In this document: in pieces, positions 1 to 64,000 of the stretch
Layout of the letters: the number at the start of each line of letters is the position of its first letter
How positions within the stretch are numbered: position 1 is the first letter of the stretch
Assembly: GCA_022647575.1 (NCBI GenBank)
Contig: JALCKY010000003.1
Location: forward strand, 311,902 to 375,901
DNA: 64,000 nt
Direction: 5' to 3'
Source: Lachnospiraceae bacterium
GTDB lineage: Bacteria; Bacillota; Clostridia; Lachnospirales; Lachnospiraceae
Program-made: the position numbers and the translations under genes
The notes under the pieces: model-generated
The model's input: only the letters and a program-made list of their open reading frames with translations
Database searches by the model: none
Told to the model about the DNA's origin: nothing

Positions 1-1083
1 GAGCGGCTGGGAGGCATAATTTGTCTCATCTGTTCCGTTATCCTTCAGGTAGAAGATATACAGGAAGTCGTTCTCGGTAAAATCACCGCTCTTCGTAATA
101 TCCACGATCTTATCCTGAAGATCCGAGAAAGCTGCTGTTCCGTAAATCACGCTCTGGGCTTTATAGGATCCGTCTGATGCTTTTTCATTGTAGGCAGCAC
201 CGGATGTAATCATATAACCGAGCTTGAAGCCTGCCGGGATGGATTCTCCCAGTGTAACCTTTGCATCATTTCCTGAAATAGAAATGGAGGCTCCTTTCGG
301 CTGCGCGATCGAAGTATCTTCGAGTGTCAGCTTATAGGTTTCATCGCCCTGCATGGTCTTGAAAAGAGCAACATCCCTGTTTCTCAGGTCAAGGTTGGCA
401 GCTGCACGGTAATTGTATTTTGCAGATGTCTTAAGATCCGCAAATGCACCCAGCTGCGGGCCAAAAATTCCTTCATAATCTGATAAAACAGCTGCATTCT
501 GGTCTGCTGTCGAAACTGCATTTCTTGTCCAGACGAGTCCGAACGGATAGTTCCCTTTGAACTCGCCGATTTCGTATGCGGAAGGCAGATAGACTTTTTC
601 ACCTGCTACGCCCGTATCATTCAGCGTCAGAGGAGTCGTTCCATCCTGGAGACTGAGTGCCGGTACATTTTCCCCCTGGTCTGCAGCAATCGTCGTAGAT
701 TCCAATGCATTATTCTCTGCTGAAGACAGCGTATAGCCGGCTTTCCAGCTGCTGCTGTATCCCTTGGCGTCAGAACCGTAAAGACCTTGCTCGACGATAT
801 TGAAGATTCCGATGGAACTCCCGTCTGATGACGAGCTTGAAGATGAAAGATTTTCCACATTCCACTGAATGGCATTGTTCGCCTGGGCAGCCCCATGGTT
901 TCCGAAGCTGATCGTGTCATTCCGCTGAATCGGTATTGTGCTGTCCTGCCAAGCAAATGTTGTAAACGCATCTTCTGTTGAACTTCCGGCATATACGGCC
1001 GAAGGTATAAAACCGCCCATACTCACTGCCATCGTGGCAGACAGAACAAAAGACAATGTCCTGTTAAGAACCTTATTTTTCAT
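1..1083 (-). CDS. Secreted surface protein, N-terminal part (cut by window edge)
   Basis: An uninterrupted reverse-strand frame of 361 codons runs from the ATG at 1083 off the left edge. The start has a GGAGG-type site 4-8 bases upstream. Residues 1-33 form a signal peptide (MKNKVLNRTLSF, hydrophobic stretch, cleavage near VYA-GSS). The mature part is rich in Ser, Asn, Thr and Ala, lacks Cys, and contains a serine run near residue 85. A stretch near residue 155 (EKVYLPSAYEIGEFKGNYPF) is reminiscent of DUF6273-type surface modules; that is a weak resemblance. Probably exported and wall- or membrane-associated through a missing C-terminus. Function unknown. Confidence 0.8.
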   Translation of the reverse strand, partial: MKNKVLNRTLSFVLSATMAVSMGGFIPSAVYAGSSTEDAFTTFAWQDSTIPIQRNDTISFGNHGAAQANNAIQWNVENLSSSSSSSDGSSIGIFNIVEQGLYGSDAKGYSSSWKAGYTLSSAENNALESTTIAADQGENVPALSLQDGTTPLTLNDTGVAGEKVYLPSAYEIGEFKGNYPFGLVWTRNAVSTADQNAAVLSDYEGIFGPQLGAFADLKTSAKYNYRAAANLDLRNRDVALFKTMQGDETYKLTLEDTSIAQPKGASISISGNDAKVTLGESIPAGFKLGYMITSGAAYNEKASDGSYKAQSVIYGTAAFSDLQDKIVDITKSGDFTENDFLYIFYLKDNGTDETNYASQPL

Positions 1084-1289
1084 ATTGCCCTCCTTGGAAT
1101 TTCAAACTAAATACAACAAAAATAAAAAAGAAACAGAAGCCTCCTCTCTCTGAATTTGCTTAACGTCAGCGACACTCTGACGCATAACTTACATTGATTC
1201 AGTATATAAAAAAGGGGAAAGAGCCGGTTTGGATATGTCGCGAATCGGATTAATATTGATGTATTTAGAGAAAAAGATGGCAGGAGCTG

Positions 1290-1901
1290 TTATAACTGCT
1301 TCGGATGATTGATTCCATCCTGAAGGATCAGATTCAGAGTCTCTGTAAGAAGCTTCCTTACGGGAAGCAGGTATTCGCCGGAGCCTTTCTTTTCTTCTCT
1401 GCCTTCAGATGCGGCAAATGAAAGGAGCAGTTCCGAAAAAAAGAATGCCAGCTGGCTTTGGGTTCTTTCGTCTTCAGTGCTGAAAGCTTTTCCCAGCTGC
1501 TTCATAAAGTTCCGCTTGTCCTCTTCATAAGCGCTGCACTCATTGCTGTAAATACCGGACTGCCTGTACATGCGGCAGTAAAGAGTTTCCGTCATATGAG
1601 AATGCAGGAACTGCAGATATTCTTCAAACACGCGCCTGCCCAGAGTGCGCCTGTCGCCTTCTGTCTTCTGTCTGTCAATAATTTTCAGAAGTTCCGTCTT
1701 AATCAGAGAATCGGATTCCTGATAAACCGTCCTCAGCAGTTCTTCCTTGCTTTCGAAATGATAATAGAGAATGCCCTCTGATATTTTGGCTTCATCAGCC
1801 CATTTCTTAATGCGAAAGTTCTCAAATCCGGTTTCCACGGCAAGCTCCCTTGCCGTCCGGATCATTAAATTTTTCGTCTGAACGAGTGAGGCTGCAATCA
1901 T
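1290..1901 (-). CDS. TetR/AcrR-family transcriptional regulator
   Basis: 203-residue TetR-type regulator. The N-terminal helix-turn-helix is recognisable (IRTARELAVETGFENFRIKK, then WADEAKISEGILYYHFESKE, typical of the recognition helix followed by the YYHF signature). The C-terminal half is the ligand/dimer domain with no assignable ligand. I chose the ATG at 1901, preceded by AGAGGGACAGG, because the frame's first ATG (1967) has no ribosome binding site and would add 22 basic residues. It lies 206 bases upstream of the surface-protein gene on the same strand and could regulate it or itself; nothing in the sequence proves the target. Confidence 0.8.
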   Translation of the reverse strand: MIAASLVQTKNLMIRTARELAVETGFENFRIKKWADEAKISEGILYYHFESKEELLRTVYQESDSLIKTELLKIIDRQKTEGDRRTLGRRVFEEYLQFLHSHMTETLYCRMYRQSGIYSNECSAYEEDKRNFMKQLGKAFSTEDERTQSQLAFFFSELLLSFAASEGREEKKGSGEYLLPVRKLLTETLNLILQDGINHPKQL

Positions 1902-2278
1902 CCTGTCCCTCTTCTGCATAGAATTCTGCTGTTTCCTGATTGCTTTTTTTGTCTGAAACCGGTTCATTTCGCTGCGATGTATTCCTGCTGTACCTGATGA
2001 TTGGAAATATCTTCTGAATGTATATCACATTGCGAAGGGACGTATGGATGTTCTGTCGTTAATGAGGAATATCGTGTTGCAAATATCGATGAATCAAACT
2101 GTTTCTTATAAACCTTCTGATCTGACATTCGTGTAAAAGGTTATGACCCGTTTTCCATGCAGCATTTTCTATATTTAATTCACAACAGAAATAGTTCTCT
2201 TTATTCCATTTCATTCCTTTTTTTCTCTCTTTACGCTATATGTTGAATGAATACTGCATTGAATGAGGGCACATAAGG
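1902..2278. other. Divergent intergenic region, no gene seen
   Basis: About 375 bases between the TetR gene (reverse) and the degenerate HD-GYP gene (forward). It is AT-rich with pyrimidine tracts around 2200-2230. I see no stable hairpin, tRNA or riboswitch. It presumably holds the two divergent promoters. Confidence 0.4.
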
Positions 2279-2881
2279 ATGGGTGAACATACCATGATTA
2301 TTTCCGAAGCTCAGAAGCGGCAGCTGATACAGCTGTTCAATACTCTTCCTCCGAATATAAAAGGACACAGCATGCGTACCGGAATTGCTCTGGAAATCTT
2401 TACCTCCAAAATCCTGATCACGCATCCGGAATATCTGTCAAACGGAACAGGCTCAGTCAGCAGCCTGCACATGATACACTGTGCACGGGAGTTCGGTTTT
2501 TACCATCATCTCGGGGAAATGCCGAAAAAAGCCGGTGCATCCGAAGATGCACCGGCCGCAAAAGAACGGATTCTTTCCGTGTTCACTGATTCCTGGAATT
2601 CAAATGGTTTTTACGTGCATGGACTGCTCGATACGATTGAAACGCATGAGGAACACTGGGATGGGAGCGGAAAGCCCGGCGGGCTCAGAGGAAATCGCAT
2701 TCCGTTCTGGGGCCGCGCCTGTGCGATTGCAGAAAAATATGATCTGCTTACCATAGGAGCTTCCATGAGCCAGAGAAAGGCGTTTGAACAGATTTCACAC
2801 CTTTCCGGGAGATACTTCGATCCGACCCTGGTTCCCATTTTTCTGGAGTGTGCAAAGGAACTGCGGGTCGTAAGAAAATAA
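2279..2881 (+). CDS. Degenerate HD-GYP-like domain protein
   Basis: 200 residues resembling the HD-GYP cyclic-di-GMP phosphodiesterase fold. The best match is the second signature, THEEHWDGSGKPGGLRGNRI (about residues 120-140), followed by the usual RACAIAEKYDLLT helix. Key ligands are altered: the family's HDIGK reads HHLGEMP and GYP reads GKP, and the first helix has GHSMRTG. It is therefore likely catalytically inactive for cyclic-di-GMP, perhaps a binding or scaffold protein. There are no membrane segments or partner domain. It converges on the signalling operon at 2894-6428, with only 12 bases between stops. Start: ATG at 2279 with GAGGG 9 bases upstream; 2294 is an alternative. Confidence 0.65.
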   Translation: MGEHTMIISEAQKRQLIQLFNTLPPNIKGHSMRTGIALEIFTSKILITHPEYLSNGTGSVSSLHMIHCAREFGFYHHLGEMPKKAGASEDAPAAKERILSVFTDSWNSNGFYVHGLLDTIETHEEHWDGSGKPGGLRGNRIPFWGRACAIAEKYDLLTIGASMSQRKAFEQISHLSGRYFDPTLVPIFLECAKELRVVRK

Positions 2882-2893
2882 GACTCTCCGTCT

Positions 2894-3955
2894 TTATTTT
2901 CCGCAAATATGAAGGACAATGGCAATCTGATGTGCCGCTGCATTGTAATTCGTGTTCAGAAGACACTGCATCTTTTCTGCAGATTCCTTCAGGCGTCCGA
3001 TGAGGATCCTGCTTTCTTCCGGAACACAGTCCGCAAGATCCGGAGGAAAAAAGCCCCGTTCAGCATGATAGCGGACCACGATCGAAAGCCAGCTGTTCTT
3101 CTGGGTACTGAGTATGCTGATACGCCTTTGTTCATGTCCCGGGATATCCATGAGGGAATAAACAAGTTCGGAAAAATCAATGACCCGTCCGAGGGCATCT
3201 TCTGCATTGATGGAAAAACCATCCGGGATATAAACCATTCCGCTGAAACTGATTCCCCGTTTCCGGCAGGAATCGGCCATTTCAATCATGGCGGCATCCA
3301 CCAGTTCGTTGTTGGAATATTCCCGGCTGATGACAACTTCAGAGGCCATCTGGTCATTGATCTTTGCAACCAGCAGCCGGCCTTCTTCGTACTTTCCGTT
3401 TTTGAAAAGTTCGAAGACTTCTCCCATCATGATTTTGTAATGTTCACGGAATTCAATAAAACTTTTGACGTAATTGCGGTAGGACTGGTAATGGATCATC
3501 TGAATTTCCATTTCCTTCCGCAGGTGTACGCTCTGTGACTCTGCCATGCGTACTTTTTCTTCCGCATGGTCCTGAATCTGCTTTTCCCTTTTTTCCAGCT
3601 CTGTAATCATGAAATTGAAGGCATTGGAAAAAGCGCCCATGAAATCGACCCGCTGGCTGTAGTCGCCTTTGGCGACTTCTTCCGCCTGCCAGGTCAGATG
3701 CTTAAGTTTATAATACAGGTCCTTTTCCGGACCTGCGAAATAATTATGCCTGCTCGGAACCGGTACGGAAAGATCGCCGTCCGCAATCGCCGATTCAAAG
3801 TTGTACATTTCCCGGGCATTGGAAAGGCATTCCCCGATGGCCTTCGCCAAAGGTGCAAGCTCCGGCGAAAAGCCTTCCGTGCTGATATCACAGCCCGTAA
3901 TGTCTTCCGTTGCCCTCTCGACCAGATTTGTCAGTCTTTCTATCTCATTCTGCAT
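2894..3955 (-). CDS. Cytosolic HAMP/GHKL-like pseudo-histidine kinase
   Basis: 353 residues without membrane segments. Residues 55-120 resemble a HAMP-type linker (AIADGDLSVPVPSRHN, then LKHLTWQAEEVAKGDYSQRV), followed by a coiled coil to about 160 and a DHp/ATPase-like remainder. Compared with the intact kinase at 5334-6428, the phospho-acceptor region is degraded (FIEFREHY where the kinase has RYRHDRKNN) and no DNAIEA N-box or glycine-rich G-box is seen. It is probably a non-catalytic dimerisation or sensor protein. The start has a strong AGGGGAAG site. It is the last gene of the operon, 8 bases after the V4R gene, which suggests co-function. Confidence 0.6.
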   Translation of the reverse strand: MQNEIERLTNLVERATEDITGCDISTEGFSPELAPLAKAIGECLSNAREMYNFESAIADGDLSVPVPSRHNYFAGPEKDLYYKLKHLTWQAEEVAKGDYSQRVDFMGAFSNAFNFMITELEKREKQIQDHAEEKVRMAESQSVHLRKEMEIQMIHYQSYRNYVKSFIEFREHYKIMMGEVFELFKNGKYEEGRLLVAKINDQMASEVVISREYSNNELVDAAMIEMADSCRKRGISFSGMVYIPDGFSINAEDALGRVIDFSELVYSLMDIPGHEQRRISILSTQKNSWLSIVVRYHAERGFFPPDLADCVPEESRILIGRLKESAEKMQCLLNTNYNAAAHQIAIVLHICGK

Positions 3956-3963
3956 AGCTTCCC

Positions 3964-4491
3964 CTATGTTTCGCTTGGGTGTGTCTCAAACCGGCACACA
4001 CGGTCCCCTCTTGCCCAGCAGTCGACCTCAACAGTCTCATACGGTTTTTTCGTGTAGGCTCCCATGATTCCGGAAATGAATCCTTCGTCATAATTGCAGA
4101 CGCATTCGCCCGTAACCGGAAGCCCCGAGCAGTCCAGGTCTTCTCCGATCGTCAGGATGGCATGCCCTGTCTGTTTGTCCATTTCTTCAAAGCGAAGGAC
4201 TCCGATCCGAAGCTGCTTCATTTTCGCCTGGAGCTGTGCCAGGAATTCGTTCCAGTCCGTATTGAGGTCCAGTACGTTTTTCGCAAATTCCTCTCCTGCA
4301 AGCCACCCGCTCTTTCGAAAAAGACGGATCATTTCCTCCGTGCTGAACTCCCGGACAAGGGTTGCGCGCATCGTGTACTGAAAGAGGCGGTAGACCAGGA
4401 CCGGCATGGCGGGTCCCAGATGTTCTCTGCCTTTTTGCACATCGCCCAGCATGTCCCACGAAAAATCTCCATTCAGCTGCTTGTCGCTCAT
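3964..4491 (-). CDS. V4R (4-vinyl reductase) domain sensor protein
   Basis: 175 residues. The C-terminal half carries the V4R signature: Gly-rich turn GECVCNYDEGFISGIMG followed by EVDCWARGDRVCRFE (about residues 120-168), with the conserved Cys pair. The N-terminal half (TLVREFSTEEMIRLFRKSGW) fits the helical lead-in of the domain. V4R proteins bind small hydrophobic molecules or metals and often act as sensors. It sits 11 bases downstream of the LytTR regulator and 8 bases upstream of the pseudo-kinase, so it probably feeds a signal into that pathway. Start ATG has GGGAGG 5 bases upstream. Confidence 0.75.
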   Translation of the reverse strand: MSDKQLNGDFSWDMLGDVQKGREHLGPAMPVLVYRLFQYTMRATLVREFSTEEMIRLFRKSGWLAGEEFAKNVLDLNTDWNEFLAQLQAKMKQLRIGVLRFEEMDKQTGHAILTIGEDLDCSGLPVTGECVCNYDEGFISGIMGAYTKKPYETVEVDCWARGDRVCRFETHPSET

Positions 4492-4502
4492 GCTATCCTC
4501 CC

Positions 4503-5222
4503 TTAAATTTTAAGCAGATACTTTGAAAACTGCTGCTGCACATTCTGCGAATATTTCTCGCTGACCGGCAGCTCTGTCTCATTGTTCAGGACCAGACCGT
4601 TTCTTGATAATTTTTTGATATAATAACAGTTCACGAGATACGAGCGATGGATGCGGACAAACCCGCGTTCCGCAAGAAGCTCTTCCACTTCCTCCAGCCT
4701 CGAATAATAGCTGAATTCAGAATCCCTCATATGAACTGTGATGACCCGGTTCTGAACTTCAAAATACAGGATGCTGTCCAGTTTCAGTTTTTCTTTTGCA
4801 CCATTGCTCGTGACGGAAATAAAGTCTTCTTCTTTCAGCCGGACGGAGTCTTTGACTTTCAGAAAAATCTCCTTGAATTTACGGACCGTCATATCGTCCT
4901 TGACGATATAGTAGAACGGCTCTACTTCAAAGGCTTCGAATACATACTCGTCACTCGTCGTCAGGAAAATAATCTGCGCAAGGCATCCGATTTCACGAAG
5001 ACGCCTCGCGGTTTCCACGCCGTTCATTTTTCCCATCAGGATGTCAAGATAGATGATGTCAACTTCATTCGGGTGATCTGACAGCATGAAAAGGAGCTGC
5101 TCGCCGCTCTCGTATTCCGTTATCTTGATATCAATTCCGCTTTCCCTTGCACTGTCTGAAAGAAGTGTCCGATAATAAGTCACCACCTGTGGATTATCAT
5201 CACAAATCGCAATCTTTATCAT
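4503..5222 (-). CDS. LytTR-family response regulator (AgrA/VirR-like)
   Basis: 239 residues. The receiver domain (1-125) has the acidic pair in AICDDN and the phospho-acceptor Asp in YLDILM. The LytTR DNA-binding domain (about 140-239) shows ILYFEVQNRVITVHM and GFVRIHRSYLVN. It is the output partner of the GHKL kinase at 5334-6428. I prefer the ATG at 5222 (GAGGG 9-13 bases upstream) to the in-frame GTG at 5231. The gene has its own putative promoter: TATAAT at 5273-5268 and, exactly 27 bases upstream of that, a 21-bp-period direct repeat of the LytTR-operator type. Confidence 0.9.
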   Translation of the reverse strand: MIKIAICDDNPQVVTYYRTLLSDSARESGIDIKITEYESGEQLLFMLSDHPNEVDIIYLDILMGKMNGVETARRLREIGCLAQIIFLTTSDEYVFEAFEVEPFYYIVKDDMTVRKFKEIFLKVKDSVRLKEEDFISVTSNGAKEKLKLDSILYFEVQNRVITVHMRDSEFSYYSRLEEVEELLAERGFVRIHRSYLVNCYYIKKLSRNGLVLNNETELPVSEKYSQNVQQQFSKYLLKI

Positions 5223-5267
5223 ACCTTTCACCCTCTCACCAGTCTGTGCCGGCCCTGTTTTGGCTGT

Positions 5268-5330
5268 ATTATAAATCGGGGTTCTGTGAATTTTGCCTGT
5301 TATGTTGTGAATGCCTGTAATTTTGTTGCA
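5268..5330 (-). promoter_or_regulatory. Putative LytTR operator and -10 box of the response-regulator gene
   Basis: On the + strand, TATGTTGTG (5301-5309) and TTTGTTGCA (5322-5330) form a direct repeat with 21-bp period, the geometry of LytTR sites. On the reverse strand a perfect TATAAT lies at 5273-5268, 27 bases from the proximal repeat, with no good -35 box, as expected for an activator-dependent promoter. The site at 6474-6536 has the same spacing. Confidence 0.55.
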
Positions 5331-5333
5331 GAA

Positions 5334-6428
5334 TCAGCTGTCGCCGTTTAAAAACAGCGTAAAGGCAATGCGGAAGATGCCTTCACAGGGCTGTGCTTCC
5401 ATATAGCCGCTGTATTTACTGACGATGTTCCGGACATTATCCAGGCCGAACCCATGATTCATTTTGTCCTTTTTCAGAGTTTTCAGACCCTTATTTCCCG
5501 GAGAACCGGGCGTCACCGAAGTATTTTCCATCTTAAAGGTAATGACTCCGTGCTTTTCAATCAGTTCCAGCGAAATGGCCGGTTTCGGATATTTTTCTTT
5601 TGCCCTGCTGCATGCCTCAATGGCATTATCCATGCAGCTGCCGATAGCCAGGCACAGATCTTTCATATTGATTTCAATATTTGCCGGCAGCCCGATGATA
5701 TGAGCTACATGAATTCCGTTCAGTCCTGCCACATGAATTTTCTCTGACAGGACGGCATCAAGGCCGGGATTTCCCGTGTTGACGATTTCGCTGTCCGTAT
5801 TCAGAATGGTAACAGACTCTTCCAGATATTTTCTGGCTCCCTCCACGTCACCGGATTTAAGAAGTCCGGAAAACGCAAGTAAATTGTTCTTCCGGTCATG
5901 GCGGTATCTTCTGATTTCTTTCTGATATTCTTCAGCCTGTTCCAGATATTTCTCCTGGAGTTTCAGCTTATTTCTCAGTTCAAGAAGCTCTTCGTGCTCA
6001 TTCTCGGATTTCATTCTCCTGCGCACCCGCACAAAACGCTCTGCGGCTCCCATAATGTATTCGGTCCGGCCGGAAGAATTTTTGATTTTCACCCAGTGTA
6101 TCAAAAGAGCGACCGGATTCTGCCGTTTTGCCTGCAGGCGGATAACAGCATGGCACTCATTGGCCTTTCCGGAAAGGATCGCGAACATTTTCTTATAAGT
6201 CTCTTCAGATGAGGCACAGACAATTCCGTGTTCAAGCAGATAGTCCGGCATGTTCTCAAGAGCATATTGTTCTGTCCGGAACAGTTTCCGGAAACCGTCG
6301 CTCAGTTTCAGTGTATGATGCTCCGGATCAAAAAGACAGTACATGGGATCCCGGTTCCGGTTCAGGATCTGATTAATCTGCCTGATTTCATCCTGATGCA
6401 CGAACTTTGCATCTGCTATCGCTGTCAT
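5334..6428 (-). CDS. Soluble PAS-GHKL sensor histidine kinase (AgrC-like core)
   Basis: 364 residues from the preferred ATG at 6428 (GGTGGGAG site). Order: helical N-terminus, PAS-like domain (about 15-130), coiled coil (KLKLQEKYLEQAEEYQKEIR), the phospho-acceptor motif RYRHDRKNN, and a GHKL ATPase with N-box DNAIEA and G-box HGFGLDNV. There are no transmembrane helices, so it reads an intracellular signal or a protein partner. An in-frame extension to 6569 exists, but it would overlap the direct repeats and -10 box at 6474-6536, so I reject it. It is the first gene of the signalling operon and is followed by its LytTR partner. Confidence 0.85.
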   Translation of the reverse strand: MTAIADAKFVHQDEIRQINQILNRNRDPMYCLFDPEHHTLKLSDGFRKLFRTEQYALENMPDYLLEHGIVCASSEETYKKMFAILSGKANECHAVIRLQAKRQNPVALLIHWVKIKNSSGRTEYIMGAAERFVRVRRRMKSENEHEELLELRNKLKLQEKYLEQAEEYQKEIRRYRHDRKNNLLAFSGLLKSGDVEGARKYLEESVTILNTDSEIVNTGNPGLDAVLSEKIHVAGLNGIHVAHIIGLPANIEINMKDLCLAIGSCMDNAIEACSRAKEKYPKPAISLELIEKHGVITFKMENTSVTPGSPGNKGLKTLKKDKMNHGFGLDNVRNIVSKYSGYMEAQPCEGIFRIAFTLFLNGDS

Positions 6429-6473
6429 CTCTCCCACCCTCTGTTCAGTTCCCCGTTCACCGGCTGCAAAAAA

Positions 6474-6536
6474 AACATAGCATGATTTCTGCCCGGGAAA
6501 TCGGTCATTGTTGTATAAAGAAAAAACATTGTTGCG
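6474..6536 (-). promoter_or_regulatory. Putative LytTR operator and -10 box of the kinase gene
   Basis: ATTGTTGTA (6507-6515) and ATTGTTGCG (6528-6536), read on the + strand, repeat with a 21-bp period. On the reverse strand an extended -10 (TGCTATGTT, hexamer 6479-6474) lies 27 bases downstream of the proximal repeat, the same spacing as at 5268-5330. The arrangement suggests autoregulation by the LytTR protein. Confidence 0.55.
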
Positions 6537-6539
6537 TTT

Positions 6540-6935
6540 AGTGAGAATCCGCTTTCTGCGCATCAACATCTTCCATACGTCTTAAATTGGATAATACAGG
6601 GTTGGTCCGGTTTGCAGCATAAAGTCTGTCATGCTGCAAAAACGCCGTAACTCAGGAGAAAACTTAATTTCAATTCAACGGTATTATATCATAACTGCCC
6701 CTGATGTTGGAAGCAGTAATACACCTGCAGAATGCTTAAAAAAAAGAGCCGTAAATACGACATCAGGCATGCTCTTCACAACAAAGAATCAGACAGCTCT
6801 CTGTATTCTCATCTATATTGTACAGGATGGATGCCGACCTCATCCACCTCAGATAGAGCAAATGCTTTATCTCCATTACCTTTTCCTGCCCGGCAACCCA
6901 CCGGGCAGGTTTGCATTTTAAAGAACCGAAGCCGC
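6540..6935. other. Long intergenic region with hairpins, no convincing gene
   Basis: About 400 bases between the kinase promoter and the trpS terminator. It holds a perfect inverted repeat (TTTGCAGCAT, 6611-6620 and 6631-6640, 10-base loop), an extended -10 box for the reverse strand (TGATATAAT, 6691-6683), and a forward-oriented GC hairpin CCTGCCCGG/CCGGGCAGG at 6885-6909 followed by a T-rich stretch. Short forward frames here have no ribosome binding sites and look spurious. A small RNA is possible but not demonstrable. Confidence 0.35.
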
Positions 6936-6966
6936 AAAAAAGGCAGTCCCGGAATCCGGGACTGCC
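6936..6966 (-). terminator. Terminator of trpS
   Basis: Perfect 11-bp stem GGCAGTCCCGG/CCGGGACTGCC with an AAT loop, followed on the reverse strand by a run of six T. It lies 36 bases after the trpS stop codon. Confidence 0.85.
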
Positions 6967-7001
6967 GAACCTGATGCTTCAGCCGGTAAGGTTTTCTCTT
7001 T

Positions 7002-8114
7002 TTATTTCTTCTGTGTTTTCAGAAGTTCCTTCCACTCTTCCACAACCCCGCGGCCGTCGAAGTAATCCAGCTGCATGGCTTTCTGCACGCGGCCGAGCGT
7101 CTCATTGGTGACTTCCCTGGCCTTCATCGTTCCTGCCTGAAGGATATCGTAAACGGAATCGATGTCCGCTTCCCATTTTGCCCTGTTTTCCCGGATCGGC
7201 TCCAGTGTTTCCTCGAGGATCTGGATCAGGAATTTCTTGCAGGTTCCGTCGCCGAGTCCGCCCCTGCGGTAATGCTCTTTCATTTCCTCCAGGTTTGCAT
7301 ACTGAGGAAGATACTTTGCAAAATGTTCGTCACTGCAGAAGGCATCCAGATACGTGAAGACGACATTGCCTTCGATATGGCCCGGATCCTCGATTTTCAG
7401 GTGGGTGGGATCCGTGAACATCTTGCCGTTGATCTGCTGTTTAACGGTTTTCGCCGAATCGGAAAGATAAATGCAGTTGCCGAGAGACTTGCTCATTTTC
7501 GCTTTTCCGTCAACGCCCGGCAGGCGTCTCTGGGTTTCATTTTCCGGAATCACGGCCTTCGGCAGCACAAGTGTGTCGCCGTAGATCCTGTTGAATTTTT
7601 CCACGATTTCGCGTGCCTGCTCCAGCATCGGCAGCTGATCCTCACCGACCGGAACGATGTTGGCGTTAAATGCCGTGATGTCTGCAGCCTGCGACACCGG
7701 ATAGGCAAAGAAGCCGGCCGCCAGTCCTTCCTCGGTAAAGCCGCGCATCTGAATCTCCGCCTTGACGGTCGGATTCCGCGAAAGCCGTGCGGTCGTAACG
7801 AGGTTCATATAATAAAACGTAAGCGCATGCAGCGCCGGCAGAGCCGACTGAACGCAGAACGTCACCTTATCGGGATCCAGGCCGACGGAAAGATAATCCA
7901 GGATCACGTTGATGATGTTGTCCCTGATTTTCCTCGGGTTGTCTGTATTGTCGGTCAGTGCCTGGTCATCGGCAATCAGGATGTAAATGGCATCGTACTG
8001 TCCGGAATTCTGCAGTTCAACGCGGCGTTTCAGCGACCCCACATAATGCCCCAGATGCAGTCTTCCTGTCGGACGGTCACCCGTCAGGATAATCTGTTTT
8101 TCTTTGCTGTCCAT
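7002..8114 (-). CDS. trpS: Tryptophanyl-tRNA synthetase
   Basis: 370-residue class I aminoacyl-tRNA synthetase that charges tRNA-Trp in the cytosol. The HIGH-type motif is [12 protein letters not shown] (residues 17-28), the KMSKS loop is KMSKS (206-210), and [20 protein letters not shown] (166-185) is the usual region between them. At 370 residues it is somewhat longer than the common 330-residue form, as in a subgroup found in many anaerobic Firmicutes. The start has GAAGGAG 8 bases upstream. A good terminator follows. The upstream gap (8115-8249) is too short for a T-box and none is seen. Confidence 0.95.
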
Positions 8115-8249
8115 TCTGTTCTTCTCCTTCGCGGCATCCTGTTTCGTTTGGGAAATGAAGATGCTTTCTCTTGATCTCTTTTCCTATTCTACAACAAAAT
8201 GCCGCTTCCGTGGAGATTAAGAGCATCATAAGTTCAAATATCCTGAATT

Positions 8250-8897
8250 TTACTTCGACTTCCTGCTGCGGTGGTCTTTCTCCACTTCTTCCTTCCACTC
8301 AGGGCTGACGCATCCGCAGGCGCGCAGATTGGAAACGGCGGAATCCATCGCCCTGAAATTCATGCGTGTTCCGGCCGCATCGCAGGTATAGGTGACTGCC
8401 CGTTCCCGTGCAATCCCGAGTTTTGCAGCGGTCTCCACTGCGTCGATGTTGGCTCCCAGGAAAAGGAACTCCCAGCCGGCTTTCTTCTTCCGTTCAATCA
8501 TTTTCTTCACCGTCGCGGAATCGTAAACATGACTTGCATTTTCCAGACCGTCGGTCGTGATGATGAACATCGTATGCTCCGGGACATCTTCCGGTCGTGC
8601 GTATTTATGGATATTTTCAATGTGGTGCACCGCACCGCCGATGGCATCGAGCAGGGCCGTGCAGCCTCCGACGCTGTATTCCTTTTCCGTCATGGGTTGG
8701 ATGTCCTTCAGCTTCACTCGGTCATGAAGCACGCTGCTGTCATTGCTGAAGAGCACGGTGGAAACATAAGCTTCCCCGTCCGCCTTTTTCTGTTTCTCAA
8801 TCATTGCATTGAATCCGCCGACCGTATCCTCTTCCATGCCGCTCATCGATCCGCTTCGGTCCAGAATAAAAACCAGTTCCGTTAAATCCTTCTTCAT
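8250..8897 (-). CDS. von Willebrand factor A domain protein (TerY-like)
   Basis: 215 residues forming a single VWA domain. The metal-binding MIDAS motif DRSGSMSG is at residues 13-20, with the later Thr in GGCTALLDA (about 77-85) and Asp in TTDGLENAS (about 112-120). There is no signal peptide, so it is cytosolic, like tellurite-resistance TerY relatives, and probably a protein-protein interaction factor. The tail is rich in Lys and Arg. A GGAGG site precedes the start. A hairpin at 8922-8955 separates it from the macro-domain gene. Exact role unknown. Confidence 0.8.
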   Translation of the reverse strand: MKKDLTELVFILDRSGSMSGMEEDTVGGFNAMIEKQKKADGEAYVSTVLFSNDSSVLHDRVKLKDIQPMTEKEYSVGGCTALLDAIGGAVHHIENIHKYARPEDVPEHTMFIITTDGLENASHVYDSATVKKMIERKKKAGWEFLFLGANIDAVETAAKLGIARERAVTYTCDAAGTRMNFRAMDSAVSNLRACGCVSPEWKEEVEKDHRSRKSK

Positions 8898-8921
8898 CGT
8901 TTTTTCCTCCTGAAATTAGAA

Positions 8922-8955
8922 ATGCAGTTACGGGTTTCTGACCCTGTAACTGCAT
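8922..8955 (-). terminator. Hairpin terminator between macro-domain and VWA genes
   Basis: Nearly perfect inverted repeat, ATGCAGTTAC plus GGGT pairing with ACCC plus GTAACTGCAT, followed on the reverse strand by TTTCTAATTT. It probably ends the macro-domain transcript; readthrough into the VWA gene is possible. Confidence 0.5.
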
Positions 8956-9002
8956 GATAAGGTTTCTGCGATGCGGAATGGTCGCTTCAGAGGCGACATT
9001 TT

Positions 9003-10043
9003 TCAGGCTCCGAGGAGCGGCTGGTCAAAGGCAAAAAGCACTTCGTTGATGCGGAAGAGATCATAGTCTTTCTGTTCGATGAAATATTCGATGATGATGT
9101 CGGACTTACTGCTGTGCGACAGGGCATAGCCGGCCTTTTCCAGCATTTCCCTGGTCTCTTCCAGGTTCAGGGACAGGGCCAGGGCAAAGGCGACTGCCGT
9201 CTGCTTCGACGGGCGGTAATGCGGATCCGACCGGATTTTGGAAAACAGTTTGCGGTCGATGTTGGCTTTTTTGTAGCATTCCGCATCGGTCATTTTTTCT
9301 TCATCAATCTTGCGCAGCAGCATCCCGGAAAAGCTTTCATCCAGCCTGCTGATGCGCTCCTCCAGCTCATCGGCTGAGACATACTCCGCTTCCCGGATGT
9401 TCTCTTCCGGACTTTCTTCTTTCGATGCCTTCACCGCATAGGAGGCAAAGAGACGGAAGTGCTCCTCTTTCTGTCTCTGCTTCGGGCTTGTGCATCATAA
9501 AGCGTCGTATGCTGTCCGGCGTAGCGGTCATCAATATATTCCCGGACAGAGTCAAAGACTTTCGATCCGACGTCATAGGACGCGCGGTCGAAGATGACGA
9601 GATAAACCGTCATGTCCTCCTTTTCCAGGAAATGACGGATGGCATCGACCGCGACCTGCAGCGCCTCCTCCTTCGGATAGCCGTAAATGCCCGAAGAGAT
9701 CAGCGGAAAGGCAACGGTTTCACAGCCGTGTTCCTTTGCAAGTTCGAGCGATTTCCGATAGCAGGATGACAGCAGCTTCTCCTCGCCGTGCGTGCCGCCC
9801 CTCCAGATCAGGACCTACTGTATGAATCATATACCGGCACGGCAGACGGTATCCCTTCGTGATTTTAGCCTCGCCTGTCCTGCAGCCGTGCAGCTTCTCG
9901 CATTCCGCAAGAAGCTCCGGCCCGGCCGCCCGGTGGATGGCACCGTCCACGCCTCCGCCGCCGAGAAGAGATTCATTTGCCGCATTTACGACGGCATCGA
10001 CTTTCATTCGTGTAAGATCATTCCGAACAATGACAAACGGCAT
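9003..10043 (-). pseudogene. Macro-domain (ADP-ribose binding) protein, two frameshifts
   Basis: Three consecutive frames form one protein of about 346 codons. Part 1 (from 10043) has the macro-domain start [20 protein letters not shown] and the loop [19 protein letters not shown]. Near 9803-9809 the frame shifts by one base: [20 protein letters not shown] and ISSGIYGYPKEEAL continue in the next frame. Near 9480-9492 it shifts back, giving [13 protein letters not shown] and a helical C-terminal domain ([20 protein letters not shown]), an HTH-like region often fused to this macro domain. Catalytic-loop residues are otherwise intact. Macro domains remove or bind ADP-ribose. The damage is recent decay or sequence error. 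Confidence 0.75.
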
Positions 10044-10102
10044 GCTGATTTCCTCCGTTTCTTTACTGCTATCTTATCACGTCCGGACTGTCATGGTTTA
10101 TC

Positions 10103-11014
10103 TTATTGTTTTATGCCGGTCATCAGAAGCAGGGTATGGCTGTTCCAGTTCCAGATGCGGTTGTCCTCCAGGATGCATGCCAGGTAGTCATGGATCCAGT
10201 TCTGAAGGCTGAGGAGCCGGTCGAATTCCCGGTCCGTCAGATAATTCCTGGAAGCAGGGATTGCACGGAAACGCGACAGCTTGATGCTCAAGCCGCGGTA
10301 AAAGCTGTCGATGTATTCCTTCCTGAGTTCCCCGGACAGGGCCGCGTCGGAGAGCGAGAAAAAATTCCCCACGGCACGGACCCGGACATTCTGAAGAGGA
10401 GCTTTCGAAAAGAGATACGGGATCGTCGACGGTTCGGTCCATCTGCCTTCTGTCGGCAGAAGGGCCTGATACATCATCTCTGCCTTCGCCTGCAGTTCAG
10501 CCATTTCATTGACTCTTGGAAGGACAGCCTTCGGCCAGTATCCGGATGACCCGGTCTTTTCTTCAAAACTGTCACCGATCACTGCCGCGACAAGTCCGCC
10601 GCTCTTCGTGACGCGTGCCATCTCGGCAACGGCTCCCGTCACGTCGCCGACTGCCGTAAGAAAAGTAAATGATACGGTCCGGTCAAAAGTCCCCTCTTCA
10701 AACGGGAGATGAAAAGCATCTCCCTGCAGAAAAGAATAGCGGTTCCGCAGGTCCGGCGCTTTCCTGTTTTCAGCAGCCCGGATCATGCCCGTGTCAAAGT
10801 CCAGGCCCGTGAATTCGCCTTCCGATATCTGACGCCCCAGATAATAAGTAAATTCTCCGGTTCCGCATCCGACATCCAGGATTTTCATCCCGTCATGCAG
10901 GCCGAGCCATTCCCGGTACAGACTCCCCTGCTCATCCGGGAGCATTTCCATCCGGCAGGCATGCAGCACGTCTTCATTCTGAAAATAATAGGACCACAGG
11001 TCATCATCTGCCAT
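10103..11014 (-). CDS. SAM-dependent class I methyltransferase
   Basis: 303 residues. The SAM-binding motif I is MKILDVGCGTGEFTYYLG (about residues 44-61), followed by the acidic motif FTGLDFDTGM (about 74-83) and motif IV/post-motif RTVSFTFLTAVGDVTG. This is the Methyltransf_11/UbiE-like architecture for small-molecule methylation; the substrate is unknown. The C-terminal third has no recognisable domain. The gene sits alone, upstream of and on the opposite strand to the RiPP cluster, so a tailoring role there is conceivable but unsupported. Confidence 0.8.
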   Translation of the reverse strand: MADDDLWSYYFQNEDVLHACRMEMLPDEQGSLYREWLGLHDGMKILDVGCGTGEFTYYLGRQISEGEFTGLDFDTGMIRAAENRKAPDLRNRYSFLQGDAFHLPFEEGTFDRTVSFTFLTAVGDVTGAVAEMARVTKSGGLVAAVIGDSFEEKTGSSGYWPKAVLPRVNEMAELQAKAEMMYQALLPTEGRWTEPSTIPYLFSKAPLQNVRVRAVGNFFSLSDAALSGELRKEYIDSFYRGLSIKLSRFRAIPASRNYLTDREFDRLLSLQNWIHDYLACILEDNRIWNWNSHTLLLMTGIKQ

Positions 11015-11084
11015 TTCGCATTCGCCGGACAGACATCTCCGGCATCCTCCTTCTACCAGTATACCTGAATGGAAAAAATAGTGC

Positions 11085-11120
11085 TTGCTTATTTAAATAA
11101 CTGTTTAAAAAAGTTATAAT
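11085..11120 (+). promoter_or_regulatory. Promoter and AT-rich dyad of the RiPP export operon
   Basis: A perfect TATAAT lies at 11115-11120. Just upstream, ATTTAAA and TTTAAA (11091-11097 and 11104-11109) form a dyad with 6-base spacing. The same dyad geometry recurs at 17464-17483 in front of the precursor gene, suggesting a shared regulator. Confidence 0.45.
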
Positions 11121-11154
11121 AAAAACATCCATTTCAAATCATGAGGGGAACACC

Positions 11155-11640
11155 ATGGCCAACAGCCCTTTCCGAAAAAAAAGTCTTGAAAAACTGAATG
11201 ATCCGGAGCAGCTGAATGATTATATCAGGGTAACCAATCCGGCTGTCTGGATGGTCCTTGCGCTGATCGGGCTTCTTCTTGCCCTGTTCATCCTCTGGGC
11301 CATTTACGGCGAAATCGATATTGAGGAAAAAACGGTCGTCGTCGCAAAGAACGGAGAATCCTGCGTCTACGTTTCCTCCGAATATGCCGGTCAGCTGCAT
11401 GCCGGCCTTCTGGTTGACGGTTTCACGACAGCGGTGAAGATTGTTTCCGTTCCCGCCGAACCGGTCCAGATCACAGCTTCCTTTAATGCAAATGCAAAGT
11501 CCATCGCGAACATGGAGAACGGGGATTATTATTACGCCTGCCCGATTGACTATGCCCTTGACAGTGACGGAATCTATCCCGTCACCGTTTATTTTGACCA
11601 GCTTTCGCCGATCTCGTATCTTTTCAGCAGGGGGGCCTGA
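11155..11640 (+). CDS. Short HlyD-like secretion protein of an NHLM-type system
   Basis: 161 residues. One N-terminal membrane helix (about 31-52, VWMVLALIGLLLALFILWAI) follows a cytosolic stretch that starts MANSPFRKKSLEKLNDPEQL, typical of NHLM bacteriocin-system membrane fusion proteins. The rest is a small extracytoplasmic beta-rich domain; no long coiled coil or lipoyl hairpin is visible, so it is a minimal form. It probably bridges the ABC exporters to the cell exterior. First gene of the cluster, with GAGGGGA before the ATG and a TATAAT promoter; 2 bases separate its stop from the next gene. Confidence 0.75.
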   Translation: MANSPFRKKSLEKLNDPEQLNDYIRVTNPAVWMVLALIGLLLALFILWAIYGEIDIEEKTVVVAKNGESCVYVSSEYAGQLHAGLLVDGFTTAVKIVSVPAEPVQITASFNANAKSIANMENGDYYYACPIDYALDSDGIYPVTVYFDQLSPISYLFSRGA

Positions 11641-11642
11641 CC

Positions 11643-13814
11643 ATGGCCGCCAAACACAGGGAACCGCTGCGGCACGGAATTGCCCATGTGCCGGTCGTGA
11701 TGCAGATGGAAGCACTGGAATGCGGTGCAGCCTCCCTCGGCATGATTCTTGCCTACTACGGACGGTGGGTGCCTCTGACGCAGCTGAGAAAAGACCTCGG
11801 TGTTTCCAGGAACGGCGCCAACGCCATGAATATCCTGGATGCCGCGAAGCTCTACGGGCTGAATTCAAAAGGCTACCGCTACGGGATTGAAAGCCTTCGG
11901 AAGAAAGGCACATTTCCGTGCATCATTCACTGGAACTTCTGCCACTTTCTCGTCCTGGACGGCTTCCGCGGAAATAAAGCCTATCTGAATGATCCGGCAG
12001 GCGGCTCGTATGCCGTTTCCATGGAGCAGTTTGATGAAGGCTATACCGGCATCTGTCTTTTCTTTGAACCCGGCGAAAAATTCCAGCCGGGCGGAAGGCA
12101 GACTTCCATCCTGGCTTTTGCAAAAGAACGCCTGAAGGGTTCGAAGACGGCCATCCTGTTTACGGTCTGCACGACGGTGCTTCTGTCCCTGCTGGGCATT
12201 TTCAGCCCGGTTTTCTCGCTTGTCTTTGTCGACAGCATTCTGGGAAGCGGCTATCAGCAGTGGCTGACGCCTCTCCTTCTGCTGCTTGCCGGCTTTGCCG
12301 TGTGTACCCTGACCGTCAGCCTGATTAAAACGATTTATTCCTATAAGATCAACGCGAAGTTCTCCGTCCTGGCAAATGCGAAATTCGAATGGCATCTCCT
12401 GCGGCTGCCCGTCGAATTCTTTTCGCAGCGGATGAGCGGCGATATCGAAACCACGCAGGAGAGCAATGAAAGCATTTCCAATACATTCATCCAGACCTTC
12501 GCGCCGCTGATCCTGAATCTGGCGCTGATGCTTCTGTATTTATTTGCCATGATCAATTACAGTCCGCTGATTGCCCTGATCGCCGTGGCGGCCGTCACCA
12601 TCAACCTGCTGGTTTCGCTTCAGCTGTCCAAAAAGAAAATCAATGTCACCAGGGTGCAGACGAATGCAAATGGCAAACTGAACGGAACGACCATCGCCGG
12701 CATCGAAATGGTGGAAACCATCAAGGCAAGCGGAGCCGAAAACGGCTTCTTTGAAAAATGGGCCGGCTATCAGGCCAAGGTCATTTCCCAGCAGCAGCAG
12801 TTCATCCGCCTGGAGAACGGCCTCGGGCTCGTACCGGAACTGGTCACCTCCCTGACCGGCAGCATTGTCCTGGCCGTCGGCGTCTACCTGTCTCTGCAGG
12901 GGAAATTCTCCCTCGGCATGATTGTCGCCTTCCAGGGATTCCTGATGGGCTTCATGACGCCTGCCTCCTCGATTATCAATGCGACAAAAACGGTCCAGGA
13001 AATGAGAACGAATATGGAGCGCGTCCAGGATATCATGGAATATCCTCCGGACGTCATCCCCGAGAAACTGGACAGCGGCGTCGTTTACGAAAAGCTGAGG
13101 GGCGACATCGAACTGAAAAATGTCACCTTCGGATATTCCCGGCTGGATCCGCCGCTGATCGAGAACCTCAGCCTGCACATCCTGCCAGGTCAGAAAATCG
13201 CCTTTGTCGGCGCTTCCGGCTGCGGCAAGTCCACCCTGACAAAGCTGATTTCCGGCTTATACCAGCCATGGAGCGGAGAAGTCCTGCTGGACGGGAAACC
13301 CCTGCAGGAGATCAGCCGGAGCGTCCTGACCGGATCAGTTGCCGTCGTCGAGCAGGACATCATGCTGTTCGAAGACTCCATCGCCGACAACATCCGGATG
13401 TGGGACAAAACCATCGAAAATTTTGACGTGATCCTGGCCGCCCGCGATGCCGATATCCATGAAGATATCATGCGCCGCACCGGCGGCTATGAATACCGCC
13501 TCTCCGAAGGAGGACGCAATTTCTCCGGCGGGCAGAGGCAGCGCCTGGAAATTGCCCGCGTGCTTGCACAGGATCCGACTATCATCATCATGGACGAGGC
13601 GACATCGGCACTGGATGCCAAAACGGAATACGATGTCGTCCGGAAGATTCAGGACAGGGGCATTACCGAAATCGTTATTGCACACCGTCTTTCCACGATC
13701 CGGGACTGCGATATCATTTACATGATGGACCGCGGCGTGATCACGGAACAGGGAACCCATGAGGAACTTTTTGCAAAAGGCGGTCTGTATACGCAGCTGA
13801 TATCCAGCGAATAA
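11643..13814 (+). CDS. Peptidase-containing ABC exporter (C39, NHLM ABC1 type)
   Basis: 723 residues in three domains. The N-terminal C39 cysteine peptidase (1-135) has catalytic Cys27 (ALECGAASLG), His101 (NFCHFLVLDG) and Asp117 (YLNDPAGG); this class cuts leaders after Gly-Gly. The membrane domain (about 150-445) has six predicted helices. The ATPase domain carries Walker A GASGCGKST (about 522-530), signature SGGQRQRLEIARVL and Walker B IIIMDEATSALD. It would remove the leader of the precursors at 17515 and 19906, both ending in SGGK(K)C, and export the product. Cotranscribed with its neighbours. Confidence 0.92.
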   Translation: MAAKHREPLRHGIAHVPVVMQMEALECGAASLGMILAYYGRWVPLTQLRKDLGVSRNGANAMNILDAAKLYGLNSKGYRYGIESLRKKGTFPCIIHWNFCHFLVLDGFRGNKAYLNDPAGGSYAVSMEQFDEGYTGICLFFEPGEKFQPGGRQTSILAFAKERLKGSKTAILFTVCTTVLLSLLGIFSPVFSLVFVDSILGSGYQQWLTPLLLLLAGFAVCTLTVSLIKTIYSYKINAKFSVLANAKFEWHLLRLPVEFFSQRMSGDIETTQESNESISNTFIQTFAPLILNLALMLLYLFAMINYSPLIALIAVAAVTINLLVSLQLSKKKINVTRVQTNANGKLNGTTIAGIEMVETIKASGAENGFFEKWAGYQAKVISQQQQFIRLENGLGLVPELVTSLTGSIVLAVGVYLSLQGKFSLGMIVAFQGFLMGFMTPASSIINATKTVQEMRTNMERVQDIMEYPPDVIPEKLDSGVVYEKLRGDIELKNVTFGYSRLDPPLIENLSLHILPGQKIAFVGASGCGKSTLTKLISGLYQPWSGEVLLDGKPLQEISRSVLTGSVAVVEQDIMLFEDSIADNIRMWDKTIENFDVILAARDADIHEDIMRRTGGYEYRLSEGGRNFSGGQRQRLEIARVLAQDPTIIIMDEATSALDAKTEYDVVRKIQDRGITEIVIAHRLSTIRDCDIIYMMDRGVITEQGTHEELFAKGGLYTQLISSE

Positions 13815-13828
13815 GGAGTCACGCGCAG

Positions 13829-16012
13829 ATGGGTTATTTTGATGAACAGATCAGACAGAAGGAAGAAAATGACGACCGGCGTTTTGAAGACGCTTTTATC
13901 GGTCTTGCTTCCGCTGTCATGGGCAGTCAGATTGCCGTCTCCGGGGATAACCGGGACTTCCAGATCCGGAATGCCTTTGACGACATTCTGCAGTATTATC
14001 ATGTCGAAAAATTCAAGCTCCCGGATAATCTGGATTCTTTCGACCATCAGCTGGATTCTTTCATCAGCCTGTCCGGACTGATGAAACGGACCGTGAAGCT
14101 GACAGACCGGTGGTACCGCAATGCCATCGGACCTTTTCTTGCTTTTTTCCGTGACTCGGACGGCGTGGTGACCCTGATGCCGGACCGGAACGGCTACAGC
14201 TACCGCGATTATGCAACCGGAAACCGGATCAAGATCACGAAGGAAAATGCAGGACAGTTCCGGACAGAGGCCTACTGTTTCTATAAGCCTTTTCCTTCCG
14301 TGAAAATGACAAAGAAAGACCTGCTGCGCTACATGGTTCAGATACTCACAAAAAACGACATCCGGAAAATCGTGCTGGTGCTGATTCTGATGGCTGTGGG
14401 CGGATTCGGCGGTCTGCTGGTCAATGAAGCTCTTGTCTACCAGACCCTGAGCAAGGCCAACCCCTACCTTTCGTATGTCTATATCATCGGCTCGCTGCTG
14501 ATCTGCGTCGTTTCCGTCATCCTTTTAAAATCGATTGCCCAGGCCCTGATCTCAAAAATCAAGACGCGGGTCGGGTCTGCTGTCCAGGCAGCTATCATGA
14601 TGAGGATTATTTCCCTGCCGACGGATTTCTTCCGCAGCTGCAGTTCCGGCGAGCTGGCGGGAAAGATTCACAGCGTCAGCAGTTTCTGTGATTCCGCCGC
14701 AGATACTTTTATCTTTGCTCTCCCGATGTTTTTCCTGACGCTTCTTTACGACGCCTATCTGCTTTCCGTCAAAAGCAGCATCGGCTGGCTGGTTCTTCTG
14801 GAAATGGCCGTCCTGCTTTCCCTGACTGCCATTGTCTATTTTTTCAATAAGAAATACATTGTCCGTAAAATTCAGGCTTCCTCGGTTTCAAGCGGCATGA
14901 ATCTCGGCATGATCAACGGCATCCAGAAAATCAAGCTGACAGGAGCGGAAAAACGGGCCTTTTCAAAATGGTCCGACACTTACCGGGAAAATGCGGAAAT
15001 TGCCTATAATCCTCCGCTGATCGTAAAGATTTCGGAAATCATTCCCGTCATCATTCCGCTGTTTTTCATTGTCCTTTATTATTATGTTTTTGCTGCGGAG
15101 TATACCTATGTCGGAAATTTCTATACCTATGAACTGGTCTATGATGCCGTCACTGCTGCGTTCATCGTGCTCTTCCGTCAGCTGATGAACTTCGCGGAAA
15201 GTTCTGCGGCCTATGAAACCATCAAGCCGGTATTCGAAACGGTGCCGGAAACTTCCGGGAAAAAACGGAACATTACGAAACTGAAAGGAAAAATTGAAAT
15301 CAGCCACGTTTCCTTCCGGTACAGCAAAGACATGCCCTATCTGTATGAGGATCTGAATCTTCAGATTAAACGCGGACAGTACGTTGCCATCGTCGGAAAA
15401 TCCGGATGCGGAAAATCCTCCCTGGTCCGGCTGCTGCTGGGATTCGAAAAACCGGAAAAAGGAGCCATTTACTACGACGGCGAAGATCTTTCGGAAATCA
15501 GCCTGCCTTCTCTCCGGCGGAGGATCGGCACCGTCATGCAGAATGCAAAACTGTTTACAGGAGACATCTACTACAACATCATCATTTCCGCACCATGGCT
15601 TAAAATGCAGGATGCCTGGGACGCGGCTGAAACCGCAGGCATTGCCGACGACATCCGGAAACTGCCCATGGGAATGCAGACACTGATGACCGAGGATCAG
15701 AGCGGACTGTCCGGCGGACAGAGGCAGCGGCTTGTCATTGCCCGTGCCATTGCGCAGAAGCCGAATATCCTGATCATGGATGAGGCGACTTCCGCACTGG
15801 ACAACGTCACGCAGAAAAAGATCGCGGATGCGCTGAGCGCTCTGCACTGCACCCGGATTGTCATCGCGCACCGGCTCTCGACCGTCAGAAACTGCGACCG
15901 CATCCTGGTACTGGATCAGGGAAAAATCGCGGAAGACGGGACCTATGAAGAACTGATTGAAAATAAGGGAATTTTTGCCGATCTGGTATCCAGACAGCAG
16001 ATAGGATTCTGA
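13829..16012 (+). CDS. Second ABC exporter of the RiPP cluster (NHLM ABC2 type, no peptidase)
   Basis: 727 residues. The N-terminal about 170 residues are a soluble domain without the Cys/His/Asp triad, corresponding to the degenerate N-terminal region of NHLM ABC2 proteins. Membrane helices occupy about 185-450 (LVLILMAVGGFGGLLVNEAL is one). The ATPase has Walker A GKSGCGKSS (about 522-530), signature SGGQRQRLVIARAI and Walker B ILIMDEATSALD. It probably forms a heterodimer with the peptidase-bearing exporter. It follows 14 bases after that gene with AAGGAG as ribosome binding site; its stop is one base before the ATG of the maturase. Confidence 0.9.
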   Translation: MGYFDEQIRQKEENDDRRFEDAFIGLASAVMGSQIAVSGDNRDFQIRNAFDDILQYYHVEKFKLPDNLDSFDHQLDSFISLSGLMKRTVKLTDRWYRNAIGPFLAFFRDSDGVVTLMPDRNGYSYRDYATGNRIKITKENAGQFRTEAYCFYKPFPSVKMTKKDLLRYMVQILTKNDIRKIVLVLILMAVGGFGGLLVNEALVYQTLSKANPYLSYVYIIGSLLICVVSVILLKSIAQALISKIKTRVGSAVQAAIMMRIISLPTDFFRSCSSGELAGKIHSVSSFCDSAADTFIFALPMFFLTLLYDAYLLSVKSSIGWLVLLEMAVLLSLTAIVYFFNKKYIVRKIQASSVSSGMNLGMINGIQKIKLTGAEKRAFSKWSDTYRENAEIAYNPPLIVKISEIIPVIIPLFFIVLYYYVFAAEYTYVGNFYTYELVYDAVTAAFIVLFRQLMNFAESSAAYETIKPVFETVPETSGKKRNITKLKGKIEISHVSFRYSKDMPYLYEDLNLQIKRGQYVAIVGKSGCGKSSLVRLLLGFEKPEKGAIYYDGEDLSEISLPSLRRRIGTVMQNAKLFTGDIYYNIIISAPWLKMQDAWDAAETAGIADDIRKLPMGMQTLMTEDQSGLSGGQRQRLVIARAIAQKPNILIMDEATSALDNVTQKKIADALSALHCTRIVIAHRLSTVRNCDRILVLDQGKIAEDGTYEELIENKGIFADLVSRQQIGF

Positions 16013-16013
16013 A

Positions 16014-17442
16014 ATGAAATACATTCTCTCAGATACGATTGCGCTTCGTTCCTGGCAGGGGATACCTCATGCCTACTATGAAAAAAACCAGAAGTTCGCC
16101 AAAGGCCTGACCCGCGACGAATTCCTGATGCTGCTTCGCTGCAACGGAAAAATCGAGCTGGAGGAAGATGAAGTCCTGCGCTCCCTTCTGGAAAAGAAAC
16201 TCTGCCGGCCGGCAGAGGACGGCGATGCACTGACCTCCTGGCAGAGGCTGAAGCTCTGCAGCAATCCTTATTTCCCGCGAATGTTCTGGTCGGTCACGGA
16301 CCGCTGCGGCTCGAACTGCCGGTACTGCTACAATGCTGCCGGAGCAGAATCACCGGTAAATGAATTCTCATGGGAAGAGTGCCGGAAACTGATTCAGGAG
16401 GCGGCAGAATGCGGTGTCCAGACCGTCAAGCTCTCCGGCGGCGAACCGTTCCTGCATCCGCATTTTACGGAGATCCTGCGGGAGATCCGGGCAGCCGGCA
16501 TGCAGGTTGACCGGATCTACACCTCCGGCGAAAACCTGACGCAGGAAATTCTTGATGAAATAAAAAACACGGAACAGCCTCCTGTCATAAAACTTTCCTT
16601 TGACGGACTGGGCTGTCAGGATCGCTGTCACGGCAGAGAAGGCGCGGAAAAAGAAGCGCTTGAAGCTATCCGGCTGTGCATGCAGAACGGAATCCGGGTG
16701 CAGGCTGTCATGAATCTGAACAGGACCAACCGGGATGCCCTGCTTCCCACGGCACTGTTTCTTCAGGAACCGGCATTGACACTCTCCAGATCACCCGCAC
16801 GACCGAATCCCCCCGCTGGAAGATGTGTGCGCTGAACGATTCCCTGGAGCCGGAAGAATACTATGACTGCCTGCTGAGATTTACCTCTGACTATCTGAAA
16901 AGCGGGGCAAAGATGCCGGTGGAAATCTGGAAATTCCTGAATCTGGATCCTGAGAAAATCAAAGAAGACCTGAAAAATAAAAGAAAAACAGCTGACGGAA
17001 ATACAGAACGCAGGGAAACGGACAGCCGGGCTGCGGATGACGGAGAAACCGGTTCAAAATACTTCGAAAGGAATTTTGTCTGTGCGGATAACCGGAATAT
17101 GATTTCCGTTTCTGCCGACGGCGAACTCTATCCCTGCATCACTATGACGGGACTGTTCCACGAAAAAGGCATTTCCTTCGGAAATGTCAAAAAGAACGGT
17201 CTGCAGACATATCTGCAGAGCGGGCCTTATCTGACGGAAGTATGCCGGACCCTCGGCGATTTCAAAAAGAGAATCCGGAATGCGGATCCTGCGGGTATTT
17301 CCCTTCCTGCGGCGGCGGATGCCCCGCAATTGCACTTGCACAGACCGGCAGCCTCCGGAACCGAAGTCTGGTCCAGTGCGTCTTTTATAAAAATCAAATC
17401 CCGGAAAGAATAAAAAAGATAATTGAAGAAATGAATTTGTAA
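16014..17442 (+). pseudogene. Radical SAM/SPASM peptide maturase, two single-base frameshifts
   Basis: Three successive frames give one enzyme of about 476 residues. Part 1 has an N-terminal RRE-like wing (about 1-85) and the [4Fe-4S] motif CGSNCRYC (Cys98, 102, 105), then KLSGGEPFLH and IKLSFDG. Near 16770-16773 one base is missing; the next frame continues GIDTLQITRTTESPRWKMC. Near 17264-17268 (an A5 run) another base is missing; the last frame has the SPASM cysteines ENPECGSCGYFPSCGGGCP. All catalytic motifs survive, so this is very recent decay, phase variation or sequence error. It would install a radical-based cross-link or epimerisation in the Nif11-type precursor next door. Confidence 0.8.
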
Positions 17443-17483
17443 ATACACATCAGAGATGATAAAATTTAAATGTCCGTTTAAAT
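17437..17483 (+). promoter_or_regulatory. Promoter and AT-rich dyad of the precursor gene
   Basis: TTGTAA (17437-17442), 17-base spacer, TAAAAT (17460-17465): a separate promoter for the precursor, as is common for RiPP substrates needed in excess. It overlaps ATTTAAA-N6-TTTAAAT (17464-17483), matching the dyad at 11091-11109. Confidence 0.5.
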
Positions 17484-17514
17484 CATGATGTAAAATCAGA
17501 ATGGAGGGTTCATA

Positions 17515-17733
17515 ATGGAACAAAATGAATTGATTGAAAAACTCACGAATAATACAGAATTTGTAAAAAAAGCTGCCTCCTGCAAAGACGCAGCTTCTCT
17601 GGCAGCACTTGCCAAGGAGAGCGGAGTCGAAATTCCCGGGGATCTGGCAGAAAAAATTCTCGGAATGCTCAATCCTGATGACGGCGAACTGAATATTGAT
17701 GAATTAAAATCAGTTTCCGGAGGCAAATGCTGA
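17515..17733 (+). CDS. Nif11-type RiPP precursor peptide with Gly-Gly-Lys-Cys end
   Basis: 72 residues with a GGAGGG site. The Nif11-like leader (ELIEKLTNNTEFVKKAAS, then SLAALAKESGVEIPGDLAE) ends in the processing motif LKSVSGG, leaving only Lys-Cys as core. The tail of the peptide at 19906 is parallel (LRAVSGGKKC), so the end is not an accidental truncation; the stop codon TGA is at 17731-17733. Expected partners are the adjacent radical SAM/SPASM enzyme and the C39 exporter, which cuts after Gly-Gly. The product may be a modified dipeptide, or the peptide may act as a scaffold onto whose C-terminal Cys something is built. One internal Cys lies in the leader (ASCKDA). Confidence 0.85.
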   Translation: MEQNELIEKLTNNTEFVKKAASCKDAASLAALAKESGVEIPGDLAEKILGMLNPDDGELNIDELKSVSGGKC

Positions 17734-17756
17734 TCCGGTTCTCAGAATTCTGCAAG

Positions 17757-17784
17757 GCTGCGCACACTGCGCAGCTTTTTTTTT
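17757..17784 (+). terminator. Terminator of the precursor gene
   Basis: Perfect 8-bp stem GCTGCGCA/TGCGCAGC, CAC loop, followed by nine T. It closes the RiPP cluster 24 bases after the precursor stop. Confidence 0.9.
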
Positions 17785-17818
17785 TACCTCTTCTGTCCGC
17801 TGTCTTACGCACCGTCCG

Positions 17819-18238
17819 TTATTTCACCGGATTATCCGCTATCCTAATATCGAGAATATCATCTACGGGAATCCTGCAGCCGTCTTCCATGACCGCGCAT
17901 CTTTCAAACTCTTCTATTTTCCTGAGCTTCCCGTGCACCGTCCGGAAAGTGCCTCCTTCTTTCCGTTCATCCGGAATAAAGTAGGTGATCTCCGCTTCCG
18001 GTCCGTTTCCGGTCTGTTCCGCAAGTTTTCCAAGAATTTCATTCAGTGCTTCTTTTCTGTCTTCAGCCAGTTCCGGCCTGCTCTCCGTAAGCCTCGCAGT
18101 TTCCTGGACAGCCTCTTCATAGCCGGTCAGGGCTGCAAACGGAGAAAACTGCGCAGCACGGCCGCTGAGCGGCATCTGTGGATGGACGGCAGAAACCGGA
18201 TGCGGAAGATTCAGGATATCGTCATATTTCCCGCTCAT
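17819..18238 (-). CDS. YolD-like family protein
   Basis: 139 residues with the family hallmark near the N-terminus: DDILNLPHPVSAVHPQMPLS, then GRAAQFSPFAALTGYEEAV (about 26-44), and the C-terminal YFIPDERKEGGTF. YolD-like proteins are small and typically encoded beside Y-family (UmuC-like) polymerases; their biochemical role is not settled. Here the ATG overlaps the stop of the polymerase gene by four bases (ATGA), indicating translational coupling in a DNA-damage-tolerance pair. Confidence 0.9.
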   Translation of the reverse strand: MSGKYDDILNLPHPVSAVHPQMPLSGRAAQFSPFAALTGYEEAVQETARLTESRPELAEDRKEALNEILGKLAEQTGNGPEAEITYFIPDERKEGGTFRTVHGKLRKIEEFERCAVMEDGCRIPVDDILDIRIADNPVK

Positions 18239-19779
18239 GCCCTGTGCCCTCCGATCTGCTGATTGCGCTGCAGGGAAGTCGCACCTTCCTGAAGATCCAT
18301 ACCCTTGACAATCGCATTCTTTCCGTATTTCTTCTTGATTTCAAGCAGGGCTTTCTGGCGCTTTTTCTCCTTTTCCAGTTCTGCTTCTTCTCCCTCTTTT
18401 TTCTCATCAAGCGCTGCATAATCCGTAAATAAATCCAGCTGTTCCGGTTTTCCGGCATCTTCCTTTGCTGCTGCTTCCGCGATGACGTTATTTGCCGTTA
18501 TCGAGATCCTGCGCACCAGAAGATTCCTGTCCGTGATGCGGTCATACAGTTCTTCCGCCGCATCCATGATTCTTTTCGTCGAGGAAGTCATCCTTCCGGT
18601 ATTTGCCGTTCCGTGGGCAGACTTCGGCACGGGTCTTCCATAGCGGTCAATCGTGACCGGGCCGTGATATTTCGCTCTTCTTTTCGGATCGGACAGGTTT
18701 TCAATGTCATAACCGACATTCATGACAATCTGGTCGGTGACCAGCCCTTTGTCCACCAGATCAAGCGACAGAAGGTCCGCCATTTCCCTGGCGACAAGCT
18801 TTGCCTTTTCGAAATCATAGGGCGACTGAAGAACCTGTCCCGAGCCCAGACTGTTCTTCTCCGGCCGGTAGGCCTTGATGTCTGCTATCGTACAAGGTTC
18901 CCACCCCCAGGCGTGATCAATCAGCAATTCCGCATTGATGCCGAAAAGCCTGTTCAGGAGATCTTCATTATGGAAATCCCCCGAACCTCCGAGGGAGCAG
19001 CGCGCGATATCTCCCATGGTAAAGAACCCGTTCTCCTCCAGTCTGGAGGCATATCCCTTTCCGACCCGCCAGAAATCCGTCAGCGGCCGGTGATCCCAGA
19101 GAAGCTTCCGGTAGCTGAATTCATTTAACTCTGCAATGCGGACACCGTTTTTGTCTGCAGGAATATGTTTCGCCTGAATATCCATGGCAATCTTGCTGAG
19201 GTACAGATTCGTACCGATTCCGGCCGTCGCAGTGATTCCGGTCTGCCGCAGCACGTCCAGAATCATTTTCATGGCAAGCTCTCTTGGCGACATGGCATAC
19301 GTCTTCAGATAGTCCGTGACGTCCATGAACACTTCATCGATGGAATAGACATGGATGTCCTCCGGAGCGATATATTTCAGGTAAATATGATAGATATGCG
19401 TACTGTATTCCATGTAATAGGCCATCCGCGGCACTGCCGCGATATAGTCAAGCGCCAGTTCAGGAGATTTCGCCAGTTCTTCCGCATTGCAGGAGGACCC
19501 GGAAAAAGTATGTCCCGGCGCCTTCCGGAGCCTTTCCGCATTGATCTCCCTGACCTTCTGAACGACTTCAAAAAGACGGGCACGGCCGGGGATTCCGTAT
19601 GATTTCAGGGACGGGGATACTGCCAGACAGATTGTTTTTTCCGTGCGGCTGACATCCGCCACAACGAGGTTGGTCGTCAGGGGGTCAAAGCCGCGCTCCG
19701 TACACTCGACCGAAGCATAAAATGACTTCAGGTCGATTGCGATATAGGTTCTGTCCGTCCTGTCACTTAGCCGTTCCAT
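18235..19779 (-). CDS. Y-family DNA polymerase (UmuC/DinB-like)
   Basis: 514 residues. Polymerase motifs: YIAIDLKSFYASVEC (residues 11-25, first catalytic Asp), VYSIDEVFMD (about 142-151, second catalytic Asp and Glu), and the helix-hairpin region TATAGIGTNLYLSKIA. Near the C-terminus QLDLF (about 448-452) is a beta-clamp binding motif, followed by a highly charged Glu/Lys coiled-coil tail. It performs translesion synthesis and is coupled to the YolD-like gene. Start: GGAGG 5 bases upstream. No LexA-type box could be assigned by eye. Confidence 0.92.
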   Translation of the reverse strand: MERLSDRTDRTYIAIDLKSFYASVECTERGFDPLTTNLVVADVSRTEKTICLAVSPSLKSYGIPGRARLFEVVQKVREINAERLRKAPGHTFSGSSCNAEELAKSPELALDYIAAVPRMAYYMEYSTHIYHIYLKYIAPEDIHVYSIDEVFMDVTDYLKTYAMSPRELAMKMILDVLRQTGITATAGIGTNLYLSKIAMDIQAKHIPADKNGVRIAELNEFSYRKLLWDHRPLTDFWRVGKGYASRLEENGFFTMGDIARCSLGGSGDFHNEDLLNRLFGINAELLIDHAWGWEPCTIADIKAYRPEKNSLGSGQVLQSPYDFEKAKLVAREMADLLSLDLVDKGLVTDQIVMNVGYDIENLSDPKRRAKYHGPVTIDRYGRPVPKSAHGTANTGRMTSSTKRIMDAAEELYDRITDRNLLVRRISITANNVIAEAAAKEDAGKPEQLDLFTDYAALDEKKEGEEAELEKEKKRQKALLEIKKKYGKNAIVKGMDLQEGATSLQRNQQIGGHRA

Positions 19780-19803
19780 TTTTCCTCCTGTTCATATTTT
19801 ACC

Positions 19804-19844
19804 GCAAAAAAACACTCCCGCAAACTGACTTTGCAGGAGTGTTT
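19804..19844 (-). terminator. Terminator of the second RiPP precursor
   Basis: AAACACTCC-TGCAAA pairs with TTTGCGGGAGTGTTT on the reverse strand, followed by a T run. It separates the 19906 peptide from the polymerase operon, so the peptide is monocistronic. Confidence 0.8.
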
Positions 19845-19905
19845 CTGCTGCTGCCCGAAACCGGCTTACAGATGTCCGGAAACCCGGACTTTGTTTATGA
19901 ACCGA

Positions 19906-20127
19906 TCAGCACTTTTTTCCGCCGGAAACAGCACGGAGAGCATCCGATCCCAGTTCTCCTTCTGACTGTTCAAGAACGGAGATAGCTTCCTTTGCCTCAT
20001 CTTCTGTGATTTCCACGCCCTTTTCTTTTGCAAATGCAATCATTGCTGCCGGGTCTTTGATGGCAGAAGCTGCATCGATAACAGCCGGGTCCTCTGTAAG
20101 TTTTTCAATCAGCTCTTCTTTTGACAT
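19906..20127 (-). CDS. Second Nif11-type precursor with Gly-Gly-Lys-Lys-Cys end
   Basis: 73 residues from the ATG at 20127, which has GAAGGGAG 8 bases upstream; an in-frame GTG at 20136 abuts that site and is unlikely. The leader (SKEELIEKLTEDPAV, then MIAFAKEKGVEITEDEAKEA) and the tail GELGSDALRAVSGGKKC align with the 17515 peptide: same ELIEKLT start, same VSGGK(K)C end. It is unlinked to a maturase of its own, with its own promoter and terminator, so it probably uses the nearby maturase/exporter. There is no Cys in the leader; the only Cys is the final residue. Confidence 0.8.
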   Translation of the reverse strand: MSKEELIEKLTEDPAVIDAASAIKDPAAMIAFAKEKGVEITEDEAKEAISVLEQSEGELGSDALRAVSGGKKC

Positions 20128-20171
20128 CGCAATCACTCCCTTCTATAAAAAATTGATATCAAAAGAATAAC

Positions 20172-20203
20172 AGGCAACCAACAACAAATCCGCAACAAAA
20201 ATT
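20172..20203 (-). promoter_or_regulatory. Promoter of the second precursor gene
   Basis: Reverse-strand TTGCGG, 17-base spacer, TGTTAT. The region begins TTTTTGTTGCGGATTT, matching TTTTTGTTGCAGATTT upstream of the peptide gene at 26211 with one difference. Confidence 0.45.
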
Positions 20204-20264
20204 AAATTTTCAAAAGCGTCCGCCCGCAACTGTTTACCCTCTGAGGCACGATATCTTCAGACGT

Positions 20265-20705
20265 TCATCTGTCTTTCAGTTTCTCCTTCAGGTATTCATA
20301 CCGTTCCTTTTTCTCAGCCTTCATGAAATGACCCGGTGAATTCCTTTCCTGAATCATTTCCCTGTCATAAACGAGATCTTTCGCCTCATCCCCGAACTGC
20401 TCGCTGGTCAGATCAAAAATGCAGCCGTCCGCCTCATTATAGCAGTGGACATTCCCCTCTTTTGTCACCATGCCATATACTTCACCTCCGAAAATATCCT
20501 GTGCGAGAAATGCCGTAATGGAGCACTGCCCGAGCGTCTGATTCTCCGGCGTCCAGTCCGCTCTCATTCTGGGTGCACAGGTTTTCGCACACCAGATTTT
20601 TGAAAGAGCGTCATACAGATCAAGCGGCGTTTCGATTCCTTTGAAGACAGAATTCTTAGATCTGACTTTCCCTGCCCTGTCACTTCCGTAAAAGTGATAA
20701 TCCAT
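20265..20705 (-). CDS. YunG-like family protein
   Basis: 146 residues. The core (LYDALSKIWCAKTCAPRMRA, WTPENQTLGQCSITAFLAQD, then EGNVHCYNEADGCIFDLTSE) matches the YunG-like family of small cytosolic proteins, with a conserved Cys in GQCSITA and His in NVHCYN that recall a papain-like/NlpC arrangement. No function is established for the family as far as I know. It is monocistronic, 128 bases upstream (in genome order) of the second RiPP precursor; a ribosome binding site GAGGAAAGAAGG touches the ATG. Confidence 0.7.
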   Translation of the reverse strand: MDYHFYGSDRAGKVRSKNSVFKGIETPLDLYDALSKIWCAKTCAPRMRADWTPENQTLGQCSITAFLAQDIFGGEVYGMVTKEGNVHCYNEADGCIFDLTSEQFGDEAKDLVYDREMIQERNSPGHFMKAEKKERYEYLKEKLKDR

Positions 20706-20890
20706 CCTTCTTTCCTCTTTCTGCCTGATCTGATTCCCGGCTTCTGCATTTTTTGTCCAATATTTTCACCAAATGTTGAAAATGTCTTCATACACTGGAC
20801 ACATTCTCCATTTATTATATATCTTGTAAGATCAATACGAAAACAACTTCATAACCTTTTTCTTTTTCATACTCCTTCCCTTTATAAATC

Positions 20891-20918
20891 GAGACCGTCC
20901 TGCCAGCGGTCTCTTTTT
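20891..20918. terminator. Hairpin with T run downstream of the DUF2156 gene
   Basis: GAGACCG and CGGTCTC (9-base loop) followed on the + strand by TTTTT. The + strand has no gene to end here, so it may serve the reverse-strand gene ending at 20950, where the T stretch is weaker. Confidence 0.4.
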
Positions 20919-20949
20919 ATGCCTGCATTTTCCTGATCTGGCCGGACGG

Positions 20950-22002
20950 TCAGATATGCTGATGCTTCAGATAATACCGGCAGAAAGTATTCCAGAAATC
21001 CTGTATTCCTTTGCTGTTGACAACATTCGCTGCAGAATAATCCATGGCCAGAGTCATGTGTTTCGGATAGGAGGCAATATAGACATTTTCCCAGGATGTC
21101 GGTGCAAACTTGGCCTTGGCTGCGTAAAGCGCCTTGAAGTCATAAATCCGGTCCATTTTCTCATAATTAAAATGTTCCAGTTTCTCGAAATTGCTGCATC
21201 CGGGAACATTCGTATGCAGCAGCGGAGCAACGCCCAGGCTTCCCCATTGAATGCCTTCTGATTTGAATTTTTCGACAGCATCGCAGAAAATCAGTTCAAG
21301 GACTCCGTGGGAAGAACCCGGACGGCGTCTTGTAATGTCGGCAATATAGCCATGCCCGTGCCTGTAGGGATTGAAGACCATAAATCCCTGCATGACATTT
21401 TCCCGGTCGACCGTATAGAAATATCGTTTATCCGCAGGATAATCCAGATCAAGACTTCCTACGGCAAACTGCAGCATGCCGGTATGTTTTCTGCTGAGCC
21501 AGGCCGCTGTAATTTCCTGAAAATTCTTTTCTATCGAAGGATCTCTTTGTCTTTCAGGACAGTATTCATGAACGGTTAATCCATCTCTCCGGGCCTGATG
21601 AACGGACGCTCTGACTTTTGCCGCTTTCTTGCCGCTCATCTGATAAAGAGAAAGATCAAAGACTGCTTCCTCCCCGCTTTTGTATACATAGAAGCCGTTT
21701 GCCCTGTAGACATCCAGAAAGTCCTCCATGACAAAAAGAAAGATCAGCCGGTAATGATTCTTTTTGGCGTAAAGCATCAGTTCCTTGAGAAATGAACCTA
21801 TTTCTTCCGGTGCACATACAGGATCGCCGCAAATGACCATATCCCTTCCCGACATGGCATAGGCAGCAGCTCCTTCTGTCCCGGAAGAAAAGAACCATGA
21901 TTTATCTTCTTCAAGATCCAGATACGATATGGAATTGACGGCATATTTCCGAAGCAGAAGGAGAACCCTTTCCTTCTCTTTCAGCCTGTCTTCCTGATCC
22001 AT
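20950..22002 (-). CDS. DUF2156/MprF C-terminal-like aminoacyl transfer protein, soluble
   Basis: 350 residues matching the two-lobed GNAT domain found at the C-terminus of phosphatidylglycerol lysyltransferase: YAMSGRDMVICGDPVCAPEE (about 47-66), VRASVHQARRDGLTVHEY (about 127-144) and RYFYTVDRENVMQGFMVFNP. The membrane flippase domain of MprF is absent, so it is a free cytosolic enzyme or acts with a separate membrane partner. Known relatives transfer amino acids from aminoacyl-tRNA to lipids; the substrate here is unknown. It lies 8 bases after the MBL hydrolase in an operon that begins with the GPH symporter. Confidence 0.75.
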   Translation of the reverse strand: MDQEDRLKEKERVLLLLRKYAVNSISYLDLEEDKSWFFSSGTEGAAAYAMSGRDMVICGDPVCAPEEIGSFLKELMLYAKKNHYRLIFLFVMEDFLDVYRANGFYVYKSGEEAVFDLSLYQMSGKKAAKVRASVHQARRDGLTVHEYCPERQRDPSIEKNFQEITAAWLSRKHTGMLQFAVGSLDLDYPADKRYFYTVDRENVMQGFMVFNPYRHGHGYIADITRRRPGSSHGVLELIFCDAVEKFKSEGIQWGSLGVAPLLHTNVPGCSNFEKLEHFNYEKMDRIYDFKALYAAKAKFAPTSWENVYIASYPKHMTLAMDYSAANVVNSKGIQDFWNTFCRYYLKHQHI

Positions 22003-22010
22003 TTGTCCGC

Positions 22011-22769
22011 TCAGTGCCTCCTTGCTTCATTGAACACGATCTGCGGCTTTGACTCCCTGTCCGGATAATATCCGGTGTGCGGGAAAAATGCGTTTTTCCC
22101 TTCGGAAAGCTTTTCCACCATTTCATAGGTCGTGCGCATCTGCTCCTCGCTCTGCCTGCCCGGTCCGTGTCCGCACCACGCCGTATATTCCCCGGCAAAT
22201 GAAAGCAGCGTTCTTCCTCCGGAAAGCCACTGCCGAAGCGTCGTGCATCCGGGCAGCTGCATCCACAGCGATTCATTGATATCGTCTCCGGTAAACATCT
22301 GCTTTTCCTTCTGGTCCAGAAGGACAATGGAGCCATTCGTATGACCCGGTACATTTTTTACACGGACTGTCCGCTCCCCGAGTTCAAAGGAAAAACTGCT
22401 GTCAATCGGGATTGCTTTCGGTTTCTGCGGCTGATGAGGCAGCTTTGTTCCCCTGGGCAGAAGAACAGATGCGGCAAGGCGGGAACTCAGTAAATGATAG
22501 ACCGGCGCCGTATCGGATCTGTGCACATAATAATGATCAAACCAGCCGATTCCGCCTGCATGATCGCAGTGGGCATGGGTCAGCACCGCTTCAATCGGCA
22601 GGTCCGTCAGCTTTTCTGCTTCTTCCTTCAGGCAGCCGACCCCGAGGCCCGTATCGATCAGCAGTGCTTTCTTCTTTCCAACCAGCAGATAGCAGTTGAC
22701 CGCCCCTGCTTCTTCAATTCGGTAGGTATCGGGTGCAATCTGTTCCGTTTTATAAATTTCCTCCGTCAT
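22011..22769 (-). CDS. MBL-fold metal-dependent hydrolase
   Basis: 252 residues from the ATG at 22769, which has GGAGG 9 bases upstream; a longer in-frame start (22817) lies deep inside the preceding gene. The zinc motif is THAHCDHAGG (about residues 61-70), with later ligands in VPGHTNGSIVLLD and MFTGDDINES. The overall layout is that of glyoxalase II/lactonase-like hydrolases; the substrate is unknown. It overlaps the end of the symporter gene (stop at 22750) by 20 bases and so is translationally linked to it. Confidence 0.85.
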   Translation of the reverse strand: MTEEIYKTEQIAPDTYRIEEAGAVNCYLLVGKKKALLIDTGLGVGCLKEEAEKLTDLPIEAVLTHAHCDHAGGIGWFDHYYVHRSDTAPVYHLLSSRLAASVLLPRGTKLPHQPQKPKAIPIDSSFSFELGERTVRVKNVPGHTNGSIVLLDQKEKQMFTGDDINESLWMQLPGCTTLRQWLSGGRTLLSFAGEYTAWCGHGPGRQSEEQMRTTYEMVEKLSEGKNAFFPHTGYYPDRESKPQIVFNEARRH

Positions 22770-24225
22770 GCTTTTCTGCCTCCGTTTCATTTTCCTGATG
22801 CTCTGCTCTTTCTGCACGTTTCACGGCAAGCTGTTCCCGCATCTCCTTCAGATTATCTCCCCTGAGCCGGTAAAAAAGAAGCGGAATAATACAGAAAATG
22901 CAGCCAAGAGAAGGAATAATCGTATACATCGCCCAAATGCCCTGCTTCGCCGCCGTGCTCTGCACCTGCTCCGTCAGAACGCCGCCGATATTCTTCGGCT
23001 GTACATAGCCGAACCAGGCAAGCATCAGACCGGTGGCCAGAGACTGAAACGCTGCAATCGCCTTGCCCATGAATGTCTGTACGGCAAACGACATCCCCTC
23101 CGCACGCTGGCCGGTTTTCAGTTCCATGGCATCCACACTGTCTGCAATCAGAATGGAAGGCACAATGCTCTGGGGGCCTGTCGTCACGATATACAGGAAA
23201 GAAAAAATCACAATCATCGGAAGATTCTGATAGCCGATAAAGTACAGAATCGTAAACGGAATCATATAAACCACCAGAGAACCGACATAGGTCTGCCACG
23301 GACCGAATTTTGAAACGATTTTCGGCGTAAAAGCCATCGTCACAAGCGTTGCAGCTGCCATCGGAATCCCGAGGAAAAAGACCCACTGGGCACCGCCCAT
23401 CAGATAGGTAGCCACATAAATCTGCACGGTTGCCTGAATGGATCTCGGGAACATCAGCAGATTTGTCAGCATCACCAGCATCAGAGGCTTATTTGCAAAC
23501 AGGTATCGGAAACAGTCCCGGAAGGTCGGTTTCTCATCACTCTGCACGATGCGCTCTTTTGTACCGCTGTAGCAGGTATACATGCAGCAGACCATGATCA
23601 GTGCGAAGAAAACTGCAATCGAGAAATAGATCCTCGCATTATCCTTCGCAAGCAGACCGGCTGCACCGCGGTCTTTCAGCAGGGAAAGCAGGGAAATTAA
23701 AACCGGAGGAATTGAGGCGCACAGAGATGCCAGAAGCTTTGAATAAGAAATCAGATTGGTCCGTTCTTCTGCCAGCGGACTGAGTACGGAGACAAGACTT
23801 GTATAAGGTACATCGCTGATGGTGTAAAAAATACTCCAGACAATATAGGTCACATACATATACACGATTCTGCCCGTCACGGAAAGCTGCGGCGCCGTAA
23901 AAAGAAGCGTGCTAGTAATCGCAAGAGGAATGGGGGCAATAAACAGATAGGGGCGCATTTTCCCCCGTTTCGTCCGGGTCCTGTCAATGACAGCTCCCAT
24001 GGCAAAATCATCCAGGGCATCAAAGAGCCTGGTAATCAGGAACATGACGCCGACGGCACTTGACGGGACAAGCAGAATATCGGTGTAGAACAGCATCAGA
24101 TATCCGCTGATATACCAGTAAATGATGTTCTCTCCGAAACCGCCGAGCGCATAGGCCCTGTACTCGCGCCGTGCAATGACGCCGCCTTTAACCCGGATCT
24201 GACTGTCCCGTTCCTTTATCGTCAT
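22750..24225 (-). CDS. GPH-family sugar:cation symporter (MFS)
   Basis: 491 residues with about 12 membrane helices. Features of the glycoside-pentoside-hexuronide symporters: N-terminal YALGGFGENIIYWYISGYLM, the conserved loop DALDDFAMGAVIDRTRTKRG (about 69-88) and KMRPYL. The C-terminus is charged (KRAERAEHQENETEAEKHD). It imports a sugar, glycoside or related solute with H+ or Na+; specificity cannot be read from sequence. Start has GAGGAG 5 bases upstream. First gene of a three-gene operon with the MBL hydrolase and DUF2156 protein. Confidence 0.9.
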   Translation of the reverse strand: MTIKERDSQIRVKGGVIARREYRAYALGGFGENIIYWYISGYLMLFYTDILLVPSSAVGVMFLITRLFDALDDFAMGAVIDRTRTKRGKMRPYLFIAPIPLAITSTLLFTAPQLSVTGRIVYMYVTYIVWSIFYTISDVPYTSLVSVLSPLAEERTNLISYSKLLASLCASIPPVLISLLSLLKDRGAAGLLAKDNARIYFSIAVFFALIMVCCMYTCYSGTKERIVQSDEKPTFRDCFRYLFANKPLMLVMLTNLLMFPRSIQATVQIYVATYLMGGAQWVFFLGIPMAAATLVTMAFTPKIVSKFGPWQTYVGSLVVYMIPFTILYFIGYQNLPMIVIFSFLYIVTTGPQSIVPSILIADSVDAMELKTGQRAEGMSFAVQTFMGKAIAAFQSLATGLMLAWFGYVQPKNIGGVLTEQVQSTAAKQGIWAMYTIIPSLGCIFCIIPLLFYRLRGDNLKEMREQLAVKRAERAEHQENETEAEKHDGGNL

Positions 24226-24297
24226 GGATACTCCTCTGCCGCAAATGTCCGTAAATAAAATCCATGTCTTCAGTGTATGTTCTTTATTCGTTTATGA

Positions 24298-24675
24298 TTA
24301 TTTTTTCCAGCTCTCTTTCAGAATTTTCAGGCTGGCCTGCAGTTCCTTTTTCTGCTGTTCATCAAGGGCCTGGAAAAGTTCCGGATTCTCTTTCTGTCCG
24401 TCACTTTTTCCGGCATGATGATGCAGATAATGTCCGCATGTTCTCAGAAGGCTGTATAAATCATCCTTCTTTTCATACTCTTTTATTTTCTTCGTGTCTT
24501 TTCTTTCTTCCTGCACTTTGTCTTGCTTCTTGTCTTGCTTCTTGTCTTGTTTTTTGCTTTGCTCTTTGCCTTGCTCTTTGCCTGCTTCCGATGCAAAATG
24601 TTTCTTTCCCTTGCTGCAACTCAAGCTGTCAATCGGACAATGGTTATGGCATAGCGGACATCTCTGCATTTTCAT
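24298..24675 (-). CDS. Small zinc-ribbon/charged-linker protein
   Basis: 125 residues. It begins MKMQRCPLCHNHCPIDSLSC, a CxxC-x-x-x-C metal-binding knuckle with GKKHF, followed by a very basic repeat (KKQDKKQDKKQDK, about 41-53; DNA period 12 bases) and a helical segment LYSLLRTCGHYLHHH. I recall similar openings in longer proteins that continue into a MarR-type winged helix; here the wing is missing, so it may be truncated. Good GGAGG site. No function assigned. Confidence 0.5.
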   Translation of the reverse strand: MKMQRCPLCHNHCPIDSLSCSKGKKHFASEAGKEQGKEQSKKQDKKQDKKQDKVQEERKDTKKIKEYEKKDDLYSLLRTCGHYLHHHAGKSDGQKENPELFQALDEQQKKELQASLKILKESWKK

Positions 24676-24710
24676 TCTGCTTTCCTCCGTTTATTCCCGT
24701 CTGCCGGGAA

Positions 24711-26015
24711 TCAAGATTCTGTATCCAAAAACTTATCAAGTTCCCTGTCAAGAATCTGTTTGCGTCTGACCTTTGGATTTGAAATGAGGCGGCCGCGGGC
24801 CATGACAAGATTTACATTTCGCAGTGCCTGCAGATCTTCCAGGGGATTTTCCCTGCAGACAATCATATCGGCAGACTTTCCGGGTTCAATCGAACCCGTC
24901 ACATCTCCGAGCCCGGCAAGCTGGGCATTCCGGAGCGTTGCCGTATAGAGCGCGAACTTCTGCGAGACGCCGACGTATTTGCGGAAATTCACAATCTCAC
25001 GCCAGAAATCATACTGTGAAATCCAGGGGCATCCGACATCATTGCCGAGCGCTACGGGAATCCCGTTTGCAAGAGCAGCCTTGGAGCACTCTACGATCCC
25101 GTCAAAAACGATTCTGCCGTTGTACTGCTCTGCTTCCGAAGCATTTGAAACAGAACGGTCAAAAAGAGCATACGGCAGTGCGGGAGAAATGGTCGTTGTT
25201 ACGAAGGCATGCTTTTTTTTGAAAAGTTCAATGATTTCCTCTGTAGGCCTGGCTCCGTGTTCAATCGAGTCAACACCGTTTTCCAGGGCGGCAAGCAGGC
25301 CTTCTGTGGATTCCACATGTGCTGCGACAATGTAGCCGTTCCTGTGCGCTTCATCGCAGGCAGCCCGGATCATTTCCGGGGGCATTTTCAGTTCACCCGG
25401 CACGCCCTTTTTCTTGGCATCCATCACACCGCCGGTAATCATCAGCTTGATGAAATCAACACCCTGGCGCTTGCCTTTCTGAACAAGCTGAACTGCCTCA
25501 TCCGTATTTTTTGCAATGGCAGCAACAGAGCCAGCCATATGTCCGCCGGGAACGCTGATGCCCTCATTGCTGGTAAGGATCCTCGGCCCGATCTGTTTTC
25601 CGCTGTATATTTCATCCCTGACTCTGGAATCCAAATCACGCAGACCGCCGACAGTCCGGATCGTCGTCACTCCGCTCATAAGCTCGATACGGGCATACTG
25701 CCGCACCAGCATGTGGAAAATTTTCGGCGTGACCGGATTTGAAAACATCCTGTTGACTAAAGCGGTATTGTCACGCTGTTTTTTCTGCGGCTTCCCGTTT
25801 CCGGCAAGATGGACATGCATGTTGATCAGGCCGGGCATGATGTACTGTCCTTTCAGATCGATTGGTTCATATCCGGAAATGTCCGTTCCTGCCGCTTTGA
25901 CTGCTTCAATCCTTTCACCGTCTGTCAGAATCACCCTGCCTTTCTCCGGTGACATATTTTCTGTCCCGTCCAGCATGATTCCGTTAATAAATGCATATTT
26001 CTTTGTTTCTTTCAT
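24711..26015 (-). CDS. Amidohydrolase family protein (imidazolonepropionase-like)
   Basis: 434-residue TIM-barrel metalloenzyme. Metal ligands: NMHVHLAG (about 62-69), DFIKLMITGG (carboxylated-Lys position, about 187-196), AAHVESTEGL (about 229-238), and the final Asp in ALGNDVGC (about 323-330). It belongs to the Xaa-Pro dipeptidase/imidazolonepropionase-like branch; the C-terminus VTGSIEPGKSADMIV is the usual beta-sandwich end. It hydrolyses a cyclic amide or dipeptide, substrate unknown. Monocistronic. Confidence 0.9.
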   Translation of the reverse strand: MKETKKYAFINGIMLDGTENMSPEKGRVILTDGERIEAVKAAGTDISGYEPIDLKGQYIMPGLINMHVHLAGNGKPQKKQRDNTALVNRMFSNPVTPKIFHMLVRQYARIELMSGVTTIRTVGGLRDLDSRVRDEIYSGKQIGPRILTSNEGISVPGGHMAGSVAAIAKNTDEAVQLVQKGKRQGVDFIKLMITGGVMDAKKKGVPGELKMPPEMIRAACDEAHRNGYIVAAHVESTEGLLAALENGVDSIEHGARPTEEIIELFKKKHAFVTTTISPALPYALFDRSVSNASEAEQYNGRIVFDGIVECSKAALANGIPVALGNDVGCPWISQYDFWREIVNFRKYVGVSQKFALYTATLRNAQLAGLGDVTGSIEPGKSADMIVCRENPLEDLQALRNVNLVMARGRLISNPKVRRKQILDRELDKFLDTES

Positions 26016-26105
26016 GATTCCTGTACCCTTCTTTCTCCATTCAAGCCGCCACGATCAGTCATGGTTAAGTCCGCATCATTATAGCATAAAGCCGGCATAA
26101 TTTTA

Positions 26106-26141
26106 TTTTTGTTGCAGATTTACTGCATTTGGTATCATAAT
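26106..26141 (+). promoter_or_regulatory. Promoter of the Nif11-like peptide gene
   Basis: TTGCAG (26112-26117), 18-base spacer, CATAAT (26136-26141). The surrounding TTTTTGTTGCAGATTT is nearly identical to the segment upstream of the precursor at 19906-20127. Confidence 0.45.
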
Positions 26142-26210
26142 AGACTTGTGCTGCCGTGATGATTCACTGCAGCTGCAGCGATTTCAAATTCAACTTATGA
26201 GGAGGGTATC

Positions 26211-26405
26211 ATGAAATTAGATGAATTTATGAAAACAAACATGCTGAACAAAGAAGTTCGGGATGCATTTGAAAAGGCAGCGGGTGAGGGCAAGCTGGAA
26301 GATTTCTTCAAATCACTTGGCGTCGAAGCAACAAAAGAAGACGCAGAAGCTTTTACAAAACAGCTCGAAAGCCTGAAGCAGGAATTCGGCAAAGATCAGA
26401 AATAA
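26211..26405 (+). CDS. Nif11-like small peptide lacking a Gly-Gly site
   Basis: 64 residues with a GGAGGG site. The pattern MKLDEFMKTNMLNKEVRDAF, then FFKSLGVEATKEDAEAF is Nif11/leader-like (short helix, basic region, Gly-Val/Ile turn), comparable to the 17515 and 19906 peptides, but it has no VSGG and no Cys, ending QEFGKDQK. It is either a leader without a core, a regulator/decoy that binds the same maturase, or an unrelated small helical protein. Monocistronic, with a terminator right after it. Confidence 0.6.
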   Translation: MKLDEFMKTNMLNKEVRDAFEKAAGEGKLEDFFKSLGVEATKEDAEAFTKQLESLKQEFGKDQK

Positions 26406-26422
26406 TTCTGAAATGCATAAAG

Positions 26423-26464
26423 AAATGCACGGACAGCCACACGGCTCTTCGTGCATTTTTTTAA
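26423..26464. terminator. Terminator after the Nif11-like peptide gene
   Basis: AATGCACG pairs with CGTGCATT around an inner AGCC/GGCT stem, followed by seven T on the + strand. It also touches the 3' end of the thioredoxin-like gene on the other strand (stop at 26461), so may serve both. Confidence 0.85.
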
Positions 26465-26796
26465 TCTTCTCTATTGATTGCTGCATTTCCCTTCAGTTCC
26501 GCCATCCTTGCCTCCAGCCGGGCGAAATCCAGGAATCCTGCCTGCCGGTGATATTCCCGCCCCCTGTAAAAGAGAAGGACTGCCGGTGCGCTGAACACTC
26601 CAAGCTGTCCGGCCGCTTCCGGCACTTCTGCAATGTCTGCCCGGACGCACGGAAAATGAAGCTTCGCCGTAAGATTCTGCAGCCGTCCGTTATCCGCATG
26701 ACATACTCCGCAGTCCGCTGATGTCATAAAGACCAGCAGATATTCTTCATCCCGGATTCTTGTCTGCAGTTCATCGAAGGCTGTGATTCTGTCCAT
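26461..26796 (-). CDS. Thioredoxin-like protein
   Basis: 111 residues, one thioredoxin fold. The redox motif is CGVC (TSADCGVCHADN, about residues 25-36), the cis-Pro is in FSAPAVLLFYRG (about 68-79). It lacks the WCGPC of canonical thioredoxin, so it is a specialised disulfide reductase or a thiol carrier. It lies 36 bases downstream of MsrAB on the same strand; MsrA and MsrB need thiol reductants, so it may recycle them. Confidence 0.85.
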   Translation of the reverse strand: MDRITAFDELQTRIRDEEYLLVFMTSADCGVCHADNGRLQNLTAKLHFPCVRADIAEVPEAAGQLGVFSAPAVLLFYRGREYHRQAGFLDFARLEARMAELKGNAAINRED

Positions 26797-26832
26797 GGCT
26801 CTCCTGCTTTCTGTTTCATAAGGTTTTTATTC

Positions 26833-27801
26833 TTATCCCAGAAGCTCAATTAAATCCCCGTACCCTTCTTTTTCCATGTCTTCAAGGGGAATGAAACGGA
26901 CCGCTGCGCCGTCGATGCAGTAATGCGTGCCATTCGGCGACTCCGGATCGTCGTAAAAAACATGTCCCAAATGGGAGGCGCCGACACGGCTGCGGACTTC
27001 CGTACGCAGCATCCCGAAGGAAGTATCCTCATGCCTGACCAGCACATTTTCATCAATCGGTTTGGAAAATGCCGGCCAGCCGCAGGAACTCCGGTATTTG
27101 TCTCCGGACGAAAAAAGCGGCTCGCCGGTCACGATATCGACGTAAATTCCTTTTTTCTCCTCATCCAGGTAGGGATGCGAAAAAGGCGGTTCCGTGCCGG
27201 CTTCCTGCGTAACCTGATACTGTTCCGGCGTAAGTTTTTTCCGGATTTCCTCCTCCGGCGGCTTTGAATATTTTGCCGCGTCGATGCGGACCTGCGCAAC
27301 TTCCTGTATCTTCCTGAGGGAAATGTGGCAGTATCCTCCCGGATTCTTCTCCAGATACTTCTGGTGATATTCCTCCGCCTCGCAGAAGCTCTTCAGCGGT
27401 CCGAGCTCCGTAAAAAAGCGCGGCTCCTGATCCCTTTCCGTACGGAAAACCTTCTCGCAGATGCGGGCATCCTCTTCATTTTCATAATAGACGCCGCTCT
27501 GGTACTGTTCGCCGAAATCATTGCCCTGCCGGTTTCTCTGCGACGGGTCGATGACCGAAAAGAACGCATACAGCAGGGTTTCGAGACTGACCTTTTCGCG
27601 GTCATAGCAGACGCGGACCGCTTCGCGCGCATGCGTCGTTCCGGAGCAGACTTCCCTGTAGGTCAGGTCCGGCTTATTTCCGTTGGCATAGCCCGACGTC
27701 ACGGAAATGACCCCCGGTATCGAGGACATCAGCTTCTCCATGCCCCAGAAGCAGCCGCCGGCCAGACAGATCACTGAATGATGATTGATTTCCGATTCCA
27801 T
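26833..27801 (-). CDS. msrAB: Bifunctional methionine sulfoxide reductase MsrA-MsrB
   Basis: 322 residues from the ATG at 27801 (GGAGG 6 bases upstream; longer in-frame starts lie before the site). MsrA domain: catalytic Cys in LAGGCFWGME (about 14-23) and EYHQKYLEKNPGGYC. MsrB domain (about 180-322): YRSSCGWPAFSKPID, RVGASHLGHVFYDDP and THYCIDGAAVRFIP, whose Cys is the catalytic one. The usual zinc CxxC pairs of MsrB are not present. It repairs both diastereomers of oxidised methionine in proteins. Followed by a thioredoxin-like gene. Confidence 0.95.
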   Translation of the reverse strand: MESEINHHSVICLAGGCFWGMEKLMSSIPGVISVTSGYANGNKPDLTYREVCSGTTHAREAVRVCYDREKVSLETLLYAFFSVIDPSQRNRQGNDFGEQYQSGVYYENEEDARICEKVFRTERDQEPRFFTELGPLKSFCEAEEYHQKYLEKNPGGYCHISLRKIQEVAQVRIDAAKYSKPPEEEIRKKLTPEQYQVTQEAGTEPPFSHPYLDEEKKGIYVDIVTGEPLFSSGDKYRSSCGWPAFSKPIDENVLVRHEDTSFGMLRTEVRSRVGASHLGHVFYDDPESPNGTHYCIDGAAVRFIPLEDMEKEGYGDLIELLG

Positions 27802-27853
27802 TTTCATCCTCCGATAGAGACAGTTCTTCAGCAAGTCCCGCCTGATTCCGCTT

Positions 27854-28318
27854 TCAGTTCATTCCGAATTCCCTGCGCAGCGCCTCGTAGCGTGCACGCT
27901 CTTTGTCTTTGACCTCTTTGCTCAGGTCATTCATGACATGGTGGCAGACGTCCGCATCCTTCAGCACCTCGTCCATCGGAGAACCAACGGAAGCCTTATC
28001 ATCATGATGGCAGATCGCGGAACAGATGATGCCCGTCTCCTCTTCGGAAGTCAACTTCATTTCCGTGAGGATCTTCTCCGCCAGCTCCGCGCCCTTGCGT
28101 GCATGATCTTCATAGGTGCCGTTTTCATAGGCATACAGATCATGCAGCATCGCAGCCATGGAAGCCAGTTCCGTGCTGAGATGCCGTTTCTCCGAAATCA
28201 TGGTTGCTGCCAGCGACACTCCGTAAAGGTGCGCCGCTGCCTTGATCCGCTCATCCGGATCCGGCATTTCCTCCAGCCTCTGATTTACGTACTTGCGAAG
28301 TTCCTTCAGACGTCCCAT
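27854..28318 (-). CDS. HD-domain phosphohydrolase
   Basis: 154 residues. The HD signature is MAAMLHDLYAYENGTYEDHA (about 53-72), with additional ligands in CSAICHHDDK (about 98-107) and LKDADVCHHV (about 118-127). This is the small stand-alone HD type that cleaves phosphoesters of nucleotides or similar molecules; the substrate is unknown. GGAGG site upstream. It precedes MsrAB by 52 bases on the same strand and could share a transcript. Confidence 0.85.
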   Translation of the reverse strand: MGRLKELRKYVNQRLEEMPDPDERIKAAAHLYGVSLAATMISEKRHLSTELASMAAMLHDLYAYENGTYEDHARKGAELAEKILTEMKLTSEEETGIICSAICHHDDKASVGSPMDEVLKDADVCHHVMNDLSKEVKDKERARYEALRREFGMN

Positions 28319-28377
28319 CTTTTTTCCTCCGTTTGCTGCCTGTTCATTTGTCCGTCTATACCAATCTGAATCTATTA

Positions 28378-29190
28378 TTAATCAGCACAGGCCGGATCAC
28401 AAGTAATTTTGCCGTAGTCCTTCTCGGATACCGGTTCGCACCATTCCGTTGAAACCTCCGTGCCTGCCACGCCGACAGCCAGATGCGCCATCCAGCTGTC
28501 CGCTGCAGCACCGTGCCAGTGCTTTGCTTCGGCAGGAATGTTGATAACCCTGCCGGGCGTCAGTGCGACCGCTTCTTTTCCTTCTTCCTGATACCAGCCG
28601 CGGCCGCCGACGCAGATCAGCATCTGACCCCCGCCGGACTTTGCATGGTGAATATGCCAGTTATTGCGGCATCCCGGCTCAAAGGTTACGTTGTAAATGG
28701 GAATCTGCTCGGTCGAGACCGGTGCCAGGTAGCTTTGGCCTGTGAAATACTGTGCGAACGCATCATTTGGTTCCCCGATCGGGAAAAAGATTTCTTTCTG
28801 GAACCTGTCCCTGCCGGATAATTCAGATGATGCCTTTCCGGCTGAACCCTGCGTTATGCTCCCGTCCTCATCCCAGACCTCCTTTGCAAGATTGAAAGCA
28901 GCCCAGGCCTTCGGCCAGCCCGCATAAAATGCGGTATGCGTAATGACTGCTGCCATTTCTTTCTGTGAAACGCCGTTCTTTTTTGCGTTCATCAGGTGAT
29001 ACTTCAAAGAAGAATCCGTGATTCCGGATGCCATCAGGGCGACCGCTGTGATGATGCAGCGGGTCTTCAGGTCAATATCCCCGTTGTTCCAGTTTTCACC
29101 GAATAAAATGTCATCATTGAAATGTGCAAATTCCGGGGCAAATCCGCCAAGTGCCTCTTTGCCTGCTGTCTGTACGATTTTATCTGCCAT
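28378..29190 (-). CDS. Carboxymuconolactone decarboxylase-cupin fusion
   Basis: 270 residues. Residues 1-115 are a CMD/AhpD-like helical domain (TRCIITAVALMASG, then KNGVSQKEMAAVITHTAFYA), here with no CxxC, so a decarboxylase-like rather than peroxidase form. Residues 135-260 are a cupin with metal ligands in FEPGCRNNWHIHHAKSGGG and VINIPAEAKHWHG. Such fusions accompany aldo-keto reductases in TetR-controlled stress operons. It is the last gene of the three-gene operon that begins at 30423, 13 bases after the reductase. Confidence 0.9.
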   Translation of the reverse strand: MADKIVQTAGKEALGGFAPEFAHFNDDILFGENWNNGDIDLKTRCIITAVALMASGITDSSLKYHLMNAKKNGVSQKEMAAVITHTAFYAGWPKAWAAFNLAKEVWDEDGSITQGSAGKASSELSGRDRFQKEIFFPIGEPNDAFAQYFTGQSYLAPVSTEQIPIYNVTFEPGCRNNWHIHHAKSGGGQMLICVGGRGWYQEEGKEAVALTPGRVINIPAEAKHWHGAAADSWMAHLAVGVAGTEVSTEWCEPVSEKDYGKITCDPACAD

Positions 29191-29203
29191 TGTTCATCCT
29201 CCT

Positions 29204-30061
29204 CTATTTTCCGCTGAAGACCGGGAAGAATGTGAATTCTCCGTAGTCTTTGATCGGTTCAAAATTTCTGAGCACATCCATGTCTTCTTCGACGATCTCA
29301 AAATCGACGGCCATATTCTCTTTCATATGTTCCGGATTCACTGTTTTCGGAAGCGGAAGCGTGCCGAGCTGCAGGTCATAGCGGATGCAGAGCTGTGCGG
29401 TGCTGACTCCGTATTTTTCCGCCATGGATTTGATTGCTTCATTTTTCAGAATCTCACCGTGTGCAACCGGAGAATACCCTTCAACAAGGATATTTTCTTT
29501 CCGGCACCAGTCAATCAGCTTCTGAGGCGTGTTGCTGATATGGACGAGAATCTGATTGACCATCGGCCTGGACATCCCCGCATCGGTAAGGCTTTGGATA
29601 TCTTCTTCCCTGAAGTTTGCCACGCCGATGGCTTTTAATTTTCCTGCCTTGCAGGCATCTTCCAATGCCCTCCATGCTTCACGGTTCCCCTCCGTATAAT
29701 TTCCGCCGCGGAAATCATTCCAGGGCTGCGGAGAATGAATCAGCATCAGATCGAAATAATCAAGCCCTGCTTTCATCAGGGACCCGTCAATTGCTTTGAC
29801 CGCACCGTCATAGTCTTTTATTTCCGCCGCCAGTTTGGTTGTAACAAAAAGTTCCTCTCTGGGAACCGGGGCTGAGCGGACGCCTTCACCGACTCCCCGT
29901 TCATTTCCGTAAGCCTCCGCTGTATCAAAATGACGGTAGCCGAGCTTTACGGCTTCGCGGACGGCTTCCGCGGCCTTGTCATCGTCAATAAACCAGGTGC
30001 CGAGCCCGAGTTTCGGAATCTCAATTCCGCTGCTGAGAGTAAAATGTTCCTGTGAAATCAT
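29204..30061 (-). CDS. Aldo/keto reductase
   Basis: 285-residue (alpha/beta)8 barrel. Signature GYRHFDTAEAYGNERGVGEG (about 41-60) with catalytic Asp and Tyr, catalytic Lys in VTTKLAAEIK and His in LMLIHSPQPW, and the NADPH site LPLPKTVNPEHMKEN (about 241-255). It reduces aldehydes or ketones in the cytosol. Its ATG overlaps the preceding gene's stop by four bases. It is probably induced through the divergent TetR regulator at 30578. Confidence 0.93.
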   Translation of the reverse strand: MISQEHFTLSSGIEIPKLGLGTWFIDDDKAAEAVREAVKLGYRHFDTAEAYGNERGVGEGVRSAPVPREELFVTTKLAAEIKDYDGAVKAIDGSLMKAGLDYFDLMLIHSPQPWNDFRGGNYTEGNREAWRALEDACKAGKLKAIGVANFREEDIQSLTDAGMSRPMVNQILVHISNTPQKLIDWCRKENILVEGYSPVAHGEILKNEAIKSMAEKYGVSTAQLCIRYDLQLGTLPLPKTVNPEHMKENMAVDFEIVEEDMDVLRNFEPIKDYGEFTFFPVFSGK

Positions 30062-30423
30062 AATGAAAATCCTCCTTTGTCTGCAGTTACCGTAAGATGC
30101 ACGGTCTCCGGCAGGTTTCTGACTGCATCCAAATCATCAAAATGTCCGATGATCATCATCCGACGGTCATCTTCTGATTTTTCCTGCCCGCCGTAAAGCA
30201 GCGCAAACCATCCGTCTGACAGCAGGATGTCTCCGTTCTTCCATCCGACGGCGGCTTCTGACGGATCGAACCTGCCTCTTGCTGCCGTACCGCAGTAATC
30301 GGTGCCGGAATCACGGCATGAAATCTGAAACGGCAGTCTTTTTTCAAATTCTTTTGCTGCCACTGTGTCATTCAGCATGGCGGAAATGCTGCATTCTCCG
30401 GCTGTAATTCTGATCCTCGTCAT
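30058..30423 (-). CDS. Cyclophilin-like fold protein
   Basis: 121 residues matching the cyclophilin-like beta-barrel family often fused or linked to flavodoxins and reductases: ITAGECSISAMLNDTVAAKE, DYCGTAARGRFDP, GWKNGDILLSDGWFALLYGG and MIIGHFDD. Catalytic residues of true prolyl isomerases are not evident. First gene of an operon with an aldo-keto reductase and a CMD-cupin protein. CAGGAGAA site before the ATG. Role probably in detoxification or redox. Confidence 0.8.
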   Translation of the reverse strand: MTRIRITAGECSISAMLNDTVAAKEFEKRLPFQISCRDSGTDYCGTAARGRFDPSEAAVGWKNGDILLSDGWFALLYGGQEKSEDDRRMMIIGHFDDLDAVRNLPETVHLTVTADKGGFSL

Positions 30424-30439
30424 TGATATTCTCCTGTCC

Positions 30440-30553
30440 GTTTGCTATAATGTCCACGTGTGGTATTATTATAGCCAGAGTATAAACGCGGCCCGGAACA
30501 CAATCAATTGCCACTGATGCGGACTGTGTGGCATTGCCTCACTTCCCGGCGAA
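30440..30553. promoter_or_regulatory. Divergent promoter/operator region of the TetR regulator
   Basis: The gap between the reductase operon and the TetR gene contains CAATTGCCAC (30505-30514) and GTGGCATTG (30528-30536), an imperfect inverted repeat, plus CCACGTGTGG near 30450. Either is a plausible TetR operator; the assignment is inference. Confidence 0.35.
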
Positions 30554-30577
30554 GTGGATATTCAGGAGGTGTTCTCC

Positions 30578-31174
30578 TTGGAAAATGCGCTGAAAGAAAA
30601 TCCCCGTACGGCAAGAACACTGAAGTCCATACAGGATGCCTTTAAAACGCTGCTGGTCAATGGGAAGCCGGAAGATCTCAATGTCAAGAAAATCTCTGAG
30701 ACGGCCGGCATCCATCGCAAAACCTTCTACCTGCACTATACCTGCATAGAAGCACTCTATGAAGACATGATTCAGAATGTCATTTCCGATTATGCAAAAG
30801 AAGTCGAAAAACTTTCCATTCCTTATGATTACTACGACCTGACCCGCGTGATGTTTGAATTTTATACGGCAGATCCATTTCGCGAGAAGCTGATCACTGA
30901 CCCCAAATATCAGGACTTCTCCCTGAAAATCATGGCCAGGAATCTGCAGCACAACCGGAAAGAATACAATCCGTTTGCCCGGTATTCTGCTGATGAACAG
31001 ATGATCATTAACAACTTCCTTGCAGGCGCATCGACCGATATTTTCCGCGTCTGGATCGGCAGCCGGAAAAAAGTGCCGATGGATGACGTCATCAAACTGA
31101 CAGGCCAGCTGCTGGAAAACGGTGCTTCCTCCATACGGGAAACACAGGATAATAACAGGAAGAAGCCATTATGA
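30578..31174 (+). CDS. TetR/AcrR-family transcriptional regulator
   Basis: 198 residues from the TTG at 30578, which has CAGGAGG 8-9 bases upstream; an in-frame GTG at 30554 lies before that site. HTH: VKKISETAGIHRKTFYLHYT (about 42-61). The C-terminal domain (TGQLLENGASS at the end) resembles the YsiA/DhaS-like TetR_C group. It is divergent from the cyclophilin/reductase/decarboxylase operon, its likely target, and overlaps the hybrid-kinase start by four bases (ATGA). Confidence 0.85.
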   Translation: MENALKENPRTARTLKSIQDAFKTLLVNGKPEDLNVKKISETAGIHRKTFYLHYTCIEALYEDMIQNVISDYAKEVEKLSIPYDYYDLTRVMFEFYTADPFREKLITDPKYQDFSLKIMARNLQHNRKEYNPFARYSADEQMIINNFLAGASTDIFRVWIGSRKKVPMDDVIKLTGQLLENGASSIRETQDNNRKKPL

Positions 31175-33999
31175 TAAAAAACATTCATCTTCAAAAGAAC
31201 AGGCACTGGTTAAAAAAATTCATTGCTTCCCTTCTCGTCTTTGCCCTGCTTGCTGCACTTTTCCCGGCATATCCGGTCGGCGCGGCAGACAGGGAAAACC
31301 AGACTGTCAGAATCGGCTATTATTATGACAGCGATTATTTCTATAAAAATGATCAGGGAGATTACTGCGGCTACAACGTCGAGTATTTCTATGAAATCTC
31401 CAAATATACGAACTGGCAGTATCAGTATGTCGATTTCAGCAGTTTTGAAGATGCTTATGCAGCCCTCGAAAAGGGAGAGATCGATCTTCTGCCTTCTCTT
31501 TTCTATACCGAAGAAAGAGCAAATACACTGCTGCTTTCCGATTACGACATGGGATCCGTCTATGTGACGATCATTGTGCCGCAGAAGAACACCTCCATTG
31601 CCTACAATGACTATGCCGCACTGGAAGGCAAAAAAGTCGGCATTCTTTCGGATTCTGTCGACGGTGAGAAATACCGCGGATGGGCGGAAGAACAGGGGCT
31701 TCATACAGAAATCATTTCCATGTCCACAACGGAAGAACTGCTGAAAGCCCTGGACGAGGGAAGCCTGGATGCAGTTGCCATTTCCTATCTTGGCTCCAGC
31801 AGCACTTACCGGATCATCAAGGAATTCTCCCCGATGAAAATGTACATCGGCATGCCCAAAGACCATACCGCGCTGATGAAGGAACTCAACAGCGCCCTGG
31901 AAGAGATTACTATTGAAACACCTGATTTTGCAAATGATCTTTACAGCAGATACTATATCGCCAATCAGCAGCAGGCACCGGTATTTACCGCGGACGAACA
32001 GAATTACATCGCTGGCAGCAAAACTCTGTCGGTCGCCGTTCTGAACAGCAACGCGCCTTTTTCCTACTCTGACAAAAACGGCAGCATGACAGGGGCAACC
32101 ATCGATTATTTCAGCAGGATATCTGAGCTGTCCGGACTTCAATTTTCGTTCAAAGGCTATGATACCCAGGACGAAATCATTTCGGCCGTAAAAAACGGGG
32201 AGGCTGACATTGCCGGGGCTGCCGTCTATGATGCCGTGGATGCAACAGCCAACAATATCCTGCTGACGAATTCCTACATCAGCATGGCGCTGACACAGGT
32301 AACATTAAAGGGAAATGACCAGATTCGTACGATGGCCGTTCCTTCCTATCTGACCTCCGTTATCCAAAACAATTTTAAAGATGCAGACATGACCGTCAGG
32401 ACCTACCCGACGGCGACAGAATGCATGAAAGCACTTACAAACGGCAGTGTCGAAGGCGCGGTGCTGAACACCTATTCCGCAAACTGCTATATGAACAACA
32501 GCCGTGCCGGAGAGTACAATGTCACCGCTCTGAACGGACTGTCTTACCGTCTGGCAGCCGGGCTTTCCGCTTCGTCCGACCGGACTTTGCTGTCTGTCCT
32601 GAACCGCTGCATCCGGTATTCCAATGTGACGACAATGAACCAGCTGATCGTCAAATATTCACAGGCAGACACGTCTTCTTTTCAGGCAACCCTGAACCGT
32701 ATTCCTGTTGCACTGCTGTATATTTTCGCCGCAGCCATGTGCTGCTTCGTCATTATCCTGATTGTTCTTCTCCTGACAATCCGGCGCCGCCAAAAAGAAA
32801 AGGAAACGCTTTCCAAACAGCAGGCTGCCGTCACCTACCGTTCCATGGAACTGGCTGCTGCAGAAAAGTTCAGCGCAGAAAGCAATCAGTTCTTTTCCAA
32901 TGTCAGCCATGACATGCGCACTCCTCTGAATGCGGTCATCGGGTTTGCCGGCCTGGCGGAAAAAGAGAACAGCATCGAAAAGAAAAATGAATATCTTTCA
33001 AAAATTGAATCCTCCGGGAAGCTGCTGCTGGACCTGATCAATGATACACTCACCATTTCAAAAACCCGCAATCATAATTTTGAACTCCATCCGGAACCGG
33101 TCAGGTCGCGGGAACTGTTTGACTCCATCATTGCCCCCATCCACGCAGCTGCCTCAAAGAAGAATATCACCTTCACGGTCGACAGCGACAGCGCCGCGGA
33201 CCGCGTCATTCTTGCGGACCGCCTGAATGTTCAGAAAATTTTCCTGAACCTGCTTTCCAATGCCGTCAAATATACCCCGGAGGGCGGTCATGTCCGCCTC
33301 CGTATTTATAATGAGCCTTCTGCCGACGGGAGTCCGGATTCCCTTTTTACCGTAAGCGATGACGGAATCGGCATTTCGCCTGAATTCCTTCCGCATATCT
33401 ATGAACCCTTCTCGCAGGAGAAACGGCATGGCTATGAGTCGGTGGGAACCGGACTCGGGCTTTCCATTGTCAAAGAGATGGTGGAAAAGATGGGCGGGTC
33501 CATCGATGTGAAGAGCGAACCCGGAAAAGGGACGACTTTTACGGTCCGGCTGCATTTCGAAGAAGCTGAAAAGGCTGCCTCATTTGCCGCAAAGAATATA
33601 AATCCCAGCGTCAATCTTCAGGGAAGAAAAGTTCTGGTCTGTGAAGACAATGCCCTTAACCGCGAAATTGCCATGGCTCTGCTGAAGAAAAAAGACATGG
33701 ACGTGGTCTGCGCCGAAGACGGGCAGGCCGGTGTCAATGTGTTTGCCGAAAGTGCAGAAAATGAATATGACGCAATCCTGATGGATATCCGCATGCCGGT
33801 CATGGACGGGATCGAAGCGACCAAAGCCATCCGCCGTCTTGAACGGCCGGATGCCGAAACCATTCCGATCATAGCGATGACTGCCGATGCTTATGAGGAT
33901 GATGTGAAAAGATGCCTGGATGCCGGCATGAACGGACATATGGCAAAGCCAATCGATCCGGATACTCTGTACCGGACCCTGGCGGAAGCTGTCAGCTGA
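31171..33999 (+). CDS. Hybrid sensor histidine kinase with two periplasmic-type binding domains
   Basis: 942 residues. Signal/anchor segment (about 12-35, WLKKFIASLLVFALLAALFP), two tandem SBP_bac_3 solute-binding domains (about 45-260 and 270-500), a membrane helix (about 510-535), HisKA with phospho-His in FFSNVSHDMRTPLNA (about 573-587), HATPase with NLLSNAVKY and GLGLSIVKEM, and a C-terminal receiver with phospho-Asp in ILMDIRMPVMDG (about 869-880). There is no DNA-binding output, so phosphate must pass to another protein or the receiver gates kinase activity. BvgS/EvgS-like plan. Translationally coupled to the TetR gene. It senses an external small ligand, likely amino-acid-like. Confidence 0.9.
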   Translation: MIKNIHLQKNRHWLKKFIASLLVFALLAALFPAYPVGAADRENQTVRIGYYYDSDYFYKNDQGDYCGYNVEYFYEISKYTNWQYQYVDFSSFEDAYAALEKGEIDLLPSLFYTEERANTLLLSDYDMGSVYVTIIVPQKNTSIAYNDYAALEGKKVGILSDSVDGEKYRGWAEEQGLHTEIISMSTTEELLKALDEGSLDAVAISYLGSSSTYRIIKEFSPMKMYIGMPKDHTALMKELNSALEEITIETPDFANDLYSRYYIANQQQAPVFTADEQNYIAGSKTLSVAVLNSNAPFSYSDKNGSMTGATIDYFSRISELSGLQFSFKGYDTQDEIISAVKNGEADIAGAAVYDAVDATANNILLTNSYISMALTQVTLKGNDQIRTMAVPSYLTSVIQNNFKDADMTVRTYPTATECMKALTNGSVEGAVLNTYSANCYMNNSRAGEYNVTALNGLSYRLAAGLSASSDRTLLSVLNRCIRYSNVTTMNQLIVKYSQADTSSFQATLNRIPVALLYIFAAAMCCFVIILIVLLLTIRRRQKEKETLSKQQAAVTYRSMELAAAEKFSAESNQFFSNVSHDMRTPLNAVIGFAGLAEKENSIEKKNEYLSKIESSGKLLLDLINDTLTISKTRNHNFELHPEPVRSRELFDSIIAPIHAAASKKNITFTVDSDSAADRVILADRLNVQKIFLNLLSNAVKYTPEGGHVRLRIYNEPSADGSPDSLFTVSDDGIGISPEFLPHIYEPFSQEKRHGYESVGTGLGLSIVKEMVEKMGGSIDVKSEPGKGTTFTVRLHFEEAEKAASFAAKNINPSVNLQGRKVLVCEDNALNREIAMALLKKKDMDVVCAEDGQAGVNVFAESAENEYDAILMDIRMPVMDGIEATKAIRRLERPDAETIPIIAMTADAYEDDVKRCLDAGMNGHMAKPIDPDTLYRTLAEAVS

Positions 34000-34029
34000 A
34001 TTTTTTCACCGGATGTTAAAAATGATTTC

Positions 34030-34785
34030 TTATCTTTTTTCCGCATTCGGATGATAATACTGCCCGTGCCGTTTTGTCCTGCCGTCCCCGTACTGAATAG
34101 CAAATCCCGGACAGCGGTGCAGACAGCCGAGACAGAGATCGCAGCGCTTTTTCACCCAGACGGGTTTTCCGTTCCGCATTTCAATTGCCTGCGCCGGACA
34201 TTTCCTCGCACACAGGCCGCAGCCGATGCAGGTGTCTTCCACATAAAAATTCTTCGTTCTGCATGCGATGTTCAGAAGGGGATCCGTAAGGAATCTGAAA
34301 ACGTAGGGAATTCTGAGCTTCGTATGATTCCCTTTTTCCTGCGCCTTGATGCGGGAAATGATGCCCTCCATCTCATGATCCGCCTTCTGATTCTGCCGCG
34401 CCACTTTTACCGGATCGCTTAAGTCAAAAAAAGGCGTCCAGCTGTCCGGCATTTTCAGGCTGAAGGAAGCATCCAGAATACAGCCATGCTTCTTCAGGAG
34501 TTTCCGGGCATGCTCGCCGCAGCAGCCCGGCGTCGTTCCGTAGGTGGCCACAAGGAATGTATAATGCTTTTCACTGTCCGGGAGTCGAAGCGCGGAGAGA
34601 AATTCCCGCGTCGGTACCGGAAGTTCCCAGAAGTAAGTCGGCGTAACGATGCCGAAGGCTTCCCCTTCAGAAAGAGAAAGATCCGTGCCGGCTTCCGCAA
34701 TCGACACAGCCTGATCGCCAAGTGCCGCCGCAATGCGCCCGGCGGCATATTCACAGTTTCCGGTAGCTGAAAAATAACAGATCAT
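34030..34785 (-). CDS. EFR1-type flavodoxin-ferredoxin protein
   Basis: 251 residues. N-terminal flavodoxin-like domain with the FMN phosphate loop YFSATGNCEYAA (about 4-15), and a C-terminal 2[4Fe-4S] ferredoxin: CIGCGLCARKCPAQAIEM (about 187-204) and CDLCLGCLHRCPGFAIQY (about 215-232). This is an electron-transfer protein of anaerobes, known as the EFR1 family. It sits one base downstream of the small membrane protein gene in an operon started by DUF2089. Confidence 0.92.
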   Translation of the reverse strand: MICYFSATGNCEYAAGRIAAALGDQAVSIAEAGTDLSLSEGEAFGIVTPTYFWELPVPTREFLSALRLPDSEKHYTFLVATYGTTPGCCGEHARKLLKKHGCILDASFSLKMPDSWTPFFDLSDPVKVARQNQKADHEMEGIISRIKAQEKGNHTKLRIPYVFRFLTDPLLNIACRTKNFYVEDTCIGCGLCARKCPAQAIEMRNGKPVWVKKRCDLCLGCLHRCPGFAIQYGDGRTKRHGQYYHPNAEKR

Positions 34786-34786
34786 C

Positions 34787-35131
34787 TTACAGGTCCTTGA
34801 TTCTCATGCTGTCAAATTCTTCGTTTTCTTTCTTATGATCTTCTCCATGCCCGTCAGCATGTTTGTTCTCTTCCCGCTCTTTCGAAGCAGCGAAATAAAT
34901 CAGCAGCAGAACAATGGTCGGAATGTTCAGAAGAAGGAACGTCACGATATAGCCGACGACGTCCGCCGCGCTTCCATTCATGAAAAGATAAAGGAAAAGG
35001 ATGGAAAGCAGGAGGGTCAGTCCCGGAAGGACAAACCCGGTATATTTCCCGCCTTTCTTCACGATCCAGATTTCAAGGGCAACAGCAGCTGCCGCCAGGA
35101 CAACCACCAGAAAAATCAATGAAGTGAACAT
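34787..35131 (-). CDS. Small membrane protein of a DUF2089 operon
   Basis: 114 residues with three hydrophobic segments (about 3-22, 30-50 and 57-82) and a charged cytosolic tail (KEREENKHADGHGEDHKKEN). No recognised domain. It lies two bases after the DUF2089 gene; pairs of DUF2089 and a small integral membrane protein recur in Firmicutes. Possibly an envelope-stress or sensing module. GAGGAAAAG site before the ATG. Confidence 0.7.
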   Translation of the reverse strand: MFTSLIFLVVVLAAAAVALEIWIVKKGGKYTGFVLPGLTLLLSILFLYLFMNGSAADVVGYIVTFLLLNIPTIVLLLIYFAASKEREENKHADGHGEDHKKENEEFDSMRIKDL

Positions 35132-35133
35132 GA

Positions 35134-35436
35134 TTACTTTTCCTCCTTATGCATATTGCGATATTCGCCTACCAGCTGTTTTGCCGCGTCAAAGGTTATC
35201 TCATTCTTCAGGGCAAGGTTTTTGATCAGGGTGATGTAAGGATCTTCCTCTGTCTTCTCTCCGATTTCAATCTTCTGAATGAGCCGGTCAAGCCGGAGCC
35301 TCACGGTCGGATAGGTCACTTTATACTGTTCTGCCATTTCCTTCAGCGATCCGGAGGCAAGAACGAATTTTCGTATAAAGACAAGATCTTCATCATCCAG
35401 ATTTTTCATCCAGAGCGGAATATTTGTTATATCCAT
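35134..35436 (-). CDS. DUF2089 family regulator-like protein
   Basis: 100 residues: IPLWMKNLDDEDLVFIRKFV, then LASGSLKEMAEQYKVTYPTV (about 27-46) and RLRLDRLIQKIE. The second part is an HTH-like helix pair that reads as sigma-70 region 4 or ArsR-like DNA binding. DUF2089 proteins are presumed transcriptional regulators. Upstream is an exceptional 15-bp palindrome (35453-35490), its probable own operator. First gene of the operon DUF2089-membrane protein-EFR1. Confidence 0.8.
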   Translation of the reverse strand: MDITNIPLWMKNLDDEDLVFIRKFVLASGSLKEMAEQYKVTYPTVRLRLDRLIQKIEIGEKTEEDPYITLIKNLALKNEITFDAAKQLVGEYRNMHKEEK

Positions 35437-35452
35437 TTTGCATTCCTTTCTT

Positions 35453-35495
35453 CTTTAATATAGTTAATGTAACATTTAACTATATTAAAGTCAAT
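35453..35495 (-). promoter_or_regulatory. Perfect 15-bp inverted repeat in the DUF2089 promoter
   Basis: CTTTAATATAGTTAA (35453-35467) pairs perfectly with TTAACTATATTAAAG (35476-35490), 8-base spacer. On the reverse strand TTGACT (35495-35490) and, 17 bases on, TACATT could be the promoter, with the dyad spanning it. Likely an autoregulatory operator. Confidence 0.6.
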
Positions 35496-35703
35496 GAACA
35501 ATCTACATTTATTTTTATTTTCCTGATTGATTAATGTCCCGATGTAAATGCGCATGACATTGTCCCGGCAGGTTACGCCGTGAAGAACGAGGGCGATATC
35601 GGAGCCGGTCTTCTCCCGGAACATATCGGCCATCATTTCAGAAGTTTCGAGCACAGTATGATATCACCCGGAAAGTAACCCTGCAATTAGGATAATGATC
35701 CGC
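35496..35703. other. Possible gene remnant upstream of the DUF2089 operon
   Basis: A short reverse-strand frame reads SEMMADMFREKTGSDIALVL, then HGVTCRDNVMRIYIG. It resembles the substrate-binding part of 5'-nucleotidases (FREKTGADIALV type) but has no start signal and soon runs into the DUF2089 promoter, so it looks like a fragment. Identification tentative. Confidence 0.25.
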
Positions 35704-36606
35704 TCAGAACAGATCCAGCGAAGCATTCAGGTATATCTTTTCCCTGACCTGCAGCTGATATTCCGGCCTTGTCATGTAATACAGAAGAAACTCCAGAATC
35801 AGCGCGCTTCCAAGGCTCCGCCCTTCAATCTTGAAGTTGGAAAAGCCCATCGGCATATACACTTTCTGAATATCTTCCGTGCTGATGAACCCCGGATTCT
35901 GCATGGCCTTTGAAAAGACATAGCCTTCACCCGCATCCGGAGAAGTGCACCGGTAATCCGGGCAGTCATCCCCCAGTGCTTTCCTGCTTACATTTTCATA
36001 ACATGCCTTCCGGTCGATGCAGCCGAACCGGCAGCATTCGTTGCAGAGAAATTCCGTTTTGTCTTTTTTTACATCCGGCAGGGAATTCCATTGCTCAAAT
36101 TTTTTGTTCAGACGGAAATCCGGCACCACGAAGCGGAATTCCTCCCGGTCCAGTTCTGCCGACAGCAGTCTCCAGTCGGTAATGACCTTTGTGGTGGAAG
36201 AAACGAAATAAAACCGGGGGTAATGTTCACGGATATATTTAAGAAGCAGGTCCGAATAAAGAATGATTCCGTTCTCAGTCCTGCCGCTGTTCTGAAACAG
36301 GGCACAAAGCTCATTGCATTTTCTGTCCGAAAGATTTTCCGACCGCAGAAGAGAATTGCTGAAAGTCAGCCTTGATGAAACACCGTATTCCCGCATCAGC
36401 GCCGATACTTCTTCGGCATCATTATCTCCGAATCCGATGCGTCCTCCGCCCCACAGGCATTCAGCCGGTGCTCCGTAAATGGACCCGATGTCGCACCAGT
36501 CGTAAAAAAATTCCCTGTGCCCGAAAAACAGGGGCAGGAAAATCTTATACAGATCATAAAATTCAAATAATCCAGGAAGATGAAAATGGGCTGTTCTTTT
36601 CTGCAT
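35704..36606 (-). CDS. U32-peptidase-like Fe-S protein (hypothetical)
   Basis: 300 residues. The TIM-barrel-like N-terminal half (IGFGDNDAEEVSALMREYGV, then LTFSNSLLRSE and YFVSSTTKVITDW) and the C-terminal FSNFKIEGRSLG recall U32-family proteins, where FKIEGR is a hallmark. A Cys cluster (FLCNECCRFGCIDRKACYE, about 188-206) may hold an iron-sulfur centre. U32 relatives act in RNA hydroxylation or anaerobic hydroxylations; this one is unassigned. I chose the ATG at 36606 (AAGGCGG site) over 36627. Transcribed divergently from the MarR regulator. Confidence 0.55.
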   Translation of the reverse strand: MQKRTAHFHLPGLFEFYDLYKIFLPLFFGHREFFYDWCDIGSIYGAPAECLWGGGRIGFGDNDAEEVSALMREYGVSSRLTFSNSLLRSENLSDRKCNELCALFQNSGRTENGIILYSDLLLKYIREHYPRFYFVSSTTKVITDWRLLSAELDREEFRFVVPDFRLNKKFEQWNSLPDVKKDKTEFLCNECCRFGCIDRKACYENVSRKALGDDCPDYRCTSPDAGEGYVFSKAMQNPGFISTEDIQKVYMPMGFSNFKIEGRSLGSALILEFLLYYMTRPEYQLQVREKIYLNASLDLF

Positions 36607-36699
36607 GACGGGCCGCCTTCGATTCATTTTTCCGAAGCTTCATCTATCCGAATTATAGCACACTCAAAGGTTTCTTATCGCAAATAACGGTCAGCATTC

Positions 36700-36747
36700 T
36701 TGACAGAAATCCGGAATCGGACTATTGTTTAAAAGTCCGATTTCGGA
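36700..36747 (+). promoter_or_regulatory. MarR promoter with overlapping operator palindrome
   Basis: TTGACA (36700-36705), 17-base spacer, TATTGT (36723-36728). TCCGGAATCGGACT (36710-36723) and AGTCCGATTTCGGA (36734-36747) form a 14-bp inverted repeat with one mismatch and a 10-base spacer, straddling the -10 box. This is the classic layout of an autorepressed MarR operon. Confidence 0.75.
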
Positions 36748-36776
36748 TTTTGAATCCTGCAGAAGGAGAAACCAAG

Positions 36777-37220
36777 ATGAAGAAAGAGATAACGGATCAG
36801 ATTGCCGAACTTGGCCGCCTGTACAAGGAACAGGACAATATCTATCGAAATGCCGCCGTGCAGGCCGGCGTGTCGGATTCCATGCATTGGATCTTGTATG
36901 TCATATGCGGTTCAAAAGAATCTATAACGCAGAACAAGCTGGCGGACGAATGGTTTTACCCGAAACAGACCATTAATTCCGCAGTTCAGCAGCTTTTGAA
37001 ACTGGGACTGATCGAACTTACCAAAATTCAGGGAAAGCGCAATGAAAAGACCGTTTCGCTCACAGATGAAGGGGAAAAATTCTGCAGAAGATATATCTAT
37101 CCGCTGATCAAAGCCGAAAAAGAAGCATTTCTTCAGCTGAGCGACCGTGAACGTGAATCCTTCCTTCGGATATTCAGACGTCAGAATGACTATATCAGGG
37201 ATCATGTGCAGCAATTATAA
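36777..37220 (+). CDS. MarR-family transcriptional regulator
   Basis: 147 residues from the ATG at 36777 (GAAGGAG 8 bases upstream; the in-frame ATG at 36750 precedes the site). Winged helix: ITQNKLADEWFYPKQTINSA (about 52-71), then VQQLLKLGLIELTKIQGKRN and the wing EKTVSLTDEGEKF. Dimerisation helices flank it. Likely repressor of itself and of the MATE pump that starts 20 bases after its stop. The operator at 36710-36747 overlaps its promoter. Confidence 0.9.
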   Translation: MKKEITDQIAELGRLYKEQDNIYRNAAVQAGVSDSMHWILYVICGSKESITQNKLADEWFYPKQTINSAVQQLLKLGLIELTKIQGKRNEKTVSLTDEGEKFCRRYIYPLIKAEKEAFLQLSDRERESFLRIFRRQNDYIRDHVQQL

Positions 37221-37240
37221 AACGATGCCAAAAGGTTGTC

Positions 37241-38569
37241 ATGAAAATAAAACTTTCCGACCATTTTACCTATAAAAAACTTTTGAAGTTTACTCTGCCG
37301 TCTGTCATGATGATGGTATTTACATCCATCTACGGCGTTGTGGACGGCTACTTTGTATCCAACTTTGCAGGAAAAACACCATTTGCCGCCATGAATCTGA
37401 TCATGCCTTTTCTGATGATACTCGGAGGCATGGGTTTTATGCTCGGGAGCGGCGGCAGTGCTCTCGTAGCCGCCATGCTCGGCAAGAAAAAAGAAAAACT
37501 TGCAAATCAGTATTTTTCCATGGTCATAGAATTTACGATTATTCTCGGTTTGATACTCACGGTATTCAGCCAGCTTTTCCTGAGAAGTATCGCACTTGCT
37601 TTCGGCGCTTCCGCCCAGATGCTTCCTTATTGCCTTGAGTACGGAAGAATCTGGCTGGCGTTCATTACAGCCTTTATGCTGCAGAATCTTTTCCAAAGTC
37701 TTCTGATCACGGCGGGGAAACCTCAGATGGGCTTCTTTGTCACTGTGGGCGCCGGCGTTGCCAATATGTTCCTGGATTATTTTTTTGTGGGTATATTAAA
37801 GTACGGAGTAGGCGGAGCTGCCGCTGCCACTGTGATCAGCCAGTGCGTGGGAGCTTTCGTGCCTCTTATCTATTTCATTTTTTCAAAGAACAGCATTTTG
37901 ACTTTCAAGCCGGTCAGACCGGAAATGAAGCCGATTCTGAAAATCTGCGGCAATGGCTCCTCTGAAATGATGAGCAACATTTCATCTTCCGTCGTAAGTA
38001 TTGTTTACAACAGCCAGCTCCTGAAGTATGCAGGCGAAAACGGAGTTGCCGCTTACGGCGTAATGATGTATGTGAATTTCATTTATATCGCTGTTTTTGT
38101 CGGATATTCAGTCGGAGCAGCACCGGTTGTAAGCTACCATTACGGAGCGGGAAATACGGCAGAACTTAAAAACATGCGCAGGAAAAGCACTTTCCTGATG
38201 TTTGCCGGAGGTGCTGCCATGTCGCTGCTGGCTCAGTTTTTAGCCCATCCGCTTGCCGTACTTTACGTTGGCTATGATGCTGAACTTATGCAGATGACAG
38301 AAAAGGCATTTCATATATTTGCATTTGCCTTTATTTTAAGCGGTATAAATATCTATACATCATCATTCTTTACAGCGCTGAATAACGGAGCTGTATCGGC
38401 TGCGATTTCATTTCTGCGCACACTGGTATTTGAGCTGCTGTCCGTACTGCTGCTTCCGATTCTACTCGGGACAGATGGAATCTGGGGATCTGTCGGTGTT
38501 GCCGAGGTCATGGCCTTTATCATTTCCATGATATTTCTTGTCAAAAACAAGGCGAAATATAATTACTGA
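37241..38569 (+). CDS. MATE-family multidrug/metabolite efflux protein
   Basis: 442 residues with 12 predicted membrane helices. MATE features: FTLPSVMMMVFTSIYGVVDG (about 15-34) and the second-half counterpart SEMMSNISSSVVSIVYNSQL (about 244-263), plus ASAQMLPYCLEYGRIW. It exports cationic drugs or metabolites using Na+ or H+. It is cotranscribed with the MarR regulator, so its expression is probably ligand-induced. The ribosome binding site is weak (AAAAGG). Confidence 0.93.
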   Translation: MKIKLSDHFTYKKLLKFTLPSVMMMVFTSIYGVVDGYFVSNFAGKTPFAAMNLIMPFLMILGGMGFMLGSGGSALVAAMLGKKKEKLANQYFSMVIEFTIILGLILTVFSQLFLRSIALAFGASAQMLPYCLEYGRIWLAFITAFMLQNLFQSLLITAGKPQMGFFVTVGAGVANMFLDYFFVGILKYGVGGAAAATVISQCVGAFVPLIYFIFSKNSILTFKPVRPEMKPILKICGNGSSEMMSNISSSVVSIVYNSQLLKYAGENGVAAYGVMMYVNFIYIAVFVGYSVGAAPVVSYHYGAGNTAELKNMRRKSTFLMFAGGAAMSLLAQFLAHPLAVLYVGYDAELMQMTEKAFHIFAFAFILSGINIYTSSFFTALNNGAVSAAISFLRTLVFELLSVLLLPILLGTDGIWGSVGVAEVMAFIISMIFLVKNKAKYNY

Positions 38570-38581
38570 CCATTCAGGCAT

Positions 38582-38631
38582 AAAAAAAGAGCCTGTCCGG
38601 ATTCCGGTTTTCAGAATCCCGAACAGGCTCT
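38582..38631 (-). terminator. Terminator of the carbohydrate-binding lipoprotein operon
   Basis: AGAGCCTGT(T/C)CGG and matching arm form a 16-bp stem with one mismatch; on the reverse strand seven T follow. It lies between convergent genes and may also slow the MATE transcript. Confidence 0.85.
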
Positions 38632-38638
38632 CTCTGTC

Positions 38639-40867
38639 TCAGCTGCGTCCCATATGTCCGCCGCCCATGCCTCCGTTCGTGCCTCCGCCCATCGTACCGG
38701 CGGTTGTCGCATTCCCGCTGTCGTCGACCGTTGTAACGGTTCCCGAAAGAGTGACTGTGCAGAGCTGCGTATCATTGGAATAAACGGTATAGGTTTCTCC
38801 TTCTTTCAGGTTATCCCCTGCATAGACGAAGCTGTCATACTGTTTGGCTGCCGTCTGGGTGAAAACAGTATTTCCGGAAGAATCCTTGACGGTGATGACG
38901 GTTCCCGCTTCCTGCGATGAGGAGTAAACCACCGTCAGGCACTTCACGGTCGAATCATCGGAAACTGCCTGCAGCATTCCGGAGGATCCGATTGCCAGGA
39001 CCGAGCCGCCTGTCATCTTGTATTCCGTGCCATAGTCCAGTGCTCCGTTTCCGTCGTCCGTCGGTCCGTCCACGACGATATCTCCGCCTGTCTGCGTAAT
39101 GGTACTGTTGGCATCGAGTCCGTCGCCTCCGGCATTCACGTAAATCGTGCCTCCGTTAATCACCAGGTATCCGGTTGAATCACTTTGCATGCCGCCCGCC
39201 ATGCCGCCGCCCATAGTTTTGGTCTGTGCAGACGTGCTGCTGCCGGATGTGTCTGCCGTGCTGTCTGTCGTTCCGGCTGCCGTGCTGTCCGTCGTTCCGG
39301 CTGCCGTGCTGTCCGTTGATGCATCGCCGCCGGCTGCGTTGATACCGTCGTCAGAAGCCGTCGCGGAAATATTGCCGCCGTTGATCGTGATCAGTGCGCT
39401 CTCCAGCCCTTCATAACTCTTGGCTACGGTAATGTCGCCGTCGTTGACTGTCAGGGTTTCATCTGCATGAATTCCGTCGTCACCGGAGCTGATGCTGAAA
39501 GTGCCGCCATTGATGACGATGGCATAATTGCTGTGGATGGAATCGTCCACGGTGTCCATTGTAAAGGACCCGCCGTCAATCGTAATGGTTCCGTTTGCCT
39601 TGATGCCTTTTCCTGCTGCCGCTGCGGTATCCGTATCCGTGTCGGTATCTTCCGTGCCGGAGGCGGCTGCTGACGAAGATGTTCCGGCTGCTGTTTCAAG
39701 CAGCGCTGAACTCTGCGTATCCGTCGTGCTTCCCGAATCTGCCTGGGAAGACTGGTTCATCTGCGGTCCCGGGCCGCCGGCGAAGGTTCCTGTTCCGAAG
39801 CCGCCCTGCGAATTATTTCCGCCCTGCGAGCTGCCGCTGTTCTGCGAGCTGCCGCTTCCGGACGTATCTCCGGTACCCGGCGTTGTTCCGCCGTCCGGCT
39901 TGTTTCCTCCGAAGGAGCCTCCGCCCATCTGATCGGTATGTCCGGATGCATTGGCGGACCCGCCGCCGGTCGTGATGTCATATGTCCCGTCCGCAATATA
40001 GATGCCTGTTTCTGCCTGGAACGCCTCGTCGCCCGAAGCGATCGTAAAGGTCCCGTTTTCAATATAGGTATATCCGAGCGTCGTGTCCTCATCATTTGTC
40101 GACTTGAATGCATCGCCGCCGCAGGTCACGCTGAACGTACCGTCCTTGATCTCCAGCCGGTCTTTTCCGATGAAGCCGTCGTCTGCGGCCGTCACCGTGT
40201 ATGTCCCGCTGACGATCCGGAGATCGTCCTTGCTGCAGACTGCATCCTTATAATTTGCATTGACCGTCAGGCTGCCGTCGCCGTTGAATACCAGATCAGT
40301 CTTGCTGTAAATAACCGCTGTCTGGTCTTCATCCGCATAACTCGTTCCGTCGGTCAGCGTATTTTCCGTTCCCTTCTCCAGGGAAATGACCAGCTTGTCG
40401 GCTGTCACCGAGCTGATGACCGGCCCATCCGAATTCGTGATCGTGACGCCGTTCAGGACGATGCGTACCTTTGAAGTATCCGTTGCCTTAACGGTAATGG
40501 AGCCTTCATCGATCGTTCCGGAAAATACATAAGTCCCGGGCTGCGTAATCGTCACATCGCATCCGCTGTACGTGACGCCCGTACCGCTTACGGAAACGGA
40601 GCTTCCGTTGCCGGCAATCGAAGTATAGGTTCCGGACGACCAGTCCGTATACTCATCGCTGTCCTTGAAGTTCGACATATCGGAGGTCACTTCCAGCGTG
40701 GACACCGATCCCGTTTCATCGCCGTCCGCGGCAATCGTCGTGCCGGAGACCGTCGAAGAAGTGCTTGCCGATGAAGCATTTCCCGCCGTTCCCGTACAGG
40801 CGGTCATCAGGATCATCGACGCCGTCAGCGTTCCCGCCATAAGGACCCTTCCGTATTTTTTTATCAT
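38639..40867 (-). CDS. Carbohydrate-binding domain lipoprotein
   Basis: 742 residues. Lipoprotein signal peptide with lipobox LMTAC (Cys24). It has repeated parallel-beta segments of the type NGTFTIASGDEAFQAETGIY, DGTYDITTGGG and GGTFSISSGDDGIHADETLT, in which a turn with GDD/GDE recurs, arguing for a right-handed beta-helix that may bind carbohydrate or calcium. Central low-complexity linkers are rich in Gly, Ser and Thr (about 330-420 and 545-580), including a SDSTAAGT-type tandem repeat. It is encoded with DUF4956 and a VTC-type polymerase, an association seen with CotH-like systems. Extracytoplasmic. Confidence 0.8.
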   Translation of the reverse strand: MIKKYGRVLMAGTLTASMILMTACTGTAGNASSASTSSTVSGTTIAADGDETGSVSTLEVTSDMSNFKDSDEYTDWSSGTYTSIAGNGSSVSVSGTGVTYSGCDVTITQPGTYVFSGTIDEGSITVKATDTSKVRIVLNGVTITNSDGPVISSVTADKLVISLEKGTENTLTDGTSYADEDQTAVIYSKTDLVFNGDGSLTVNANYKDAVCSKDDLRIVSGTYTVTAADDGFIGKDRLEIKDGTFSVTCGGDAFKSTNDEDTTLGYTYIENGTFTIASGDEAFQAETGIYIADGTYDITTGGGSANASGHTDQMGGGSFGGNKPDGGTTPGTGDTSGSGSSQNSGSSQGGNNSQGGFGTGTFAGGPGPQMNQSSQADSGSTTDTQSSALLETAAGTSSSAAASGTEDTDTDTDTAAAAGKGIKANGTITIDGGSFTMDTVDDSIHSNYAIVINGGTFSISSGDDGIHADETLTVNDGDITVAKSYEGLESALITINGGNISATASDDGINAAGGDASTDSTAAGTTDSTAAGTTDSTADTSGSSTSAQTKTMGGGMAGGMQSDSTGYLVINGGTIYVNAGGDGLDANSTITQTGGDIVVDGPTDDGNGALDYGTEYKMTGGSVLAIGSSGMLQAVSDDSTVKCLTVVYSSSQEAGTVITVKDSSGNTVFTQTAAKQYDSFVYAGDNLKEGETYTVYSNDTQLCTVTLSGTVTTVDDSGNATTAGTMGGGTNGGMGGGHMGRS

Positions 40868-40908
40868 GGTCTGACTCCTTTGATTTCTTTATGACTCCAG
40901 GCTGTCTT

Positions 40909-41586
40909 TTAAAGCTCCAGACTGTTTTCGGATATCCTTGAGCAGGAAATGGAAAGATTGCCGTTCCTTGTGCGGATCTCATCGATCATCGCTTTTTCCA
41001 GCTGCGGATTCTTCAGGGCAATGCTGTAGTCCAGTTCATACATGCTGCCCAGATTCACGGTCTTTGCCTTGTCGAGTTTTGCCGTTGAGGTGTATTTTTC
41101 GAAAATGTCATTGAAAAGCCCCGTATAGTCCAGGTTCTCCGGAATCGTGATCTTCAGGTGCTTCTCTCCGTCGTTCTTCTCGCCGAATTTTGTCTTGTTG
41201 AGAATCACGAAGATGAGGGAAATGACGACAGTGATGATCGCTGCGAATAAGATCTGACCCATCCCGCAGGCAAGGCCGACGGCCATGGCGAAGAAGATTC
41301 CGGTAATTTCCTTGGAAGTTCCCGGCACGGAACGGAAACGGACGAGACTGAAGGTCCCGAGTACGGCAACCGCTGTTCCGAGGCTTCCGCTCGTCATCAG
41401 GATGACGGCCATGACCAGAACCGGCAGGAGCGCCATGGTGACGACGAAATTCTTGGTGTATTTCTCCGAACTGTACATATAGACGAGAGAAATGATGATT
41501 CCCAGTACCAGCGCTGCTCCGATGCAGTACGCTGCGCTTGTGAGGGACAAGGTCCCTGAAGCGGTATCTAGAATACTTGTGAACAT
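40909..41586 (-). CDS. DUF4956 family membrane protein
   Basis: 225 residues with three or four membrane helices in the first half (AAYCIGAALVLGIIISLVYM, then VVTMALLPVLVMAVILMTSG) and the conserved loop FSLVRFRSVPGTSKEI (about 79-94). The C-terminal about 90 residues form a soluble ferredoxin-like domain. DUF4956 genes recur beside VTC-like polyphosphate polymerases; a role in transport or localisation of an anionic polymer is inference. Its start overlaps the VTC gene by 19 bases. Confidence 0.85.
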   Translation of the reverse strand: MFTSILDTASGTLSLTSAAYCIGAALVLGIIISLVYMYSSEKYTKNFVVTMALLPVLVMAVILMTSGSLGTAVAVLGTFSLVRFRSVPGTSKEITGIFFAMAVGLACGMGQILFAAIITVVISLIFVILNKTKFGEKNDGEKHLKITIPENLDYTGLFNDIFEKYTSTAKLDKAKTVNLGSMYELDYSIALKNPQLEKAMIDEIRTRNGNLSISCSRISENSLEL

Positions 41587-42374
41587 ACAGCACGCCCCCT
41601 TTCACTGTGCGGTTCCGTAAAAACTTTTTCCATTGCCTTCTTTTCAAATCCCTGTGCGGCGAAAAGATTTCCCGTCATGGACGGTTCATGCGTGATGCTG
41701 TAGATCTTTCCGTATTTGGAAAATGAAACCGGGAAAATCTCATATTCGGAAAACAGTCTGGCAAGCCAGATTGGCATCGCGTGTCCCACCTTGATTTCCA
41801 GCAGATAGTCTCCGTCCGGATCGATCAGCTTTCCGTAATCGCCGTGTTCCAGATAAAGATCCTTTTCGCGGAAACGGATATTCCGGTCGATCGTCATCCT
41901 CATTTCCGGATCTTCCTTTCCGAAAAAGGCTTCCCGGTCGTAGCACAGGACCATGGCCGGCACCGGTCTGTAGAAGTCCAGGAAGTATTTGATCTCCCGG
42001 TTGATCTGCGTGTCGTCCCCGGCTTCCGCTCCCTCGTTCAGGAATGCTTCCGCATCCCGGAGAGTCATATCCGTGCGGCGCTTATAAACGATTCCGTCGT
42101 ATTTCTTCTTCAGCTCGATAAATACGCGGGAGTCTTTGTCCGGAACACCGTAGCTGCGGAGACGGAGCTTTTCCTTGTATCTCGGTTTTTCCAGCGAGCG
42201 GCTGACCAGGTCGTAATGTTCCGTGTCGTAGTAAATGTTGCAGATGGTCGAAAGCCCATATTCATCCAGCTGCATGTAGCCTTCCATTTCTCTGCGGAAC
42301 GCTTCGTATTTCATTTTCGGAATCATGTATTTGGCTTCGATTCTCTGAAAAACAAAATTGGTTTTATCGGACAT
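41568..42374 (-). CDS. VTC-type polyphosphate polymerase domain protein
   Basis: 268 residues of the TTM (triphosphate tunnel metalloenzyme) fold: RIEAKYMIPKMKYEAFRREM, ICNIYYDTEHYDLVSRSLEK, basic KEKLRLRSYG, FIELKKKYDGIVYKRR, RYD-type CYDREAF and LLEIKVGHAMPIWL. The alternating Lys/Arg/Glu residues lining the tunnel are present, as expected for a polyphosphate polymerase. First gene of the operon with DUF4956 and the secreted carbohydrate-binding protein, consistent with making or exporting a surface polymer. Confidence 0.85.
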   Translation of the reverse strand: MSDKTNFVFQRIEAKYMIPKMKYEAFRREMEGYMQLDEYGLSTICNIYYDTEHYDLVSRSLEKPRYKEKLRLRSYGVPDKDSRVFIELKKKYDGIVYKRRTDMTLRDAEAFLNEGAEAGDDTQINREIKYFLDFYRPVPAMVLCYDREAFFGKEDPEMRMTIDRNIRFREKDLYLEHGDYGKLIDPDGDYLLEIKVGHAMPIWLARLFSEYEIFPVSFSKYGKIYSITHEPSMTGNLFAAQGFEKKAMEKVFTEPHSERGRAVCSQVF

Positions 42375-42440
42375 ATCGCTCGCCTTCCTTTCCCTGCAGA
42401 TTCGGTATTTCCCTGTTTGAATGTAAAATCATTGTAAAAA

Positions 42441-42487
42441 AAATTTGTGTTTTCAAAACGCTCAAACTGTGAGAAATTTGTGTTTTC
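42441..42487. repeat. Direct repeat AAATTTGTGTTTTC in a divergent promoter
   Basis: The 14-mer occurs at 42441-42454 and 42474-42487 (33-bp period, about three helical turns) between the VTC operon and the HAD gene. It could be a regulator site; no regulator is suggested by the context. Confidence 0.5.
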
Positions 42488-42611
42488 GGAAACCGCCGTA
42501 CACCCCGGTCAGAAGGTAAAAAGAATCACTGCAGGGAGTGCCGTTTGAATCTGTTCATTTGCCTCGGAAGAGGCTATAATTTTCTTCATGAAACGGGAAA
42601 GGAACGAAAAC

Positions 42612-43430
42612 ATGTCAGATAAAAAGCAGATTCTCTTTCTGGATCTGGACGATACACTCTTGACGACAGACAAGAAAATCACTCCGGGAAATAAGGCAGC
42701 CATCGCCGCCGCCCTGAAAGCAGGCCGCAAAATCGTGATCTGCACGGGACGGCCTCTCTGCGGCACAGGTCATATCATCGAAGAACTGAATCTTCAGCAG
42801 GACGGCTGCTACGCCATTTCCTTCAACGGCGCGCAGATCACGGACTGCTTCCGGAACCGGACCATCAAAATTGATACGCTGCCGATGGACCATGTCCGCT
42901 ATCTTTTTGCCGAAGCAGACAAAGAAAAGATTCATGCGCAGACTTACGATTCGCATTATCTGCTCTGCCGCAGTAAAGACGAGGAAACGGTCTATTATGC
43001 AGCCCGTACGCTGGCGCCGCTGAAGCTGATTCCGGAACTGCCGGACGGCATGACGGAAGAGCCGGCGAAAATGCTTCTCGCCGACCTGCACAGTCATCAG
43101 AAACTGGAAGACTTCCGGGCCCGCCATGCCGAATGGGCACGCGGAAAAGTCTCGCTTGTCTTTTCAAGCGAGTTCTATCTGGAAATAGTGAAAGAGGGGG
43201 TTTCAAAAGGTTCCGCAATCCGGTATCTGTGCGATTATCTGCAGATTCCGGCCAGTGAAACGGTCGGCGCAGGCGATTCGGAAAATGACATCGCCATGCT
43301 GAAGGCCTGTTCGACAGGCTGTGCCATGGCCAACGCAACGGAAGCCTGCAAAGCTGCAGCGGATTACGTCACGAAGCTGGACTGCAACCACGACGGAACG
43401 GCGGAAATCATCGAAAAATTCCTGCTGTAG
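42612..43430 (+). CDS. Cof-type HAD-superfamily phosphatase
   Basis: 272 residues from the ATG at 42612 (GGAAAGGA upstream; an earlier in-frame ATG lacks a site). Motif I LDLDDTLLT (about 9-17), motif II CTGRP (about 50-54), Lys in VKEGVSKGSAIRYLCDYL, motif III/IV GAGDSENDIAML (about 219-230). The C2-type cap between motifs II and III places it in the Cof/YbiV branch that dephosphorylates sugar phosphates and cofactors. Monocistronic. Confidence 0.92.
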   Translation: MSDKKQILFLDLDDTLLTTDKKITPGNKAAIAAALKAGRKIVICTGRPLCGTGHIIEELNLQQDGCYAISFNGAQITDCFRNRTIKIDTLPMDHVRYLFAEADKEKIHAQTYDSHYLLCRSKDEETVYYAARTLAPLKLIPELPDGMTEEPAKMLLADLHSHQKLEDFRARHAEWARGKVSLVFSSEFYLEIVKEGVSKGSAIRYLCDYLQIPASETVGAGDSENDIAMLKACSTGCAMANATEACKAAADYVTKLDCNHDGTAEIIEKFLL

Positions 43431-43516
43431 ACGGGTCGTTTGCGGAAACCGGCGACGCAGATTCCGGAATCTGCTTCCTGCAGCATGTCAGCGGGACATG
43501 TCAGCCGGTAATCATG

Positions 43517-43533
43517 AAAAAGGGGCATCTGCC
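43517..43533 (-). terminator. Short terminator of the DnaJ-domain gene
   Basis: On the reverse strand GGGC-AGAT-GCCC followed by TTTTT, 10 bases after the stop. The stem is short but GC-only. Confidence 0.5.
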
Positions 43534-43542
43534 CGGCAGTTT

Positions 43543-44268
43543 TCAGAAGTATCCGCAGGTACCGCAGTTGCAGCACAGGTTCAGGGCGCAGATGGAAAGA
43601 CACCAGGTCGGGTCGATGTTCGTTCCCGTGCCTCCGTAAGTCTCGCCGCGCTGCTGATACCACTGGCCGCCGTTCTGCAGCTGCTGCAGCAGACGGGCAT
43701 ATTCCGTATTTCCCGGATCCATGTCCGTTGCCTTCTTGGCATCCTGCATGGCCGTCATGTTATTGCCGGTGCCCTGATTGGCAAGTGCGCTGTAATAATA
43801 CCAGCGGGCATTTCTCTGATCGGCCGACGTTCCGCCCAGCGCATTCAGAGCCTGCTGATAATAGCCGTTGTTGATGTAGTTGCGGGCTGCCTGCATTTCA
43901 CTCGTCTCATCCGCTGCCTGGCTGGCCCTCTGCTGCTCCGAATATCTCTGCCACTGGTTGAAGAAGTCACCGAAGCCGCCTGAGTATCCGCCGTAGTCCG
44001 CATAGCCGCGGCCTCCGGAGGAGCTGCCCTGGCCTGAAGATGCAGACTGGCCGTACGGACTTCCGTAAGGGCTCGTGCCTTTTTCCTTGGCATCGACAAT
44101 CTGCCGGTATGCTTCCTGAACTTCCTTGAATTTTTCTTCAGCTGCTTCCGGATCATCCGGATTATCGTCCGGATGGTATTTCTTGCTGAGCTGACGGTAG
44201 GCTTTCTTTATTTCATCATCGGATGCAGACGAAGGCACGCCGAGCACTTTATAGGGATCAGCGACCAT
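43543..44268 (-). CDS. DnaJ-domain protein with TPR-like region
   Basis: 241 residues from the ATG at 44268 (GGAG 8 bases upstream; the longer in-frame start lies inside the DUF5685 gene). J domain 1-70 with the HPD motif ([20 protein letters not shown]). A Gly/Ser-rich linker follows, then helical pairs typical of TPR ([19 protein letters not shown] and [13 protein letters not shown]), and a Cys-rich end ([16 protein letters not shown]). It would recruit Hsp70 (DnaK) to an unknown client. Its start overlaps the end of DUF5685 by 11 bases, so both are one unit. Confidence 0.88.
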
Positions 44269-45106
44269 CGGATTCTCCTTTTTTCTCGTCGCGCTTCTTA
44301 CGAGCCAGCGCGTATTTTGTCCAGACTCCGGAATAAAGAATATTGCGGAGAATTTCCACGTCCTGTACGATCGGAAGCTTTTCAAATTCCTTTGCGCAGT
44401 CCGCCATCATCATCGTGAGGGTATTTTCCACCGTCGCGTCAAAATCCTTTCGGTCCATGATCGGTTTCCATGGGTTGTAGTCCTTTTTCTTCAGATCCTT
44501 GTCCAGATCCTCAAAGGCATCCAGAAGGTAAATGAATTTGCCCAGGTACAGACCCATTTTCCGCAGTTCGTTCGACCAGTCGCCCTCTTTGTAGACAAAA
44601 AGTTCGCCGAGCATCGTGCCGGTCAGGCCGGAAACCTTGTCGAGATCATATTCTCCCGTCGCCTCGTAGCCGTTGAGCTGGTGAATGCAGGTGCGGACGG
44701 CGCGGCTCTGTCTGGGCCATTTCACATCGATTCCGACGATATCCTTCATCAGGGACCGTGCGAAGCCTCTCGACTTCATGTCCTTTTCATCTTTCCAATT
44801 ATCGAGCAGCTTGAAATAAGTCAGCAGAAGGCCCATGTCGGCCGTATAATCCGTCAGCTCATTGAAGACCATTTCGTGCTTCTGGAGAGGATGGAGCATG
44901 CAGCTCCGCTTCTCATAAGTCAGCGGCGTTTCATACAGGCCGTTCAGGAGAATATCCAGAAAAACCATATCATAGGAAAGCGTGACCTGTCCTTTTTTTC
45001 CGTGGCGCAGCTGGAGCGAACGGCAGAGACCACAGTAGTAGCTGTGGTAGCGGTTGTAGTCCTTGATCTTCAGTTCATCCTTGTTGACGGTCACATACCC
45101 AAACAA
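44258..45106 (-). CDS. DUF5685 family protein
   Basis: 282 residues starting from TTG at 45106 (GGAG 9 bases upstream). The start [20 protein letters not shown] and [14 protein letters not shown] (about 23-36) are the family's hallmark; the body is all-helical with acidic motifs ([20 protein letters not shown], about 188-207) that recall prenyl-synthase folds. Function unknown; a recurrent neighbour of DnaJ-domain genes in anaerobic Firmicutes. Confidence 0.85.
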
Positions 45107-45120
45107 AAGTATTTCTCCAA

Positions 45121-45528
45121 TCAGGTTGTTTTATCAAATTCCGCACGGCATTTCGGGCAGGTAATGCGGATATGGCCTTTGCCTTTCGGCACGCGGACCT
45201 GCTGGCCGCATTTCGGGCAGCGATAGAAACGGTAATTCTTCCGCTGTGCAAAATGCGATTTCTTTACCGCAAAAAAGTTCGTGGCTTTGCCTTTTATCTG
45301 AAGGTATTTTTCATTTTCCCGGTAGCGGGCCTGTATGTTTCTGGAGAAGATCCGGAAGAGCGAATAAAACAGAAGCGCCCAGGCGACTGCCATGACCGGC
45401 ACGTAAACCACTGTCCGTCCGAGGAACATGGAAACCACCAGAAGCACAAGCGTAACAATCGACAGAAACCGGCTGAACTGGTCGCCGCCGTAGCGTCCTG
45501 CCATGAATCTCATGAATTTATCTTTCAT
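45121..45528 (-). CDS. Zinc-ribbon membrane protein
   Basis: 135 residues: two membrane helices (about 20-62, FLSIVTLVLLVVSMFLG and VVYVPVMAVAWALLFYSLF), a basic linker and a C-terminal zinc ribbon CPKCGQQVRVPKGKG...CPKCRAEF (about 104-131). Start of the small operon with DUF5685 and the DnaJ-domain gene, 14 bases upstream of the DUF5685 start. Function unknown. Confidence 0.75.
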   Translation of the reverse strand: MKDKFMRFMAGRYGGDQFSRFLSIVTLVLLVVSMFLGRTVVYVPVMAVAWALLFYSLFRIFSRNIQARYRENEKYLQIKGKATNFFAVKKSHFAQRKNYRFYRCPKCGQQVRVPKGKGHIRITCPKCRAEFDKTT

Positions 45529-45567
45529 AAATAACCTCTGTCTCTCTTAAATAACTTCTGTCTCTCA
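45528..45567. repeat. Tandem 20-bp duplication at the zinc-ribbon gene start
   Basis: Two adjacent copies (45528-45547 and 45548-45567, 18 of 20 identical) carry the AGAGG ribosome binding site region of the zinc-ribbon gene. The outer copy is probably an inert duplication. Confidence 0.6.
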
Positions 45568-45666
45568 TTATGCACTACGGAGTTAATGATAACGCCTGCA
45601 AAATGGATTGACAAGAAACGCGCGGCATATTTATGAAAGTTTTTAGATTTCCAGATTCTTTTTGAT

Positions 45667-46140
45667 TCAGTATTCCCGGATTTCCTTCCCTGTCCACTCC
45701 GTAACGAGAAGACGGGCCATCGTCAGGTCTTCGAACATGGGCCTGCTGTACGTCCGGATCTGCTTTCTGCCGTAATGTCCGAGCAGCGCATTCAGTGCAT
45801 GGACGCAGTCCTCTTCCCCGGTCAGGAATTCAACCTTTCCGAAGCCGGTCACGGACTGGTAGATCAGATGGCAGTGGAACGTTTTCGCCTCCGCCTCCTG
45901 ATACCAGTTTGCCTCGAAACCGGCAACCGGATTCATTTCCAGCAGTTCCTTTTTCTTTCCGTTCTCCGTCAAATGGAGATAGATCACGATTCCCTCATCG
46001 GTTTTCTCCGCACCGAAATTCAGCGGAAGGACATAGGGATGGCCGCCGTCCTGCATCGCCAGATGAATGAGATCGCATTTCATAAGTGCTTCGAAAATGG
46101 CGTCGTCGGATTCCATTTTATTCGGATGATGAATCAGCAT
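45667..46140 (-). CDS. Pyridoxamine 5'-phosphate oxidase-like (NimA-type) flavoprotein
   Basis: 157 residues with the split-barrel FMN fold of the NimA/PNPOx-like family: LMKCDLIHLAMQDGGHPYVL (about 22-41), LPLNFGAEKTDEGIVIYLHL and GKVEFLTGEEDCVHALNALL (about 98-117). Relatives reduce nitroaromatics or bind flavin. GAAGGAGG site. Immediately downstream of mgtE (15-base gap), likely the same transcript. Confidence 0.85.
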   Translation of the reverse strand: MLIHHPNKMESDDAIFEALMKCDLIHLAMQDGGHPYVLPLNFGAEKTDEGIVIYLHLTENGKKKELLEMNPVAGFEANWYQEAEAKTFHCHLIYQSVTGFGKVEFLTGEEDCVHALNALLGHYGRKQIRTYSRPMFEDLTMARLLVTEWTGKEIREY

Positions 46141-46155
46141 GAACAGCCTCCTTCG

Positions 46156-47628
46156 CTATTCCAGATACGGCAGGAACATAGTTGCCAGACCGAGGAAAAT
46201 GAAGAAGCCCAGAACGTCCGTTGCCGTCGTCAGAAATACCGTCGAACCAAGCGCCGGATCCTGATGAAGAGCTCTCATAACCAGCGGAATCAGGAAACCG
46301 AATACTCCTGCCACGACCAGATTGCCGATCATGGCGATAAATGTAATCAGACCGAGGAACCAGTTGCCATACATGAAATAGGCCACAAACCCGGTAATCA
46401 AGCCGGTAGCGGCACCATTGATGACGCCAAGCGCCGCCTCTTTTAAGAATGGTTTCCAGGCATCCGTAAATTTCACTTCGCCCAGCGCAATGCTGCGGAT
46501 GATGATGGAAAGCGTCTGCGTTCCGGCATTGCCGCCCATGCCGCTGATGATCGTCATCATGGCGGACAGTGCAACAACCTTCTGGATCGTGCCTTCGAAG
46601 GCGCGGATCGTAAAGGCTGCAAGAAAGGCAGTCGCCAGATTGATGACCAGCCAGGGAAGGCGCATCTTCACCGATTCCATCAGGGAAGTATCGATGCTCT
46701 CCTCCTTGCCGACGCCGGCCATGGAGTACAAATCTTCGGTATGCTCTTCATTGATGACATCGATGATATCATCGACGGTGATGATTCCGAGCATTCCTTT
46801 TCTCTTATTGACGACCGGGATAGCCTTCAGGTCGTATTTCGCAACGAGGCGGGAAACCGATTCCTGGTCGACTTCCGGTTCGACGGAAATCGGGTCTGTA
46901 TCCATGATGCTTTCCAGCATGTCGTCGTTGTCTGCAATCAGGATATCCCGCAAGTCGGCGGTGCCGATCAGCTGTCTCTGGTCATTCAGGATGTAAATGG
47001 TTTCAATGACTTCCGTCCGCGGACCGATCTGCTTGATCTTCTGAATCGCTTCGGAAATCGTCAAATTTTTCGACAGAGCGATGTAGGCGGTCGTCATGAT
47101 GCCGCCTGCCGTATCTTCGGAGTAGCCCAGCAGTTCATGCAGCGTCCGCTTATCGCCGCCGCTCATCAAATCAAAGAGCTGCTTCCGGCGGTCCGTGGAA
47201 ATGTCGCCGAGAAGGTCGGCCACATTATCCTTCTGCATGAATTTGAAGATCTTCAAGACACGTCCGTTATCCAGGTCGCCGATGACGTCGTTCTGTACGT
47301 CTTCATCAGCCTGCTCCAGAATCTCGCCGAGCTGCTGATCGGAAAAAAGGGCGCAGGTCTGCGCGATTTCTTCATCATTGAAGTCTTCCATGGCCTGGGC
47401 AAAATCGATCGGCTCATAGCGTTCGTAGACTTCATTCAGCTTCTCGTGATCGGACTTGGCAAGAGCATCCCTGAATTCGGAAAGGCCTTCCTCATCCAGC
47501 TTTGTGATGTTGATATGGACGGTTTCATTTTCCTCAGGCTTCTCTTCCTTCGTTTCCTGTGATTCCGCCTCAGCAGTCTCTTCTGTTTTCTGGATGACGC
47601 TATTATCTTCTTTCTTCTCTTCTTCCAT
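46156..47628 (-). CDS. mgtE: MgtE-type magnesium transporter
   Basis: 490 residues. Charged N-terminal extension (1-35), MgtE N domain (about 40-165, EVYERYEPIDFAQAMEDFND), paired CBS domains (about 170-295, IPVVNKRKGMLGIITVDDII), then five membrane helices with the selectivity segment SGMGGNAGTQTLSIIIRSIA (about 369-388). The cytosolic domains sense Mg2+ and gate the channel. No M-box riboswitch fits in the short upstream gap. GGAGG site. Confidence 0.95.
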   Translation of the reverse strand: MEEEKKEDNSVIQKTEETAEAESQETKEEKPEENETVHINITKLDEEGLSEFRDALAKSDHEKLNEVYERYEPIDFAQAMEDFNDEEIAQTCALFSDQQLGEILEQADEDVQNDVIGDLDNGRVLKIFKFMQKDNVADLLGDISTDRRKQLFDLMSGGDKRTLHELLGYSEDTAGGIMTTAYIALSKNLTISEAIQKIKQIGPRTEVIETIYILNDQRQLIGTADLRDILIADNDDMLESIMDTDPISVEPEVDQESVSRLVAKYDLKAIPVVNKRKGMLGIITVDDIIDVINEEHTEDLYSMAGVGKEESIDTSLMESVKMRLPWLVINLATAFLAAFTIRAFEGTIQKVVALSAMMTIISGMGGNAGTQTLSIIIRSIALGEVKFTDAWKPFLKEAALGVINGAATGLITGFVAYFMYGNWFLGLITFIAMIGNLVVAGVFGFLIPLVMRALHQDPALGSTVFLTTATDVLGFFIFLGLATMFLPYLE

Positions 47629-47768
47629 CGGTCCGACCTCCTCTCCGTAAGAGCAATCTTATGTTACCCGAAAGTTGGGGATTAGTCAACCGGACTATGC
47701 TATACTTAACCATATCGTTACCTTGTTTTTCACCGAAAACACCATGGCCTAAGACGGGGGGAATGCAG

Positions 47769-48548
47769 ATGCAGATCAGATACATTTATCACGACGGTTT
47801 TCTCGTCGAACTGGAAAAAACAGTCCTGCTTTTCGATTACTGGAAGGGGAATCTCCCGCCCATCGATCCGGGGAAGCAGCTCTGCGTCTTCGCGTCGCAC
47901 GTGCATCCGGACCATTTTTCATTTGAGATTTTCCGCCTCCGGGAGAAGTATCCGGACGTGCAGTATTTCCTGGGGAACGACATCCGCCGGAAGTTCAATG
48001 AGCGCTCCTTTGAAAATCACGGCGTGCCGGAAGAAGCGTACCGCCGAATCGCCTTCATGAAAGCCGGAACCACGGGGACGGGGGTAGTGGTTCCGGAAAA
48101 CAACGGAACCACCGGGACGGGGGTGGTGGTTCCGAAGACCGCCGGGGCCACCGGGACGGGGGTGGTGGTTCGCGCCCTTCAATCGACAGACTCGGGCGTT
48201 GCGTTCCTCGTCTCCTGCGAAAGGAAAGAGATTTTCCATGCAGGCGACCTCAACGACTGGTCATTTGAGAAAAATGATGAGGAAACGAATGCCATGGAAA
48301 GGTCGGACTACCGCCGCATCATCGACGGGATCCGCGGTGCGCATTTCGATGCAGCTTTCCTGCCGCTTGATCCGAAACAGGGAAAATTTACCGGAGCCGG
48401 CTTTGATTATTTCATGCGCAGTACCGATACTGAGGAGGCCTGGCCGATGCACCGCTGGGGAAATGAAGCGGTCCTGCCGGAATTCTTACGGAATCCGCTC
48501 TCCGAACCATACCGCGGCAGAATCCGGAACCCGGAAGAATACCGCTGA
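47769..48548 (+). CDS. MBL-fold hydrolase with in-frame palindromic repeat insertion
   Basis: 259 residues from the ATG at 47769 (GGGGGG 7 bases upstream). Metallo-beta-lactamase fold: SHVHPDHFSFEIF (about 43-55), ECxx-type core FHAGDLNDW (about 158-166), and FLPLDPKQGKF. Between about residues 100 and 136 sits a tandem insert of three 13-residue units (TTGTGVVVPENNG, TTGTGVVVPKTAG, ATGTGVVVRALQS), each encoded by a 39-bp unit holding the 29-bp palindrome found elsewhere in the window. Insertion is in frame, in a loop between strands, so the protein may remain functional. Substrate unknown. Confidence 0.8.
   Translation: MQIRYIYHDGFLVELEKTVLLFDYWKGNLPPIDPGKQLCVFASHVHPDHFSFEIFRLREKYPDVQYFLGNDIRRKFNERSFENHGVPEEAYRRIAFMKAGTTGTGVVVPENNGTTGTGVVVPKTAGATGTGVVVRALQSTDSGVAFLVSCERKEIFHAGDLNDWSFEKNDEETNAMERSDYRRIIDGIRGAHFDAAFLPLDPKQGKFTGAGFDYFMRSTDTEEAWPMHRWGNEAVLPEFLRNPLSEPYRGRIRNPEEYR
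48066..48172 (+). repeat. Three tandem in-frame copies of the 29-bp palindrome
   Basis: Copies at 48066-48094, 48105-48133 and 48144-48172, exactly 39 bases apart. Each has arms GGAACCAC/GTGGTTCC (third copy degenerate) around a G-rich loop such as GGGGACGGGGGTA. The period is a multiple of three, so the reading frame is kept. Confidence 0.9.
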
Positions 48549-48588
48549 AATCAGTTCCGCGACAGACGCAGGAATCCGATTGCCGTAC

Positions 48589-49903
48589 TCAGTTCCGCAC
48601 CGCCGGCAGCTTTTCGATATGCGTCACGGCAATCGCCGCGCCGATTGCTGCCGAAATGGCTGCAATCAGGAGCATCTGTTTGGCACCGAGCGAGTCCAGA
48701 AGGAATCCGCCGGCAAATGAAGAAAGGATATTTCCGCAAGTCATGGCAATGACCGCAAAGGTCTGCCCCTTCGTGCGGTTGCGTTCCTCAATCAGCATTT
48801 TCGTATAATAGACGCTGGCCGGAATAAAAATCGCGTAGGAAACAATCTCAAATGACTGCGCGAACAGAATCATTCCCACCGAAGACGCGGCATACGTCAG
48901 GAAATGTTTGACAACAAACATGATGCAGGCGAAGGCCATGATCTTCTCGCACGGAATCCGCTTAATGATTTTAATGAAGAAAAACATGATCGGCACTTCG
49001 ATGATCGACGCATAGAAAATCGCCAGTCCCATGTCTTTGCTGCTTCCGCCGACGCTCTTCTCGATCTGTAGGAAATAAGTGTTCAGGGTCAGATGACTGA
49101 AGAAAATGAACATGACTCCGATCTGCAGAATCATGAATTTCTTATGTCCCAGGATGAAATCCTTCAGACTGTCGGCCTTGGAATCTTCCTTCGCAGATGT
49201 CTGCAGTTGATCCGCTGTCGAAATGTCCGACACCTGTGCATTCTGTTCTGCTGCCGAATTTACCGGCTCCGCATTTTCCGCCGCACCTGTCTTCGGCCGC
49301 ACCTGTTTCCGCGCCTGTCGCCGGCATTTTCCCCGCTGCCGATTTCATATAAAGCAGCGTCGCGACAGTCAGCAGCACCGCCTGAGCAGCAGCCACATAC
49401 GGCAGGAGATTCGGGCTGTAAATTTCCACAAGATAGCCCAAAAGCAGTGCGGAAATGGCATACGTAACCGATCCCATGCCGCGGCCCAGACCGAAATTGA
49501 TGGTATATCCTTCTTTTTCATGATCGAAGGCCAATGCGTTGTTAAATGGCTGCAGGGCAGTCGAAGCCGTGATTACGGCGATTTCAAGCAGGATAAAAAC
49601 AGGCGATGCCTGCAGAAGAAAGCACAGGATCAGGGAACAGATTCCAGCTATAGCGGTAAGGATGAGGGACATTTTCCCATTTGTCAGTGTCCTGCTTTTG
49701 TCGACGCGGGAGCCGAGCAGAGGCTGCGCAAATGCCGCCGCAATCTGCGCCGACGCCATGAGAATGCCGATCTGCGTATTGCCGATTCCGCGGTTCAGAA
49801 GGTATACTGACGTAAAGGAAACAACCGGGCAGTACATTGCCCAGAACAGTCCCGCCACGCAGGCATACAGAATATTCAGTTTGACGGCTGTAGGTTTCTG
49901 CAT
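48589..49903 (-). pseudogene. MFS transporter (MFS_1-like/NHS type), one frameshift
   Basis: Two frames form one 12-helix transporter of about 437 residues. The first (from 49903) starts MQKPTAVKLNILYACVAGLF and contains GIGNTQIGILMASAQIAAAF and the loop GSRVDKSRTLTNGK. Near 49295 one extra base in a GC-rich stretch (GCGGCCGAAGACAGGTGCGG on the reverse strand) moves the rest to a second frame with FILGHKKFMILQIGVMFIFF and IPASVYYTKMLIEERNRTKG. The break is in the non-membrane central loop between the two six-helix halves. Otherwise well preserved. Substrate could be sugars or nucleosides. Confidence 0.75.
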
Positions 49904-49949
49904 TATCGTTTTACTATACTATATCGCAGGCAAACTGGAAAGGCTGAAA

Positions 49950-50489
49950 ATGGATTCTCTGACAATTGATGGAATTGAAATTCCGGTTGAGCGCAAGCAC
50001 ATCCGGAATCTGTATATCCGCTTCTCTCCCGCTGACCGCTCCGTAAAAATCACGGCACCCCTCCGCATGAGCAGCGGCGACATTGCCGCCTTCGCACGCT
50101 CAAAGGCTCCGTGGCTGCACCGCCAGATGCAGAGGGCGGAATCCTATCATCCGCTCCCCGTTTCCGAACTCCCGCCGGATGCTGAAGCGATTCTGCGGCA
50201 GCGCATGGAAGCACTGATTCCGGAGTGCGAAGCCGTTGTCGGCCAGCACGCTTCCGGCTGGCGCATCCGCAGCATGAAGACAAGATGGGGCTCCTGCAGC
50301 CGGAGGACCGGTATCATTTCCATCAATCTGCAGCTCGTTCTTCTGGACGACGAGACGCTGAAATACATCCTGATCCATGAACTGACGCATTTCTGGGTCG
50401 CGAACCACGGCGTCTATTTCAAGAACCGCATGGACCGCTATTTTCCGCAATGGAAAACGGTGCGGAAGAAACTCAACCGCACCGTCTGA
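49950..50489 (+). CDS. YgjP/SprT-like metal-dependent hydrolase (DUF45)
   Basis: 179 residues from the ATG at 49950 (AAGG upstream; longer frames overlap the transporter). The zinc motif is ILIHELTHFWVANHG (HExxH at about 143-147), preceded by MKTRWGSCSRRTGIISINLQ (about 108-127), both hallmarks of the YgjP-type metallopeptidases. Cytosolic; target unknown. Divergent from the MFS gene. Confidence 0.9.
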   Translation: MDSLTIDGIEIPVERKHIRNLYIRFSPADRSVKITAPLRMSSGDIAAFARSKAPWLHRQMQRAESYHPLPVSELPPDAEAILRQRMEALIPECEAVVGQHASGWRIRSMKTRWGSCSRRTGIISINLQLVLLDDETLKYILIHELTHFWVANHGVYFKNRMDRYFPQWKTVRKKLNRTV

Positions 50490-50505
50490 ATCCATCGTTA
50501 TTCCT

Positions 50506-51399
50506 TTATTCCGCTTCCCGGTCCTTCGGGCTGAACGTACTGTTTTCTTCCGTATAGTGCTCGAATTTCACGCCGGCAAGTTTCTTCTTCGCGTCTGCAT
50601 AGCCCACGTGGTAAAGCTGGGTCAGCAGCTCCGGATCGCGGCAGTTGTTCTTCACGCCGCACTGGTCCGACGGGGAAATGAGGATGACTTTTCCTTCATC
50701 CCTCAGCACCTTCAGGACGGAAAGTTCCTGATTGTAGCGGCTGTGGTGCATGTCGAGGCCGCGCGCGACCGCCGGCGTCGACTTCAGCAGCGTGTGATAA
50801 ACCTTTTTGTTCAGCTCCGGCTCCATGACTTCATCTTCCGGACGGGTCAGGATGACGATCAGACGGTCGCATCCGTCGATAAATGCCTTCTCGTACGGAA
50901 TCGGCGTCGCAAGTCCGCCGTCGCAGTAGAGCTTTCCCTTGAAGCTGATCGGCTTGCAGACAATCGGCACGCAGCTGGAAGCCATGACCGCCCGCATGTC
51001 GTTCTGCTGGATATCGTCCTTCGTGAAATATTCCGTCTTCCCATCCTGAATATTCGTCGCGGCAATCACAAATACGCTGTCCGTCGCTTTCATTCTGGCG
51101 ATGTCAATCGGATCTTCGCCGTTTTCATTTGCCAGATAGGAATAGATATAATTCAGGTTGAAATAAGAACCTTCGCTGAAAAGCGAACGCAGGCCCATAT
51201 ATTCCTTCCGCGTGGAATATTCCGCGTAGAAGCGCAGGTTGCGACCGCGCTGCCGGGCAAGATAGCTCGCTACATTTGCCGAGCCGGCTGAAACGCCGAG
51301 GCAGTATTTAATGTCAATCTTGTTGTCCATGAAATAGTCAAAAACACCGCAGCCGTATACATCCCGCATGCCGCCGCCCGTGTCAATAATTCCAAGCAT
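50506..51399 (-). CDS. Patatin-like phospholipase
   Basis: 297 residues. Ser-Asp dyad: oxyanion GGGMRDVYGCGV (about 8-19), nucleophile in GVSAGS (about 36-41) and catalytic Asp in YCDGGLATPIP (about 159-169). It is of the bacterial RssA/YjjU class that hydrolyses lipids or acyl esters. GGAGG before the ATG. It is downstream of deoD on the same strand; a 29-bp palindrome (51437-51465) lies between them, probably in a shared untranslated region. Confidence 0.9.
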   Translation of the reverse strand: MLGIIDTGGGMRDVYGCGVFDYFMDNKIDIKYCLGVSAGSANVASYLARQRGRNLRFYAEYSTRKEYMGLRSLFSEGSYFNLNYIYSYLANENGEDPIDIARMKATDSVFVIAATNIQDGKTEYFTKDDIQQNDMRAVMASSCVPIVCKPISFKGKLYCDGGLATPIPYEKAFIDGCDRLIVILTRPEDEVMEPELNKKVYHTLLKSTPAVARGLDMHHSRYNQELSVLKVLRDEGKVILISPSDQCGVKNNCRDPELLTQLYHVGYADAKKKLAGVKFEHYTEENSTFSPKDREAE

Positions 51400-51436
51400 T
51401 TAAGCCTCCGAAGAACTCCCGCCCGTCCCGTAACCC

Positions 51437-51465
51437 GGAACCACGGGGACGGGGGTGGTGGTTCC
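51437..51465 (+). repeat. Dispersed 29-bp GC palindrome, intergenic copy
   Basis: Arms GGAACCAC and GTGGTTCC, loop GGGGACGGGGGTG, between the patatin and deoD genes. Perfect arms. Confidence 0.9.
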
Positions 51466-51487
51466 GATTCCATTTTCCATTCTTAAT

Positions 51488-52234
51488 TTATTTTGTCGTC
51501 CTGGCTGCCGTCTTCAGGGAAATCTCCATCATTTCATGGAAGGACTGCTGTATTTCCTTCGGGGACAGGCCTTTTCCGGTGAAGACTTCATCGGAAATGC
51601 TGAGGATCGAGAGCGCCTTCTTGTGGCAGTTCATTGCCGTCAGATAGAGGCCCGCGGTTTCCATTTCCACGCAGAGATGTCCCGTCGCCTTGATCTTCGG
51701 GTTGATGTTGCCCGACGGATGATAGAAGAAATCGGTGGTGTAGACGCAGCCGACATCCGCCTTGACCTTCATTTCCTCAGCCGCCGCGACAGCGGTGCGG
51801 AGCATTTCAAAATCAGCCGTCGGGGCAATGATGCCCGGCAGGTCGTAAGCGCTTTCAAAGCCGGAGTTCGTCGATGCAGACATCGCGATGACGACGTCAC
51901 GGCAGTGGACACTGTCGGCAATGCCGCCCGCGGAACCGACGCGGATGATTGACTCGACGCCGAAGAAATTAAAAAGCTCAAAAGCATAGAGCGTCAGCGA
52001 CGGCATCCCCATGCCGGAACCCATGACGGAAACTTCCTTACCGTCGTATTTGCCCGTATAGCCGAGCATGCCGCGGACGTCATTGAAAAGCACCGGATTC
52101 TCAAGATAAGTTTCCGCGATGTATTTCGCGCGGAGCGGATCGCCCGGCATCAGGACGCATTTCGCGATGTGCGTGCCCTTCTTGACATCGATGCAGGCTG
52201 ATGGAGATGTAGTCATTTTCTTTTTTGCTGGCAT
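51488..52234 (-). CDS. deoD: Purine nucleoside phosphorylase
   Basis: 248 residues of the hexameric DeoD type. Phosphate/nucleoside motifs: CVLMPGDPLRAKYIAETYLE (about 26-45), MGSGMGMPSLTLYAFEL (about 71-87), IIRVGSAGGI (about 96-105), and SISDEVFTG near 213. It cleaves purine (deoxy)nucleosides, and methylthioadenosine in some family members, releasing pentose-1-phosphate. It is upstream of the patatin gene and downstream of mtnA, suggesting purine/methylthio salvage. CAGGAGG site. Confidence 0.93.
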   Translation of the reverse strand: MPAKKKMTTSPSACIDVKKGTHIAKCVLMPGDPLRAKYIAETYLENPVLFNDVRGMLGYTGKYDGKEVSVMGSGMGMPSLTLYAFELFNFFGVESIIRVGSAGGIADSVHCRDVVIAMSASTNSGFESAYDLPGIIAPTADFEMLRTAVAAAEEMKVKADVGCVYTTDFFYHPSGNINPKIKATGHLCVEMETAGLYLTAMNCHKKALSILSISDEVFTGKGLSPKEIQQSFHEMMEISLKTAARTTK

Positions 52235-52262
52235 GATTCATTTCCTCCTGAATTTTTTGATT

Positions 52263-52291
52263 GGAACCACCACCCCCGTCCCCGTGGTTCG
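52263..52291 (-). repeat. Dispersed 29-bp GC palindrome between mtnA and deoD
   Basis: Inverted copy (reverse orientation): arms GGAACCAC and GTGGTTCG around a C-rich loop. It lies in the 72-base gap between the two genes, so may affect their shared mRNA. Confidence 0.85.
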
Positions 52292-52306
52292 GGTCGGCGG
52301 TTCTTT

Positions 52307-53404
52307 TTATTTGCTGAACAGCTTTTTCAGATTCTCTTCAAACGGCGGATAGACGATTCCCTTGTCCGTGACGATCGCGGTCAGAAGGCTGTGGTCCGTG
52401 ACGTCAAATGCAGGATTGTAGCATTTTACGTCGGGAAGCGCCATCGATTCCTTGTACCACATCGTCTTGATTTCTTCCGGATCCCGGAGCTCGATCTTGA
52501 TGTCGGCGCCGGTCGGGCAGTCCATGTCGATGGTCGAAGTCGGGCCCAGCGTATAGAACGGAATCCCGTAATGCTTCGCCAGGATCGCGACGCCGGAAGT
52601 GCCGATCTTATTTGCGAAATCGCCGTTTGCCGCGACGCGGTCGCAGCCGACGAAGCACGCCTGCACCCAGCCCTGCTTCATGACAATCGATGCCATGTTG
52701 TCGCAAATGAGCGTCACATCGACGCCGGCCTTCTGGAGTTCGAAGGACGTCAGGCGCGCGCCCTGAAGCAGCGGCCTCGTTTCGTCTGAGAATACATGGA
52801 AATGCATGCCTTTTTCATTTCCGAGAAGCAGCGGTCCGAGTGCCGTCCCGAATTTGGACGTCGCAAGCGGTCCGGCGTTGCAGTGCGTCAGGACGCCGTC
52901 GCCGTCCTTGATGAGCGTAAGGCCGTATTCCGCAATCTTGCGGCACATTTCGATATCCTCTTCATGAATCCGGATGCTCTCCGCCTTCATAAGTTCAAGG
53001 ATGGCCGGAACGCTTTCGCCTTCATGATCCGCAATCAGTTTTTCCATGCGCTTCAGCGCCCAGCTTAAGTTTACAGCCGTCGGACGGGAAGAGTTGAGGT
53101 ATTCGCTGATCTTATGCATTTCCTCTTTAAATGAGGCATATTCGAGGCCGGCATATTTCTGCGCCAGCACGAACATTGAATAGCCCGCGAAGATTCCGAT
53201 GCAGGGTGCGCCGCGGATCTCCAGCTTCTTGATCGCATCGAAGCATTCCTCCGGCGTATCCGCATTTTTGTAGATCTCGCGGTTCGGAAGCTGCGTCTGG
53301 TCAAGATAGAGCACGCTCTTTGCATCCTCCGCAAGCGCGACGTGATCGACGCCCTCGGCGTACGGATTCACGGCCGCATCCGTTTTCATCTGTTCATTTT
53401 CCAT
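52307..53404 (-). CDS. mtnA: S-methyl-5-thioribose-1-phosphate isomerase
   Basis: 365 residues of the eIF2B-like family. Signature blocks: [18 protein letters not shown] (about 58-75), the catalytic Cys block [20 protein letters not shown] (about 165-184), and [20 protein letters not shown] (about 243-262) with the catalytic Asp. It converts methylthioribose-1-phosphate to methylthioribulose-1-phosphate in methionine salvage (or the deoxyribose/ribose analogue). The following deoD is consistent with a nucleoside phosphorylase feeding it. Confidence 0.92.
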
Positions 53405-53437
53405 GTCGATTCATGAGTCCTTTCTGCAGAATATATT

Positions 53438-54562
53438 TCAGTTGAATATTTCATGGTGCACGACCATGCTGCTGCGGTCGAGCGCCTTGAACGTATAGCC
53501 CTGTCCCTGGTAGAATTCAATGACCTGCGGCAGCGCGTCGATGGTGGACTGCTTGCCGACCGCATCATGCATCAGAAGAACGACATTCGTCAAATAAGCA
53601 TACTGGGTTGCATTTGCCACCGTCTGCTCCGCGGTCTCGTCGGAGCCGTCGCCGGAGCTGGCATTCCAGTCCCAGTACTGATAGCCCTTCTCCTGCACCT
53701 CCTGCGAAAGCTCGGTCATGATGCCCTCGCAGTAATGCTTCGAGACCTCATTTGACGAGCCGCCCGGGAACCGGATGAAGCACGGCACGTAGCCGATCTG
53801 CTGCTGCACGATCTGTCCGATCTCGTCAAGGTCGCTGAAAAATGCATCCGAAGATGTATAGACCGTCTGGTAATCGTGGCAGTAGCTGTGCAGCCCGATC
53901 GTATGTCCGCGGTCGTAGCATTCCTTGATCATGCTGAAATATTCCGGGTTCTGCGCCGTCTCGAAAAATGTTGCCTTCGCGCTGTAGCGTTCAAGAATAT
54001 CGAGCACCTGCGACGTGTACTGCGACGGTCCGTCGTCAAATGTCAGATAGACCGTTTTCACTCCGTTGTCATTGTAATTCCAGTTCGTATTGTTCGGGTC
54101 CACCGCAAATCCCTGCCGCACTTCCTCGGTAATCGGCGTCGGAGTCGGCGTGGGCGTTGCCAGTTCGGCTTCAACAAGCGGTGCTTCCGTCGGTGTCGCA
54201 ACCGGTATTTCCCCTACGTTCGGGGAAATGGCCCCGCTGTCGGCAGCGGAATCTGTCCCGCTGTTTCCCGATGCGGACGTCGTTCCTTCCAGGGTACCGG
54301 ACGTCCAGTCCGCCGTGCTTCCGGAAATGTCAGCCGACGAATTTCCCGACTGGTCTGCGGTGACCGCTCCGAATCCGGCCGATGCCGTTCCGGCTGCGGC
54401 GGTCTTCACCGCCGAGGTGCTGCTCTTTACGAGATTCACGGAAATCAGCGACAGGATAATCGCCGCAGCGGCAAAACAGAGACATAAAAGCAGAAGCCTC
54501 CTGCGAAGCTCCTTCTCCCTTGCCAGCTTTCTGGCACGCGCTCTCTTTTCCCATTTATCCAA
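53438..54562 (-). CDS. Membrane-anchored polysaccharide deacetylase
   Basis: 374 residues, starting from TTG at 54562 (AGGGGG 8 bases upstream). A basic N-terminus and one membrane helix (about 24-44, LLLLCLCFAAAAIILSLISV) precede a Ser/Thr/Ala-rich linker with (TP)n (about 50-145) and a C-terminal NodB domain: VYLTFDDGPS (about 169-178, metal Asp), HSYCHDYQ (His ligands, about 224-231), RFPGGSS. It removes acetyl groups from peptidoglycan or another surface glycan. Confidence 0.92.
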   Translation of the reverse strand: MDKWEKRARARKLAREKELRRRLLLLCLCFAAAAIILSLISVNLVKSSTSAVKTAAAGTASAGFGAVTADQSGNSSADISGSTADWTSGTLEGTTSASGNSGTDSAADSGAISPNVGEIPVATPTEAPLVEAELATPTPTPTPITEEVRQGFAVDPNNTNWNYNDNGVKTVYLTFDDGPSQYTSQVLDILERYSAKATFFETAQNPEYFSMIKECYDRGHTIGLHSYCHDYQTVYTSSDAFFSDLDEIGQIVQQQIGYVPCFIRFPGGSSNEVSKHYCEGIMTELSQEVQEKGYQYWDWNASSGDGSDETAEQTVANATQYAYLTNVVLLMHDAVGKQSTIDALPQVIEFYQGQGYTFKALDRSSMVVHHEIFN

Positions 54563-54642
54563 TTCAGTGCCCCCTGCAACTCCATTTATACTATAACGGA
54601 TTTCCGTGATTATTTCAATGAAAGGGGTCTAAAGAAACGGTT

Positions 54643-54666
54643 AAAAAAAGACGCCCTCAGGCGCCT
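54643..54666 (-). terminator. Terminator of the HAAS-domain gene
   Basis: Six-bp stem GGCGCC/GGCGTC, TGAG loop, then seven T on the reverse strand, 20 bases after the stop at 54686. Confidence 0.8.
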
Positions 54667-54685
54667 TCATTTCAGCAGTAAAATT

Positions 54686-55123
54686 TCAGTACCGCACTTC
54701 CGGCTGTGCCACGCTCCGGATCCCCACGACCATCAGTGCGAGGAGCCCTCCGAAGACGACCGGCATCATATTGTTGGAAAGTCCCGTCACCAGAACAAAG
54801 ATTCCGAAAATGAGACAGGCCATGGCGGCGATCATGAGCGCTTTCATCAGGGCATTCAGGAATATTCTGAGTCCCTTTCCGGAAAATGAAGCCGTCTTCC
54901 TTTTCTGCATATAAAACTGGTCTGCCATCGAGTCCGGCGACCCCAGTTCATTCAGGATATCCCGGACATCGCGGAGCGTCGGCTCCTCATTTCCGCAGTA
55001 ATCCTGCAGCATATTGTAAATCGTATCCGTCAGTTCCCTCCGGGCACTTTTTCTTTCCCAGAACGGAAGAAGATTCACCGTTGCTTCCGTGTAGCGCTGT
55101 ATTTTACGATCAACCGCTGTCAT
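54686..55123 (-). CDS. HAAS/DUF1700-like membrane protein
   Basis: 145 residues. The N-terminal half is the helical HAAS signalling domain (RKIQRYTEATVNLLPFWERK, then ILNELGSPDSMADQFYMQKR); two membrane helices follow (about 92-135). Such proteins usually partner a PadR-type regulator, but none is adjacent. GGAG site. Monocistronic, ends in a good terminator. Confidence 0.7.
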   Translation of the reverse strand: MTAVDRKIQRYTEATVNLLPFWERKSARRELTDTIYNMLQDYCGNEEPTLRDVRDILNELGSPDSMADQFYMQKRKTASFSGKGLRIFLNALMKALMIAAMACLIFGIFVLVTGLSNNMMPVVFGGLLALMVVGIRSVAQPEVRY

Positions 55124-55208
55124 GTATTTGCACTCCGAAATAAGGTTTTACTGTTTTATACACATTATATTCTATTTCATTATAATGTGTTCTGCACACT
55201 TGTCAATT

Positions 55209-55238
55209 ATAAAAATCGGTGCCGGTTTCCGGCACCGA
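55209..55238 (-). terminator. Terminator of the HicB-like gene
   Basis: Perfect CGGTGCC/GGCACCG stem with a 7-base loop, then ATTTTTATAATT on the reverse strand. A 29-bp palindrome lies just before it, in the 3' untranslated region. Confidence 0.8.
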
Positions 55239-55267
55239 AGAACCACGGGGACGGGGGTGGTGGTCCC
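55239..55267 (+). repeat. Dispersed 29-bp GC palindrome in the HicB 3' region
   Basis: Loop GGGGACGGGGGTG flanked by GAACCAC and GTGGT; the outermost arm bases differ from the consensus, so this copy is slightly degenerate. Confidence 0.8.
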
Positions 55268-55278
55268 TTCCTCAAATT

Positions 55279-55626
55279 TTACACTTCAATCAGATCTTTC
55301 TCAATTTTGCTGCTGATCGCTTCTTCTACATAGCGGTTCAATGATTCCTTCCTTGACATGGCCGCCATGGCTGCTTTTTTATGCATATCAGAAGGTATAC
55401 GAACATTAAAAGATCCTTTATAAGCCGTTTCAGGCTTTGTACCGGATTCTTTGCAATTTTCAAGATATAAATCTACTGAATGATGAAAATCTTTGATTAA
55501 TGACTTCACACTTGTTCCTTCGTAGGAAACAAGGGAGCGGATTCCAAGAACCTTGCCATGCAAAACCTGGTCTTCTTCAGAAAAATCCACACTTCCAATG
55601 TAACCTTTATATTCCATCGTATTCAT
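55279..55626 (-). CDS. HicB-family antitoxin-like protein, no toxin partner
   Basis: 115 residues. The N-terminal HicB fold (YKGYIGSVDFSEEDQVLHGK, then ISGLY-like LVSYEGTSVKSLIKDFHHSV) and a C-terminal ribbon-helix-helix DNA-binding part (FNVRIPSDMHKKAAMAAMSR, about 74-93). HicB normally neutralises the HicA RNase; no HicA frame exists on either side. The upstream 150 bases contain only a fragment (WNDEQDEWLF, BRO-like) and many stops. So this is an orphan antitoxin or regulator. Confidence 0.75.
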   Translation of the reverse strand: MNTMEYKGYIGSVDFSEEDQVLHGKVLGIRSLVSYEGTSVKSLIKDFHHSVDLYLENCKESGTKPETAYKGSFNVRIPSDMHKKAAMAAMSRKESLNRYVEEAISSKIEKDLIEV

Positions 55627-55720
55627 ATTAGATCATCACCTTTCAGCTTTTCGATCATATTTATAGAAAAAAGCCATTCATCTTGTTCGTCATTCCATGC
55701 TATACATATTTATAAATTGC
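55627..55720 (-). pseudogene. Fragment resembling a BRO-type protein
   Basis: About 30 codons read CIAWNDEQDEWLFSINMIEK, then LKGDDLI and a stop just before the HicB start. WNDEQ-DEW-FS recalls the start of BRO-N domains (phage/DNA-damage proteins). Too short for certainty; regarded as a remnant. Confidence 0.25.
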
Positions 55721-55780
55721 TATCAACTTATTCAACGCCTTTGGTGTATGGATCATGGAAATGAATCAATAAAATATTTC

Positions 55781-56071
55781 TTATTTCATTGACTGATGTT
55801 CAAATTTTACTTTCAAGATCATCCCCATACCTGATGCAAGACGCTGCAGCGTATGGATAGATGGGTTTGCATTTCCATGTTCAATTTTACTGATATCTCC
55901 CTGTGCAATTCCGGTGCGTACTGAAAGTTCCTTCTGCGTTAATCCGGATTTCTTCCTTGCATCAATAAGCGCCTGAATAACTGTGTGCCCTGGCTGCAGT
56001 TTTGTGTACTCTGTTTCAAATTCCGGATCCTGAAGCTGTTCCTCCAAAAAATCATTAAATTTGTTACTCAT
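55781..56071 (-). CDS. XRE-family antitoxin (HigA-like)
   Basis: 96 residues. HTH_3 domain: KKSGLTQKELSVRTGIAQGD (about 39-58), then ISKIEHGNANPSIHTLQRLA. The N-terminal part FLEEQLQDPEFETEYTKLQP and this HTH are typical of antitoxins paired with RelE/Gp49 toxins. Its start overlaps (ATGA) a 21-codon frame whose end resembles a toxin C-terminus; the rest of the toxin is missing. GAGGAG site is shared. Confidence 0.85.
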   Translation of the reverse strand: MSNKFNDFLEEQLQDPEFETEYTKLQPGHTVIQALIDARKKSGLTQKELSVRTGIAQGDISKIEHGNANPSIHTLQRLASGMGMILKVKFEHQSMK

Positions 56072-56133
56072 AGCATTTCTCCTCTGCGCAAATAATCTTC
56101 ACGAAACTTCTTCAAATCCTCAAATTTCTGCAT
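56068..56133 (-). pseudogene. 21-codon remnant of a RelE/Gp49-type toxin
   Basis: MQKFEDLKKFREDYLRRGEM then Leu and stop, overlapping the XRE ATG by four bases. The end FREDYLRRG is like the C-terminus of RelE/Gp49 toxins encoded before such antitoxins. It begins right after a strong promoter and GAGGAG, so it is still translated; whether it is a remnant or a small peptide cannot be told. Confidence 0.4.
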
Positions 56134-56138
56134 AAGTC

Positions 56139-56176
56139 TCCTCACTAATAATATAGGATATATACTATTCTGTCAA
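56139..56176 (-). promoter_or_regulatory. Promoter of the antitoxin operon
   Basis: On the reverse strand TTGACA, 17 bases, TATTAT, the best consensus promoter in the window. Internal ATAGTATATATCCTATATTA is partly palindromic, as expected for an XRE operator. Confidence 0.75.
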
Positions 56177-56179
56177 CTC

Positions 56180-56302
56180 TCATTCCAGATGTTTCATCCC
56201 ATACCATTCCGTCATAAAGTTACTCTCCGCACCTGCTTTTACGATACTTCCTCCCCCTGCTGCGGTCAATATAACGTTCTTATGCATTTTCTGCCCGTGC
56301 AT
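56180..56302 (-). other. Unassigned 40-codon frame
   Basis: A frame MHGQKMHKNVILTAAGGGSI, then VKAGAESNFMTEWYGMKHLE ends 4 bases before the antitoxin promoter. It has Gly-rich protein-like composition but only a weak GGA site and no family match I can name; possibly a fragment of a larger oxidoreductase-type gene. Confidence 0.2.
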
Positions 56303-56314
56303 TTTCTGTCCATC

Positions 56315-56366
56315 AAAAAATCCTTACCTCTGTGCCGCCCGGCACATCCGTAAGGATTTTATTTTC
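56315..56366. terminator. Strong bidirectional terminator
   Basis: AAAATCCTTAC/GTAAGGATTTT outer stem with an inner TGTGCCG/CGGCACA stem and T/A runs on both sides. It separates the surface-protein gene (stop at 56425) from the toxin-antitoxin remnants. Confidence 0.85.
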
Positions 56367-56424
56367 CCGTATCATCCTATTAGTACTTTTTGACTTTTGA
56401 CACTTGCATCATTATATTTCTTCT

Positions 56425-57867
56425 TTATTTCTTGTCCTTGTTTTCCAGATCATCATAGCTGATCTCATTGCAGATATCCTGCATTTCCTTCTCACGTCTC
56501 CTGGCATTCAGATAATAGAGAAGGCATCCCGCGGCTGCTGCCGCACCGAAGATCCAGAAAATGAGACTGACATTGACTTTTCCCGCATTATCTTCCCCGC
56601 TGGCAAGCGGAACCGATTCATCATTGTCTACGGTCGTCAGCGTATAGCTTTCATCCGCAGCATCATTGCCATTTACTGTTGTTACCGTAGCGGAAACTGC
56701 GTTCGAATCTGTCGCGGAACCCGAGGCTGTGGAAGATGTGCCGGATGCCGACGACGTGCCGGAATTAGTTCCGGAAGTGCTGCCGGAAACCGTCGCGGCG
56801 GACGATGCCGTCGAAGAAGAATTTGAAGCCGCTGATGAAGACGTGCCCGTACCAGAAGCTGAACCTGAAGCAGAACCCGAAGCTGTTCCAGATGCCGTTC
56901 CGGATGCTGAACCGGATGCCGAACCCGTTCCGGAATTGGACGTTCCGTTTCCGGATTCATTTTCATCATTATTGTCATTATCCGAAGCAGGAGCCGCGGC
57001 CGGTGCATTGACCGTCAGGGTTCCGTTCACCACGGAAATGCTGTAGTCGCCTGTGACATCCCTGCTGCCGTTTCGAATCGTGTATGAAGCAGCCGTGTTT
57101 TCGCTGCTGCCCGCCTCGGTCTGCGCGCCGGAAATGACCGCTGAAAGCGTATCTCCGTTTACAAGTCCGCTGACGGAATAATCTGAGTTGGAAAGCGGCG
57201 CGCCGTCATAAGTCTTGGACGCACTGCTGACGGAAATGACCACCGGTGCCGGTGAAACCGAAAGCGTTCCGCTGACAAGATTGACGCTGTAGTTGCCGGG
57301 AGCCGTTCCTTCGGCAAATGTATAGGAAGTCACGACATTTGCCGCATTTCCGGCATCCGTCTGACTGCCCTCGACCACGATGGAAGCTAAGCCGTCATTT
57401 CCCGCAAGACCGGAAACTGTATAAGATGAATCCGTAAGAGGCGTGCCGTCATAAACCTTGGAGGCACTTGCCGCCGTAACCGTCACGGCTGACGGGCTGA
57501 CCATCAGCGCGCCGGTCGTATAAGTGATCGTATACTGGGAAGTGACATCCGTTCCGTTGTTCAGGATCACGGCGTTGCTCACGGTATTGACTCCGATGCC
57601 GGCATCTGTCCGGCTGCCGGAAACGTCCGCGCTGACCAGCTCATCGCCGGTCGCAAGCTGTCCGAACGTCAGGCTGTATCCGGAAGCGGTAAGAGGCGTG
57701 CCGTCATAAGCTTTCCCGGCACTCTCTGCTGCAATCGTTATGTTCGAACGCAGATTCTGGTTCTGAATATCATCCGCACTGACAAGGACCGTACCGGCGA
57801 ACAGGGACGTAAGCACCATGCTCAACGTCACCACCACTGCCGCCAAAACTCTGCCTGATTTCCTCAT
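56425..57867 (-). CDS. Surface protein with MBG-type repeats and SVPLA membrane module
   Basis: 480 residues from the ATG at 57867 (GGAAAGG upstream). Signal peptide (about 1-30), then three tandem about 80-residue MBG-like domains each starting SASKVYDGTPLT or similar (AGKAYDGTPLTAS, ASKVYDGTPLTDS, ASKTYDGAPLSNS), a long Gly/Ser/Thr low-complexity stalk (about 300-385), and a C-terminal module: SYTLTTVDNDESVPLASGED, one membrane helix (FWIFGAAAAAGCLLYYL) and a basic/acidic cytosolic tail. No LPXTG. The same end occurs in the protein split by the insertion sequence (59916). Likely an adhesin stalked from the membrane. Confidence 0.85.
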   Translation of the reverse strand: MRKSGRVLAAVVVTLSMVLTSLFAGTVLVSADDIQNQNLRSNITIAAESAGKAYDGTPLTASGYSLTFGQLATGDELVSADVSGSRTDAGIGVNTVSNAVILNNGTDVTSQYTITYTTGALMVSPSAVTVTAASASKVYDGTPLTDSSYTVSGLAGNDGLASIVVEGSQTDAGNAANVVTSYTFAEGTAPGNYSVNLVSGTLSVSPAPVVISVSSASKTYDGAPLSNSDYSVSGLVNGDTLSAVISGAQTEAGSSENTAASYTIRNGSRDVTGDYSISVVNGTLTVNAPAAAPASDNDNNDENESGNGTSNSGTGSASGSASGTASGTASGSASGSASGTGTSSSAASNSSSTASSAATVSGSTSGTNSGTSSASGTSSTASGSATDSNAVSATVTTVNGNDAADESYTLTTVDNDESVPLASGEDNAGKVNVSLIFWIFGAAAAAGCLLYYLNARRREKEMQDICNEISYDDLENKDKK

Positions 57868-57917
57868 GTCCGAATACCTTTCCGTCTGCATTTCTTAATC
57901 GTTTAAGCCGCTTTTAC

Positions 57918-57964
57918 GAAAAATAAAAAAAGGTCTTCCGATCATGTAACCTTTTTTTATTTCC
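57918..57964. terminator. AT-rich hairpin upstream of the MBG surface gene
   Basis: A 14-bp A/T-rich inverted repeat (ATAAAAAAAGGT and ACCTTTTTTTAT at its core) with T runs on both strands. It may terminate upstream transcription or attenuate the surface gene. Confidence 0.55.
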
Positions 57965-57966
57965 TA

Positions 57967-57976
57967 CATTATATAA
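57967..57976. repeat. Target-site duplication of the IS4-family element, left
   Basis: CATTATATAA, identical to the copy at 59570-59579. Confidence 0.9.
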
Positions 57977-59569
57977 CAATGTCATTTAGATAAGCATTTC
58001 GTCTGTTAGGAAAGGTATCTCACAGGTTACAAGCCTCTGAAAAATCTGTTTAGTTAAGAAAAGGCATGTGAAAACGGTTGAGATTTTGAATCAGGAAAAC
58101 AAATCTGACGGTTTCAAAAATATATTGGCGTATGTCAAATAGACAGATTGCAAATCTGCCTAAAAAGGAAGTATAATGGTAAACGAGATTTAAGCCGCTC
58201 GATACATGAAATCCCTATTTCTCTTTGGTCGGAGGTTGATAGGATATTTACGGTTGCATCTGACTGGTGTCAGATGATTTTGTATGAGAAGCATGGTCTT
58301 TATTTCGTCACTGCCCTGTTTTAGATATGCTCTGCATATGTTGACTGCAGTGGCGAAATTTATTTTATACGTATGTTTCGTGTTGTCCCTTGTTTTTACT
58401 ACAGCATGAGCGATTACAAGTTCGCAGAAGTTATAAAGTATCATGCGCGCATTGATTTCTTGAAGAATTCCGTCATACTTGCTACTGTGCCAGTTGACGA
58501 GACCAATCGTATATTTCAGTTCCCGAAAACTGTTTCCACGCTCCATCTCATTCTGTAAAGCTTTTTAATCTCTTCCAAAGGAAATTCTTCTTCTGATAGA
58601 TTGGTTGCAATACAAATGTAAGTTCCATTATCAAGAAGAATACGAACAATGCGAAATTCAATAGCAAAATAAGTAACAACCATCATCAAAGAAATCAAAA
58701 TCGGTAATCGGCTGAAGAATGGTATACGTATTCGGATTTTCGAGTGTTTCCTTCGTATGTCGTCTGGTAAGCGTAGTTCTTATATAGGTATCAAACTCAC
58801 TGTCAGGAAGACTGTAAGTGGAAAGGATGCCATTACTGTTGATGTCCTTCATACGGATAACAAATTTCATATCTTTTTGAATAAGGTGAGCAAAGACATT
58901 GAAGCTTTCATATCCCCGATCTGCCATTAAAATAGCTGGTACAGGATCGGAGTAACGGTCAATCATGGAATTTAGTGCAGCACGTTCATGAAGCTTCTTT
59001 TTGCCCTGAACCAGAAATCACAGTATGTATGGTAGTGATATCATAAAGTGCATTGACGTGAATTGCATTGTAACCTTTTTCACCTTCATGGATAAAAGTT
59101 CTTTCATCCTCTGGGTTGCGTGCTATGTTGACATCAGAACCATCGCATGCTAAAGGCGATAGCCGCAATAGAGCTGATCAGACAGTTCCCTGCACTGTTC
59201 CACAAATATATGGAACAGGAAATTCCATCCTTCTGGTTGAAGTTTGAATCGCTGCTGTGTAAAAGCAGATTTTGTAGGAGCTGAAAGAGAATGTTCGAAG
59301 AAATCCAATTTCATTTGAAACAGACTTACTCTGCATTTGAAGCATCTGAATATAATCATGGAAAGAGATACGATTTCTTGTCAACAGAACTGAATCTCAT
59401 CAAGGTCTGCAATACAGTTGTCGAGGGTCTATCATTTGAGCCATATGAAAAATGTTTATAATCAAGGCTCGCGCAACGGGTCAACTATTTTCGAACGAAA
59501 AAAAACAGTGGCTCTCTCTGAAAGAAAACCACTGGATTTTAATTTGAAATTTTAACTAAATGACATTGC
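57977..59569 (-). mobile_element. IS4-family (IS231-like) insertion sequence, decayed
   Basis: 1593 bp. Terminal inverted repeats CAATGTCATTTAG[A/T]TAA at both ends, and a 10-bp target duplication CATTATATAA at 57967-57976 and 59570-59579. IS231-group elements make 10-12 bp duplications, which fits. The transposase frame on the reverse strand is broken. Inserted between the MBG surface gene and the small-membrane-protein gene. Confidence 0.9.
58190..59384 (-). pseudogene. IS4-family transposase, multiple frameshifts
   Basis: Fragments in three frames make up a DDE transposase. The DDE Asp is in SPLACDGSDVNIAR and LMADRGYESFNVFAH (first fragments), then TNLSEEEFPLEEIKKLYRMR, and YxxRW-type REL...ELKYTIGLVNWHSSK with the catalytic Glu in the E-box region (WSVETVFGN|SFRELKYTIG). 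At least three frame breaks (near 58530, 58680 and 58975). Non-functional. Confidence 0.8.
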
Positions 59570-59579
59570 ATTATATAAG
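59570..59579. repeat. Target-site duplication of the IS4-family element, right
   Basis: CATTATATAA, identical to 57967-57976. Confidence 0.9.
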
Positions 59580-59649
59580 ACGGCGGGAAATGAAGAAAAC
59601 ATTAACTGAATAAAATTTTCAAAAATCCGAAAAATTTTTTACCATTTTC

Positions 59650-59692
59650 CGCACAAAACGGGCGGTGTCCGGATAGCCCGGATTCCGCCCGC
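59650..59692 (-). terminator. Terminator after the small membrane protein gene
   Basis: CGGGCGG and CCGCCCG arms with an inner CCGG pairing, then TTTTG on the reverse strand, 22 bases after the stop at 59714. Confidence 0.7.
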
Positions 59693-59713
59693 CAAATGCC
59701 TTGTGCAGCAGCT

Positions 59714-59926
59714 TCATTTCGTGTCGAATTGCTTGATTTTGTCCGCAGAAGCTTCCCTGACATCCGCGTATTTGTCCGCCAGTTCGTTCTCCAGCTCGCT
59801 CTCGCGCTTCTTCTGGATCGAGTGATGGACGACAAAGATCACGATCACGGCAATCAGAACAATCAGCGCCGGCAGGTCCCACGGGCAGATTCCCAGGTAT
59901 GAATGAGATAACAGGTTATACAGCAT
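59714..59926 (-). CDS. Small coiled-coil membrane protein (paralogue 1)
   Basis: 70 residues from the ATG at 59926 (GGAGG 8 bases upstream). One membrane helix (about 18-36, LPALIVLIAVIVIFVV) then a charged amphipathic tail HHSIQKKRESELENELADKY, then ADVREASADKIKQFDTK. It overlaps the end of the split surface protein (stop at 59916) by 11 bases, so was coupled to it. A closely similar protein starts beyond the right edge (63869). No known family recognised; the pairing suggests a partner of the surface protein, for example an anchor or export accessory. Confidence 0.7.
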   Translation of the reverse strand: MLYNLLSHSYLGICPWDLPALIVLIAVIVIFVVHHSIQKKRESELENELADKYADVREASADKIKQFDTK

Positions 59927-60439
59927 TTTCGTATCCTCCTTCGTTGATTTCTTCAAGTTTCATTTCCTCGTCCGCAATTTCCCTGCGAAGTTCATGGATT
60001 CTTGCCTGATGCTTTTTCGTGCTGCGAATGTAGAAAATTTCCGTTACCAGAGCCGCCAGGAGAAGCAGGAAATGAAGAATGCAGCATTTGTGTTCCGTGT
60101 TCTCTGCTCCATTTGCAAGCGGTACCGACTCACTATCGAGAGCGATCAGAGTATAAGATCCTGCATTCTCTGTGCTGTCTTTTGCCATAACGGATCCGGA
60201 TGCAATGCTCAGGGTATCCGCTGCATTTGCCTCTGCTGCCAGGATCGTGTCTGCAGTAAATGTATCTGCTGAAGATGTACTGTCAGTCGTACTCGTGCGG
60301 TGCTTGTCGTATCCGTGCTTTCTCGTTGTATCTGTGCTGCTTGTCGTATCTGTGCTGCTCGTTGTATCCGTACTGCTTGTTGTATCGACAGTAGCTGCGG
60401 TTGATGTCGTATCCGGTTGTTCCGGAAGTTGTATCCGAC

Positions 60440-60900
60440 AGTTGAAGATGTTGAATCTGTTGTCGACGGTCGTTGAATCTGTTGTTGACGGAGTTGAATC
60501 TGTTGTTGAAGATGTGGAATCCGTCGTCGTGCCCGTACCGGTTGTATCCGTTGTATCCGTCGTTCCCGTTGTATCCGTTGTCGTGCCCGTACCGGTTGTA
60601 TCCGTTGTACCAGTCGTATCCGTCGTCGTTCCCGTACCAGTTGTATCCGTTGTACCAGTCGTATCCGTTGTATCCTGTTGTATCAGTCGTATCCGTCGTC
60701 GTTCCCGTGCCGGTTGTATCCGTCGTACCAGTCGTATCCGTCGTTGTGCCCGTACCGGTTGTATCCGTTGTATCAGTCGTACCTGTCGTATCCGTTGTCG
60801 TGCCCGTACCGGTGGTATCCGTCGTATCCGTCGTTGTGCCCGTACCAGTGGTATCTGTGGTATCTGTTGTATCTGTAGTATCCGTTGTCCCCGTACCTGG
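60440..60900 (-). repeat. Degenerate 6-12 bp tandem repeat coding for Thr/Asp stalk
   Basis: About 450 bases of imperfect GGTACAACGGATACGAC-type units encode (Asp/Gly-Thr-Thr)n. The repeat is prone to slippage; the frame changes within it near 60674. Confidence 0.8.
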
Positions 60901-60952
60901 GTCTGTTGTCGTCGGAGTCGTCGGATCCGTCGGGTTTGTCGGGTCCGTCGTC

Positions 60953-60981
60953 GGAACCACTACCCCCGTCCCCGTGGTTCC
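60953..60981 (-). repeat. Dispersed 29-bp GC palindrome, in frame in the surface gene
   Basis: Reverse orientation; its complement is identical to the copy at 48066-48094. Encodes TTGTGVVVP between the beta domain and the Thr/Asp stalk. Confidence 0.9.
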
Positions 60982-61372
60982 AACTTCCTGATACGTCCAG
61001 CTTCCGGTAATTGCCACATCCGCGGAAGCAACCGTGCCGCCGTTCGGATCATTCCATCCGGAAAATGTCCACGTTCCGGTGATCTTTCCGTCCGCATCCG
61101 TCACATTGACGGTATATCCCTGTGTATAAGTCGTATCAACGGTATAGCTTCCGCCGCTGACCAGGCTTACCGATGCCGGCAGCGTCACGCCGTCCGGTGC
61201 ATCTGTTCCCCAATCATAGGACACGCTGTAAGTCTGCTTAAAATACAGCTTCAGGACAAGGCTTCCGTCCGCAGCCACGGTTCCTTCGTAGTGTCATGTT
61301 TAGCGTGTATAAAACACGTATAAACCTTTATTTTTAGGGATCTGCACAAAAAAAGAGCAATACCCCCTGTCT

Positions 61373-62887
61373 TTGTGTATAATGTTCATCGCCAAACAAA
61401 CATCACATAAAGAGAAAGGCGTATTGCTCATGAACATTATACTCTATCTGCTTTCCGTTATTCAATCACTCTATCAGCAGAATCGTCAGCTGATTTCTTT
61501 TATCTGCAAATATATCCCTCTCAGGCAATGGGCGTATGACGACTCCCATTCTCCCGAATACCAGAAGTTCTCAACCGACACCCTCCCGAAGGTCATCCCT
61601 ATCCCGCATAAGGACTGGAATCATCTCCTGCGAGAATACCAGCGTTCCCATGACGGCCGTACCATCAAACCGGTCAGGCGCCGCAGGGACTGCGACATCC
61701 CCGATGGAACCCGATGTCCCTGCTGCGGTGCCCCGGCTGAATACATCTACCGGAACAACGGGGGAAAGGGCCAGTACCAGTGCAAGGTCTGCCATACCCT
61801 GTTCTCTCCGGAAAAGAACCGATTCCACAAATCCTACGAGCTTCGCTGCCCATTCTGTGGGCATGCCCTCGTACCCGTGAAAAACCGGAAGTTCTTTGTC
61901 ATCTGGAAGTGTGTCAACAGCAGATGCCCCTACTATGCTGACAGACTGAAGAAGGTCCGGGCAGACTCCCCAAACGGGAAATCCGATTATAAGCTCCATT
62001 ACATCTACCGCGAGTTCTCCGTCGATTTCTTCAGGATGGAGCTGGGCGGCCCTTCCCGGAAAATCGCATCCATGCGCTTCCGCAAATACGATGCCAACGT
62101 CATGGGCCTGTGCCTCACGCTCCGCGTCAACCTGCAGCTTTCCCTCCGGCAGACCTCCCAGGCCCTCCAGGACCTGTACGGCTTCCGTGTCTCCCACCAG
62201 CAGATCGCCAACTACTGCCGGCTCGCCGCCCTGTGCGTCAAGCCCTTTGTCGACAGCTACCAGTACCATCCCGGAAGCAGCCTCGTCGCGGATGAGACCT
62301 ACATCAAGATACGCGGGATCAGGTCCTATATCTGGCTCATCATGGATTCCGTCAGCCGTTCCATCCTCGGCTACCGCGTCTCCGGGGACCGTACCGTCGG
62401 CCCATGCATCATGGCGATGCGCATGGCCTTCCGCCATTTCAGGGACGGCCTGCCGAAGGACTTCCGTTTCATCGCCGACGGCTACAGTGCCTATCCGCTT
62501 GCCGCTCAGCAGTTCTTCCGGGAGTTCGGGGAACGGATGAGGTTCGAGATCACCCAGGTCATCGGCCTCAGAAACGGGGACGCGGTAACGACCGAGTTCC
62601 GTCCCTTCAAACAGCTGATCGAGCGTCTGAACCGCACCTACAAGTCCTCCTACCGCACAACGAACGGTTACGACGGGATGGATGGGGCTGACTGTGACCT
62701 GGTCTTATGGGTGGCCTACTACAACTTCCTGCGCCCGCACACTTACAACCGGAATAAGGTGCTGAACGCCGTGGATACGATACAGGCTGCGGGCACCATG
62801 CCGGGGCAATGGCAGGTCATGATCTACCTTGGCCAGAAGGCCATCCTTGAAAGCCAGAAACAGAAGCAGGCACAGGCCTGTTCATAG
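61373..62887 (+). CDS. Transposase with zinc ribbon and DDE (rve-like) core
   Basis: 504 residues, intact. Two metal-binding knuckles near the N-terminus (CPCCGAPAEY...CKVC about 115-140; CPFCGHALV...CPYYADR about 158-190), then the DDE core: first Asp in VADETYIKIRG (about 303-313), second Asp in FIADGYSAYP (about 364-373), Glu in FKQLIERLNRTYKS (about 419-432). The layout resembles IS6/IS240-like integrase cores but with an unusual zinc-ribbon N-terminus. The start used here is the upstream ATG; MNIILYLLSV (61430) with GAAAGG site nearby is an equally likely start. Probably active. Confidence 0.85.
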   Translation: MCIMFIAKQTSHKEKGVLLMNIILYLLSVIQSLYQQNRQLISFICKYIPLRQWAYDDSHSPEYQKFSTDTLPKVIPIPHKDWNHLLREYQRSHDGRTIKPVRRRRDCDIPDGTRCPCCGAPAEYIYRNNGGKGQYQCKVCHTLFSPEKNRFHKSYELRCPFCGHALVPVKNRKFFVIWKCVNSRCPYYADRLKKVRADSPNGKSDYKLHYIYREFSVDFFRMELGGPSRKIASMRFRKYDANVMGLCLTLRVNLQLSLRQTSQALQDLYGFRVSHQQIANYCRLAALCVKPFVDSYQYHPGSSLVADETYIKIRGIRSYIWLIMDSVSRSILGYRVSGDRTVGPCIMAMRMAFRHFRDGLPKDFRFIADGYSAYPLAAQQFFREFGERMRFEITQVIGLRNGDAVTTEFRPFKQLIERLNRTYKSSYRTTNGYDGMDGADCDLVLWVAYYNFLRPHTYNRNKVLNAVDTIQAAGTMPGQWQVMIYLGQKAILESQKQKQAQACS

Positions 62888-63142
62888 ATTCCGATCCCGA
62901 GGCGTCTTCCCAGCCACCCCGCAGGGGCCCGCCCTTGACCGCATACCGGAGCCGCGCTAAGCTGTCATGGGCTACGACGGGTGGAGTCTGTCTGTTCATG
63001 AGTTCTTCACCGTCGGCGCAGTCCGAAGAGCGCGGATCTGGTATGCTGTCAAGGGTGGCGTCCGCTTCCATCAACGAAATATTTGCTGTTTTCAGGGTCC
63101 GTCACGGGCCCTTTTTCAGGCCCAGCGTTTTCATAGCTTATT
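62888..63142. other. Right end of the insertion sequence, non-coding
   Basis: About 255 bases between the transposase stop and the right terminal repeat. Frames here have no sites or family signal. No hairpin of note. Confidence 0.4.
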
Positions 63143-63150
63143 TGACACTA

Positions 63151-63666
63151 CCTCGAATCTGTATAGAAATAAGCATGTCCTGAGGCAATTGCTCCTGAAA
63201 TCGTGATTGCTCCCGTGTATTCCGAAGAGGAATGCGACTGCGGTTCCGTGGGGATTGTTCCATCCAGGCGGATGTAGAAAGAGGCATTCGTCGTCGAAGC
63301 CGTCGACCAGATCGCGTAAAGCGTGACATCGGACGAGTCCATCGTATATTCCTCGCCGGCCGCATAGACCCTTGAAGAATAATTGCCTGAACCGGAAGAG
63401 GCGGCATTTTTGTTAGCCGACCATCCTACGAAGACATAGCCGATTCTGGTAAATGAATTCGCAGCAAGCACAGCCTCCGCTCCTTCTTCCGCGCTCTGGC
63501 TGTTAACCGAACCGCTTCCTCCGTTGGCATCATAGGTAATGGTATGAGCAGCCATGCTGCTTTCTTCGGCACTGACCGTCATGGTTCCTGCAAATACAGT
63601 CGTCAGCATCATGCTGGCCGCCAAGATCCATGCAAATTTGCGGGCAAATCTGAATTTTTTATTCAT
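63151..63666 (-). pseudogene. N-terminal part of the IS-split surface protein
   Basis: Starts at the ATG at 63666 (GGAGG 7 bases upstream). Signal peptide (NKKFRFARKFAWILAASMML, cleavage near VSA-EES), then an InlB B-repeat/Listeria-Bacteroides-type domain (HTITYDANGGSGSVNSQSAE, RIGYVFVGWSANKN, VTLYAIWS) and a beta-rich region ending GHAYFYTDS at the IS junction. After the junction the frame stops in IS DNA (TAG). The rest of the gene is at 59916-61287. Confidence 0.85.
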
Positions 63667-63814
63667 CGTGCAGCCTCCTGAGATTCTTTGGAGATCTCTC
63701 AAATCCATAATATTTTGTATACAATCTGCGTTCTTACCTGTAAAGAGGCCGGTTTTTCAAGGTTATGCTCACAAAAATGAAGAGTTTCATCAAATTTTCA
63801 CAATTTTTTTGCAA

Positions 63815-63849
63815 AAAAAAGCGGCGGTCCCTTTCGGGTGCCGCCGCCT
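63815..63849 (-). terminator. Terminator of the right-edge small membrane protein gene
   Basis: GCGGCGG/CCGCCGC stem with 11-base loop, then eight T on the reverse strand, 20 bases after the stop. Confidence 0.85.
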
Positions 63850-63868
63850 GATTCTTGATTGGTAATGC

Positions 63869-64000
63869 TTAAGCCTTTGCTCCGAACTGCTGGATCGTGT
63901 TCGGATTTGCTTCCTTAACGTCCGCGTATTTGTCTGCCAGTTCGTTCTCCAGCTCGTTCTCACGCTTCTTCATCATGGCGCGATGTACAACGAATGTAAC
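63869..64000 (-). CDS. Small coiled-coil membrane protein (paralogue 2), cut by window edge
   Basis: The last 43 codons are visible: VTFVVHRAMMKKRENELENE, then LADKYADVKEANPNTIQQF. They match paralogue 1 (HHSIQKKRESELENELADKY) in about two thirds of positions. Its membrane helix would lie beyond the window. The stop TAA is at 63869-63871. Suggests a repeated locus of surface protein plus small membrane protein. Confidence 0.8.
   Translation of the reverse strand, partial: VTFVVHRAMMKKRENELENELADKYADVKEANPNTIQQFGAKA

Follow-up and report, generated by a model that had tools for sequence, protein, structure and literature searches.

We report that the genome of a Lachnospiraceae bacterium encodes a Nif11-like precursor peptide with only Lys-Cys after its Gly-Gly motif, in a RiPP-type locus lying within a 64,000-nucleotide stretch of DNA that we analysed as a whole (the window). 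The short tail, of two to three residues, is genuine, and a minimal Lys-Cys core that gives rise to a modified product is the explanation we consider most likely, albeit one that we hold tentatively rather than firmly. We picture a Nif11 RiPP locus that would work much as NHLM systems do, with a core shrunk to Lys-Cys or Lys-Lys-Cys: a radical SAM/SPASM maturase would bind the leader and modify the Lys or Cys at its C-terminus (one guess is a bond between the Cys sulfur and Lys), an exporter's C39 domain would cleave behind Gly-Gly, and what is released, a small product made from Lys-Cys, would be exported in its modified form. Such a maturase could be active only if the frameshifts in its gene are assembly errors or are bypassed.

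Precursor peptides ending in Lys-Cys

The precursor (17515-17733, forward strand, 72 amino acids) has the C-terminus DELKSVSGGKC, with the Lys and Cys codons at 17725-17730 and the stop codon at 17731-17733, just as the first-pass annotation of this DNA had described it: a Nif11-like leader that closes on VSGG and is followed by Lys-Cys only. It scores 25.8 bits against TIGR03798, below the cut-off of 32.3. A second Nif11 precursor (19906-20136, reverse strand; 42.0 bits, above the same cut-off) ends in VSGG-Lys-Lys-Cys (GGKKC) and has an internal ATG three codons in, at 20127, and a third KC paralogue, which lies outside the window in the source genome, ends in GGGAGMKC. The other two paralogues share 47% and 36% identity with the 17515-17733 peptide, and the alignment of all three has 19 invariant columns, those of G, G, K and C included. 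Because the KC end is common to all three paralogues, a single-gene error is an unlikely source of it; being paralogues, they do not represent independent events. From the residue frequencies of nine window genes, a C-terminal KC would arise by chance with a probability of ~5e-4. The strongest sign that this end is of importance is its conservation, with Gly-Gly, in three diverged paralogues, and the retention of both G-G and K-C at 36-47% leader identity counts in favor of the minimal core.

Downstream of the 17515-17733 stop there is little room for further coding sequence, because a terminator-like stem-loop followed by a T-run (17754-17778, forward strand) starts 20 bases 3' of it; the 64-base stretch that holds this stem-loop folds with a z of -2.56. 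The second precursor is likewise followed by a terminator-like hairpin and T-run (19806-19843, reverse strand; fold z -6.95), which was missed by the terminator scan and spotted by eye, and the third KC gene by a weaker hairpin (z -1.31; 22/200 shuffles equally good). These hairpins, good after the first two genes and weak after the third, also argue for the minimal core. A weak promoter-like site (17437-17465, forward strand, 9/12) lies 5' of the first precursor, in a region with five such sites vs. 2.7 in shuffles. Near the GGKKC peptide, positions 20950-22002 of the window encode a protein with a phosphatidylglycerol lysyltransferase C-terminal domain (PF09924), which is probably unrelated to it.

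A family search of the source genome returned six Nif11 peptides, to which a KC-peptide profile contributed two more. After the cleavage motif, their tails read KC, KKC, GAGMKC, CQIAPKLVPLR, GGTSPDVVIPNQPDDC, NNNVFMLFTAKLFCANH and, in one case, 31 residues (11-31 residues in the four motif-bearing peptides without KC), and in the eighth gene (contig C5) the leader is interrupted. The KC end thus occurs in 3/7 motif-bearing Nif11 peptides of the source genome vs. 0/78 from other genomes, where the 78 are those with a recognised cleavage motif and 8/86 peptides were left out because theirs was unrecognised. Among the peptides outside the 78 is a Nif11-like peptide near an NHLM exporter (genome G154, L034 1387-1725), which ends in AKC with a 37-residue tail after IAAG, a sequence that the motif pattern does not recognise. 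Two tails among the 78 are equally short, with 0 (L137) and 4 residues (L229); by its sequence, the L229 peptide may be no precursor. The L137 gene (6590-6841) belongs to an NHLM operon, stops directly after Gly-Gly and, by eye, is followed by hairpin-like sequence and a T-run.

The L137 gene may indicate that near-zero-length cores exist elsewhere, and it helps the minimal-core reading no more than it helps an explanation that we rank third and regard as unlikely, namely that the peptides are leader-only or nearly so, the Nif11 part itself being the product (a decoy, a regulator or a partner of the exporter) and the maturase, if active, serving precursors scattered through the genome. The four other motif-bearing peptides with their tails of 11-31 residues, the presence of at least three NHLM exporters in the source genome and the lack there of a second gene of the maturase clade (the sole other match had an E of 4.7e-7 over 86 residues) are consistent with such an arrangement. 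However, the KC peptide is the one that adjoins the maturase, and a functionless tail would not be expected to retain K-C in three paralogues. As separate observations, the window also encodes a small Nif11-like protein that lacks a Gly-Gly end (26163-26405), and on contig C4 of the source genome a cold-shock domain is twice found joined to a double-glycine leader (LSDEDLEGVSGG and similar; L070 5855-6097 and 6757-7002; PF00313 at 35.3 bits, above the cut-off of 27, in one copy and below it in the other).

Export genes, leader cleavage and known systems

The HlyD-like gene, the C39 exporter, the second ABC gene, the maturase pieces and the 17515-17733 peptide are all encoded in the same direction, and the three export components that the first-pass annotation had named were all recovered. 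The first exporter (11643-13814, forward strand, 723 amino acids) carries an N-terminal C39 peptidase (PF03412, 109 bits) and is clearly of the NHLM type (TIGR03796, 900.9 bits, above the cut-off of 853.3). The second, NHLM-like ABC exporter (13829-16012, forward strand, 727 amino acids) has TIGR03797 as its best match, though below the cut-off (614.6 vs. 709.4 bits), and occupies the operon position seen in other fetched loci. The short HlyD-type adaptor (11155-11640, forward strand, 161 amino acids) matches TIGR03794 over positions 1-71 of 421, at 30.6 bits against a cut-off of 156.2. Where loci held an HlyD-like match, the best match was ~125-173 amino acids in 25/45 (lengths approximate), and we rejected the idea that the short HlyD is a sign of decay because this form is the commonest. 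Given an HlyD below its cut-off and a short form that is common, our claim is that the locus works like NHLM systems, not that it is formally a member.

The accessible text on the NHLM/Nif11 (N11P) systems (PMC2887384) describes the same combination of a Nif11-type Gly-Gly leader, a TIGR03796 exporter, a second ABC protein and an HlyD-type adaptor in one operon; the present locus differs in its core of 2-3 residues and in an HlyD far below the TIGR03794 cut-off. Closer to the host, the Lachnospiraceae lah cluster with LahT, as presented in the available portion of PMC6363468, shares Nif11 leaders, a C39 exporter and recognition through Leu-12, Leu-7, Val-4 and Gly-Gly. For LahT substrates, that portion reports that changes at Leu-7 or Leu-12, or a charge at -4 before Gly-Gly, impair cleavage, and that cleavage took place on a synthetic substrate whose tail has four residues, the shortest cleaved tail given there (PMC6363468). 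That this is longer than the two-residue tail of the 17515-17733 peptide counts against the minimal core. Leu-12, Leu-7 and Val-4 are present in all three KC peptides, and this retention of the LahT recognition positions counts for the minimal-core reading. The lah cluster, however, is described there as a lanthipeptide operon with nine precursors and diverse cores (PMC6363468), whereas the source genome is without a LanC-like match. Because the LanC-like domain PF05147 gave 0 matches in the source genome while a control genome was positive, we rejected a lanthipeptide route for this organism.

In mycofactocin, radical SAM/SPASM maturation is confined to the C-terminal dipeptide. The present locus resembles it in that a radical SAM/SPASM enzyme would act at a very short C-terminal segment, and differs in that the first maturase piece scores 46.5 bits against TIGR03962 (cut-off 265) and in having a Nif11 leader and a C39 exporter. 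A further comparison is with the pearlins, 3-thia-amino acids, for which the accessible part of PMC9303977 describes a small product made at the C-terminal Cys of a carrier peptide. We considered it very unlikely that the KC peptides are carriers of this sort, on which an encoded C-terminal Cys would be elaborated into a small molecule that is then set free. Cys does end all three short tails, and the same source describes TmoHI activity on a laboratory construct, a carrier peptide whose C-terminal Cys was genetically encoded (PMC9303977). However, unlike the pearlin system as described there (PMC9303977), the source genome yielded no TglH-type gene (DUF692/MNIO, PF05114, 0 matches; control positive), and a search of it for the PEARL domain (PF04738-type) was empty too, though the control genomes were also all silent. 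The lack of a LanC-like or TglH-like domain in the source genome favors the minimal-core reading.

A split maturase from a clade with longer cores

The adjoining radical SAM/SPASM enzyme proposed by the first-pass annotation exists as a gene of that kind, though not as a single intact reading frame: compared with the intact enzyme of locus L112, the gene has two frameshifts and occupies three overlapping frames. Piece 1 (16014-16835, forward strand) encodes the N-terminal domain and the radical SAM core (PF04055), loses frame near its end and is 50% identical to L112 residues 1-255; piece 2 (16676-17413, forward strand; matching part from ~16772) encodes the first SPASM part (PF13186; 39%, residues 254-399); and piece 3 (17242-17442, forward strand), which ends 72 bases before the start of the 17515 precursor, encodes the last SPASM cysteines (TIGR04085, 30.3 bits, above the cut-off of 27; 29%, residues 397-452). 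By eye, the CX3CX2C radical SAM motif and the SPASM cysteines remain legible across the three frames, an alignment of five members places GGEP and the radical SAM cysteines among the retained features, and the codon scores of pieces 1 and 2 are of the coding type (piece 1 may have been in the training set). The place of the gene just before the precursor, the legible cysteines and the codon scores count for the minimal core.

The two frameshifts count against the minimal-core reading and favor an explanation that we rank second and consider fairly improbable, that longer Cys-rich cores were truncated to leave the KC peptides and that the maturase is being lost. In the same window, an MFS transporter gene (48589-49918) is split into two frames like the maturase (one piece matches PF12832 at 10-175 and the other at 202-369; both match the first half of PF07690), which makes assembly errors possible and, together with the retained cysteines and coding-type scores of the maturase pieces, speaks against decay. 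Elsewhere in the window, a macro-domain gene (9431-10043) also appears split, with Pfam matching the first piece only. The split genes in the window may reflect either assembly indels or the decay of several genes. Further in favor of decay are the interrupted leader of another Nif11 gene of the source genome and the cores of locus L064, three of four of which contain Lys-Cys-Pro-x-Cys, where a stop would give a KC end; against it stand three separate KC genes with intact leaders, two of them with clear terminators.

Used alone as a query in a first scan of genome contigs, the window maturase piece found no relative; with a five-member alignment as the query, a scan of species genomes gave 431 relatives, of which the best 80 were taken. 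Our clade set comprised the best 20 of the 431 (by identity and coverage) plus four more loci, 24 in all. The best 20 are mostly Bacillota, with single records in Bacteroidota, Actinomycetota and Spirochaetota, and are all metagenome bins by their titles. An intact member, L144, has a fold like the characterised enzymes SuiB and SkfB, which counts for the minimal-core reading. The L157 enzyme is itself split over two frames, and for four intact relatives none of the best 25 NCBIfam families reached its cut-off.

Nif11 peptides occur within 4 kb of the maturase in 15/24 loci of this set, the other nine having no Nif11 match at that distance, some because of contig ends. The 31 peptides so found have cores of 14-104 residues (the core of L154 is over-counted by ~16 residues because the cleavage pattern matched early, and the L148 match is weak, E 0.017); 29 contain Cys, 21 at least four Cys and 15 at least two CxxC pairs. 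Beyond 4 kb, the Nif11 peptides of L162 (a weak match at 4.04 kb), L112 and L161 have tails of 12, 18 and 22 residues, respectively. Longer cores in homologues, by which the first-pass annotation would have recognised the stop as a local truncation, are therefore largely what is seen between species, and they count against the minimal core and for decay, within this set of the best 20 of 431 and four further loci.

Some of these cores resemble zinc ribbons (CPxCG...CxxC; L064 10446-11863, L144, L145, L147, L148 and L160). Of ten proteins scanned, several match zinc-ribbon models of Pfam, all below the cut-offs, and a Nif11 protein with a zinc ribbon was not found in the literature searched. 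In four loci of the set (L112 13426-18014, L152, L162 and L031), and beside a same-genus relative of the maturase (G028), a LanM or LanM-type gene adjoins the clade enzyme; in L112 the genes in a row are those for the two exporters, a Nif11 peptide whose core is 29 residues long, LanM and the maturase. The pairing in these four loci suggests doubly modified lanthipeptides.

In a tree of 17 of the 20 loci, four more and the window piece, good support falls on 6/19 inner branches, and the window enzyme is without firm placement. Over its first 248 residues, the window maturase has an end branch of 1.4 against a median of 0.31 (three other rows reach 2.7-2.84), and it has changed 8/33 columns that are invariant in 14 relatives, including three around the radical SAM motif; leaving out one relative at a time gave 0-3 changes in 12/14 relatives, 5 in L152 and 13 in L161. 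This divergence would fit a new substrate and relaxed selection equally: the changed columns are as an altered substrate would predict, which favors the minimal core, and the same columns with the long branch may equally reflect relaxed selection, which counts against it. The long branch, with the frameshifts, also counts for decay.

Rarity of the Lys-Cys end and what it may mean

The first-pass annotation had asked whether homologues all end in GGKC or GGKKC beside this maturase, and outside the source genome they do not. A short GG-Lys-Cys Nif11 end was found nowhere besides the source genome among 397 family, 391 class and 398 phylum genomes (overlapping samples), which counts against the minimal core. 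A DNA pattern for the GGKC end, which also allows TGG in place of the stop (5/17 places read TGG), hit 17 places in 16/397 family genomes, source genome included, vs. 8 control places, and by eye a Nif11 leader precedes only the place in the source genome. A stricter pattern hit 18 places in 17/398 phylum genomes, source genome included, vs. ~28 control places, the other 17 having no Nif11 leader by eye. In the class sample, the three-peptide KC profile matched in 11/391 genomes, source genome included, with no KC end among the tails read outside it (at least L230 and L233 yielded no peptide). Within the genus, 4/42 genomes, again including the source, have any TIGR03798 match. We therefore rejected a widespread GGKC family, as the family, class and phylum samples held no further Nif11-led GGKC end. 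No exact copy of the tail was found in viral contigs; plasmids gave no DNA match, and plasmid protein matches to the L112 enzyme were all below 60% identity. The titles and abstracts searched, with subscription papers mostly out of reach, report no Nif11 core of such shortness.

Taken to the product, the earlier proposal of a modified Lys-Cys dipeptide is supported in part, in that KC recurs, the C39 recognition positions are kept and the neighbour is a RiPP-type SPASM enzyme, and is weakened in that the maturase is frameshifted and the clade cores are longer. We give rather low credence to a fuller account, in which a clade enzyme that elsewhere accompanies long Cys-rich or zinc-ribbon-like cores would have been retuned to a core of 2-3 residues, with the C39 exporter releasing a modified Lys-Cys dipeptide. 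If decay is instead the cause, the three shared KC ends would still call for explanation. If the minimal-core reading is true, the locus would take a double-glycine RiPP down to about the smallest core possible and would exemplify a maturase clade switching substrate size. Should the KC tail be modified and exported, the double-glycine route would deliver dipeptide-sized molecules as well, products that mining rules built on long hypervariable cores would overlook.
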